Source: a virus
Strand: one strand, 5' to 3'
IMG/VR virus record: IMGVR_UViG_3300049995_000050
Coordinates: 1-38,042 of that record
Length of the DNA stretch: 38,042 bases
Shown here: positions 1 through 38,042 of the stretch, in pieces
Numbering within the stretch: position 1 is the stretch's first letter
Layout of the letters: every line of letters begins with the position of its first letter
The notes under the pieces: generated by a model
What the model was told of the DNA's origin: nothing
Databases searched by the model: none
What the model saw: only the letters and a program-made list of their open reading frames with translations
Program-made: the position numbers and the translations under genes

Positions 1-798
1 CCGCCATCCCAGCTAGCCGGGATGCTAATTCTTCCCCAGGAACTCCTCGAGGCGACAATTCAACGATGCCTAGAAACCGGAAAATTGACCAGACAGCCGG
101 ATGGGACCCTGTACGTTACAAATTGGGAAGAATACAATTTCACAGACAGACACCACCGGAGAATTGCGCAAAGAAAGCTAGAGGCAGAAGCAGAAACAGA
201 TGAAGAAGAAGCTGATGTCCGAAATTCGGACACGCCGGTCCGAAAAGAGGATCGCCCTATAATATCATATAATATTCTATCCTCTTCTCTTGAAGAAGGG
301 GGTCCGGGGGAAACAAGCTCAATTTCAGAGGATCAAGAAAAGCAGATAAAGGCAGCCGCCCTTGAGGTCCTCCCCCCAGGCTTTGTCGAAACCAGGATCC
401 TCCCGGCCATAAGAGCCTTGCAGGACGAATTCAAACTAAAGGACCCGGTCGAGGCTTTCAAAAAGAAAACGGCCTGGTGGAGGGACAAACCGGCTACCCT
501 TCGGGGAAACCTAACGCTGCAGCTAAGGAACTGGTGGCGAATAGAGGCGGAGATGGAAGCCAAGGACAGGGCCCCCCTGGAGGTCGGGAGAAACAGGGAG
601 CCGGAAAAGCCCCAAGACCAAAAATACAAAGAGGCCAGAAAAAAGAAATTCGAGGAAATAATCGAGGCATTAAAACCGGAATTAGAAAAGGCCAGGGAAG
701 CCGGAGATCAAGCAACCATAGATCGTCTCGAGGAAGAAATAAAAGGCGATATGGCCGAATTCAGCCGGACCTGGCACGAAAAACAGGAGGGAAAATGA
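1..798 (+). CDS. Phage replication protein, DnaD/O-like (5' truncated)
   Basis: The reading frame is open from base 1, so the gene probably begins before the window; the first internal ATG is at 22. The N-terminal part visible here (LPQELLEATIQRCLETGKL, then a wing ending YVTNWEEYN) looks like the end of the winged-helix domain of phage replisome-organiser or O-type initiators, which bind the phage origin and recruit helicase. A charged linker follows, then a helical segment rich in Trp and Lys (about residues 120-180 from the ATG) and a C-terminal coiled coil. Its stop overlaps the next start as ATGA. The family call rests on N-terminal pattern and position among recombination-type genes; the exact family is uncertain. 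Confidence 0.65.
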   Translation, partial: PPSQLAGMLILPQELLEATIQRCLETGKLTRQPDGTLYVTNWEEYNFTDRHHRRIAQRKLEAEAETDEEEADVRNSDTPVRKEDRPIISYNILSSSLEEGGPGETSSISEDQEKQIKAAALEVLPPGFVETRILPAIRALQDEFKLKDPVEAFKKKTAWWRDKPATLRGNLTLQLRNWWRIEAEMEAKDRAPLEVGRNREPEKPQDQKYKEARKKKFEEIIEALKPELEKAREAGDQATIDRLEEEIKGDMAEFSRTWHEKQEGK

Positions 799-1028
799 GC
801 GAGCCGACGGCAAAAAAAATGACAGAAAGAAAAGGCTGCCCGTTCTGCGGAGAGATAAAGGATCTGGTCGTCGCAGAATTGATCGTCGGCCCAATCGGCG
901 GAGGAGAGGGTGACTATGGCGAGAGGACGGCCGTGGAATGCCAAAAATGCGGGGCCCTGGGACCCTGGGGAGACACATTTAAAAAGGCAGCGGAGTCTTG
1001 GAATAAACGACAGGAGGAAAAAGAATGA
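795..1028 (+). CDS. Lar-like restriction alleviation zinc protein
   Basis: A 77-residue protein with CPFCG near residue 15, CQKCGALGP near residue 50, and a final AAESWNKR. This is the layout of the Lar restriction-alleviation family: two CxxC knuckles, then a helix ending in a conserved W-N. Lar of the Rac prophage modulates type I restriction; many phage homologues are annotated by similarity only, and the role here is inferred. The start is the ATG in the ATGA overlap with the upstream gene, with aggaggg just before it. The stop also overlaps the next start as ATGA. Confidence 0.75.
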   Translation: MSEPTAKKMTERKGCPFCGEIKDLVVAELIVGPIGGGEGDYGERTAVECQKCGALGPWGDTFKKAAESWNKRQEEKE

Positions 1029-1702
1029 GCGAAACTGAAACCGGCCTCGCTAAATTCGAGGCCCAAATCCCGACGATTTTTGAGGAAGCCGAGAAAACAG
1101 AGGTCACGGACCAACCGAGCCTGGACCGGGCCCGAGAATTCTCGAACCACGTGAAGGCCATCATAACGGAGATTCAATCGGCTTTCAGGCCGATAGTTGA
1201 GGCAGCTTACAGAACCTGGAAAGCGGCGTTAACCAGAGAAAAGCATTATTTGACGCCCTATGAGAAGGCCAGCGAAATCATCCGGGGCAAAATTACGGTC
1301 TACCTTATGGAAGAGGCCCGAAAGCGAGCGGAAGCGGAGACAGCGCGTTTACGCGCCGAAGCGGACCGGAAGCGGATCCAGGATGAAGCTGTGGCCAAGG
1401 CTGTCCAGGCCGATCAGGAGGGGAAGCGTCTCGAAGCTAACGCAATATTAGATAAGGCTGCCGAAGCCGAAATCAAGATTCAAACGCCGTTCCTCCCACC
1501 AAAAGCGAAAGCCGAAGGCCTGCATATTCGGGCAACCTGGGAATTTGAAATCCGGGAACCAGGGTTGGTCCCGCGGGAATTCTGCAGCCCGGATCCCAAA
1601 AAAATCGACACCTATCTTCACGGATTCCTCAATGACCCGACCCCCCTGCCGGGGATTCGATTTTTTGTAAAGCAGACCCTAGTCAATAGGGGCCCGAAAT
1701 GA
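1025..1702 (+). CDS. Coiled-coil phage protein of unknown function
   Basis: A 225-residue protein. The N-terminal half is helical (DRAREFSNHVKAI, then an Arg/Lys-rich helix). A long coiled coil rich in Glu, Ala and Arg covers about residues 95-150, and the C-terminus is a small mixed domain (IRATWEFEI, then GIRFFVKQ). Proteins with this plan are common next to phage recombination genes and are usually left as hypothetical; some resemble Gam-type or DUF1351-type proteins, but I cannot assign it to either. It sits between Lar-like and RusA-like genes with ATGA overlaps on both sides, so it is probably expressed with the DNA metabolism genes. Confidence 0.7.
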   Translation: MSETETGLAKFEAQIPTIFEEAEKTEVTDQPSLDRAREFSNHVKAIITEIQSAFRPIVEAAYRTWKAALTREKHYLTPYEKASEIIRGKITVYLMEEARKRAEAETARLRAEADRKRIQDEAVAKAVQADQEGKRLEANAILDKAAEAEIKIQTPFLPPKAKAEGLHIRATWEFEIREPGLVPREFCSPDPKKIDTYLHGFLNDPTPLPGIRFFVKQTLVNRGPK

Positions 1703-2061
1703 CGCCAGATTTGAAATTTATTCTGCCATTCGAGCCCCCGCTCGGGACTCGACTAAAAAGAGCCCACCCGAGCGCCCATACAACGGCGGTCTGGATGACG
1801 ATGTGGGCGATTCGGGAAACCCTTAAAAGCGCAGCCCCAAGCAAAAGGCCAGAGAGGCGGGCAAAGGTAAAGATCACCATACACCGAGCCCGGAAATACA
1901 CCACACAGAACAGCCGGATCGGGGCGACGCCGATCGTGAGCGCCCTGCGGAAGCTAAACCTAATCCACAGCGAAAGCCCGCGCTGGACCGAAATTGAGAT
2001 CGATCAACAGTTGACCACGGGAGAGCCGCCTTGGACAGAAATCGAGATAACCTACTTTTGA
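1699..2061 (+). CDS. RusA-like protein with degenerate active site
   Basis: A 120-residue protein whose second half follows the RusA Holliday-junction resolvase pattern: a strand (KVKITIHRA), a loop, a helix with ALRKLNLI, then SPRWTEIEI and a final TEIEITYF strand. In active RusA proteins the loop carries DxDN and the segment after the helix carries an Asp pair. Here those positions read TTQNS and HSES, so the expected metal-binding aspartates are absent. It may be a DNA-binding remnant, or a paralogue with another role. The start is fixed by the ATGA overlap with the upstream gene. Confidence 0.6.
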   Translation: MTPDLKFILPFEPPLGTRLKRAHPSAHTTAVWMTMWAIRETLKSAAPSKRPERRAKVKITIHRARKYTTQNSRIGATPIVSALRKLNLIHSESPRWTEIEIDQQLTTGEPPWTEIEITYF

Positions 2062-2537
2062 CCGGCCAGGCAAAAAAGGATGCGGACATAAAAGCCGCGG
2101 GACCGGAAGAAGTTTATCTTGACCGTCTGCTTTATTTTATTTGGGGATGGCAGATGAAGCCCCTGGACCCGTTCGCACCTTTTGACCGGGTTGCCTATAA
2201 GGACGAAAGGCGGAAAGCCCTGGTCGAATACAAATCCCGCTATTGGGGTTTTGGGGCATACGACAAGGAATGGCTGAACTGCAAGAAATTTTTAACGATG
2301 ATGCTCTACGCGGCCAGGATCGGCCTGCCGGCTTACTACATTTTGAAATACCCTGACCGGGTCGTTTATCTCGCCAATTGGGAATGGAGGCGGTCGGATT
2401 GGACGATCGAGATGTGCGAGCGGACGGCTAAGCCCCTCGGCATCAAGGATGACCGCCAGGCCGTTATTGAGATCCCGAGGGATTATTTTATTAAGCTGAC
2501 CGACCTGCCCCCGGCCTTCGAGGGCTGGAGGGAATAG
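2058..2537 (+). CDS. Possible PD-(D/E)xK-type nuclease
   Basis: The preferred start is TTG at 2058, which overlaps the upstream stop as TTGA, the coupling style used elsewhere in this genome; an in-frame TTG at 2031 is an alternative. The product is about 159 residues. It contains FDRVAYKDERRKALVEYKSRYW, with an Asp followed by E-Y-K on a predicted strand. This resembles motifs II and III of PD-(D/E)xK nucleases, followed by a helix with KK and a strand PAYYILKYPD. The call is motif-level only and weak. Its place in the recombination block supports a DNA-processing role. Confidence 0.45.
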   Translation: MTGQAKKDADIKAAGPEEVYLDRLLYFIWGWQMKPLDPFAPFDRVAYKDERRKALVEYKSRYWGFGAYDKEWLNCKKFLTMMLYAARIGLPAYYILKYPDRVVYLANWEWRRSDWTIEMCERTAKPLGIKDDRQAVIEIPRDYFIKLTDLPPAFEGWRE

Positions 2538-2759
2538 ATGAATATTGGACGATTCCAAATTTTATTCAGATGGGGGGCCTGGAAAATTGAGCGGGGAAGC
2601 TGGCCAGAATACGGACAAAGGGAAATCTTTAAATATTGGATTTTCGGACCTTGGGAAATTCGCCTGTTGAAAATAATTCGGGCCTGGATAAACGAAGAAA
2701 GGCAGCGGGTCTACCTTAAGGATTACCGCCAGCGAAGCCAGGGACTCTGGCTAATATAA
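2538..2759 (+). CDS. Small Trp/Arg-rich hypothetical protein
   Basis: A 73-residue protein, strongly basic and unusually rich in Trp and aromatic residues (about eight Trp), with no transmembrane stretch. It begins immediately after the TAG of the upstream gene, with ggaggg at a usable distance. I recognise no family. Aromatic, basic small early proteins are often host-takeover or nucleic-acid-binding factors, but nothing here proves that. Confidence 0.55.
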   Translation: MNIGRFQILFRWGAWKIERGSWPEYGQREIFKYWIFGPWEIRLLKIIRAWINEERQRVYLKDYRQRSQGLWLI

Positions 2760-2783
2760 ATTTTTAAAACAGGAGGAAGGCAA

Positions 2784-3314
2784 ATGAAAAAACTGACGTG
2801 CAGGATTAAGGGATTGAGCGCCTTATTAATGCACTCTTTCCCGATGAACCCGATCGAGAACCCACCGATCGAAAAGAGGACACCGGAAGAACAGGCCGAG
2901 ATCGCGTCCTACCGGGACCCGGAAACCGGGGATCTTTACATTCCCGCGGTCGCCCTACAACGGGCCCTAATAGCAGCTGCGGTTTATTCGAAGGGGAAAG
3001 GCCGGGCTAGTCTTCAAAAGCAGACCGCGGCCTCAATCTTTATTTTCCCGGAGCGGATAAGCCTGGGGACAAAAACCTTCGCGGTTGATAGCCGTCCGGT
3101 CGTTGTGCCGGCAACGCGGGGCCGAGTAATAAGACACCGGCCCAGACTGGACGCTTGGGAAATCCGATTCGAGATCGAATACGACGAAAGCCTCTTGACC
3201 GAGAAGCAAGTCCGGCAAATCGTAGATGATGCTGGCAGCCGGGTCGGGCTTTTGGATTTCAGGCCGGAGAAAAAAGGACCCTTCGGGAGATTCATCGTCA
3301 CGGAATGGAAATAA
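2784..3314 (+). CDS. RAMP/Cas7-like phage protein of unknown function
   Basis: A 176-residue protein with a clear ribosome site (aggagg) before the ATG. The order of motifs is CRIKGLSALLMHSF, then YRDPETGDLYIPAVALQRAL, then SRPVVV and a strand-rich region, ending FRPEKKGPFGRF. I recognise this as a recurrent phage family without known function. The combination of an N-terminal G-x-S-x-LLMH strand, a YIP-x-x-ALQRAL segment and a Gly-rich end is reminiscent of Cas7-type RAMP/RRM folds. That fold link is inference. It is the last gene before the GGNNN tract and follows DNA-processing genes. Confidence 0.6.
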   Translation: MKKLTCRIKGLSALLMHSFPMNPIENPPIEKRTPEEQAEIASYRDPETGDLYIPAVALQRALIAAAVYSKGKGRASLQKQTAASIFIFPERISLGTKTFAVDSRPVVVPATRGRVIRHRPRLDAWEIRFEIEYDESLLTEKQVRQIVDDAGSRVGLLDFRPEKKGPFGRFIVTEWK

Positions 3315-3321
3315 ATATGTT

Positions 3322-3520
3322 GGCCGGGCGAGGTCGGGCGAGGGCTGGCTAGGTCGTGTCTGGCTTGGTAAGGTAAGGCGATGCAAGGCAAGGATCAGCA
3401 CTAATAAAAAAGCAGGGCGGGGCCTGGCGGGGCCGGGCCAGGTATGGCAGGGAATGGCGAGGCCCGGCACGGTTGGGCTGGGCGAGGCCTCGAGAGGCAA
3501 GGCGAGGCGAGCCACGGTCA
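3322..3520. repeat. Five-base periodic GGNNN tract
   Basis: Non-coding DNA in which GG recurs every five bases (units such as ggcga, ggcaa, ggtaa, ggctt). There are two blocks: about 3322-3396, in one phase, and about 3415-3520, shifted by one base. They are separated by an AT-rich spacer with ctaataaaaa. The units are degenerate after the GG. No convincing gene uses this stretch; open frames through it on either strand have low-complexity products. It lies between a probable early gene and the first membrane/lysis gene. Confidence 0.8.
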
Positions 3521-3538
3521 ATAAAAGGAGGCCACAGA

Positions 3539-3670
3539 ATGAGCTTTATTCTAGAGGTTTTAAAAATTGGCTTGACAGGGCTTGCGGCCCTGTGGATTAT
3601 ATTAATCATCTACTTTTTATGGACCGTCATAACAGGACTAGGGAACAACGATGATGATCGGCTTATATAG
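3539..3670 (+). CDS. Small single-span membrane protein
   Basis: A 43-residue protein. The ATG at 3539 follows aaaaggagg at good spacing; an upstream in-frame start would add residues encoded by the repeat tract and is less likely. One hydrophobic segment covers about residues 9-34 (LKIGLTGLAALWIILIIYFL), ending in an acidic tail (NNDDD). It could be a class III-type holin, an antiholin or a small membrane regulator. Its position just upstream of another membrane protein and an endolysin supports a lysis role without proving it. Confidence 0.6.
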   Translation: MSFILEVLKIGLTGLAALWIILIIYFLWTVITGLGNNDDDRLI

Positions 3671-3694
3671 CCGAAATAAAAAGAGGAGGTCAAA

Positions 3695-4051
3695 ATGACC
3701 CGCAAACTTTTTCTTTTTTGCGCCTTTCTCTTTGGAGCTGCGATCTGCCTGCTGGCGATGCAGGATCCAGCCGCCGTGCCCAAAGAGATTGACACGGCGA
3801 TCGCAGACGCGATCTTGGCGACAGGAATTATGGGCTTTTCTGTGACGGCCCTAACCGAAATGATCAAGCGGCTTTTACACGCCGCGGGATTCCTGAGCTA
3901 CGCCATAAGCGCCGTGGTTTCAGCCGCATCAACGGCTTTTTATTTAGCGACCGGGACGGGATTCGAGATCGGAGCTTTTTTGATCTACACCGTTCTGGTC
4001 TTTTTGATCGCCAACGGATTTTATAAATTCGTTCGAAAGCCTACTAGCTAA
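3695..4051 (+). CDS. Multi-span membrane protein, holin candidate
   Basis: A 118-residue protein with a strong aagaggagg ribosome site. It starts with a signal-like segment (RKLFLFCAFLFGAAICLLA), then an amphipathic helix (TAIADAILATGIMGFSVTALTEMIKRLL), then two hydrophobic segments, and ends with the basic KFVRKPTS. Size, three or four spans and a charged C-terminus fit phage holins, which form lesions in the inner membrane at lysis time. I cannot match a named holin family, and it may be another membrane protein. Confidence 0.55.
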   Translation: MTRKLFLFCAFLFGAAICLLAMQDPAAVPKEIDTAIADAILATGIMGFSVTALTEMIKRLLHAAGFLSYAISAVVSAASTAFYLATGTGFEIGAFLIYTVLVFLIANGFYKFVRKPTS

Positions 4052-4058
4052 AACGGAA

Positions 4059-4186
4059 GGGGGCCCGGAGCGAGATCGCTCTAGAAACAACCAGGTCGCC
4101 CGGCTAACGTCCGAAGGCCGCCTGGCGGAGGCTCTTCATTCTCACCCAAGGGAAAATCGAGTTTCCAGGTGCTCGCCCGGGCCCCC
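4059..4186 (+). ncRNA. Candidate compact structured RNA
   Basis: A 164-base gap between genes holds a nested set of complementary segments. An outer helix pairs 4059-4068 with 4177-4186 (ten GC-rich pairs) and, past one bulged A, 4070-4074 with 4172-4176. Inside, 4091-4095 pairs with 4121-4125 (CCAGG/CCTGG), enclosing a CGGC/GCCG stem. CACC 4143-4146 pairs with GGTG 4168-4171, enclosing GGAAA/TTTCC with a six-base loop. No T-run follows, so it is not an ordinary terminator. No family is assigned with confidence. It lies about 0.8 kb upstream of an HNH gene. Confidence 0.6.
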
Positions 4187-4215
4187 GCCCAACTCCAAAA
4201 GAAAGGAAAACTGAA

Positions 4216-4605
4216 ATGGCTTACATTGTAGTTTTGACCGAACCGGCGATGGAGATCTACATAAAAGAACCTTTGGTCCAGGAGGAATACCCGGAGGACG
4301 GATTTAAAACTCCAGGCGAAGCTCGGCAATTTAACGACGTCAAGATCCGACAAAACCTGATGACCGGCGAGCCTTTTCACGTGGGGACAACTTTCGGGAG
4401 CGGCCAGCGGATTGTGATATTTTGGAGTCGGGTCGCCTTCATTCAGCGGATCAGCGACGCGGATCTAACCGCCAGGCTGGATAAAGCCAAGGCAGACGCG
4501 GAGGCGGCCAGGGCCGCGGGGATGAGGCCACCGGGATCCGGGGGGCGAATAGCCCCAGCGGGCCTGATGGGCATTGGCCGAATTCCTGGCCGGGGCAACG
4601 GATAA
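4216..4605 (+). CDS. Hypothetical phage protein with Gly/Arg-rich tail
   Basis: A 129-residue protein starting with ATG after aaaggaaaa. The first 80 residues look like a small mixed alpha/beta domain (YIVVLTEPAMEIYIKEP, then RQNLMTGEPF and GQRIVIFWSRVAFI). A short charged helix follows (ADLTARLDKAKADAEAARAAG), then a flexible Gly/Pro/Arg tail. I do not recognise a family. It lies between the RNA candidate and a Cys-containing hypothetical gene. Confidence 0.6.
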   Translation: MAYIVVLTEPAMEIYIKEPLVQEEYPEDGFKTPGEARQFNDVKIRQNLMTGEPFHVGTTFGSGQRIVIFWSRVAFIQRISDADLTARLDKAKADAEAARAAGMRPPGSGGRIAPAGLMGIGRIPGRGNG

Positions 4606-4643
4606 GACGCAGCTTACGCCCGACGTCCGACCTGAGCCTAAAT

Positions 4644-5021
4644 ATGGAATCAAAAGAGCCCCCCGACCAAGTGCCCCGCGTTTGCCAGATTTGCTGGGTT
4701 AAGAACAAATGCCCAAAATACGGCACGAACCTAGCCGATCACTCCCGTCTTTTTGAATATGCTGAGATAGAGGAAGCAACGATCGAAGTCCGGCGCTGCG
4801 GTCGGTTTTCCCCAAAAATCAAAACGCCTAAAAGGCAACACTCCGCTCATTATTTTGGAATTAGATCAAAACCTGGCCCATCCGCCTGGCCATTAATAGA
4901 GCAACCACACGAACAACAGAAAGGACGCTGGATCCAGATTCAAGACGACCAAAATGTCTATTATGAAAAAGACCCCCCCCCGCCTAATGATTCACTTTTG
5001 AGAATAACCCGATGCCCATAA
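4644..5021 (+). CDS. Cys-containing hypothetical protein
   Basis: A 125-residue protein with CQICWVKNKCPKYG at residues 14-27 and another Cys in VRRCGRFSP, suggesting a small zinc- or iron-binding N-terminal module. The rest is polar and Pro-rich with low order. Initiation is not strongly marked: no good purine-rich site precedes the ATG. The end overlaps the next gene by ten bases. Function unknown. Confidence 0.5.
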   Translation: MESKEPPDQVPRVCQICWVKNKCPKYGTNLADHSRLFEYAEIEEATIEVRRCGRFSPKIKTPKRQHSAHYFGIRSKPGPSAWPLIEQPHEQQKGRWIQIQDDQNVYYEKDPPPPNDSLLRITRCP

Positions 5022-5302
5022 AAAAAGAGAAGCGGGATCTATACCCGGAAAATTGGGAACGGATATCATTCCTTATAAGGCAGCGGGCCGGATGGCGATG
5101 CGAGTTATGTTCAGCCGAGCAAGGCGAGGCCCATTGGAAAACTAAGGCCCTGGTCGTTTTGACCGTCCATCATATAAACGCGGACCCGAGCGACAACCGC
5201 CGAATTAACCTCATCGCCCTTTGCCAGCGCTGCCATAATAAGTTAGACCAACCTTTCAGGCACAAGCGAAGGACTATTGACAATATAGCCCTTTTGAGTT
5301 AA
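5012..5302 (+). CDS. HNH endonuclease
   Basis: A 96-residue protein with the HNH layout: CELC near residue 31, the catalytic strand VLTVHHINADPSDNRRINLIALC, then CQRCHNKLD. The HH of VHHI, the N of DNRRINL and the His of RCHNK form the HNH metal site; the four Cys probably bind structural zinc. In HK97-like phages an HNH protein next to the terminase assists packaging; here it lies about 3.8 kb upstream of the terminases, between lysis genes, so a packaging role is possible and a homing origin is an alternative. Confidence 0.85.
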   Translation: MPIKKEKRDLYPENWERISFLIRQRAGWRCELCSAEQGEAHWKTKALVVLTVHHINADPSDNRRINLIALCQRCHNKLDQPFRHKRRTIDNIALLS

Positions 5303-5319
5303 CAGAGAGGAGGGAGAAA

Positions 5320-5763
5320 ATGGCAAGACGCGACTTCAAAGCAGCCCAGCTGGCCGTTGAATACGCCCAGCGATTCATCGGGACGCCCTACCGCTGGGGC
5401 GGAGACGACCCCTTGGCGGGCTTTGATTGTTCCGGCCTGGTGAATGAAGTCCTGCAGGCCGCGGGATATATGCCCCACGGGATAGACTACACCGCGGATG
5501 GCTTATGGCGACTTTTTAAACGCCTTTTCGAGGTCCCGCACCCGGAGCCCGGCTGCCTGATTTTTTGGCTTAAGGACGACAAAGCGGTCCACGTGGAAAT
5601 CGCCATTGACGGGACATACGCCGTGGGGGCGAGTGGCGGGGGGAGCGGGACCGGGACAATCCAAGACGCTATAAACCAAAACGCTTTTATCAAGATAAGG
5701 CCGATGAATTACCGCGGGCCGGCGGGCCGAAAATTCGTTGACCCATTCCAGCCGGGGACCTAA
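5320..5763 (+). CDS. NlpC/P60-family endolysin
   Basis: A 147-residue single-domain protein with a strong aggaggg site. It shows the NlpC/P60 cysteine peptidase pattern: GTPYRWGGDDP, then FDCSGLVNEVLQ with the catalytic Cys near residue 32, and the catalytic His in AVHVEIAI near residue 90. These enzymes cut peptide stems of peptidoglycan. No signal peptide and no binding domain are visible, so it would need a holin to reach the wall. Membrane and spanin-like genes around it make lysis its likely job; a tail-associated peptidase is less likely given the context. Confidence 0.85.
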   Translation: MARRDFKAAQLAVEYAQRFIGTPYRWGGDDPLAGFDCSGLVNEVLQAAGYMPHGIDYTADGLWRLFKRLFEVPHPEPGCLIFWLKDDKAVHVEIAIDGTYAVGASGGGSGTGTIQDAINQNAFIKIRPMNYRGPAGRKFVDPFQPGT

Positions 5764-5972
5764 TGGCAGCCGGAGAGTTTAGTCTAATTCTGCAGCTGAT
5801 TTTGAAGCTGCTGCCGATGTTGAAACCCGACGATTTACAAAAACTAAAAAACGAAATCGAGCGTTTGGAGAAGGAACGCGATGAGAAAAAAAAGATTTTC
5901 ATTAAAGCCCTGGCAGAGGGCGACATCCCTACTCTTAACGCTTTGTTTTCTGAGTTTTTCGGCGAATTGTAG
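5763..5972 (+). CDS. Small coiled-coil protein, lysis-cluster (spanin-like)
   Basis: A 69-residue protein starting at the TAATG overlap with the endolysin gene. Residues 5-20 are hydrophobic (FSLILQLILKLLPML) and residues 24-45 form a charged coiled coil (LQKLKNEIERLEKERDEKKK). The hydrophobic part is short for a full membrane span. The next gene starts inside it in another frame. By position and overlap it may be the inner partner of a spanin pair or an accessory lysis factor. This is inference from layout. Confidence 0.55.
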   Translation: MAAGEFSLILQLILKLLPMLKPDDLQKLKNEIERLEKERDEKKKIFIKALAEGDIPTLNALFSEFFGEL

Positions 5973-6192
5973 AACCTATAAACCGCCGGAACAGGTCCTG
6001 GTCGGGGAGGCCCGGATCGTCGGGAAAATATGGGATGGAGCGACGACCTGGGAGCCAGGGGCCGATCCAGCCGGCCAATATTTCATCGTGACCAAGGCCT
6101 TCACGGCCCGATTTTATGCGACGCTCTGGCTTTGCCGGATCCAGCAAAAGGAAATTGAAAAACTGCGAGAGGAGCTAAGTCAGAAAAAATGA
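5881..6192 (+). CDS. Signal-peptide protein, possible outer-membrane spanin lipoprotein
   Basis: A 103-residue protein whose first 92 bases overlap the upstream gene in another frame. The ATG is preceded by ggagaagga. The N-terminus has a basic n-region (MRKKRF), a hydrophobic core (TSLLLTLCFLSF) and SANC, a non-ideal lipobox because Asn precedes the Cys. The mature part is short and ends in a charged helix (QQKEIEKLREELSQKK). The Rz1-like embedded position and Cys after the signal suggest an o-spanin-type lipoprotein, which would imply a host with an outer membrane. Confidence 0.55.
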   Translation: MRKKRFSLKPWQRATSLLLTLCFLSFSANCRTYKPPEQVLVGEARIVGKIWDGATTWEPGADPAGQYFIVTKAFTARFYATLWLCRIQQKEIEKLREELSQKK

Positions 6193-6539
6193 TAGATCCA
6201 CAATTAACAGAGCAGACGACAACTGCAGGCCTAAGAATATTGGAGCTATCCGCGGGCGGGATATTCGCTGTGATATTGATCGACAAGGTCCTCGGCTGGA
6301 CAGTAAAGCTAAAGGGTAGAAACGGGAACGGGAAAAACATTCCCAGGGTTCCCTGCCTTGAACACAGGCCGTGGATTCAACACGACCTGAAGCAGGACAA
6401 TATCGACAAAAACCTGGAGAAGCTATGCGAAGCGCTCCCGGCTCAGGCCGCCGCCTTAGACAAGCTAGTCGCCCTGGGCGGGGAACAGATAATGGCCCTT
6501 CGAGCCATAGAGAGGAAACTACCCACGAATGGAGATTAA
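6189..6539 (+). CDS. Membrane-anchored coiled-coil protein, lysis cluster
   Basis: A 116-residue protein coupled to the previous gene by ATGA. One transmembrane helix covers about residues 19-36 (ELSAGGIFAVILIDKVLGW), followed by a basic linker and a helical region (KNLEKLCEALPAQAAALDKLV) to the end. N-in topology with a long soluble helix would suit an inner-membrane spanin partner; a holin-like or unrelated membrane protein cannot be excluded. It overlaps the methyltransferase gene by 11 bases. Confidence 0.55.
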   Translation: MIDPQLTEQTTTAGLRILELSAGGIFAVILIDKVLGWTVKLKGRNGNGKNIPRVPCLEHRPWIQHDLKQDNIDKNLEKLCEALPAQAAALDKLVALGGEQIMALRAIERKLPTNGD

Positions 6540-7863
6540 GCGGGTCCCGATCGGCCAGGTCGACAATTGGGAGAAAAACCCGAGGTCAATCCGGGCTAAG
6601 GACTACGATCGGCTAAAGAAACAGATCCAGCGCCTCGGCGTCTATAAGCCGATGATCGCCTATAAAGAAAACGGGCGATTCATTGTGCTGGGCGGGAATA
6701 TGCGGCTGCGGGCCCTAAAAGAGATCGGGGCAAAAGAGGTCGACCTTTCTGTTATCACGCCGAAAACGGAAGCCGAGAAAATTGAATTCGCCCTGAGCGA
6801 TAACGACCGGGCCGGGGAATACGATGACCAGGCCCTGGCCGAGCTAATATTCCAAAACAAAGATGCCTTCGAAACGGACCTTTACAAAATAGACCTGGGC
6901 CGCCAGATCCCGATCGATCAGGTCCTTGACCATTTCGGCCCGACGCAATTTGAGGCGACGGAGGAGGACGCGATTCCGCGGCCCCAGGCAAAAACTGACA
7001 TAAAGACCGGGGACCTTTTCAAACTCGGGGACCACCGGCTCCTGTGCGGCGATGCCACGGATGGGGAGGCCTACAGCCGGGTCCTCGAGGGCAAGCCCGC
7101 GGACTTGGTATTTACGGATCCTCTCTACAACGTCGGGTATATAGGGAAGGGAGCCCGCAAGGGACGCAAGGAGGCCTTCGATTTGATTCTGAACGATGCC
7201 CAAGCCGGCGAGAAATTCGTTCAATTTTCAGAGACAATATTCGGTCTTTTCCGGGACAATCTGAAGCCGGGCGGGGCTTTTTACATTTGCTCGGGATTTT
7301 CGAGCTTCCCAACTTTTGTCTACGCGATAAAGAAAAACGGCCTGATTTTTTCAACCCCGATAATCTGGATTAAGAACCAGGCCACCTATAGCTATCTTGA
7401 TTATCAACACAAACACGAAACGATCATCCGGGGCAAGCGGGGCCGCAAGGCCGGGCAGCCCATACTTTACGGCTGGAACAAAGGCCGCCATTATTTCCGG
7501 GACCTGACCAACGAATGCGACGTCTGGGAGATCCAGAAGCGGAGCGGCCAGACGATGGCCCATCCGACACAGAAGCCTCTGGCCCTGATTCAACGGGCCA
7601 TAAGAAATAGCACCAAGCCGGGCGAAACGGTCCTTGATCCATTCCTGGGGTCCGGGTCGACGATAATCGCCGCGGACCGGGAGGGCCGGAAGGCGGCGGG
7701 AATAGAGCTAGATCCGCAATATATCGAGGTTTCGATTCGCCGATATGCGGCCCAGGGCAAGCAAACAGAGGAGGAAATCCGGGCTACCAGGGAGCGCCAG
7801 GCCCCAGCTAAGCGGGCCGCTTTACGCCGCGAGCCGAAGCCCCGGGAGGCGGAGGCCGGATGA
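6529..7863 (+). CDS. ParB-like / DNA methyltransferase fusion
   Basis: A 444-residue protein. Residues 1-100 form a ParB/Srx-like domain (IGQVDNWEKNPR, then FIVLGGNMRLRALKEIG). Residues about 160-410 form an N6-adenine/N4-cytosine methyltransferase, with catalytic motif IV as DPLY (197-200) and the SAM-binding FLGSGS (372-377), in the beta-class order. Motif IV is normally DPPY; Leu replaces the second Pro. The C-terminal 30 residues are basic and low-complexity. Such fusions are common in phages near terminase genes, probably protecting phage DNA from restriction. It overlaps the next gene as ATGA. Confidence 0.85.
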   Translation: MEIKRVPIGQVDNWEKNPRSIRAKDYDRLKKQIQRLGVYKPMIAYKENGRFIVLGGNMRLRALKEIGAKEVDLSVITPKTEAEKIEFALSDNDRAGEYDDQALAELIFQNKDAFETDLYKIDLGRQIPIDQVLDHFGPTQFEATEEDAIPRPQAKTDIKTGDLFKLGDHRLLCGDATDGEAYSRVLEGKPADLVFTDPLYNVGYIGKGARKGRKEAFDLILNDAQAGEKFVQFSETIFGLFRDNLKPGGAFYICSGFSSFPTFVYAIKKNGLIFSTPIIWIKNQATYSYLDYQHKHETIIRGKRGRKAGQPILYGWNKGRHYFRDLTNECDVWEIQKRSGQTMAHPTQKPLALIQRAIRNSTKPGETVLDPFLGSGSTIIAADREGRKAAGIELDPQYIEVSIRRYAAQGKQTEEEIRATRERQAPAKRAALRREPKPREAEAG

Positions 7864-8837
7864 GAAACCTGGCAGAGGATATCCTCGAGGAGGTCGAATT
7901 CAAGGCCCCGGAGGCTGCCGGCCAGGACGCCTGGGCCGAATTGCCGGCGACAAAGATCGAAGCGGCCCTCGAGATCCTCAACCCGAAATCTAACGCCAAC
8001 GCCGGACGCCGGGCCTGCCTTTCCTTTTCGGGAGGCAGCGACAGCCTGGTCGCCCTGGACCTAGCGCACAAGGCCGGGCTCCGGCCTGTAGTAATATGGG
8101 TCGATACCGGGATGGAATACCCGGACACGGAGGCCTTTGTTTTCAGGACCGCTGTCGACAAATACTGCCTCGATCTTCGAGTCGCCCGACACGAATTAAC
8201 CCCGCTAGGGCAATGGCAAAAGACAGGCTGGCCTTTTCTAGGGAAGCTGGCGGCCCGACGCTGGATGCAGCTGAACCAGGACGCCGGATTCAAGATCAAC
8301 GTAAGCGAATGCTGCCGAGCCCGGAAAATACGGCCGGCCCGGGCGATGGCCAGAAACGCCGGATGTGCGCTGCAGATAACCGGCCAGCGCGGCTCAACGG
8401 ACGACCTGATCCGCAGCCTTCGGGCTCATCAGGATGGCCCGGTCCACTTCCAGGTCGAAAGCCGCCTCTGGATTGTAAACCCTATAACCGGATGGACCGA
8501 CGCTGATGTCCGGGCCTATATAACCGCCTATGGCCTCGAGGAACACCCAGCCAAGGCCCGGGGAGCGGCGACGATCGGCTGCGTTTTCTGCGGCGGCGGG
8601 AGCCAATACACCAACAGCGGATTCCGAGTCCTACGGAAAACCTGGCCCGAAGCCTGGAAACAATTCGTCGTTGATTGGCGCGGCGGCTACATAACCCTGG
8701 CCCTGAAATACGGAGCCAACTTAGAAAATACCATCCAGGCCGTCACCGAAGCAGGCGGCCTCGAGGCCCTCGCCCGGACCCGGCCCTGGATTTTTGACTA
8801 CACCCGAAGGACTCCGATCAATGGCTATAAAAAATAA
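7860..8837 (+). CDS. PAPS-reductase/DndC-like PP-loop protein
   Basis: A 325-residue protein with the PP-loop ATP-pyrophosphatase motif SFSGGSDS (55-62) and VDTGMEYP (81-88), typical of phosphoadenosine-phosphosulfate reductase-family proteins. A Cys pair at 151-152 and CVFC at 241-244 are spaced like the [4Fe-4S] ligands of APS reductases and DndC-like proteins. Phage members sit near methyltransferases and terminases and are suspected in nucleic-acid sulfur or base modification, but their substrates are mostly unknown. It is coupled to the methyltransferase by ATGA and overlaps the small terminase gene by 17 bases. Confidence 0.8.
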   Translation: MRNLAEDILEEVEFKAPEAAGQDAWAELPATKIEAALEILNPKSNANAGRRACLSFSGGSDSLVALDLAHKAGLRPVVIWVDTGMEYPDTEAFVFRTAVDKYCLDLRVARHELTPLGQWQKTGWPFLGKLAARRWMQLNQDAGFKINVSECCRARKIRPARAMARNAGCALQITGQRGSTDDLIRSLRAHQDGPVHFQVESRLWIVNPITGWTDADVRAYITAYGLEEHPAKARGAATIGCVFCGGGSQYTNSGFRVLRKTWPEAWKQFVVDWRGGYITLALKYGANLENTIQAVTEAGGLEALARTRPWIFDYTRRTPINGYKK

Positions 8838-9330
8838 ACCACTATCCATCCCCAAAGCAGGATCGCTAAAGCCGGGCCAAGCTCGAAAAACAAGCGCCCC
8901 AGCTAAAAAACAACATAAAATCGGACGCCCTACACTCTGGAAAAAGGAATTCCTGGTCGAGGGCGAAAAGCTGGCAACCCTGGGATTAAGCCTAACCGAT
9001 ATAGCGTATATTTGGGGAATTGGGCCCAGGACCGTTCAATATTGGGCGGAGCGGAAACCGACCTTCCGCGCGGCCATAAAAAAGGGGGAAAGCGAAAAAA
9101 GAAGCTGGCTCCTAATAGCGATGAGGGCGGCGGCCCTAAAGGGGGCCCAGGCGACGCAGATATTCCTGGCTAAAAATTGGCTGGGGATGAAGGACGTCCA
9201 GGACCACGCCCTGGGCGGGGTCGGCGATAAGGCGATCCTGATCCAGATTATCCCAGCGCCAACGCCGGCTGGGGGAAATGGCCAGCCGGGAAACGGCGGG
9301 GATGGCAAGCCCGCGGAGAAGGCCAAATGA
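8821..9330 (+). CDS. Terminase small subunit
   Basis: A 169-residue protein. ATG at 8821 is preferred, preceded by gaagg; a TTG at 8794 is possible. A basic N-terminus is followed by a helix-turn-helix (LATLGLSLTDIAYIWGIGPRTVQYW), then FRAAIKKGESEKRSWLLIAMRAAALKGAQATQIFLAKNWLGM. This is the standard pattern of phage small terminases, which bind packaging sites and load DNA onto the large subunit. The C-terminus is Gly/Pro-rich. It directly precedes the large terminase with an ATGA overlap. Confidence 0.85.
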   Translation: MAIKNKPLSIPKAGSLKPGQARKTSAPAKKQHKIGRPTLWKKEFLVEGEKLATLGLSLTDIAYIWGIGPRTVQYWAERKPTFRAAIKKGESEKRSWLLIAMRAAALKGAQATQIFLAKNWLGMKDVQDHALGGVGDKAILIQIIPAPTPAGGNGQPGNGGDGKPAEKAK

Positions 9331-10553
9331 ATTCGAGCCCCGAAGTCGAGCGGATAACCTGGCCGGCGACAACGGTTTTTTATAGGAACCAAGCGGCCCG
9401 GAAGCAGACCGTCGTCAATATCGGCGGGGCCAGGTCGAGCAAGAGTTACAGCATAATTCAGCTTTTTATCAGCAAATTTTTTAGCGAAAGAAAAAAGACC
9501 GTCCTTACTACAAGAAAGACATTCCCGGCCTTGGCGATAACAACCTATAAGCAGGCCATCGACCTGATGATTGAGCGGGGCCTATACGACCGGATCATCC
9601 ATAATAAAACCCGCCACACTTTGGAATACCCGCCCCTTGGGAACTATTGGCTTTTCGCCAGCTTCGATCAGCCGGACAAAATAAAATCGACGGAATTTAA
9701 CTACATCCACCAAGAGGAGGCAAACGAATTCACCTATGAAGATTATCGGATTTTAAAGCTCCGGCTAAGCGGGCCAGTCGGGCCGGGGGACCTGAATCAG
9801 ATGTTCATAACGCTGAACCCGAGCGACGATCAAGGCTGGGTCCGGCAACAGCTGATGCAGAACGAAAGCCACGACCTAATAAAAAGCACCTACCGAGACA
9901 ACCCCTTCCTCGGCCAGGAGTACATCCGGGAGCTAGAGGAGCTAAAGAATCAGGACGAAACATTTTGGACGATCTACGGCCTGGGTGAATTTGCGACGAT
10001 CCGGGACCTGATCTACGGGCCGCTTGAGATCGTCGATGAGTTACCACATTTCTCTGACATTTTCTACGGTCTAGATTTTGGATTCAATAACCCCACGGCC
10101 CTGCTGGAAATAGGAGCAAAAGAATGGACGGTGGGCTTCCGGGAAGTCATCCACGAACGATTTTTGACCAACGCCGATTTGATAAAACGGATGGAGGCGG
10201 CCATAATGCCGGGCGAAAGGAACCGCCCGATCTACGCGGATCCCAGCGAACCAGCCAGGATCGAGGAGATCCACAGGGCCGGATTCAATATCAAAGAAGC
10301 AGACAACACAGTCCTGGCGGGCATACTTTTTTTAAAAAGATTCAGGCGGCTTTCGTTACCGACTAATATAAACCTAAACCGTGAATTCAGAAACCATAAA
10401 TGGAGGGCTGACAGGGCCGGAAAGGTCCTCGATGAGCCGGTCAAATACGAGGACCACGGGCCGGATGCTGGCCGCTATGGCGTCTATACGCACCTAAAAA
10501 GCAGGGGAGCCAAAAACTATTACATCGGGATCTCCAAATCGGACGTCTACTAG
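9327..10553 (+). CDS. Terminase large subunit (PBSX-type)
   Basis: A 408-residue packaging ATPase-nuclease. Walker A is GGARSSKS (33-40); the Walker B region is YIHQEEAN (126-133), where the acidic pair gives the catalytic glutamate. The nuclease half shows Asp250 in YGLDFGFNNP, Asp305 in YADPSEPARI and a late Asp in DHGPDAGRYG, the RNase-H-fold metal ligands. Length and motif wording fit the PBSX/XtmB-like terminase group. It pumps DNA into the prohead through the portal encoded next. The start is fixed by the ATGA overlap. Confidence 0.95.
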   Translation: MNSSPEVERITWPATTVFYRNQAARKQTVVNIGGARSSKSYSIIQLFISKFFSERKKTVLTTRKTFPALAITTYKQAIDLMIERGLYDRIIHNKTRHTLEYPPLGNYWLFASFDQPDKIKSTEFNYIHQEEANEFTYEDYRILKLRLSGPVGPGDLNQMFITLNPSDDQGWVRQQLMQNESHDLIKSTYRDNPFLGQEYIRELEELKNQDETFWTIYGLGEFATIRDLIYGPLEIVDELPHFSDIFYGLDFGFNNPTALLEIGAKEWTVGFREVIHERFLTNADLIKRMEAAIMPGERNRPIYADPSEPARIEEIHRAGFNIKEADNTVLAGILFLKRFRRLSLPTNINLNREFRNHKWRADRAGKVLDEPVKYEDHGPDAGRYGVYTHLKSRGAKNYYIGISKSDVY

Positions 10554-10565
10554 GACGGAGGGAAA

Positions 10566-11954
10566 ATGGCTATTTCAGATTTCATAAAACGGATAGCGGA
10601 TAACCGGGCCCTGGTTGAACGAAACAAAGCCCAGGCGCGGCGGATCGCGGCAATGGAAGTCGTCCAGATCCAGCTGACAAAGGACATCATCACGGCGGGG
10701 GCAATGGATGAGGAGACAAAGAGATTCAGGGGCAACGAATATAAAACCTATGAAGCCGCGGTCGCCGGGCTAGATTTGAAATACAACGGCCTGGCGGATT
10801 GGGGCGGCCTGCAGGTCGGGAACATAGTCGACATTCGGGCGGCTTTCATCATAGCAGAAGGAATCCAGGTCTCCGACGTAGTCGAAGGGGAGGGAAACCA
10901 AGAGCTAGATTTTGCTAAAAAATTCCTGTCCTATAACGACCTGGATGAGGAGATGGCCCAGGAGTATGCAAAGGAAGCAGAGCTTGAGGGAAAAATCCTG
11001 ATAAAGCTGGCCTGGGAGCCGGACGCGAAAATGGTGAGCGCCCGATTTGTCAGCTGGACACTAAAACGATATGTGATCGAAACGGAGCCGGACGATTATT
11101 CGAAATACATAAAGGCAACCTGGACGGAAAAGGACGGCCAGAAAAAAAACCTGGAGGCGAAGGACTTTGTCTATAAGAAATTCGGGGGTCGGATTTATAG
11201 CCCGAACTCGGCTGCCCCAAAGATAATGAAATGCCTCACGCAGATCGACAACCTAGACAAGGCGCTTCGGGATCTGCGAGAAATAAACCGTATCTTTGCC
11301 AGCCCGATTCCGATCCTGAAATTCGAGGACCCGGACGTTGCCAAGGGAGCCCAGGCGGACCTCGATAAAATCAATTGGAAAATAAAAAAGATATTCAGCA
11401 CAACGGGCGAATTCCAATATGGCCAACCCTCGATGCAGGGAGTTGACGCTTTATTGAAAGAAATCGAAGCCCTGGCCAAGGTGATCAGCGGGGCGACGGG
11501 AGCCCCGGTCCATTTCCTGGGCTTCCCCGATTTGCTATCAAACCGAGCCACAGCCGAAAACCTGATGGAGCTAATTTATTCTTCGACTCTAAAAGAACGG
11601 ACCGCCTGGACCGGAGCCTATAAAGAGATAATCGCCAAAGCAATGGCCATATACAGCGACGAAGCAGGCGGGAAGCTAGACCCGGCCAAGATCAATATTG
11701 AGATCCCGTTTGTCAGCGAAAAGAATTGGGCGATCGTAGAAAAGATATTTATTCCGCTATCGCTGGGCGGGAAAATAAGCGACGAGCTTCTTTTGAGCCG
11801 CATCCCCGGGGTCAACATAAAAGAGGAAATGGCGCGGAAAAAGGCCCTCGAGGTCAAGAGTCCGCTGGGGGATAAGGATGAAGGCGGGGATGAAGAAATC
11901 GACACCGACGAAACGGACCTCTTGACAAGCCAGAAAAAAGAGGTTACAAAATAA
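10566..11954 (+). CDS. Portal protein
   Basis: A 462-residue protein immediately after the large terminase, with ggaggg before the ATG. It has the usual portal features: an acidic, mixed N-terminal wing, a stem region (ALRDLREINRIFASPIPILKF), GATGAPVHFLGFPDLLSNRATAENLMELIYSSTLKERTAW typical of SPP1 gp6-like portals, and an acidic disordered C-terminus. Twelve copies would form the DNA-entry ring at one capsid vertex. Confidence 0.92.
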   Translation: MAISDFIKRIADNRALVERNKAQARRIAAMEVVQIQLTKDIITAGAMDEETKRFRGNEYKTYEAAVAGLDLKYNGLADWGGLQVGNIVDIRAAFIIAEGIQVSDVVEGEGNQELDFAKKFLSYNDLDEEMAQEYAKEAELEGKILIKLAWEPDAKMVSARFVSWTLKRYVIETEPDDYSKYIKATWTEKDGQKKNLEAKDFVYKKFGGRIYSPNSAAPKIMKCLTQIDNLDKALRDLREINRIFASPIPILKFEDPDVAKGAQADLDKINWKIKKIFSTTGEFQYGQPSMQGVDALLKEIEALAKVISGATGAPVHFLGFPDLLSNRATAENLMELIYSSTLKERTAWTGAYKEIIAKAMAIYSDEAGGKLDPAKINIEIPFVSEKNWAIVEKIFIPLSLGGKISDELLLSRIPGVNIKEEMARKKALEVKSPLGDKDEGGDEEIDTDETDLLTSQKKEVTK

Positions 11955-11994
11955 GGATGGGCCAAAACCTCATCCGATAAAACAGGAGGAACAA

Positions 11995-12240
11995 ATGGCA
12001 ACCAAAAAAGCGCAAGGGATCAAGACCGAGCCCAAGAAAACAAAGGCTTCCCAGGCCAGCAAAAAGGCAATGCCCAAAGAGCGGATCGGGGACGTCCGGG
12101 CCGACCTAGCCACGGCCAACGCCGACCTAGCCGCGGCCAGGGCGACGATCGCTGGACGGGCCGCCGCGGACAAGCGGGCCAGGGCCCCAAAGAAAAAGCT
12201 CTGGCCGAAATCGCTCTCTTCACACAACCCTCAGAGATAA
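11995..12240 (+). CDS. Small Lys/Ala-rich basic protein
   Basis: An 81-residue protein with a strong aggaggaac site. The composition is like histone H1 tails: Lys/Ala at both ends flanking a repeat-like helix (VRADLATANADLAAARATIAG). It lies between portal and protease genes. It may bind DNA or act as an internal head or scaffold-associated protein. No family recognised. Confidence 0.6.
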   Translation: MATKKAQGIKTEPKKTKASQASKKAMPKERIGDVRADLATANADLAAARATIAGRAAADKRARAPKKKLWPKSLSSHNPQR

Positions 12241-12243
12241 CGG

Positions 12244-12612
12244 ATGCCCTACCCCAACGAACACGCCTGCAGCAAAGCCTCAAAAAAATGGGCCCGCTGT
12301 TTTCGGAAGGACGCGAAGGACACAAAAAAGCCGACCGAAGAAAGTAGCTATGAACCCACGGGAAAAACCTACATCGCCCTGATCTGCTACGACGAAAACG
12401 AGAACAGCCAGGTCGCCTCCTTCCGCTATCCGAAGGCCAGCTGGACCGCTGAACAGGCCAGGGCCCATTGTAAGGCTCACCAGGGCGGGACGTTCGAGGC
12501 GGCCAAAGAGGCCCAGGAATTCACCGCGGAGGAAATGCTGGACCCGGATAACAACCCGATGATCAGATGCGGCTCCTGCGACGACGACGGGAAGCCCCTC
12601 GAGGACATTTGA
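12244..12612 (+). CDS. Cys-containing small head-region protein
   Basis: A 122-residue protein beginning MPYPNEHACS, a phrase seen at the start of phage morphogenesis-associated proteins. Cys residues at 9, 19 and 49 and CGSCDDD near the end could bind zinc. The middle has short strands (YIALICYDENENSQVASFRYP). It is placed between portal and prohead protease with only three bases separating it from the upstream gene. Function not known. Confidence 0.6.
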   Translation: MPYPNEHACSKASKKWARCFRKDAKDTKKPTEESSYEPTGKTYIALICYDENENSQVASFRYPKASWTAEQARAHCKAHQGGTFEAAKEAQEFTAEEMLDPDNNPMIRCGSCDDDGKPLEDI

Positions 12613-12613
12613 G

Positions 12614-12982
12614 ATGGCCCCAAAAATGCTGACCACGCACCGGCTGGCCAGGCCGGCAACCCCCCAGGCCAAGTCCTGGAAACCCATCCTGAGCCACGCC
12701 CAGCCGGACCCCCAGGCGGCCAAGGGCGACGTCGCCCGGCTTTATCCTCGAGGGATCGCCAGGCCTAAAGGGATAACCCGGATAATGACCCGGAGCCTGG
12801 CTAGGCCTAGTGATAAGATGGCCCCCCAGGGACCCAGCCCGATCCAGGAACGGGCCATTGCTACGGCCATAATGGCGGCGGAGGGGACGGCTTTACGCGC
12901 CGAATCACCCGCCCAGGTCGCAGCCCATCCAAAGGCAGGGCCCGGAAGGCCTAAAAAGACCCAGCGGGAGGACGCGAAGTGA
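12614..12982 (+). CDS. Pro/Ala/Arg-rich hypothetical protein
   Basis: A 122-residue, strongly basic, disorder-prone protein with little predicted order. Codon use (cgg, gcc, ata, agg) resembles neighbouring real genes and the frame fills the space between two coupled genes, so I accept it as coding. Its end overlaps the next start as GTGA. It contains a segment, ALRAES, whose 18 coding bases recur exactly at 16637-16654. Function unknown. Confidence 0.5.
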   Translation: MAPKMLTTHRLARPATPQAKSWKPILSHAQPDPQAAKGDVARLYPRGIARPKGITRIMTRSLARPSDKMAPQGPSPIQERAIATAIMAAEGTALRAESPAQVAAHPKAGPGRPKKTQREDAK

Positions 12983-14163
12983 AATTCCTTGCCCGCGTCC
13001 AGGAGATGGCGGACACCGACATCCTTAGCCTAATTCCGGCCAGCGAATACGCCCGGATAAAAAAAGAGGACAAAAACCCGCTCTTCCGGGCTTACGCCAT
13101 CGGACACGAAGGCATAAGCGAAGGCCGGGTCGTGGGCGAAGGGAACATCATAAAGCGCTGGTTTGCCAGCGCCATTCAGAAGCTACACGACAAGCTATTT
13201 TTCGGACTAAAGGTATTCCATAACCACGGGCCGACGAATGAACACAAGGGCCGAATGCCGATCGGCGAGATCGTAGGCAAGGCCCTGCAGAACATAGGGG
13301 ACCGGCTGACGGCGATTGCTATCGCCTATATAAAGCCGAAATTTCGCCATTTACCGCTGGACGTCGCATCCATAGAAGCAGAAATCCGCCTAAAGGAAAG
13401 CGGCGGGATCTATGACGCGGACGTTTCAGAGATAACGGGGATCGCGCTGGGCAATAGCGCCATCAATACACCGGGCTTCGCCGGAGCTACCCTGATGGCC
13501 CAAATACAGGCCTTCGCGGAGCGCAAGGGAAGCAGGTCACAGGGAGGCCAAGAAATGGGCTTTGAATTTGGCCTTGACGATGTCCGCCAATACGTCAAGG
13601 AAAAACGGGTCAGGCCATCAGACATTTTTGATTTGGGGACTTTAACGGAAGACCCCCAGGTCTTAGCCTGGGGAAAGGACTACACAGCGGAACGGGTCGC
13701 TGGAGAATTCCGCGGACGGAAAAAAGCAGAGGAGGACCTCGAGAAGGCCAAGACCGAAGCTGCCGAAAAGCTAAAAGTCGTTGAGGCGAAGTTAAAAGAG
13801 AAGGACACAATTTATGTCAAGATCCTGGTCCCGGGAGCCTTCGAAAAGCTGGCCGGGGAGCGGAAATTGACAGCCAAGCAAAAAGCCTTTATCAAGAGTG
13901 ACCTGGAGAAATTCAGCACGGAGAAAGTTGATGCGGTCGAGGCCGAGCTTGGGAAGCACATCGACGGCAAATTGGCCGATCTTAAAAAGATCACCGACCT
14001 GCTCGGTCTTAAGGATGAAGGCAACGGCGGGGACAAAGACAAGGGCGGGGATAAAACCAAAACCCCTGGCGGAGAGCCCGACGATACCCACGCCGCGGAT
14101 AAAGCCGAGGTCGAAGACAAATATCTGGACCCGACCCAAAACCCGCTGCTTCGTCGACCGTAA
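12979..14163 (+). CDS. Prohead protease-scaffold fusion
   Basis: A 394-residue protein starting with GTG in a GTGA overlap, with gggag upstream. The first 170 residues look like a caspid maturation protease: FHNHG (80-84) supplies the His, and DVSEITGIALGNSA (148-161) supplies the Ser, as in serine proteases of the HK97/herpesvirus type. Residues 235-290 form a coiled coil (KKAEEDLEKAKTEAAEKLKV) and the acidic, Gly/Asp-rich C-terminus resembles phage scaffolding proteins. Fusion of protease and scaffold is well known in phages. Confidence 0.8.
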   Translation: MKFLARVQEMADTDILSLIPASEYARIKKEDKNPLFRAYAIGHEGISEGRVVGEGNIIKRWFASAIQKLHDKLFFGLKVFHNHGPTNEHKGRMPIGEIVGKALQNIGDRLTAIAIAYIKPKFRHLPLDVASIEAEIRLKESGGIYDADVSEITGIALGNSAINTPGFAGATLMAQIQAFAERKGSRSQGGQEMGFEFGLDDVRQYVKEKRVRPSDIFDLGTLTEDPQVLAWGKDYTAERVAGEFRGRKKAEEDLEKAKTEAAEKLKVVEAKLKEKDTIYVKILVPGAFEKLAGERKLTAKQKAFIKSDLEKFSTEKVDAVEAELGKHIDGKLADLKKITDLLGLKDEGNGGDKDKGGDKTKTPGGEPDDTHAADKAEVEDKYLDPTQNPLLRRP

Positions 14164-14200
14164 AACCCCCAAAGAAATTCAATAGGAGAAAGGAAACCAA

Positions 14201-14617
14201 ATGGGACAGCGATTGAGAACAGCGGCCCCGATGGGAGATTGGCGGTCGCTGAAATTCACGGTTACGGACAGCGCTGGCCACGAAGACGGGGATCTAGTCC
14301 TCGTTCAGGATACGGTCGGCATTGTCCACAAGGGGCGGCCCCAGCTAGACGCTGAGGGCTGCGAGAAGGACCCGCCCTATCAGCTGGGCGACGAAGCCGT
14401 CTTGATCTACCACGCCGAAAAGGTGCTGGTTTATAAGGACGGCAACGCCGCGGCAGTAGGCCAAAAGGTCTATTGGAGCGGGGTGAACGGAGCGGTGGCC
14501 AGCACGGGCTACACCAGCGGCTACTATTGGATCGGCATCGTGGTCCAGGATGCAGCCGCCGGCGACGACTCGATGGTCATCGACCTCCTGGGCAACAAGG
14601 CGACCCTCCTCGAGTAA
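14201..14617 (+). CDS. Capsid decoration protein (DUF2190-like)
   Basis: A 138-residue beta-rich protein, start preceded by aggagaaagg. Internal phrases (DGDLVLVQDTVGIVHKG, LIYHAEKVLVYKD, GQKVYWSG, GYYWIGIVVQDAAAGDDSMVIDLLG) follow the DUF2190 decoration/cement pattern of a small barrel with a repeated G-x-VY segment. Such proteins sit on the outer capsid surface at threefold sites. Its position between scaffold and major capsid genes agrees. Confidence 0.8.
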   Translation: MGQRLRTAAPMGDWRSLKFTVTDSAGHEDGDLVLVQDTVGIVHKGRPQLDAEGCEKDPPYQLGDEAVLIYHAEKVLVYKDGNAAAVGQKVYWSGVNGAVASTGYTSGYYWIGIVVQDAAAGDDSMVIDLLGNKATLLE

Positions 14618-14630
14618 AGGCAGGACAAAG

Positions 14631-15701
14631 ATGAAAAGCAGAATCTTCAATCTCGATTGGGACAAATTCAACGACCGGGACGCCGAGCAAAGGAAACAGC
14701 TGCGGGGAGCCCTGCAGTATTTCCTGGCATTGCCCGATCTTTTTCCGCCTGCAGCCCTCTCCAGCTGCCAGGAATTTTTGAGCGACCGAAAGCAGATCCG
14801 GGAAGCGGTCGCCAAGATTCAGGAATTCACGACTACCGGAGACTTCCCGGCCTCGATCCTCCCGATCATCGAAAAATTCCACATCCTCACGACCTACGAC
14901 AACGGGTACGAGCAGATTTTTGACGCCCGCGATTTCAGCGGGAGCGGGAGGGACGGTTTCACGGTCTACGACGTCCAGAGCGGCCTTACCTTCGAGCGGA
15001 AAGACCCCGGCGAAAAGATCCACGTCTACCCGATGTCGGGGCACAAAGAGCATTGCTATTTTGATTTCTACGGCGGGGCCCTCGGCTGGCATCGCCAGCT
15101 TTTCGACGACAAGGACTGGTGGACGATCGAGGACAACGCGATCCAATTTCGGAACAAGGCCTATTCGGCCAGGGCCGCGGTTTTCTATGCCTTGATCGAG
15201 GCGGTCAAGAACGCCAAGAGCGCCTGCATTTCCCTCGCTGATCAGAACTGCGACGGATGCGATGAGGCGGCCCGAGCGATGGCCGCGGCGCTGAACCAGG
15301 CGGCCCAAACGATCGCCCTGAACTGCCAAAACAAGGGCTATGGCGATATCGCCAACGCGACATTTGTTATACTCACCCCGATCCAGATGCGCGGCCTGGT
15401 CCGGCAAGCCCTAGCCGTCAACCTCCAGGCTTTCGTCGGCAGCGAGCGGCTGATCGATTTCAAATTCCAGCAGATCACGAGCCTGATGCTGACCAGCGCG
15501 ACGGACATATTCGTCGCCCTCCCCAAATACAAGCTCAAGGCAGGTTACCGGATGGACCTGACCCTTTTCTCGGACTTCGACATCCTGAGCTACACGGACA
15601 CCCAGGCGGGCTGGATGAGATTCGGCGGCTGCATCGGAGACACCGATCAGATCGAGTGCATCGACGGCACAATCCCGAGCGCTGTCAGCGGACGCCAATA
15701 A
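14631..15701 (+). CDS. Major capsid protein (HK97-fold, inferred)
   Basis: A 356-residue protein. ATG at 14631 is chosen because it follows aggacaaag and the decoration gene stop. It has an N-terminal helical arm, a central P-domain-like region and an A-domain-like end (NATFVILTPIQMRGLVRQAL, then MDLTLFSDFDILS). Sequence identity is low to phages I know, so the assignment rests mainly on position, size and the adjoining decoration gene. Several Cys (CISLADQNCDGC) are unusual for a capsid protein. A strong terminator follows. Confidence 0.8.
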   Translation: MKSRIFNLDWDKFNDRDAEQRKQLRGALQYFLALPDLFPPAALSSCQEFLSDRKQIREAVAKIQEFTTTGDFPASILPIIEKFHILTTYDNGYEQIFDARDFSGSGRDGFTVYDVQSGLTFERKDPGEKIHVYPMSGHKEHCYFDFYGGALGWHRQLFDDKDWWTIEDNAIQFRNKAYSARAAVFYALIEAVKNAKSACISLADQNCDGCDEAARAMAAALNQAAQTIALNCQNKGYGDIANATFVILTPIQMRGLVRQALAVNLQAFVGSERLIDFKFQQITSLMLTSATDIFVALPKYKLKAGYRMDLTLFSDFDILSYTDTQAGWMRFGGCIGDTDQIECIDGTIPSAVSGRQ

Positions 15702-15736
15702 CCAGAAGCAGGCCGAACAAGGGACACACAGAACGA

Positions 15737-15766
15737 GGGGGGGGCCGCAAGGCCCTCCCTATTTTC
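15737..15766 (+). terminator. Intrinsic terminator after major capsid gene
   Basis: A run of eight G and CC (15737-15746), a GCAA tetraloop (15747-15750) and ggccctccct (15751-15760) form a stem of about nine pairs with one G-T wobble, followed by attttct. This is a classic rho-independent terminator. It separates the head genes from the carbohydrate cassette and may reduce, rather than stop, downstream transcription. Confidence 0.85.
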
Positions 15767-15776
15767 TAAAGGCACG

Positions 15777-15790
15777 GGAGGAAGGCGATT
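15777..15790 (+). promoter_or_regulatory. Strong ribosome site before an ATT codon
   Basis: GGAGG at 15777-15781 lies six bases before ATT at 15788-15790, which is in frame with the DUF115-like gene. The first in-frame ATG, at 15818, has no purine-rich site before it. The spacing suggests initiation at ATT, a rare start known mainly from infC and pcnB of Escherichia coli. Confidence 0.45.
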
Positions 15791-15817
15791 ATCCCGCGGC
15801 GACTCACAAGAATTGAT

Positions 15818-16753
15818 ATGCGCGGCCCAGCATACCGGGAAGCTCGGATCCGGCAACGCCTGGCCGCAATAACCGGAGAAGGGGCCTGGGCTCTTCCACG
15901 CGGAAAGAAGCGGCCAATTACAGACATCCTCCAGAACGGGGCCTGGGCCGGACAACAGGCCTTTCTTCTCGGCGGCGGCGATAGTCTCCGCGGTTTTGAT
16001 TTTGAGCGCCTCCGCGGCCAGCGGACGATCGCCGTGAACGTGGCCTATCTAGTCGCGCCTTTCGCGGACCTAATGTTTTCGATGGATTATAGCTTTTACA
16101 GAAAACTCCGAACCAACGGATTCGGGGAATTAGCCCTCCGGAAATTTCAGGAATTCCACGGCGTCCGCTGCTGGCTGGAGCTAGACAACCACGACTACCC
16201 GGCCCCGATTTATTACGTCCGCGGACTTCTTCAGAACAAAGGGCTCCCGACTAAATTTGAACAGGGATTCTGGACCGGAGCCAATAGCGGATTCGGGGCC
16301 CTGATGATGGCCGTCTGCCTAAAGGCAAACCCGATCAACCTTCTTGGCTATGATTTCAAACACGGACCTGGCGGGAGGGACCATTTTCACAATCTTTATA
16401 AAGGCAAGCTTTCAGCCCAACAGTTATCCCGATTCAGAAAGCCATTCGAGATGATGGCGGGCCCTTTGGCCGAAAAGGGAATTCAGGTCTACAACCTAAA
16501 CCCGGACAGCGGGCTCCGCTGTTTCCCATTTAAAACCATAGAGGAGGCCCTCGATGGGCAGACTAACAACGCGCCAGCTGCCGAGCCGGAGGCCCCAGCC
16601 GCCATCCCGGACCGCATCCTGGCCGGCCAGGGGGGCGCTTTACGCGCCGAATCAGCCGGGCCGGGGCCCGGGCCAGGGTCCGGAGGACCCGAGCCCGGTC
16701 CTAACGGCAGCCCTGCCAGCCATAGCGCGAGCAGCCAAGAGCCTGGGCCTTAA
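15818..16753 (+). CDS. DUF115-like glycan-related protein
   Basis: Residues 45-120 follow the DUF115/sialyltransferase-like pattern: AFLLGGGDSLRGFDFERL, then RTIAVNVAYLV and the D of FSMDYSFYRKL. Further on, FWTGANSGFGALMMA and INLLGYDFKHG are shared with that fold. Members take part in sugar transfer or glycan biosynthesis, for example flagellin glycosylation; the substrate here is unknown. From about residue 245 the tail is Pro/Gly/Ala-rich and overlaps the next gene out of frame. ATG 15818 is the conservative start; ATT 15788 would add ten residues and has a better ribosome site. First gene of the glycan cassette. Confidence 0.7.
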   Translation: MRGPAYREARIRQRLAAITGEGAWALPRGKKRPITDILQNGAWAGQQAFLLGGGDSLRGFDFERLRGQRTIAVNVAYLVAPFADLMFSMDYSFYRKLRTNGFGELALRKFQEFHGVRCWLELDNHDYPAPIYYVRGLLQNKGLPTKFEQGFWTGANSGFGALMMAVCLKANPINLLGYDFKHGPGGRDHFHNLYKGKLSAQQLSRFRKPFEMMAGPLAEKGIQVYNLNPDSGLRCFPFKTIEEALDGQTNNAPAAEPEAPAAIPDRILAGQGGALRAESAGPGPGPGSGGPEPGPNGSPASHSASSQEPGP

Positions 16754-16889
16754 TTTTGATCCCCGGCTTTGCCCGAAATGCGGGTCTCCCCGCTTTTTAA
16801 AGAAAGCGCCGTGCTGGATGAGGCGGAGGGGATTTAAGCAAGCGGCCCGCTGCATCCGCTGCGGATTTCAGGAAGGAGTGAACCTATGA
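16554..16889 (+). CDS. Zinc-ribbon protein overlapping the DUF115-like gene
   Basis: A 111-residue protein. The last 40 residues carry CPKCGSPRF and CIRCGFQ, two CxxC knuckles of a zinc ribbon. The ATG has GGAGG six bases upstream (16543-16547), a good site even though it lies inside the upstream gene. The first 200 bases overlap that gene in another frame and encode Arg/Pro/Ser-rich residues. The stop overlaps the cupin start as ATGA. Function unknown; it may bind nucleic acid or partner the cassette enzymes. Confidence 0.6.
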   Translation: MGRLTTRQLPSRRPQPPSRTASWPARGALYAPNQPGRGPGQGPEDPSPVLTAALPAIARAAKSLGLNFDPRLCPKCGSPRFLKKAPCWMRRRGFKQAARCIRCGFQEGVNL

Positions 16890-17233
16890 AAGACACACAA
16901 GGGAAAATATGGGGAGAAACAGCAACCCTTCTGGAAACGCCTTTTTTTTCGATTCATATCCTGGACATAAAGGCCGGGGGATTCTGCAGCGAACACCGAC
17001 ACGCAGCCAAATATAACGACTTCCTGGTGATTTCGGGACGCCTCGAGATAACCATATTCCGGGAGGACGGGATCGAGGACAAGACTACCCTGGGCCCCGA
17101 AGACCGGACGGAGATTGAACCCGGAGTCTGGCATAAATTCCGGGCCCTTGAAGACACCCGCTGCTTGGAGATTTACCGGGTCGAGCTACGCAACGAGGAC
17201 ATCGACCGCCGCAGCCACGGGGGCAAGGAATGA
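16886..17233 (+). CDS. Small cupin-domain protein
   Basis: A 115-residue single-domain cupin: GGFCSEHRHAAKYNDFLVISGRLEITI contains the first motif (H-x-H plus downstream residues), and EIEPGVWHKFRA the second, with His in the metal site. Cupins in sugar clusters are often isomerases, epimerases or sugar-binding proteins, for example phosphomannose-isomerase-like or WxcM-like. Ribosome site aaggag is good. Placed between a DUF115-like gene and glycosyltransferases, which suggests nucleotide-sugar handling. Confidence 0.8.
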   Translation: MKDTQGKIWGETATLLETPFFSIHILDIKAGGFCSEHRHAAKYNDFLVISGRLEITIFREDGIEDKTTLGPEDRTEIEPGVWHKFRALEDTRCLEIYRVELRNEDIDRRSHGGKE

Positions 17234-17928
17234 ACGCTGAAGGCCAGCCGGAGATCCTCGGGGCTGAATTGAATAACGGGCACGGTCGGCCTTTTTTGAT
17301 TGTCAGCTACTACACGGTCAACACCGGCTACGAGAAGGAAATCGATCACCTACGGGCCAGCTGTCAAGCTTTTCAGTTAGATTATTTTTTTGAGGGAATC
17401 AAGAGCCTGGGATCCTGGCAGCTAAACATCCATTATAAACCCGCCTTTTTGCTAGCCGCCCTGACCAGGTTTGAAAAACCGATCGTTTGGATTGACAGCG
17501 ATGCAGTCATAAAGCAATACCCGGCCCTCTTCGAAAGCCTAGCCAAGCGAGACAATATAGACCTGGCCGTTCACTATTTCCGGGACCGAGAGTTACTGAC
17601 AGGAACCCTATATATCCCATTTTCAACCGCCGCGATTGGACTCCTGCAGGCCTGGAGGGGATACGACGGGAGCCGCCTTAAAGACAAAGAACAACGGACC
17701 CTCCAGGACCTCCTGGCCAGCCGCCCCGGCTACCGGGTCGTTAAACTACCGCCGGAATACACCAAAATATTTGACCTGATGAGGAACAACGGGGGCCCGG
17801 CAGTTATAGAACATCACCAGGCCAGCCGGAAATTTAGGAGACAAGTCAGCGGGGACCCGGATCCGGAGCGGATAACGACGGCCCTGGTGCGGGCTAGGAT
17901 AAAACAGATGACCAGGCGGAGGAGATGA
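17230..17928 (+). CDS. Glycosyltransferase-like protein (GT-A, DSD motif)
   Basis: A 232-residue protein. FLIVSYYTVNTGYEKEIDHLRASC begins a nucleotide-sugar domain, and IVWIDSDAVIKQYP gives the D-x-D motif used for metal-nucleotide binding by GT-A enzymes. Later segments (TLYIPFSTAAIGLLQAW, then DLLASRPG) fit sugar transferases of the nucleotide-diphospho-sugar transferase group. The C-terminus is highly basic. ATGA overlaps on both sides place it in the cassette operon. Donor and acceptor unknown. Confidence 0.7.
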   Translation: MNAEGQPEILGAELNNGHGRPFLIVSYYTVNTGYEKEIDHLRASCQAFQLDYFFEGIKSLGSWQLNIHYKPAFLLAALTRFEKPIVWIDSDAVIKQYPALFESLAKRDNIDLAVHYFRDRELLTGTLYIPFSTAAIGLLQAWRGYDGSRLKDKEQRTLQDLLASRPGYRVVKLPPEYTKIFDLMRNNGGPAVIEHHQASRKFRRQVSGDPDPERITTALVRARIKQMTRRRR

Positions 17929-18578
17929 TGCCTTTTATATGGGTCCTAATAGCAACACGGGGACGGCTAAAAAAGTTGGAGGACACCCTGGCCAGCCTTC
18001 CGAGCCAGGCCGACAGCTACCAGATCGAACCCCTAATCGTCTGTGACGGGGATCTAAAAACTTATAAAGCCCTGCCGGAGACGACAACAAAGTTACTAGT
18101 CCCGGAGCATAAAGGGGCGACTTATTGTCGCAATTATGCCCTGGAGCGGACCACCGGCCCGGTTTTATATGCAACCGATGACATCCTGTTTCACCCAGGA
18201 GCCATAAAAAACGCGATAGAGGCGATGGGCGAGAGATTCCCAGCCTGGGACGGGGTCGTCGGTTTCACCCAAAAAGGAAATAGCTTTAACCCAGCGGGGG
18301 TCGCCCTGGTCGGCCAGCGATTCCTTGAGAGATACCCTAACCGACATTTATTTTTTGAAGGTTATTACCATTTCGCCTGCCAGGAGGTCCACCGGGCCGC
18401 CCAGGCGCTAGGGAAATTTTACCTTCATCCCTATGCGGTTTTATACCATCGACATCCGTCAAATAATCCGGCAGAGATAGACCAAACCCACCGGGATGCC
18501 CGGATCCGCCGGGACCAGGACCACGCGCTAATGAAACAGAGGGAGGCCGCCGGGCTAATTTGGGGGATAACCGGATGA
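17925..18578 (+). CDS. Glycosyltransferase family 2-like protein
   Basis: A 217-residue protein starting WVLIATRGRLKKLEDTLASLPSQ, the usual first strand and helix of GT2 enzymes, with GATYCRNYALERTTGPVLYATDDILFHPGAI carrying the D-D metal motif. The catalytic part ends around HRHPSNNP. It would transfer a sugar from a nucleotide donor; substrate unknown. ATG 17925 overlaps the previous stop; ATG 17928 is an alternative. Confidence 0.8.
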   Translation: MMPFIWVLIATRGRLKKLEDTLASLPSQADSYQIEPLIVCDGDLKTYKALPETTTKLLVPEHKGATYCRNYALERTTGPVLYATDDILFHPGAIKNAIEAMGERFPAWDGVVGFTQKGNSFNPAGVALVGQRFLERYPNRHLFFEGYYHFACQEVHRAAQALGKFYLHPYAVLYHRHPSNNPAEIDQTHRDARIRRDQDHALMKQREAAGLIWGITG

Positions 18579-19327
18579 ACCACGTGGTCGAGATTTTTTT
18601 TGATATCGACCGGCCCGGCTATTTTACAACGCCGGAATGGGTCGATTTCCGATTTAAGTTTTTTTATAAATACACCCTCCAGGCGCTAAGAGCCCAGGAC
18701 ATCGGAGATTACCATATTCTGGTCCATTGCGGCCAGCGGAACAGGGCCATAACCGAAAACCTAGCCTGGCCTATGGATGTGGCTTGCGTTTATGATTTCG
18801 GGCGGTTTTTCTATAGCCTTTTAGAAGGACCTTCCGTGATAATAACCAGGATCGATTCGGATGACCTATTCAGGTTTGACGCCTTAAAGACGATCCGGCA
18901 AGCCATAGGGGAAAACCAGCGCCGGCCCAGCTTTGCCTTCAAACACAACCTCTGCTGGGATATGATAAACGGGATAATTTTTGAACACCGGCGAGCTTCG
19001 AGCCCATTTGTAAGCCGGGTCTGGCCGCTAAAAATGATAAAAACCCGCTGGCCGGAATTCTATAAAGCCCATTTCCGGGCTCACGGAGGGGATGGCCTTG
19101 GAGACAGGAGCGCCCTGGCTTTACCGGCTAATCGGGTCCTGGTGACAAAGCACGGCCAGAACACGAACCTTCTGAAGCGCGGGAAAACCCATCCCGTTTT
19201 TACAGAGGCCGAAAGAAAGGCCCTGACCGCATACCACGACGACGGGAAAATATGGCCAGTCGGGAAAAAGATAACAGACCCGCTGGCAATAGGCCTAATT
19301 TTAGCCCATTTCGGAGTGAAGGAATGA
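18575..19327 (+). CDS. Putative rhamnosyltransferase-like glycosyltransferase
   Basis: A 250-residue protein. The layout is like the putative rhamnosyltransferase family: FFYKYTLQALRAQDIGDYHILVHCG, then IITRIDSDDLFRFDALKTI with the D-S-D-D metal motif. The end (TNLLKRGKTHPVFTEAERKAL) is polar. ATG 18575 in the ATGA overlap is preferred over an upstream TTG. It acts with the neighbouring transferases; which sugar is unknown. Confidence 0.65.
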   Translation: MNHVVEIFFDIDRPGYFTTPEWVDFRFKFFYKYTLQALRAQDIGDYHILVHCGQRNRAITENLAWPMDVACVYDFGRFFYSLLEGPSVIITRIDSDDLFRFDALKTIRQAIGENQRRPSFAFKHNLCWDMINGIIFEHRRASSPFVSRVWPLKMIKTRWPEFYKAHFRAHGGDGLGDRSALALPANRVLVTKHGQNTNLLKRGKTHPVFTEAERKALTAYHDDGKIWPVGKKITDPLAIGLILAHFGVKE

Positions 19328-20013
19328 GCCATAAAACAGCCGTTGTCCTTGTGACCCATAGGCGGCTCAGGACCCTAACGCCGATAATAGAAGCCTGGCT
19401 AAAAGAGACGCCGGACGTTTGGCTGGCCGACTGCAGCGCCGAAGGATACAAAAATGAGAAAGAACTAAAAATAAAGCTGGCCAGATTCAAGCCGGATCCG
19501 GGATCGAGATCCCGACACGCCCTGGCGATGATGACAGAGGCCGAGTTTGTAATAAAGGCCGACGACGACCTGGTCCCCCAGCCGGGCATCCTGACCGATT
19601 TCGAGAAGGCCTATGCCGGGACCGGGCTGGCAATCCTGGGGATCATAGGCCGGAGATTCCTGGGCCCGAGCTACTATAAGGACACGCAATTTTTTAAATC
19701 CGCCGCCGTAAAGGCCCCGGTCGAGGTCGACTTTGTTGGCGTCACAACCTACAGTCCGCGGGCATTTTTGGGCTTTGACCTGAAGGGCTGCACAAGCCCG
19801 ATCGAGGACCTGTTCTGGCAGATGAAGGCCTACCCGGGGGCCCGCAAGTGGGTTATCCCAACGACAAAATATATGAACCTGCCAGCAAGCCACGACGAAA
19901 ACTGCCTTTTCCACGACCCGAAGGCCCGGATCGAACGGGAAGAATTCTATGGCCGCTATTTCAGGACCTACTACCAGGAAAGGAAACCGCGATGGACGCC
20001 GAGCAATACATAA
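19324..20013 (+). CDS. Glycosyltransferase-like protein with DDD motif
   Basis: A 229-residue protein. KTAVVLVTHRRLRTLTPIIEAWLKETPDVWLADC is the first alpha/beta unit of a GT-A domain, and EFVIKADDDLVPQPGIL contains the acidic metal motif. YMNLPASHDENCLFHDP lies at the C-terminal part, where catalytic His and Asp residues are common. ATG 19324 overlaps the previous stop as ATGA; an upstream TTG is unlikely. Fourth transferase of the cassette. Confidence 0.7.
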   Translation: MSHKTAVVLVTHRRLRTLTPIIEAWLKETPDVWLADCSAEGYKNEKELKIKLARFKPDPGSRSRHALAMMTEAEFVIKADDDLVPQPGILTDFEKAYAGTGLAILGIIGRRFLGPSYYKDTQFFKSAAVKAPVEVDFVGVTTYSPRAFLGFDLKGCTSPIEDLFWQMKAYPGARKWVIPTTKYMNLPASHDENCLFHDPKARIEREEFYGRYFRTYYQERKPRWTPSNT

Positions 20014-20570
20014 CCGAACATTGGCTTAAAAATCGCGTCTACACGCATCTGGAGTGGGAGAAGCACCAGACCCGCCTGCGGACCTGCGCGGAGGCCCTGC
20101 CGGCGACGCCAGGGGCCCGCTATATAGACGTGGGCTGCGCTTCGGGACATTCAACGGCCATAATGCAGCGATTCAGACCTGGCAATTGGACCGGAGTCGA
20201 TTTCAGCCGGGCGGCCATAGCCGCCGCCTCTAAGTTTTTTCCCGAATGGATAACCTTTTTCTATATCCCGGACCCGGCCCATCTAGGGCAGCTGGGCACG
20301 TTTGACGGAGTCGTCTGCAGCGAAGTCCTGGAACACGCAGGCGATGACCGCGGCCTAGCACAGATATTGCTGTGGATAACCGGACCCGGGGGGACCCTTG
20401 TGGCGACTACGCCGAACCGAAAAATTAACGACCCGGGGCATTTGAGGACCTATACGGAGGCCCAATTCAGAGCCTTATTCGAAAGGCCCGGGGTCGATCG
20501 CCAAATTGAGATACAGACGAAGGGGCCATTTTTTTATTTGATAGTATGGAAGCAGAAGGGGATCGGATGA
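19992..20570 (+). CDS. Class I SAM-dependent methyltransferase
   Basis: A 192-residue protein. ATG 19992 follows aggaaa inside the end of the previous gene. YIDVGCASGHSTAIM is SAM-binding motif I, WTGVDFSRAAIAAA motif II, GTFDGVVCSEVLEHAGD motif IV region, and TLVATTPNRKI motif VI. This is the common small-molecule or sugar methyltransferase plan. In this setting it probably methylates a sugar or a glycan end. It overlaps the next gene as ATGA at 20567. Confidence 0.85.
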   Translation: MDAEQYITEHWLKNRVYTHLEWEKHQTRLRTCAEALPATPGARYIDVGCASGHSTAIMQRFRPGNWTGVDFSRAAIAAASKFFPEWITFFYIPDPAHLGQLGTFDGVVCSEVLEHAGDDRGLAQILLWITGPGGTLVATTPNRKINDPGHLRTYTEAQFRALFERPGVDRQIEIQTKGPFFYLIVWKQKGIG

Positions 20571-21313
20571 CCCTGGTCAAAACCCGCTACGGATTCAACA
20601 TCCTGACAGACCCCGGCGACGCCCTACGCCTAAAAGGCCGCTATTACTACGAAAAGGAAGTCACCGAATTGATGCAGGCCGAGATCCGGCCCGGAGAAAT
20701 AACCGCCGACATAGGGGCGATGATCGGCTACCACACCGTCACAATATCCAGGCTGGCCGGCCCAGGGGGGGCGGTTTACGCATTTGAGCCCAGCCCGACC
20801 AACTACCGGGTCCTCACAGCCAATATCGACGGCAACCGCTGCCTTAATACAAGCCCGATCCTGGGGGCAGCCGGGGCGACAAACGGAGAAGCCTGGCTAT
20901 ATTTGAACCCCGCCAACGCGGGAGACAATACCATATATCCGGTCAAAGACAGGACTAAAATCCAGGTCCGCCAATACGCCCTGGATGCCTATTTTTTCAA
21001 TCCTGAGCGAAGGCCGACCTTTTTAAAGATTGACACCCAGGGCTACGAAATAGAGGTCCTGAAGGGGGCCCGGGAAATTCTGAAAAACCCCGGGCTTCGA
21101 ATGGTGGTCGAATACTACCCTCGAGGCCTGAAAGCCACCGGAGCTGCCGGCCAGGACCTGCTGGACCTAATCCAGAATGCGGGATTTTTTGTCTTCCTAA
21201 TAGACCGCCAGGGCCGCGGCCTCATCCCGATCGAAACGCTAAACCTCGAGAAACTGATAACCCCGGAGAACGGGAAGCACGTCAACCTTTTCTGCGGATT
21301 CCCGACAAAATGA
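20567..21313 (+). CDS. FkbM-family methyltransferase
   Basis: About 248 residues from ATG 20567 (ATGA overlap); an ATG at 20546 would add seven residues. TADIGAMIGYHTVTISRLAG is motif I, VYAFEPSPTNYRVLTANI motif II, and FLKIDTQGYEIEVLKGAREIL is the signature of FkbM methyltransferases. These enzymes O-methylate sugars or polyketides, which agrees with a role in capping or modifying glycan chains made by the neighbours. Confidence 0.88.
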   Translation: MTLVKTRYGFNILTDPGDALRLKGRYYYEKEVTELMQAEIRPGEITADIGAMIGYHTVTISRLAGPGGAVYAFEPSPTNYRVLTANIDGNRCLNTSPILGAAGATNGEAWLYLNPANAGDNTIYPVKDRTKIQVRQYALDAYFFNPERRPTFLKIDTQGYEIEVLKGAREILKNPGLRMVVEYYPRGLKATGAAGQDLLDLIQNAGFFVFLIDRQGRGLIPIETLNLEKLITPENGKHVNLFCGFPTK

Positions 21314-22212
21314 CAACGCCAACGATCGACACCCAAGCCCGATATATAACCGGAGCCGGGAAGGCCCACCTGAACGCCGCCCATTGGGGCCGGGCTTTCA
21401 ATTGCCGGATGTACGGGACCTTTAACCTAGAAACGAGCCTAAATCTAAAATCCCTGCCCCCAGCCCGGACCGACTACGCCGGCTATCATAAATTCTGGCT
21501 GGTAAAGCTAGAAAATGCCTATTACGGATGGGCAATGCGCTGGGAGGACAGCCGGATGCCAGACCACCGGCTGGAGATAATTTCTAAAAAACCCTTCCCA
21601 AATAGTTTAAAAGAGGGGAGAATAAAAATCGAGGTCCTAACCCGGATGACGGATAAAGAGATCAAAGCCTGGGCGGAACAGATACATTTTTTCCAAACTT
21701 TTGAATGGACACCCGCGGAGAATCGGGCAGCGAATTCTGGCCTGATTTGGGAAGCCATAAGCGCCTGCGGAAATTTCCAGAACAAAACCGTCCTTGATAT
21801 AGGGGCAAATTTCGGCTATCACGCCTTCCAGGCCTCGAAGGCCGGGGCCCTAGTAATAGGCTATGACCAAAACAAAAACGTTATTCCTGTGGCCAAGCTG
21901 ATAAACGACCGGATCGAAATGCAGGACGTCACGTTCACGGCCAAACCTTTACCGCCCGAGCCCTTTGATTTTATTTTTTATCTTTCCGTCCATCACCAAT
22001 TTGACCCGCAATATAAACGGCTCGAGCAAACCCTGGCCGACTTAAAGACCAGGGCCCGGGAGGCCGTATTTGTAGAGTTGATTAACCCGCCCTTGAAGGG
22101 CCGGGCGACGGAAGCAGAAATCGACAAAATGATCAGGGGTAAAAAGCTCGTTCATTACGCCCACGAAGTCAGAAAGACCCGAACCCTATATGAGGTCCGG
22201 GGGGAGGCATAA
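21310..22212 (+). CDS. SAM methyltransferase with RibK-like N-terminal domain
   Basis: A 300-residue protein. Residues about 150-290 hold a methyltransferase: TVLDIGANFGYHAFQAS (motif I), GYDQNKNVIPVA (motif II) and FDFIFYLSVHHQF. Residues 1-110 are a separate beta-rich domain: GAGKAHLNAAHWGRAF, then YGTFNLETSL and HRLEIISKKPF, which resembles the CTP-dependent riboflavin kinase (DUF120) barrel. That resemblance is inference. Substrate unknown. It ends the carbohydrate cassette. Confidence 0.7.
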   Translation: MTTPTIDTQARYITGAGKAHLNAAHWGRAFNCRMYGTFNLETSLNLKSLPPARTDYAGYHKFWLVKLENAYYGWAMRWEDSRMPDHRLEIISKKPFPNSLKEGRIKIEVLTRMTDKEIKAWAEQIHFFQTFEWTPAENRAANSGLIWEAISACGNFQNKTVLDIGANFGYHAFQASKAGALVIGYDQNKNVIPVAKLINDRIEMQDVTFTAKPLPPEPFDFIFYLSVHHQFDPQYKRLEQTLADLKTRAREAVFVELINPPLKGRATEAEIDKMIRGKKLVHYAHEVRKTRTLYEVRGEA

Positions 22213-22213
22213 A

Positions 22214-22696
22214 ATGGCTATCGGATGGATTTTAGACCTATCAAGCGCGGAGGATTATTTCGAGGACGAGCGTCTCGAGACAGCCGCCTGGGATGCGGTC
22301 CGGGCCGTCGACAGCGCCGGCATCAAAGTAGAGAAGGCCCTGCTTAATGCATTCAACCGGATATACTATGATTCGGCCTACCCGCTCCTTCCCGACGGCT
22401 ACGCCACGGCCAGCGCGGCCCAACGGGTCGTTTTGAGAAAAGCGCAATGCGAGATGGCCTATTATCTCTGCATCCACCTAGCCGATGAGGACCGCCGCAA
22501 GGGCCTCCAGGCCCAAGGGGTCATAAAAGCCGGGATCGTCCAGGAGGATTACTACGCCGATTGGCTGGCCAAGCTGCCGGTCCCGCCATTTGTAGATTCT
22601 TTGCTGGCGGAATTCAAGGACACACATCACATTTTCGCGGCCAATATAGAGCGGGATGAGAACAGGAGCGCCAAGGAAAAGGTCCACGATTTTTAA
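22214..22696 (+). CDS. Head-tail connector, gp6/DnaT-like
   Basis: About 160 residues from ATG 22214. It is mostly helical with WDAVRAVDSAG, NRIYYDSAYPLLPDGYATASAAQRVVLRKAQCEMAYYLCIHL typical of phage adaptor proteins that assemble under the portal ring (HK97 gp6/DnaT-like SSB domain group). It opens the connector set immediately after the glycan cassette. Confidence 0.75.
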   Translation: MAIGWILDLSSAEDYFEDERLETAAWDAVRAVDSAGIKVEKALLNAFNRIYYDSAYPLLPDGYATASAAQRVVLRKAQCEMAYYLCIHLADEDRRKGLQAQGVIKAGIVQEDYYADWLAKLPVPPFVDSLLAEFKDTHHIFAANIERDENRSAKEKVHDF

Positions 22697-23578
22697 ATGG
22701 CCGACACAGACCGGCTGCCTAAAAGCCTAAAGGAACAGGAAGCGGACTTGCCTCGGCTTTACGCGGCGGCACAAAATATCCTTTTCAAAGAATTGACAAA
22801 AACCGGAGTTTCGGCTTATAAGGAAGCAGAGATCTACAAAAGCCGAAAGCGAATAGACGGGATGATCCAGAAATTGAACAGCCGGGCCGCCTCGTGGGCC
22901 AGAGAGGCCATTGACAAGGCATATAGAAGCCAGCGGGCCGAAACTAGGGCCCAGGCCGAGATCCTCGGATTCAGGCCAAAGAAAAAGCACATCAAGGCAA
23001 CCCTCCTGGCTGCCGTTCGCCGGGCCTATGGCTATCTTGAGAAAGCTAACGCCTCGATGAAGCGAACGGCGGATAACTACTATGGGGCCCTGCGATATGC
23101 GTCCAGCCAGCTGGCTAAAATCCAGGAATTCGACGACGAAGAACACGCCGCATTTTTAGAGGAGACAGCCTCGATCGCGGCCCTAGCCGTAAAGGAGGGC
23201 TGGACCAGGGTCCGCCTTTCAAACCTTCTAGAACACGCCCTGCGGCTGCAGATCGAGGACGGCGACTTTGTAATTATAAACGGGCGGAATTACAATATTG
23301 AAAGCTACGCGGAGATGGTCGCCCGGACGGAGATCCGCAAAGCTCAAACAGAGGCTGCCAAAGAAACCTGTTCCGAATACGGATGCGACCTGGTCGAGTG
23401 GTCGATCCACGCCAACCCCTGCCCGGAATGCGCCGAGCTAGAGGGCCAGGTTTTCAGCCTCAGCGGCCAGGATGTCGAATTTCCGCAATTGGGCGCGGAC
23501 GATGAGCCGCCTCTTCATCCAAATTGCGGCCATAGCCTCCTTGCGACAAGCCGAGAGGCGATGGAGGCCCGGCAATGA
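22697..23578 (+). CDS. Minor capsid protein (Phage_min_cap2-like)
   Basis: A 293-residue protein. The N-terminal two thirds are helical (KRTADNYYGALRYASSQLA). The C-terminal third carries EMVARTEIRKAQTEA, then HANPCPECAELEGQVFSLSG and PPLHPNCGHSLL, the recognised signature of minor capsid/head morphogenesis proteins of the Phage_min_cap2 and SPP1 gp7 groups. The two Cys, HP and Cys-Gly-His may bind metal. In most phages this gene is next to the portal; here it is about 11 kb away. Confidence 0.85.
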   Translation: MADTDRLPKSLKEQEADLPRLYAAAQNILFKELTKTGVSAYKEAEIYKSRKRIDGMIQKLNSRAASWAREAIDKAYRSQRAETRAQAEILGFRPKKKHIKATLLAAVRRAYGYLEKANASMKRTADNYYGALRYASSQLAKIQEFDDEEHAAFLEETASIAALAVKEGWTRVRLSNLLEHALRLQIEDGDFVIINGRNYNIESYAEMVARTEIRKAQTEAAKETCSEYGCDLVEWSIHANPCPECAELEGQVFSLSGQDVEFPQLGADDEPPLHPNCGHSLLATSREAMEARQ

Positions 23579-23877
23579 TCAATGCCTATTTAACCGACAC
23601 CGTAGAGATCATAACGACAACCCGCGACGAATGGCAGAACCCGCTTTATGAAACGATCGAAAGTGTCCCGGCCCGGATCGTATATAAGACCCGGAGGCTC
23701 CTGACCGCCGCGGGGGAGGACGTTGTCTCCGAGCGGACCATAATGATACAGCACCGGACCCTGGACCACGGGGCCATAATAAAGATAGACGGCATTCGCT
23801 GGGCGATTTTATTGATTCAAAAACCAAAGGACTTCACCTGGCAATTTATAGAGGTTATCCTGGGTGGCAGACTTTAA
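23575..23877 (+). CDS. Head closure / head-tail joining protein
   Basis: A 100-residue beta-rich protein (DTVEIITTTRDEWQNPLYETIESVPARIVYKTRR, then DHGAIIKIDGIRWAILLIQKPKDF), the size and pattern of SPP1 gp16-like or HK97-type head closure proteins. It would sit below the connector and hold DNA before tail joining. ATGA overlap upstream. Confidence 0.75.
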   Translation: MINAYLTDTVEIITTTRDEWQNPLYETIESVPARIVYKTRRLLTAAGEDVVSERTIMIQHRTLDHGAIIKIDGIRWAILLIQKPKDFTWQFIEVILGGRL

Positions 23878-24259
23878 ACTTTTTACAGGAGATTTCAAGT
23901 TGGCTTTTGACCAGCTGGTGGGCAAGGCCCCGGAGGATTTCAAGCGCGGGCTTTTTAACGCCGCCGCGGAGCTTCTCCGGGACGCCAACAACGTCGAGCC
24001 AAAGACGCCCAAAAAAGAGGGGACGCTGAAAGGCTCCTGGGAGATTGAAGCCAGCTATACCAGCCCGGACGTTTGGGAGCTAGTTTGCGGATTCAACGAA
24101 GTCTACGCAAGCTATCTACACGAAATGGCAGACCTTCCGATGGTGATGGCCCATTGGACAGAGCCCGGATCCGGGCCGAAATACCTGGAATCCAAATTGA
24201 CGATGTTCGGAAGCAAATATATAGATATAGCGGTCAAGTCAATGCGAGGCGAGGAATGA
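23864..24259 (+). CDS. HK97 gp10-like tail component
   Basis: A 131-residue protein starting with GTG at 23864, overlapping the upstream stop. FKRGLFNAAAELLRDANNVEPKTPKKEGTLKGSW, then VCGFNEVYASYLHEM is the recognised gp10-like pattern (YA-x-YLHE near the C-terminal third). Members act at the tail end of the head-tail junction. Ends in an ATGA overlap with the next gene. Confidence 0.8.
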   Translation: MADFKLFTGDFKLAFDQLVGKAPEDFKRGLFNAAAELLRDANNVEPKTPKKEGTLKGSWEIEASYTSPDVWELVCGFNEVYASYLHEMADLPMVMAHWTEPGSGPKYLESKLTMFGSKYIDIAVKSMRGEE

Positions 24260-24696
24260 TCATTCAGGACATCGCCCGTTTTATTTTGGGGCATAGCGGC
24301 CTGGTTTGGACTTTGGGGGTCGACTTTTTCGCCGGATATCTGCCGATAAAAGATATGAACGACGCGGAAATCGGGCCCCGGGTGATGGTCATCCTCGAGC
24401 GAACACCGGGAGCCGTCGAGGGATATTTGCCGGACCGGGTCGACAAAGCAATTCAGGTCTGGAACCGGAGCGACACTTATTTTGGGGCCGCTGAGGATGC
24501 CCGGGAGATCTATGAAATTCTCCACGGAGCCAGCGGCTGGCATTTACCCGCAGAGGAAAGCCCCCGGGCTTATTACGCGATGACGATCGACGCAATCGCG
24601 GACCCCGCGCCGATCGCCGCACCGAATGCCCGCGGGCTTTTTGAGTTTTCTACAAACTATATTTTTAGGATTGAAGGCGAACCGGCGACGCCATAA
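24256..24696 (+). CDS. Tail terminator / completion protein
   Basis: A 146-residue protein from ATG 24256 (ATGA overlap). GPRVMVILERTPGAVEGYLPDRVDKAIQVWNRSDTYFGAAEDAREIYEILHG follows the tail-terminator pattern: a strand, a bend, an alpha helix with the AREIYEILHG segment, then strands. It would cap the tail tube. Assignment relies on position plus this pattern. Confidence 0.7.
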   Translation: MIIQDIARFILGHSGLVWTLGVDFFAGYLPIKDMNDAEIGPRVMVILERTPGAVEGYLPDRVDKAIQVWNRSDTYFGAAEDAREIYEILHGASGWHLPAEESPRAYYAMTIDAIADPAPIAAPNARGLFEFSTNYIFRIEGEPATP

Positions 24697-24722
24697 AAAG
24701 CCGGAAATTTTAGGAGGTTAAA

Positions 24723-25238
24723 ATGCCTAGACTACCGATGGGAGATATGGGCGCTGCCGAAGTCATCTACGGCTATGGCGAAAGCGATGCCCTGATTCTC
24801 ACCCCTCACCTGGGACGGATCGCGCTGAAGGACACAATGTCCTCGAAGGACATCCAGGAGGAAGGATTCGGCGAGAACGCGGTCGACGCCGTCGCCACAG
24901 GACGCCTGGTCGAGGTTTCGATTCCGATGACCAGGTCCACCCTCGAACAGCTGGAGCTGGTCCTTCACGGGACCCTTCAAAGCACGGTCCTCAAAGTGAC
25001 GGCTTTCGTCGGATGCCAGATGTACGAGGACAGCCGGGCGATGCTGATCAAGCCGCTCTGCGACAACATCGCCAGCCTTGACCCTGCGGAGTGGATTGAG
25101 GTTTTCCACACCTATCCGCTGCCCGCGATCGACCTGGGATATGCGCGAGACGAACAGCGCGTTTTCCTGGTCAACTTCAAGGTTTTTGTTTCGCAGGAAA
25201 GCGGGCACGTCGGCGAAATATACCAGATCGGGGTCTGA
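24723..25238 (+). CDS. Major tail (tube) protein
   Basis: A 171-residue protein with aggagg upstream. Beta-rich throughout (ALILTPHLGRIALKD, then RLVEVSIPMTRSTLEQLELVL), as for tail-tube subunits that stack as hexamers. Position between the tail terminator and the chaperone genes is standard. Sequence is divergent, so the call is mainly by context and size. Confidence 0.75.
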   Translation: MPRLPMGDMGAAEVIYGYGESDALILTPHLGRIALKDTMSSKDIQEEGFGENAVDAVATGRLVEVSIPMTRSTLEQLELVLHGTLQSTVLKVTAFVGCQMYEDSRAMLIKPLCDNIASLDPAEWIEVFHTYPLPAIDLGYARDEQRVFLVNFKVFVSQESGHVGEIYQIGV

Positions 25239-25240
25239 CG

Positions 25241-25576
25241 ATGAACCCCCGAAAGGTAATCTCGCCTTCGCTTTATCCGCAGCTGGAGGTCGAGATCGAG
25301 GGGCTGGTCTACAAACTTAAGCCGTTAAACCGGGCCGTTTTTGAAAACGTCGCGGCGATGCAAAAAGCCGCAGAGGCCGGGGATCCAGGCGCGGTCGGGA
25401 TCGCCTATGATCAGATCGCCCTTTTTATCGACGCCCCAAAAGAGGTTATTGACGCGATGGACTACCGGGTCATTCGAGAAGTCCTGAGCTATATAACCGA
25501 AACGATCGTCAAGAATGAGGGCCAGACGGAAGAAAAAAAAGAGCCAGGGCCTGGGGCCGAACATTTGCCGTCATAG
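25241..25576 (+). CDS. Tail assembly chaperone, short form (gpG-like)
   Basis: A 111-residue acidic protein (VEIEGLVYKLKPLNRAVFENVAAMQ, then IALFIDAPKEVIDAMDYRVIREVLSYITE). It lies between the tail tube and the tape measure, the place of gpG. Near its end is the run of eight A that serves as a predicted slip site. About a small fraction of ribosomes would give the longer fusion listed separately. Confidence 0.82.
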   Translation: MNPRKVISPSLYPQLEVEIEGLVYKLKPLNRAVFENVAAMQKAAEAGDPGAVGIAYDQIALFIDAPKEVIDAMDYRVIREVLSYITETIVKNEGQTEEKKEPGPGAEHLPS

Positions 25577-25800
25577 CAAGGGCCTTTCCCGGGCTCTTTA
25601 ATTTCAGGGCCCTCGACAACCTAGACCTGCGGGACCTCCGCGATTGGGAGAGTCAGGCTATGGTGACGCTGCTGGAGAAACAGATGCTCGCCATTCAGGC
25701 GGCCAGGGCCGGAGTGGCGACGGATGCTGGATATGAGAGGGAGCTTTTGCGCCTGGAATGGCATATAAAATTTATTAAAGCCGAGATGGAGAAAAATTAA
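25241..25800 (+). CDS. Tail assembly chaperone fusion (gpGT-like, via -1 frameshift)
   Basis: The predicted product is 186 residues: 100 codons in the gpG frame up to base 25540, then 86 codons in the -1 frame starting with AGA at 25540-25542 and stopping at TAA 25798-25800. The -1 part has no start of its own near the junction, is open throughout, and contains LRDLRDWESQAM and ERELLRLEWHIKFIKAEMEKN, a typical T-domain helix set. It fills what would otherwise be a 220-base gap. GT proteins chaperone the tape measure during tail assembly. Confidence 0.8.
25534..25540 (+). promoter_or_regulatory. -1 frameshift slip site A AAA AAA
   Basis: The gpG frame reads gaa aaa aaa gag; the heptamer A AAA AAA lets both Lys-tRNAs slip back by one base. 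GAGCC at 25541-25545 can pair with GGCTC at 25592-25596, a possible stimulatory structure. Slip sites of this type at the gpG/T junction are established in lambda-like phages. Confidence 0.8.
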
Positions 25801-28562
25801 TGGCAGCCGGAACCTGGATGACCGGGGCGATTGTCGCCAAGCTGGTGATGGATAAAACCGGCTGGACAAGCGCGGCTTCCTCGATCAATAAAGACCTCGA
25901 CAAAATGAGCGGGATGAGTAAGGCCACCGCCGAAAGTTTTAGAAAGGCCGGGACGATAATGATCGGGATCGGCGGGGCCATAGCTGCCTCGATATTCGCC
26001 TGCGTTAAAAAGGCCGCGGAATTCGACAAAGTAAGCCGCCAGATGGATGCGGTTTTAAAGTCGACGGGCAGCGCTGCCGGAATAACCAAGGGCGAATTGC
26101 TCGGCTATGCCGATGCCCTGATGGCCATCACGGCGAATGACGATGAAGCCATAATCGGGGCCGAGAACATACTGTTAACTTTTACAAAAATCGGAAAGGA
26201 TATATTCCCCGCGGCAATCGAAACCGTCCTCGATATGTCACAGGCCCTCGGCCAGGATCTAAAATCAAGCGCCATTCAGCTGGGGAAAGCCCTACAGGAT
26301 CCAGAGCGCGGGGTTACGGCCCTTCGCCGGGTCGGGGTCAATTTTTCAACTGACCAAGTCAAGGTCATAAAAGCCCTGGTCGATACCGGCCACGCCGCCG
26401 AAGCCCAGCGGCTAATTATGGCGGAATTAGCTAAAGAATTTGGGGGGAGCGCCCGCGCTTACGCGCAGAGCTATGAAGGCCAGATGAAATCCCTGGGGAT
26501 TCAATTCGGCGAGCTAAAGGAGGTTATAGGGGCCGCATTTTTGCCGATTTTAAAAGATATGGTCGCGGTCATAAAGCCGATCGTAGAAAAAATGAGAGAA
26601 TGGGTCCAGGCCCATCCGGAGCTAATAGACAAAATAGCGAAAGCCGCCCTGGGGATAGGCGGCCTAATGCTAGCCTTGGGCCCGCTAGTTTTTATGATCC
26701 CTAAAATCATAGGAGGACTAAAGGATTTAAAAATAGCCCTGGCGACCCTAAGCGGACCGTTCGCCATTGTAGTCGCCGGAGCCCTAGCCGTGGGCTATGC
26801 CCTAGACAAGTTAATTAATAAATACAAGGCAAAGCAGGACGCGGAGATGCAGGCCATTGTGAAAAGCAGCGGCCCCGTGGCCGAGGCTCTACGCCTGCGA
26901 AATACCCTAATAAAGGAGCAGATTGTCACCCACGAAGAATGGCGGGACCTTTTCAACAAGGCGGGCCGCGATTATACAAAAATGCTGGAGATGATTTCAA
27001 CCGATCCAGCTTATGCCGATATAAAAAAAGCCTGGGATGACATAAAAGGAAAACAAAAGGAAGCTGCCGACCAGGCCGATGAAACCGGAAGCGCCGAGGA
27101 AAGGCTCGCCAAACAACTGCAGGCAGCTGAGGAAGCAGCCAAAAAATGGGGCGAAGCCCTCCAGGAATGGGGCATAAAAACCCTAAAGGAAAAGCAGGAC
27201 CGGATCGGCGAGCTTTTGGGCTATGAAAAAAAGCTCGAAGATATGTTCAAAACCGGGAAAATAACCGCCGAGGATTACGGGAAGGGAATCAAGGCGATTT
27301 CCACGGAGCTATTTGACCTTGGCGAAAAGATAGACACGGCCCTCCCGAAGGCTCGAGACTTGGGCGATATTTGGAAAGACGCCCCGGATCAGGTCGACGA
27401 TTTAGTTTATGCGATGACGACAGAGGAGGAAAAACTAAAAGACCTAGCACGGGAATTGGGCCTAGCAACGGATGAAACCCTGCGCCTGGCCTATGAAACC
27501 AACCGCCTCCAGGTTTTTTTCTCAACCGGGATAATGTTGCCCGAGTTGGATTTTGGCCGAATAGCGGACGATGCAAAACAGACAACTCAGGACACAAAGG
27601 GATATTTTGACGGCCTTTATAATGATATAGCTTCCGGTATGGGCTCGACTATGGAGAGTTTCATTGCCGATATTGCCTCCGGTATGGATTTCGCCAAGGG
27701 AATCTTTTGGGAACACGGGATAAATTTCAAGCAATTTTTTGAGGACATTTTCGGCTCGATAAAGACCGCCTTCTTTCGTATGATCGGAGAGATGTTAACG
27801 GACGAAGTTATGGGCTGGTTTAAGAACTTCTTTTCCTCGATCGGGAAAGCGGCTACGGATACGATGGCGGAATCCGCAAAAACCGCAGTCGGGGCAGCCG
27901 CAGATATTACGAAGGGGGCATCGGCGGCGATTTCCGGGCTTTGGACCGCGCTTGGATCGGCAGTCGGTTCGTTCCTGGGCACGGTCCTGGCTGGTATCAT
28001 TTCCGGCGGACCATCTGGGCATCAGCAAGAACAGCAAATAAACGATACAAAGGATGCCCGGAATTTCCTGGCCGAAATACGCAACTGGTTTTTTAGCGCC
28101 GGGAGCGGATTTGGAGGAGCAAGCTATGAATTTATCACCGGCCATATAGGGGAATGGCTGGGCTGGATTACTAACGCCGTTAATGATAAGGGGGGAGGGA
28201 TAATAGGGGCCATAAATAGCGCCAAAACAGATATCGGCAAAAAGCTGGACGGCATCATTAAGGCCATCGGAGCTATCCCAAGCGGCCAGCACGGGGCGGT
28301 TTTGACCAGGCCGGGCCTGGTTATGACCCACGGGACCCCCAGCGCCCCGGAGTTTGTAATCCCGAGCGGAGGGGGCGGTTTACGCCTGGCGGCGGCAACC
28401 GCAGGGGCGGGCCGGAGCATAGTCATCCAAAACGCGATCCATATTGACGGAACTTTAATAACCGACCGGGAATATACTCGGCAACGGCTAATTCCCGAGA
28501 TTTTGGCTGCCCTCGGATCCAACGAATTAAAGGGCCTAGTCCAGCGGGCCCTAGGAATTTAA
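25800..28562 (+). CDS. Tape measure protein
   Basis: A 920-residue protein whose ATG shares its A with the upstream TAA. Residues 50-340 are mostly long helices and hydrophobic segments (IMIGIGGAIAASIFACVKKAAEF, then IGGLMLALGPLVFMIP, then FAIVVAGALAVGYALDKL). The centre is a charged helix-rich rod, and the end has a globular region (AVLTRPGLVMTHGTPSAPEFVIPSGG) often found in tape measures. Size suggests a tail roughly 130-140 nm long by the usual residue-length rule. The longest gene of the tail set but one of the shorter tape measures among siphoviruses. Confidence 0.92.
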   Translation: MAAGTWMTGAIVAKLVMDKTGWTSAASSINKDLDKMSGMSKATAESFRKAGTIMIGIGGAIAASIFACVKKAAEFDKVSRQMDAVLKSTGSAAGITKGELLGYADALMAITANDDEAIIGAENILLTFTKIGKDIFPAAIETVLDMSQALGQDLKSSAIQLGKALQDPERGVTALRRVGVNFSTDQVKVIKALVDTGHAAEAQRLIMAELAKEFGGSARAYAQSYEGQMKSLGIQFGELKEVIGAAFLPILKDMVAVIKPIVEKMREWVQAHPELIDKIAKAALGIGGLMLALGPLVFMIPKIIGGLKDLKIALATLSGPFAIVVAGALAVGYALDKLINKYKAKQDAEMQAIVKSSGPVAEALRLRNTLIKEQIVTHEEWRDLFNKAGRDYTKMLEMISTDPAYADIKKAWDDIKGKQKEAADQADETGSAEERLAKQLQAAEEAAKKWGEALQEWGIKTLKEKQDRIGELLGYEKKLEDMFKTGKITAEDYGKGIKAISTELFDLGEKIDTALPKARDLGDIWKDAPDQVDDLVYAMTTEEEKLKDLARELGLATDETLRLAYETNRLQVFFSTGIMLPELDFGRIADDAKQTTQDTKGYFDGLYNDIASGMGSTMESFIADIASGMDFAKGIFWEHGINFKQFFEDIFGSIKTAFFRMIGEMLTDEVMGWFKNFFSSIGKAATDTMAESAKTAVGAAADITKGASAAISGLWTALGSAVGSFLGTVLAGIISGGPSGHQQEQQINDTKDARNFLAEIRNWFFSAGSGFGGASYEFITGHIGEWLGWITNAVNDKGGGIIGAINSAKTDIGKKLDGIIKAIGAIPSGQHGAVLTRPGLVMTHGTPSAPEFVIPSGGGGLRLAAATAGAGRSIVIQNAIHIDGTLITDREYTRQRLIPEILAALGSNELKGLVQRALGI

Positions 28563-28563
28563 A

Positions 28564-29391
28564 ATGATATATTATTCCACCGAGAATTATCTGGCCGGAT
28601 CGGACGCCGCCCTAACAGCCTCGAGCGAAGACACGCTCTATGTCCTAGAAAACCTATACAACGGCAGGCCCTCAAAGCCTTTCCGATTTACCGGGGTCGG
28701 GGTCGCCGGGACCCCCGAATGGGTCTGTGTAGAATTTAACGATCCAAAGACGGTCACCCTGGCCGCCATTTTTAACCACAATTTGACAGCCCTGGCAGAA
28801 TCGGCAGACGAGCTATTATTGAAAGTCGACGACGGGACCTGCGCCGGCGCGAATTGGGCCGCCCCGGATTTCAGCCTGGATTTAAGCGGACGCCTGGTCA
28901 TAAATTGGAATGACCTATATTCATTCCTGAACCAGACCCGGCTGGCCTGGAGGCTAGAAGTTATAGATACGATAAACCCCGATGGATACGCCGAGATCGG
29001 GGAGCTATTCCTGGGCCAATATACAGCCCTGACAACGGCCCGCCTTCAGCCGGGACGGGCAGAGGGGCCTCGACTTTTCGGAGCCCAAAATAAAACACCC
29101 TACGGCCAACATTGGAACCTAGCCTATTCTAGGGCCATAACCATCGAGCTGGAAGTCTGGAATTTAAACGACCCGGCCACGGTCGACGCGGTCCGGCTGA
29201 TGATAGAGACGATCCACGACAATGGCAGCCGATTTGTGATAATACCGGACCACCGGCAGCCCTTCGTCTACTACGTAGCCCTAGAAAATACGGAAGAATT
29301 TATGAGCCAAATAGTCCGCGGGCTAGATTGTGAGTTAACAAGCTGGACATTCCAGCTGCAGACTTTAACAAAAGGAATTCACCTACTTTGA
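28564..29391 (+). CDS. Distal tail / minor tail protein
   Basis: A 275-residue beta-rich protein directly after the tape measure. Phrases such as LYNGRPSKPFRFTG, VCVEFNDPKTVTLAAIFNHNL and RLAWRLEVIDT are of the galactose-binding/discoidin type found in phage tail-tip proteins. The C-terminal half (SRAITIELEVWNLND, then RQPFVYYVALENTEEF) resembles a Dit-like ring domain. It would form the baseplate ring at the tail tip. Last bases overlap the next start as TTGA. Confidence 0.7.
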   Translation: MIYYSTENYLAGSDAALTASSEDTLYVLENLYNGRPSKPFRFTGVGVAGTPEWVCVEFNDPKTVTLAAIFNHNLTALAESADELLLKVDDGTCAGANWAAPDFSLDLSGRLVINWNDLYSFLNQTRLAWRLEVIDTINPDGYAEIGELFLGQYTALTTARLQPGRAEGPRLFGAQNKTPYGQHWNLAYSRAITIELEVWNLNDPATVDAVRLMIETIHDNGSRFVIIPDHRQPFVYYVALENTEEFMSQIVRGLDCELTSWTFQLQTLTKGIHLL

Positions 29392-30632
29392 ACCTAGCCG
29401 ATGAAGTCCGAAAACTAAAAAAGGATATCGCCCTCCTCAATAAATTAATAATTGACTTGCGGGGAGCCGGAGGAGGAGGCGGCGAGGCAAACACGGCTTC
29501 AAATCAGGGCGTCGGCGGAGTGGGGCTTTACAACTCCAAGGTCGGCGTGGATCTGCAATTCAAAAATATTAACGCGGGATCCACGAAGATCTCCGTGACG
29601 AACGACGTCCCGAATAAAGAGGTGGATATCGATGTCGCCCCGGCCAACATAAAACTCGACGACCTCGGGACGCCGGATAACAACACCGACCTCAATGCTA
29701 CCATAACCGAACACGGACTACTGCCGAAACTCGATAACGATCCGGCCAATTTTCTGAATGGTCAAGGGGCTTGGGCGGCTCCTGCGGCGGCAGCCCATCA
29801 CGCGACACACGAAGAGGGCGGTGCTGATGAAATAAAGTTAGACGATCTTGCGACCCCGGACGACAATACTGACCTCAATGCTACCATCGCCGAGCACGGG
29901 CTTCTCAAGAAACTGCCTAACGATGCGGCGAAGTTTCTGAATGGAGTTGGTGCTTGGGCAAATGTGGGAGGCGGAACGGCCCCGCTCTTTTATCAAGGCG
30001 TTGGCTCGCGCCGCTGGGGAGGGCTCGTTGCCCACGGCGGCACGGCCGTTTCATTATTTGGGATGGGGGCGACGGTGGTCGGAAGCGTAACAAGCAATCC
30101 TCAAGATGATGGGGCTTGGACAAAACTGAGTTGCACGTCCTCTGCACCGGGCGGCTATCGAGGAATATACACGGGTTTCCGGCGAATCTATTCTCCGACG
30201 ATATGGTTCCGGATGAAGACCGATGCTGATTTAACAAACTTTCGATTATTTTTGACGATTACCGATAGCCTTTATCTCGTATGGTCAGATGACCCCACGG
30301 GCGCCGGTAACAGAATCGGATTTAGATACAGCTCGACAGCGGGGACTGCGAATTGGTATTTTGTGATGAAAGACACCGTCGCCCAAACCGCCACCGACAC
30401 CGGTGTCGCCGTCGCCGCTAATACGGTTTATGATTTCAAGATCTATCTCCCGAGCGGAGGAAACGCCTATTGGGACGTAACTCCGCTTGGAGGGGGGACG
30501 ACAAGCGGAAACTCGAACGCCAACATTCCCGGCGATTCAGTTGACCTTGGGATGCAATTCACCGGATGTATGATAGGCGCGGGACAAAGATACTGGAATG
30601 TGGGGTCATTCTATTATGAGGAAGATTTATAG
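29388..30632 (+). CDS. Fibre-like tail protein with duplicated segment
   Basis: A 414-residue protein starting with TTG at 29388 (TTGA overlap; aaagga upstream). An N-terminal coiled coil (DEVRKLKKDIALLNKLIIDL) and a Gly run lead to two copies of a 61-residue unit, each ending in ANFLNGQGAW or AKFLNGVGAW. Residues about 205-414 form a beta-rich, laminin/concanavalin-like domain (PTIWFRMKTDADLTNFRLFLTI) and the end FYYEEDL. This is the usual order of a receptor-binding fibre: anchor, stalk, knob. Confidence 0.75.
   Translation: MNLADEVRKLKKDIALLNKLIIDLRGAGGGGGEANTASNQGVGGVGLYNSKVGVDLQFKNINAGSTKISVTNDVPNKEVDIDVAPANIKLDDLGTPDNNTDLNATITEHGLLPKLDNDPANFLNGQGAWAAPAAAAHHATHEEGGADEIKLDDLATPDDNTDLNATIAEHGLLKKLPNDAAKFLNGVGAWANVGGGTAPLFYQGVGSRRWGGLVAHGGTAVSLFGMGATVVGSVTSNPQDDGAWTKLSCTSSAPGGYRGIYTGFRRIYSPTIWFRMKTDADLTNFRLFLTITDSLYLVWSDDPTGAGNRIGFRYSSTAGTANWYFVMKDTVAQTATDTGVAVAANTVYDFKIYLPSGGNAYWDVTPLGGGTTSGNSNANIPGDSVDLGMQFTGCMIGAGQRYWNVGSFYYEEDL
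29655..29958 (+). repeat. Two-copy 183-base repeat in fibre gene
   Basis: Units at about 29655-29775 and 29838-29958 encode near-identical segments KLDDL-x-TPD-x-NTDLNAT-I-x-EHGLL, and share the exact 17-mer gacctcaatgctaccat at 29688 and 29871. Period is 183 bases, so the frame is kept. Confidence 0.9.
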
Positions 30633-33368
30633 ATGGCGATCCCGAACAAGGTCTTTCACCGTTTCCACCTGCTCAACGTCCACGCCGAGGACGCCGGGAA
30701 CGCCTACAATCTGCCAGAGGATTATTCGATAACAAACAACGGCTTGAGCCGACTCTATCAACTTACGAGACTTTGGTATCAACTGAGCGAACTTGAGGTC
30801 TGCCATTACAAAGGCTACGTGGCCGACGGATGGGAATCGCTTCCCGGCGCGGATAAGTGCCTGAAGGTCAAGACGCTTTTCCGCTTTGAGGCTCCCTATC
30901 TCAACACCGCCGGAGTCACGCGGTTTTTGCCCTATCGTGGTTCGATTTATGACAAGGCTTGGGATGAGAATTCAGCATCAGGCCGCTATTACGATGGCGT
31001 GAATGAGTGGGATGACTATCCGCATAATTTTCACGGGCAATCCGGCGCTAATTTTGTCTATATAAATGTCGCTGACCTCCCGGTCGAGGAATATCTTTAT
31101 CACGAGGCGTGGTGTGCGATTATTGACAGCTCGATCTCTTTTCTTCAGAGCACCTATATTTTGGATCGAGGGATGCACATATTGGCGACTGGACATACGC
31201 CGTCTACAGCCCTGTGGGGAGTTGGCGAAGGATTCGGCGTAGAGTTTGAGGCCAAGAGTGCGACGATTTATTTCCAGAATCCCTGCGTCAATTCGCTCTC
31301 CAGATACACGGGGCCGACGGCGGGCGGGTTTGAGTTGAAACTCTACGGCCTCGGACTCTGGAACGACAACGACGAAATAAACGACGGCTGCGGGGTGCTG
31401 AATTGGCACGACTGGAATGACAAGGTCGATAATATCTATATCGAGAAACCGGACGGGACGGTCGTGGAAACACTTCAACGGACTCCAGCGGCGGACTTCT
31501 CGGTTGACTCGAACGGCGAGATAACGATTGCCGCCTTTCCGGCGCTCCCGACAGGAGTTTATCAATTCCGGCTAAGCAAAGTAATGCCCCTCGTCGGGAG
31601 CCCGACCGCCGAAGGATACGCGGGAGATTGGAGGACGGACGCAACCGGGCGGATGACGGCGGGAAGCAGATTGTATCTCTGGATTACCGATGAAATTCAT
31701 CCGCCAACTAATCCGATAGTCCTTACGAAATGGCAATTCAAAAAAGGTGATGAGTATATATTTCGCTATTATGCCCCGATAGATGTCCGGGCGGATTTGA
31801 CGTTTTACGAAGGGATGATCCTGGGCATTTCAGCCTTCACCCGCGGAACAAGCGACGATCGCGGGCTCCCGATTTTTCCAGACATACAAGTCGAACTAGA
31901 TAATACCAGCCAGGAATTCAGTAAACTTTTGGCTGCCTATTGGGCGAAAAACCAGCCCGTCGAGATATTTTATGCATACGGGGATGAGCCGGAAGTTTTT
32001 AAAACTCGGATCTTCCGCGGAATCGTTTCAGACTACGCGAAGCCGCATAGCACCTGGAGGGTCCGGCTCCGAGACGTTTTAGAGAAATATTTAAAAGTAA
32101 AAATTCCAAAATACAAATGCACCGTCGAGGAATACCCTAACCTTCACCCGAATTCTATCGGGAAGGAAATGCCCGAGGTCTTGGGGCGGGCTAGCCTAAC
32201 GGAAGAACCAGCCCCGGGAGCCATCGAGGCCATATATGTCGACACGGTCAACTTTGAATATCTGGCGGCCAGGGGGAGTTTAAAAGCCATAAACCAGGTC
32301 TACAGCGACGGCCAGCTGGTGGATCCGGCGGATTATATTATAAACTACAAAGACGGGGGCCGGACCTATATTGAATTTGATAATGACCAGGGAGAAAACA
32401 AAATAACCTTTAACGCAGACGGCTATACTTACGCCGATTGGGATGACCAGGAAACGGGCGGAGAATTTGTGAGAAACCCGGCCTATATAATTTTATTTCT
32501 TTTGACTTTTTTAGCCGAAGTCCCGGAGCCCGACGTCGACATCCCGGCTTTCGAGGACCTGGCGACGGTTTACGCCGATATGGGAGTCGCCCAGGACGGT
32601 TATTTGATCCTGCAGGACCAGAAGGACGCCGAAGGGCCCCTCCAGGAGCTTCTTTGGACTTACGGGGCCAAAATATGGGAAAACCTAGAGGGCCAAATAA
32701 CGATCGGCAGAAAAGACCCAACGGACGTCGGATATAGCCTAACCCTATTTGATCAAATAGACGCCCTCGAGGAGCCGGAGAAACCCCTCGGATTTGACCT
32801 TGCCGTGAACTATGCCCCGATACAATGGGAATACTACCCGACGGCAAACGCCTTTTATAAATCAAAACTAAAAATCTGGCAGGCCAGCATCGACGCCTTC
32901 GAGACGGAAATGATGCCGGGAACAGCCTGGGATTTCCCCTGGACAACCAGCGAACTTCTGGTCGATCAGCGGGCTAGCGAAGAAATTTTAAAGCTAGGAT
33001 TTGGAAACCAGCGCCTAACCCTGACAGTTTCTATGCAGCATTTTGACAACCTGGAGATCCTCCAGAATTTCGCCTTTCAAGACCCATTCGGTCTTCACCC
33101 GAATGGCCTGGGAGAGGAGGGACATCGCTATTATATAGAAGCCCTAACATACGATCTTATAGGAGGCCAAATAACCATAAGCGCGATTGATCTAGATTGG
33201 GCTCTGCGCCAATATATGGTCCTCGGGGACGAAAACGTTTTAAGCCCGAATTGGACGGCAGCCGGGGAACCAGAGAGGCTCTATGCCTATTTATGCGATG
33301 AGGCAACCGGAGCCTTCGCGGACGGCGAGCCCGGGAAAATAAAAATTGACGAAAATATAGGAGGCTGA
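30633..33368 (+). CDS. Tail hub / baseplate protein
   Basis: A 911-residue protein. From about residue 395 (ADLTFYEGMILGISAFTRGTSDDRGLPIFPDIQVELDN) it looks like a tail-tip hub, with later phrases VRLRDVLEKYLKVKIP and LVDQRASEEILKLGFGNQRLTLTVS found in Tal/gp27-like hub proteins. The first 390 residues are a distinct, aromatic, beta-rich region with Ig-like strands (GPTAGGFELKLYGLGLWNDNDEI). Codon use changes near this junction. The hub would join the tail tube to the fibre and may contact the host surface. Confidence 0.75.
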   Translation: MAIPNKVFHRFHLLNVHAEDAGNAYNLPEDYSITNNGLSRLYQLTRLWYQLSELEVCHYKGYVADGWESLPGADKCLKVKTLFRFEAPYLNTAGVTRFLPYRGSIYDKAWDENSASGRYYDGVNEWDDYPHNFHGQSGANFVYINVADLPVEEYLYHEAWCAIIDSSISFLQSTYILDRGMHILATGHTPSTALWGVGEGFGVEFEAKSATIYFQNPCVNSLSRYTGPTAGGFELKLYGLGLWNDNDEINDGCGVLNWHDWNDKVDNIYIEKPDGTVVETLQRTPAADFSVDSNGEITIAAFPALPTGVYQFRLSKVMPLVGSPTAEGYAGDWRTDATGRMTAGSRLYLWITDEIHPPTNPIVLTKWQFKKGDEYIFRYYAPIDVRADLTFYEGMILGISAFTRGTSDDRGLPIFPDIQVELDNTSQEFSKLLAAYWAKNQPVEIFYAYGDEPEVFKTRIFRGIVSDYAKPHSTWRVRLRDVLEKYLKVKIPKYKCTVEEYPNLHPNSIGKEMPEVLGRASLTEEPAPGAIEAIYVDTVNFEYLAARGSLKAINQVYSDGQLVDPADYIINYKDGGRTYIEFDNDQGENKITFNADGYTYADWDDQETGGEFVRNPAYIILFLLTFLAEVPEPDVDIPAFEDLATVYADMGVAQDGYLILQDQKDAEGPLQELLWTYGAKIWENLEGQITIGRKDPTDVGYSLTLFDQIDALEEPEKPLGFDLAVNYAPIQWEYYPTANAFYKSKLKIWQASIDAFETEMMPGTAWDFPWTTSELLVDQRASEEILKLGFGNQRLTLTVSMQHFDNLEILQNFAFQDPFGLHPNGLGEEGHRYYIEALTYDLIGGQITISAIDLDWALRQYMVLGDENVLSPNWTAAGEPERLYAYLCDEATGAFADGEPGKIKIDENIGG

Positions 33369-33370
33369 AA

Positions 33371-33793
33371 ATGGCATTAATAGATGGCGACGATTTTATC
33401 CTTGGAAGCCTTGAAAGCTACCAACAGAATAATCGGATAAAGAACCATTGGCGGGGACCAACAGCACCAACTAACCCGCAGCCGGGGATGCTGTTTTCAG
33501 ACGCCGACGACAACAAGCTCTACCATTACGGGGACGATTCGATCGGATGGGATGAGATCCTACAGGCCGCCCGGAGTTTTGACGCAACGCCGATTTTTAA
33601 TAATTTGATTCTGGACGTCGACGCCAGCGACGTCACCGACCCGCCGACCGCCGCCGAATTAAACGCCATATTTGGGGCGACGCCGGGCGATGGATTTATA
33701 GGCCTGGTCCAGGACACAAGCAGCGGAGGGAGCCTATACCTGGCCATTTACAGCGGAGGATGGTGGGTCTTGGAATTGGCCCTCGCGGCTTAA
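33371..33793 (+). CDS. Small tail-tip protein
   Basis: A 140-residue acidic protein after the hub with ataggaggc before its ATG. GPTAPTNPQPGMLFSDADDNKLYHYGDDSIGWDEIL, then LILDVDASDVTDPPTAAELNAIFG and GFIGLVQDTSSGGSLYLAIYSGGWWVLELAL. The plan matches short tip proteins that follow hub genes in many siphoviruses and are of unknown role. Last gene of the tail run before a promoter. Confidence 0.6.
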   Translation: MALIDGDDFILGSLESYQQNNRIKNHWRGPTAPTNPQPGMLFSDADDNKLYHYGDDSIGWDEILQAARSFDATPIFNNLILDVDASDVTDPPTAAELNAIFGATPGDGFIGLVQDTSSGGSLYLAIYSGGWWVLELALAA

Positions 33794-33815
33794 AAAATAT
33801 GCTGAAAAATATAAC

Positions 33816-33828
33816 GCGCAAAATGCGC
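33816..33828. promoter_or_regulatory. GCGCA/TGCGC palindrome beside -35 box
   Basis: GCGCA (33816-33820), AAA, TGCGC (33824-33828) ends one base before the -35 box of the next feature. It could bind a regulator or simply fold as a short hairpin in upstream messenger. Confidence 0.4.
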
Positions 33829-33857
33829 TTGACCTATAGCCTAGAAAATGCGATAAA
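33829..33857 (+). promoter_or_regulatory. Putative sigma70-type promoter
   Basis: TTGACC at 33829-33834, a 17-base spacer and GATAAA at 33852-33857, followed by aggaggaaa and the ATG at 33876. Matches are good at -35, moderate at -10. It lies in one of the few intergenic gaps of the tail region and would drive the three genes to its right independently. Confidence 0.5.
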
Positions 33858-33875
33858 ATTTCATAGGAGGAAAAG

Positions 33876-34295
33876 ATGAAAAATTGGATGATCGCGGTTT
33901 TGTCCTTTTTCGCAATTTGCTTGATCGGAGCCGCGGCCTTTTTCTTGGGAGGCCAGGAACCACCGCCGATCGAAAAGACGGCGACGGTCACCCTAGACAT
34001 TAGGGCGAGCCCGACTTTTAACCTGGCCGTCACGCCGGCAAATATTATCAGCTACCCGAACCGAGTCGTGGCCTACAACATCGTCTGCACGGGGGTCAAT
34101 AATTTCGCTGGAGTTATAACCCTCACCGCTTCAGGCCTGGGGACCGGGATGACGGCCCAATTTTTACCATCGGCAACATTCACGCTGGGGTTAACGCCAG
34201 CCGGGGCCCAAATGAACGTCACGGTCCCGGACGACCAAGCCCTGGTAAAAATTCACACGCTGACGATCAAGGCCAGATCGGTTTCCTACAATTGA
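33876..34295 (+). CDS. Membrane-anchored Ig-like protein (moron candidate)
   Basis: A 139-residue protein. One N-terminal membrane segment (WMIAVLSFFAICLIGAAAFFLGG), then a single beta-sandwich of about 100 residues (SPTFNLAVTPANIISYPNRVVAYNIVC, then GVITLTASGLGTGMTAQFLPSATF). Such Ig-like modules with N-in anchors face the cell exterior or periplasm. With its own promoter and no structural role apparent, it resembles a moron: host-surface change or superinfection exclusion. This is inferred from layout. Confidence 0.6.
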   Translation: MKNWMIAVLSFFAICLIGAAAFFLGGQEPPPIEKTATVTLDIRASPTFNLAVTPANIISYPNRVVAYNIVCTGVNNFAGVITLTASGLGTGMTAQFLPSATFTLGLTPAGAQMNVTVPDDQALVKIHTLTIKARSVSYN

Positions 34296-34941
34296 CGGCC
34301 AGGTCCTTGAAGAAATCCGGCGGGTCCTCCCAGGTCGCATACACAACCGCCTGACCATAACGGCGGAAGACAGGGAGGACCTGGTCGGGGATATAATTCT
34401 AGCCGTCTTGGAATTTGATAAAGAAAATAAAAGTCGGGGAGAGGCAGACATAAAAACCATCGCTTTTAAAATAGCGGAAAATAAAATAGCCGATTTTCTA
34501 CGCCGGAAATACAAGGACAAGGAACTACTGCGGGCCGACTATATTCGGATGGCCGCAGAGCCTAGCCGCCAGGATGTCCAAGCCTTTTTAACGGAAATAA
34601 TAAACGGGGCCAACGAGCTTACCCCGCCGCAATCTCAAGCCTTCCTTCTATGCGGGCTCGCTGGCCTCTCCTCACAAGAGGCCGCAAAAATAAGCCAGAC
34701 GACACATCAACGAATAAATAAAAACTATCGGGAGGCTAAAAAGATCATAATTAATAAACTATTTGAGGATAATAAAACAGCTTTTTTCAAAACAGAAAAC
34801 CAGGTCGCCTGGCTAGATAATTTTTATACAGCTTTTATAGACCTAACCACCGCCGCCGGGATCCTGGATCCAGGACTAAAATGGCAGGCTGAAGGAGCCA
34901 GAATCGCGATTCTAAGAAAAATCTTAAGGGACAAATTTTAG
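34291..34941 (+). CDS. Sigma-70-like transcription factor with unusual start
   Basis: A 216-residue protein if read from ATT 34291. Region 2-like sequence is seen in ITAEDREDLVGDIILAVLEFD, then IKTIAFKIAENKIADFLRRKYKDKE. A region 4-like helix-turn-helix is LTPPQSQAFLLCGLAGLSSQEAAKIS, then HQRINKNYREAKKIII. The frame has no ATG or GTG before region 2; the first TTG, at 34408, would remove half of region 2, so a start at ATT (overlapping the upstream TGA) or CTG 34351 is likely. It may direct late or host transcription; a weak distant member of ECF or ArpU-type groups. Confidence 0.6.
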   Translation: MDGQVLEEIRRVLPGRIHNRLTITAEDREDLVGDIILAVLEFDKENKSRGEADIKTIAFKIAENKIADFLRRKYKDKELLRADYIRMAAEPSRQDVQAFLTEIINGANELTPPQSQAFLLCGLAGLSSQEAAKISQTTHQRINKNYREAKKIIINKLFEDNKTAFFKTENQVAWLDNFYTAFIDLTTAAGILDPGLKWQAEGARIAILRKILRDKF

Positions 34942-34953
34942 AAGGAGGAGGAG

Positions 34954-36315
34954 ATGGGAAAATATAGGATCTGCTATAGCGAGCTAGCTAGCCTCGACAT
35001 AGGCCAATTTTTAGACTATGTAGAAGGGGCCTTTAATGTAAACGAGATCCGGACAAACCAGCGCCTCTGCGCGGCAGGAAACGGGGGGGCGGAATACCAG
35101 CGCCTAATCCCCTACGGCGTCTGGGGGCCCAGGCCCGAAGGGATAAAAAGCCAATTTTCACCCTACCAACTGAAGGGGGACAAATTCGACCTTTCTAAAT
35201 TCAACGCCTACTATTGGCCGATCGTAAAGCAGATTTTGATCATAGCCAAAAAATACGGGCTAACCACCTGGTGGGCCCTGGCCGATAACTGCCAATTCCA
35301 CGGCAGCTATAGAAAATATAGCCCCTGGGTGACTAACATAAACGGCGTCACCAGCATATACGACGGGGCGGAGGAGACGAAATATGATGAGGACGGGAAA
35401 CCCTATACGGTCTTGACCGGATCCTACCCGTTTTTCAAAGCCTTCATAGAAAAGAGCCTGGCGGAGCTAGGCCCGCTAGGGGCCAAATGGGCCTGGGGGA
35501 ACGAAATGAATAACCCCGGATTCAGGGCTCTAGCGAATGCCGTAATTTTTCCCTTTCTGAAGGCGGGGAAAATAGAGCCGGAGGACAGCACCTACGGGGC
35601 GACGATGGACGATGCGAGCTATGATCCGGCCACGAAGGAATACACGCACACAGGGGGGGTCCAGGACCTGGTAAAAAAGGATACCGGAGATGATCTGGGC
35701 GAAGCGGCCAAATTAGCCGTTTGGAGGGAGGTCCACGGCTGCGGGGGGAAGGGCTATCCACAGGCCCCCAACCCGCTAGACCAGGCCCTGACCTGGTGGG
35801 CCAGGCTGCACGATAACGGAATACGGATCTGGCTTTCAGACGATGGCGTCTGGGACGGCGACAGCCCCTGTGATTTTGAGACGGAGACGGGACACCGCCG
35901 CCCGAGCGGCCCCCGATGGGCGGAGATGATAAAGCGGGCCCTGACCTACAAAAACCAATTTATATTTGAGCATTTGCCAAAGGGCGGAGATCCGGCCTGC
36001 CAGCAAAAGATTCTGGCCGCTATTTTTAAAGCGCTTTACGCCGTGGAACCGGAGGAAAAATACCACTACGAACCACCGCCGCCAACCGAAACAAGGATCG
36101 TCTGCATAGACAGCCTGCGACGGCCAACGCCCTATTGTCTGCGAACCAAAACGATCCAGGTCCCGGTTGGGAGCCAGGACCCGGGCCTCTGCGATATCCA
36201 CACGTCCCCACCGCCGCCGGAGTCAAAAAGCTGCTTTGACAAATACATCGCGGGCCGTCCGATTTCCAAATGGCAGATCCGGCGATTCATAGCCTGCCTA
36301 TTCGGCAGAGACTAG
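34954..36315 (+). CDS. Glycoside hydrolase-like protein (clan GH-A-like)
   Basis: A 453-residue protein, start preceded by aaggaggagg. Residues 1-345 look like a TIM-barrel hydrolase: WPIVKQILIIAKKYGLTTWWALAD, then GAKWAWGNEMN (WGNE 181-184, candidate acid/base Glu184), NGIRIWLSDDG (289-298) and FIFEHLPKGG (337-345). The 'W-x-N-E' after a strand is typical of clan GH-A enzymes. The C-terminus is Pro/Cys-rich (CIDSLRRPTPYCLR, then CDIH, then CFDKYI), a possible surface-binding module. No signal peptide. It may degrade host capsule or glycan as a virion enzyme. Confidence 0.6.
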   Translation: MGKYRICYSELASLDIGQFLDYVEGAFNVNEIRTNQRLCAAGNGGAEYQRLIPYGVWGPRPEGIKSQFSPYQLKGDKFDLSKFNAYYWPIVKQILIIAKKYGLTTWWALADNCQFHGSYRKYSPWVTNINGVTSIYDGAEETKYDEDGKPYTVLTGSYPFFKAFIEKSLAELGPLGAKWAWGNEMNNPGFRALANAVIFPFLKAGKIEPEDSTYGATMDDASYDPATKEYTHTGGVQDLVKKDTGDDLGEAAKLAVWREVHGCGGKGYPQAPNPLDQALTWWARLHDNGIRIWLSDDGVWDGDSPCDFETETGHRRPSGPRWAEMIKRALTYKNQFIFEHLPKGGDPACQQKILAAIFKALYAVEPEEKYHYEPPPPTETRIVCIDSLRRPTPYCLRTKTIQVPVGSQDPGLCDIHTSPPPPESKSCFDKYIAGRPISKWQIRRFIACLFGRD

Positions 36316-36328
36316 CCTATTTTTAGGC
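36315..36328 (+). terminator. Short hairpin after last late gene
   Basis: GCCTA (36315-36319), TTTT loop, TAGGC (36324-36328), starting on the last base of the stop codon of the glycosidase gene. The stem is only five pairs and no T-run follows, so termination is weakly supported. Confidence 0.35.
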
Positions 36329-36593
36329 CCAAGGCAAGGCCAGGCGAAGCCCAGGACAGGCGATCGCCACCATCCCCCCTACCAGGATATCCCCCCCAGG
36401 GTGAGAAAATAGCCATTTTCCCCATATAGGCCAAAAAATATCGCTCCAGGATCGCGCAGGACGGGCCGGTGGAGACAAGGGCCGGCCAGAGAGCCAGGCA
36501 AAAAGGCCCGACCACTTAGCAACCTTTGTGCCAAATAGGCCATTCCCGGGCCTCCCCCAAAAAATAATCAGCAAATAATTCTGCACTTTTCGC
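36316..36593. other. Intergenic region before early promoter
   Basis: About 280 bases without a convincing gene. The start holds aaggcaaggccaggcgaagc (36331-36350), a short return of the GGNNN period seen at 3322-3520. The rest is C-rich then AT-rich towards 36590. Minus-strand frames here (to 94 codons) have no recognisable protein pattern. Confidence 0.5.
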
Positions 36594-36622
36594 TTGACTT
36601 TCAACACTAATATATATATGAT
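36594..36622 (+). promoter_or_regulatory. Strong sigma70-type early promoter
   Basis: TTGACT at 36594-36599, a 17-base spacer, TATGAT at 36617-36622, each one mismatch from consensus, within an AT-rich segment between GC-rich flanks. It points right into the small early genes at 37019 and beyond. Confidence 0.75.
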
Positions 36623-36630
36623 TGTGTTGA
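36601..36630. promoter_or_regulatory. Palindromic operator over the -10 box
   Basis: TCAACAC at 36601-36607 and GTGTTGA at 36624-36630 form a perfect seven-base inverted repeat, 23 bases (just over two turns of helix) from arm to arm, spanning the -10 box. That is typical of a repressor dimer site. No repressor gene is visible in the window. Confidence 0.65.
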
Positions 36631-36639
36631 GAAATAAGA

Positions 36640-36961
36640 TGAGAAAAGAAAACGAGGGCAGCCAGAAACAGGCAACGGCATTTGAAAGCCGCTCCGCTGA
36701 CGCCTTTGAATTCTCCCCGGCCCGGGCGGTCGGGATTGTTCTTTGAAAAAGAAAACGGAATAGCCGGTCGATGGTGACCGGACCTGGGAGAACCTAGGGA
36801 GGGAAAGCCCGCTCGCCGAAAGGCGGGCCGCGGACCTGACCCCAGGACACACAAGCCCGGATCCGGGTGAACAAAGACGGCGAAACGAAGCAGAAAAGAA
36901 AAAACCTCGAGGGACCGCATAGACGGTCCTTTGATCTAAGGGCCCGGACGATAGCCCGGAC
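36640..36961 (+). ncRNA. Hairpin-rich early leader
   Basis: The transcript from the early promoter has about 380 bases before the first clear gene. It holds hairpins CCGGTC/GACCGG (36764-36781), a seven-pair stem with GAAA tetraloop (36811-36828), CCTG/CAGG (36835-36846), CCCGGATCCGGG (36856-36867) and GGACCG/CGGTCC (36912-36929), and then a direct repeat of CCCGGAC. A 35-codon frame at 36639 lacks a ribosome site. It may be a regulatory leader or a cis-acting antitermination element. Confidence 0.45.
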
Positions 36962-37018
36962 CTTCAGACCACGGCCAGGACAAGCGCCTGACCGAATTTT
37001 TTACACGGAGGTTTTTCG

Positions 37019-37297
37019 ATGTATTCCAAATCTTTTATTGTTCATTTTTTCCACGGAGCCCCGGCGATCTGCAGACACGAAGCCCACGAATATTCAGACG
37101 CCGAAATTGAGGAAGTCTTGGGCCGCGTTTTTTGCCAGGAAATCAGGACGATCGGCCCCCGGGCTGGAAACAGGACGATCACTAAGCGGGTCGCCCCGGA
37201 GATTCAGGGAATGGAGATCGCCGAAACAAAAAGGTTTTTTATTCCTGGAGACTCAGACAGCGATGACGAAAATATCGTCGTCCACCGGATCCGCTGA
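37019..37297 (+). CDS. Small early hypothetical protein
   Basis: A 92-residue protein with cggagg before the ATG. Aromatic N-terminus (YSKSFIVHFFHGAPAICRHEAHEYSDAEIEEVLG), then basic, then an acidic end (GDSDSDDENIVVHRI). No family recognised. First clear gene downstream of the early promoter, so likely an immediate early product, perhaps aimed at host functions. Confidence 0.65.
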   Translation: MYSKSFIVHFFHGAPAICRHEAHEYSDAEIEEVLGRVFCQEIRTIGPRAGNRTITKRVAPEIQGMEIAETKRFFIPGDSDSDDENIVVHRIR

Positions 37298-37322
37298 GCG
37301 GACCGAAGAAAGGAGAAACCCG

Positions 37323-37592
37323 ATGACAAAACAAGAATGGATCGAACACATCCAGGGAACGGCCGCCAACCAAAACGGCCCCGGGCTCATTCCGCCAAGC
37401 GAAGGCGGAAACGCCGAAGAATGGCATCGCGTCCTGACCGCGCACCGAAACAGCGACTCAGGATGCCCGGCTTGTAAAGCCCGGAGCCGGATACTAAAAG
37501 CGGCCAGAGCCCGGAAAGACCGGGAACAGGCTTACAGAGATGCAGGGCTGGTCAAGGGCCGGACCGGACTGGGCCGGGTCATTTGGGAATAG
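37323..37592 (+). CDS. Small early protein with paired Cys
   Basis: An 89-residue protein from ATG 37323, preceded by gaaaggagaaa. It has a helical start (TKQEWIEHIQGTAANQ), HRNSDSGCPACKARSRILKAARARKDREQAYRDAGLV with a single CPAC, and a basic helix. The His before the CxxC could give a small metal site. No family recognised; second gene of the early operon. Confidence 0.65.
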   Translation: MTKQEWIEHIQGTAANQNGPGLIPPSEGGNAEEWHRVLTAHRNSDSGCPACKARSRILKAARARKDREQAYRDAGLVKGRTGLGRVIWE

Positions 37593-37602
37593 CAGATGGC
37601 GC

Positions 37603-37670
37603 GGATTCGCCCCGCAACCCGGACATCACGCCGGGCGGACACGGGCCCGAAAGGGCCCACGGGCGAATCC
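37603..37670 (+). ncRNA. Three-way junction RNA candidate
   Basis: GGATTCGCCC (37603-37612) pairs with GGGCGAATCC (37661-37670). Inside are CCCGG/CCGGG (37618-37622/37631-37635) with an eight-base loop, and GGGCCC/GGGCCC (37643-37648/37653-37658) closed by a GAAA tetraloop. Together: ten-pair closing stem and two arms. It lies 58 bases upstream of the next gene's start. It may be a regulatory leader; no T-run follows, so it is not a standard terminator. Confidence 0.6.
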
Positions 37671-37728
37671 CGTAATGCGGCAGCTGGGTCCAAAGCCCCC
37701 GGCAAAATTCACGGAGGAGGTTTTTTAA

Positions 37729-38042
37729 ATGTTACCTTTAAATCTTTTTGACGCCTTGATCGACGACGGTCTTATCAAGACCACGGGCTGGGCCAACGGG
37801 CCCAAGGGCAACGGCCTGATGGATTTATTCGAGGTCGTAAAAATTAGGGTCCTGGATGAAGGGAATGCCTACCATTTCACAAGGCACGGCCAGGAAAAAG
37901 GCCGCGCTTATAAGACGCTGGCCTTCACCCTAATCGAGCCCAATGGAAAAATGAGGGAAATAACAATGACCCTCTGGTCCCGGAACAACGGCCTCCAGGG
38001 CCGGAAGGACCTGAAAATCCTGGAGAGAAAGAACCTGAAAAC
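37729..38042 (+). CDS. Early hypothetical protein (3' truncated)
   Basis: The frame runs from ATG 37729 (ggaggagg nine bases upstream) to the end of the window without a stop; 104 residues are visible. FDALIDDGLIKTTGWANGPKGNG, then MDLFEVVKIRVLDEGNAYHFTRHGQ and AFTLIEPNGKMREITMTLWSRN suggest a small mixed domain with several strands. No family recognised. Downstream of the three-way junction RNA candidate. Confidence 0.6.
   Translation, partial: MLPLNLFDALIDDGLIKTTGWANGPKGNGLMDLFEVVKIRVLDEGNAYHFTRHGQEKGRAYKTLAFTLIEPNGKMREITMTLWSRNNGLQGRKDLKILERKNLK

Follow-up and report, generated by a model that had tools for sequence, protein, structure and literature searches.

The window analysed here (38,042 nucleotides, the whole of IMG/VR virus record IMGVR_UViG_3300049995_000050) carries a cassette of sugar enzymes in which ten plus-strand ORFs fill positions 15818-22212, with the major capsid protein (MCP) gene on the left and a connector gene on the right. 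The cassette encodes one protein with a Maf/sialyltransferase fold (C1), four glycosyltransferase-like proteins, one cupin, one Zn-ribbon protein and three SAM methyltransferases. An earlier note had described a ten-gene carbohydrate cassette behind the capsid gene, mostly joined by ATGA overlaps and preceded by a terminator, and our data bear out each of these points. The features are, from left to right:

14622-15701, plus strand: MCP, left neighbour of the cassette (phrog_24071, 2.7e-20)
15737-15760, plus strand: hairpin terminator in the gap between MCP and cassette (10-bp stem, GCAA loop, T-rich tail)
15818-16753, plus strand: C1, Maf-central-domain/GT42-sialyltransferase fold, presumed transferase (phrog_4603, 9e-25; structure model)
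16554-16889, plus strand: C2, small Zn-ribbon protein, CxxC...CxxC (sequence; relatives at the same place)
16886-17233, plus strand: C3, small WbuC-like cupin (Cupin_2, 1e-7; WbuC cupin, 7e-8, below cut-off)
17230-17928, plus strand: C4, GT-A glycosyltransferase with invariant DxD (structure model, pLDDT 87.7)
17925-18578, plus strand: C5, GT2-family glycosyltransferase (PF00535, 7e-5, exactly at cut-off; relatives)
18572-19327, plus strand: C6, rhamnosyltransferase-like (PF11316, 0.0017, below cut-off; relatives)
19324-20013, plus strand: C7, glycosyltransferase-like (DDD motif; conserved in relatives' cassettes)
19992-20570, plus strand: C8, class I SAM methyltransferase (PF13489, Methyltransf_23, 7e-13)
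20567-21313, plus strand: C9, FkbM-family methyltransferase (PF05050, 3e-21; TIGR01444, 2e-24)
21310-22212, plus strand: C10, N-terminal domain fused to a SAM methyltransferase (PF08241, Methyltransf_11, 2e-6)
22214-22696, plus strand: connector gene, right border of the cassette (a homologue ends the interval in relatives)
22697-23578, plus strand: minor head protein (phrog_581, 1.6e-29)

At most junctions, the neighbouring genes share ATGA or another short overlap (C2/C3, 16886-16889; C3/C4, 17230-17233; C4/C5, 17925-17928; C6/C7, 19324-19327; C8/C9, 20567-20570; C9/C10, 21310-21313). The family matched by the MCP, phrog_24071, is without a named function, and the Pfam Phage_capsid_4 match (0.0038) is below cut-off; its identity is also indicated by its place, with a decoration protein on one side and the connector on the other, and by 46 viral relatives. 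A tblastn search of cultivated phages with the MCP as query returned no match. Of 37 loci, 15 have a terminator-like hairpin 3' of the MCP, compared to 0.3 expected from shuffles. The connector has no PHROG match of its own and its role is taken from its place. Displacement of the minor head gene, to which the earlier note had drawn attention, is a trait of the whole group, but the cassette accounts for only 6.4 of the approximately 10.7 kb.

The C1 model (pLDDT 82.5, with low confidence in the tail beyond approximately residue 250) best matches the flagellin O-glycosyltransferase Maf (5mu5; Z 15.9, rmsd 3.9, 211 residues), followed by the sialyltransferases CstI/CstII (Z 11.3, 175-180 residues). 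C1 aligns only to residues 247-527 of the 632-residue Maf chain, and the N- and C-terminal domains of Maf are missing. Residues G52-G54, S56, L57, N74, D179, H189 and H191 are invariant across the aligned relatives, and both the nucleotide-binding GxGPSL motif, which reads GGGDSL in the window and GGGPSL in most relatives, and the SG...IYLxGxD motif align with CstII, with a weak E of 0.11. C1 had previously been labelled DUF115-like. In the window, C1 has no curated Pfam match and none to DUF115 (PF01973); what survives of the label is a weak PF01973 match in two C1 relatives, L042 and L051 (approximately 27 bits versus a cut-off of 34.6).

C4 has no curated Pfam match and was placed by structure. 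Its best PDB match is domain 1 of A064R from chlorovirus PBCV-1 (2p73; Z 18.1, rmsd 3.0, 183 residues), followed by glycogenin at 15.4, and D89 and D91 are invariant in 15 sequences. C7 gave no family match in Pfam and PHROG searches, and its assignment rests only on relatives and the DDD motif. C2, which probably starts later than 16554, had nothing above cut-off in Pfam. C9 is above cut-off in both Pfam and NCBIfam (TIGR01444, 86.8 bits versus 37.7), and the N-terminal domain of C10 is a stand-alone gene in L015 and L024. No sugar-nucleotide synthesis gene, including those for nonulosonate synthesis, was recognised within the cassette; thus the earlier description of the set as complete was too strong, and the donors are presumably those of the host. 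Family searches of the window cassette found no flippase, polymerase, polyprenyl-phosphate glycosyltransferase or GtrABC-like gene, and its proteins contain no clear transmembrane segment (maximum 19-residue hydropathy, 1.61). Hydrophobic stretches are present in a few cassette ORFs of relatives.

We next compared the same position across relatives. Fifteen distinct closed MCP-connector intervals, the window included, contain 3.5-9.3 kb of cassette with a C1 homologue first, and the slot is filled with sugar enzymes in every relative examined, with C1 constant and the distal genes variable. The slot behind the MCP stays fixed down to approximately 40% MCP identity. The arrangement, which the earlier note had called unusual, is the rule within this phage group. 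Since the slot is filled in all closed relatives and the GC content of the cassette (0.52-0.57) is in line with that of the genome, we reject a recent bacterial island; relatives with the cassette elsewhere, also proposed as a check, were not seen either. Close pairs show purifying selection (dN/dS 0.05-0.37). One small ORF with a dN/dS of 3 (cluster 17) was discounted as dS is only 0.009. A recombination hotspot in the cassette was likewise dropped: between L021 and L023 the cassette genes diverge more at silent sites than MCP and C1, yet TerL and the connector do so as well, and we therefore make no special recombination claim. Single-protein scans of viral contigs with C6 and C1 gave no matches; alignment queries did retrieve relatives. 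A PF05050 search of 15 records found none, a negative of little weight because local comparison places C9 relatives in L008, L012 and L072.

In a C1-based search, this MCP lies directly upstream in 58 of the 74 loci with usable upstream sequence, a figure biased upward because the C1 query was built from MCP-selected loci. C1 is close to C4 in 43 of 71 C4 loci, 26 of which are without this MCP, and in L042 a single 683-aa protein behind the MCP fuses C1, C4 and a methyltransferase. Head genes also neighbour C1 in other settings: L163 has the order protease-MCP-adaptor-C1, a PF05065 capsid precedes C1 in L137 and an adaptor precedes it in L136. HMM comparison places cultivated-phage proteins in the phrog_4603/C1 family (D3 orf7, 4e-24; PMG1 gp8, 9e-23; P1 pmgO, 5e-16), annotated only as sialyltransferase or 'morphogenetic'; phage Psp6 has the order MCP-C1-X-methyltransferase-connector, and PAJU2 is a further cultivated example. 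No relevant study emerged from literature searches on D3 orf7 and on sialyltransferases and capsids of phages. Elsewhere, C1 homologues lie near a DnaB helicase (L170), near ribonucleotide reductase (XacN1) and behind tail-fibre genes (Ccr phages, L184). The last of these, together with cassettes of relatives that end at their 3' side in collagen-like (L015, L024) or repeat fibre-like (L021, L049) proteins, would fit a tail or fibre protein as acceptor, with the capsid slot being historical. We consider this quite improbable: the window cassette has no such fibre, and C1 is found by head genes in most lineages.

Two prophages in one Aminicenantes MAG carry the cassette, and for one of them a tRNA-Arg gene is the site of a 48-bp att repeat. 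This indicates Aminicenantes as host, and uncultured members of this group are probably infected by the phage. The prophage-bearing MAG encodes NeuB and a CMP-sugar synthetase approximately 2 kb apart, which counts in favour of the virion reading set out below; NeuB was not found in the two other, possibly incomplete, Aminicenantes MAGs, which counts against it. Carriage by prophages would also suit modification of the host surface, in which LPS or another surface glycan is altered to block superinfection or change serotype, as by Gtr clusters. O-antigen clusters often contain genes of the GT2, FkbM, WbuC-like cupin and GT9-like types, and such domain types are matched in the cassettes; D3, which carries C1, is known for O-antigen conversion, via genes other than its C1 homologue. 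However, the cassette sits in the late head operon past the capsid terminator, outside any lysogeny or moron region, slot and capsid gene have been conserved together across deeply diverged phages, and the window cassette shows neither a clear membrane segment nor a flippase, polymerase or polyprenyl-phosphate glycosyltransferase; the membrane flippase GtrA, polyprenyl-linked GtrB and membrane Gtr that define GtrABC gave no family match. Because of this location and gene content, host-glycan modification, which the earlier note had offered as an alternative, is in our judgement unlikely.

DNA is another substrate of phage glycosyltransferases, as in T4 and TET-bearing phages. If the cassette served DNA hypermodification, sugars would be added to hydroxymethylated phage bases to escape restriction. 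A ParB-DNA methyltransferase and a PAPS-reductase-like gene located upstream of the cassette, and a weak match of one relative's GT2 to a TET-associated glycosyltransferase (0.0012, below cut-off), would agree with this role, whereas a position among head genes is unexpected for it. A Tet_JBP search of 18 records gave 0 matches, as did its control search. We regard DNA hypermodification as very improbable.

Sugar enzymes occupy the slot of each relative examined, and we conclude that the phage most likely decorates its own particle with sugars. We favour, as reasonably probable, a model in which a virion protein is glycosylated and O-methylated in the cytoplasm, the donors coming from the host. 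The earlier proposal of own-virion glycosylation gains indirect support from the fixed slot, from the resemblance of C1 and C4 to enzymes that glycosylate self-assembling structural proteins, and, in unrelated phages, from the head genes beside C1; the acceptor is the part that we infer. The folds of C1 and C4 do not alone prove it, since lipo-oligosaccharide is another product of GT42 enzymes and the GT-A fold occurs in enzymes of many roles; as a match to C4, glycogenin falls only 2.7 Z units short of A064R domain 1. We infer the following levels of expression and order of steps. Late in infection, most capsid transcription would stop at the hairpin that follows the MCP, and the ten soluble enzymes would be made at a lower level from read-through transcripts. 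C1 may link the first sugar to a virion protein side chain in the cytoplasm, either ahead of assembly or while it proceeds; the capsid or some other protein of the head surface is the most likely acceptor. The chain would then be extended by the A064R-like C4 together with C5, C6 and C7, using host sugar nucleotides, and C8, C9 and C10 would methylate it. With the first gene constant and the distal set changing, different phages would share the mode of attachment but differ in their outer sugars.

More speculatively, and with less than even confidence, we hypothesize that a large phage group, some of it in Aminicenantes, shares a capsid-coupled island that pairs a fixed Maf/GT42-like transferase with exchangeable sugar and methyl transferases and gives each phage its own capsid glycan, and that D3 orf7 and P1 pmgO are unrecognised virion glycosyltransferases. 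If so, the island would act like a flagellin glycosylation island, which would thereby have a phage counterpart, and a gene annotated as sialyltransferase or 'morphogenetic' would gain a testable function in the laboratory phages D3 and P1. The phage group is wide and its likely host belongs to an uncultured phylum; the family of the first cassette gene extends to these textbook phages.

Among tailed phages, we found only a few systems in which glycosylation of the virion is documented; the present glycan locus stays with the capsid gene throughout a wide group. Mycobacteriophage Che8 and its relatives are reported to encode glycosyltransferases and to carry glycans covalently on the capsid protein (Freeman et al. 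2023, as recounted in PMC11256854). Our cassette likewise comprises predicted phage-encoded glycosyltransferases, but those of the Che8 relative Maravista are located towards the 3' end of the genome, outside the head operon. PBCV-1 A064R, with two rhamnosyltransferase domains and a methyltransferase, builds capsid glycan, and the PBCV-1 glycan enzymes are mostly predicted to be soluble, as in the cassette (PMC9614988). The PBCV-1 N-glycan machinery (A064R, A061L) resembles the cassette in the C4 match and in its virus-encoded transferase and methyltransferase sets, and differs in belonging to a eukaryotic algal virus with scattered genes, approximately 15% sequence identity and another capsid fold. 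The genes for Maf proteins also lie close to flagellin genes. Maf O-glycosylates a self-assembling structural protein, flagellin (PMC11339370). C1 has the fold of the Maf central domain found in the flagellin systems of Campylobacter, Aeromonas and Magnetospirillum, but without the Maf N- and C-terminal domains, and our cassette differs from these systems in having no recognised nonulosonate synthesis and a capsid gene as neighbour. Finally, D3 orf7, PMG1 gp8 and P1 pmgO stand as one or a few genes versus ten, while D3 and PMG1 share with the cassette the order MCP-C1-adaptor, an annotated terminator behind the PMG1 MCP and a methyltransferase nearby.

In this 38,042-base IMG/VR virus record, the ten cassette genes interrupt the head genes between the major capsid protein (MCP) gene and the connector gene, as laid out here:

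8794: TerS
9327: TerL
10566: portal
12979: conserved protein
14201: decoration protein
14622-15701: MCP
15737-15760: hairpin terminator, after MCP and before C1
15818-22212, plus strand, as MCP: C1 to C10, ten genes, between terminator and connector
about 22214: connector, right of C10
22697: minor head gene, after the connector

Adjoining the small terminase gene, a ParB-domain/DNA-methyltransferase fusion is followed by a PAPS-reductase-like gene (6529-8837), an arrangement that recurs in several relatives. Family scans of the cassette supported a cupin and a trio of SAM methyltransferases that includes an FkbM-family member, together with a GT2 protein matching at the cut-off and a weakly matching rhamnosyltransferase-like protein. 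C1, C4, and C7 fell into no curated family in these scans; C7 is called a putative glycosyltransferase solely from its DDD motif and neighboring genes. No clear membrane segment was found among the window's cassette proteins. In close pairs, dN/dS of the aligned cassette genes is 0.05-0.37, which indicates purifying selection. The N-terminal approximately 105 residues of the methyltransferase fusion C10 (21310-21624), which contain a GTFN motif, form a stand-alone gene in L015, L017, and L024.

We gathered relatives by MCP search (46 viral loci and 4 loci in genomes) and asked whether the cassette position was conserved. With identical contigs taken once, 15 MCP-to-connector intervals were complete, the window's included, and all of them hold a cassette of 3.5-9.3 kb that begins with a C1 homologue, often followed by Zn-ribbon, cupin, C4, and C5 genes. 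The distal content differs by relative and includes sulfotransferase-like, polysaccharide-deacetylase, GT4, GT9-like, and fibre-like genes. A terminator-like hairpin lies 3' of MCP in 15 of 37 loci, compared to 0.3 from shuffles. The C1 gene was not found in two far relatives, L046 and L047 (MCP identity about 33%), in which the product of the gene after MCP is long and combines glycosyltransferase-type domains with methyltransferase domains. Collagen-like proteins occur at or near the cassette end (L015:16922-18262 and L024:14518-16101; PF01391, 1e-47 in L024) and are possibly head fibres and candidate glycan acceptors. Directly 5' of the connector, L021:18669-20543 and L049:14231-16009 encode proteins rich in 'EGVQVQVSDSP'-type repeats whose C-terminal tail is basic; L038:12590-13558 has a similar tail.

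The C1 model (pLDDT 82.5) best matches Maf of Magnetospirillum (Z 15.9), followed by CstI/CstII (Z 11.3) and other sialyltransferases; its aligned motifs are GT42 motifs with invariant histidines. Since C1 covers only the Maf central domain, we describe its fold as Maf-like but do not class the protein as a Maf. The C4 model (pLDDT 87.7) best matches domain 1 of PBCV-1 A064R (Z 18.1), then bacterial GT6 (15.5) and glycogenin (15.4). The terminal part of the PBCV-1 capsid glycan is made by A064R through a pair of rhamnosyltransferase domains and one methyltransferase domain (PMC9614988). In L042, the first gene 3' of MCP encodes one 683-aa protein fusing C1, C4, and a methyltransferase, which ties the three activities together. 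That the cassette enzymes modify DNA seems highly improbable.

This MCP lies just upstream of the C1 homologue in 58 of the 74 loci with usable upstream sequence among the best 80 of 307 relatives from the C1 alignment scan, a count biased by the query. Several of the remaining loci have different head genes there: a PF05065 capsid in L137, and a head-tail adaptor in L136 and, judged from gene layout, in the relatives of L136. C1 lies nearby in 43 of 71 C4 loci, 26 of them without this MCP. Neighborhoods among the 26 include a protease, capsid, and adaptor of a different type (L163), a portal (L172), and tail-fibre J (L184), but also an endolysin-like gene (L166) and a helicase (L170). On a 113-kb virus contig, the beginning of a C1-C4 pair is overlapped by L160:3172-6558, whose 1128-aa product has radical-SAM as well as glycosyltransferase matches.

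In cultivated phages, C1 is flanked by MCP and adaptor (D3, PMG1), by MCP and connector (Psp6), or by head closure and tail terminator (PAJU2). In P1 it belongs to the 'morphogenetic' pmg cluster, and in giant phages of Caulobacter and Brevundimonas it comes after tail genes; XacN1 is an exception. The C1 profile hits both P1 pmgO (5e-16) and adjoining pmgP (1e-5) (L143:3950-5136), and pmgQ encodes a glycosyltransferase; P1 may therefore possess a similar cassette on a small scale. The evidence from position, co-occurrence, fusion, and fold favours a protein-glycan pathway with the virion as putative acceptor. We consider virion glycosylation centred on the head the probable role of the cassette; a fibre or tail protein as acceptor is improbable, and modification of the host surface by these enzymes is doubtful.

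All four genome loci with an MCP relative are in Candidatus Aminicenantes MAGs. One MAG, fen_413, carries two related prophages on contigs of 415 and 189 kb, both flanked on either side by non-phage genes. In the first, an integrase-like gene adjoins a tRNA-Arg gene whose end is directly repeated (48 bp) at 44.8 kb distance; this intact-looking prophage of the group (G001:C30:344425-389268) has its att repeat at tRNA-Arg(TCG). The prophages and att repeat provide a good host link to Aminicenantes for the fen_413 branch. The window's nearest genome relative is L048, a 9-kb binned contig (MCP identity 76%), and we infer that Aminicenantes may also host the window phage itself. A 453-aa protein (34954-36315), with no PHROG match, has a homologue close to the right end of the Aminicenantes prophage. 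Since fen_413 encodes NeuB and a CMP-sugar synthetase on a single contig, with about 2 kb between the genes, it may have a CMP-nonulosonate donor available; the other two Aminicenantes MAGs yielded no NeuB.

Virion glycosylation is already known in chloroviruses. It is likewise known in mycobacteriophages, in work cited in PMC11256854. What sets the present case apart is the arrangement: a cassette adjoining the capsid gene, fixed in position, variable in content, rich in methyltransferases, and headed by a Maf/GT42-like gene, in phages whose likely host belongs to an uncultured phylum.
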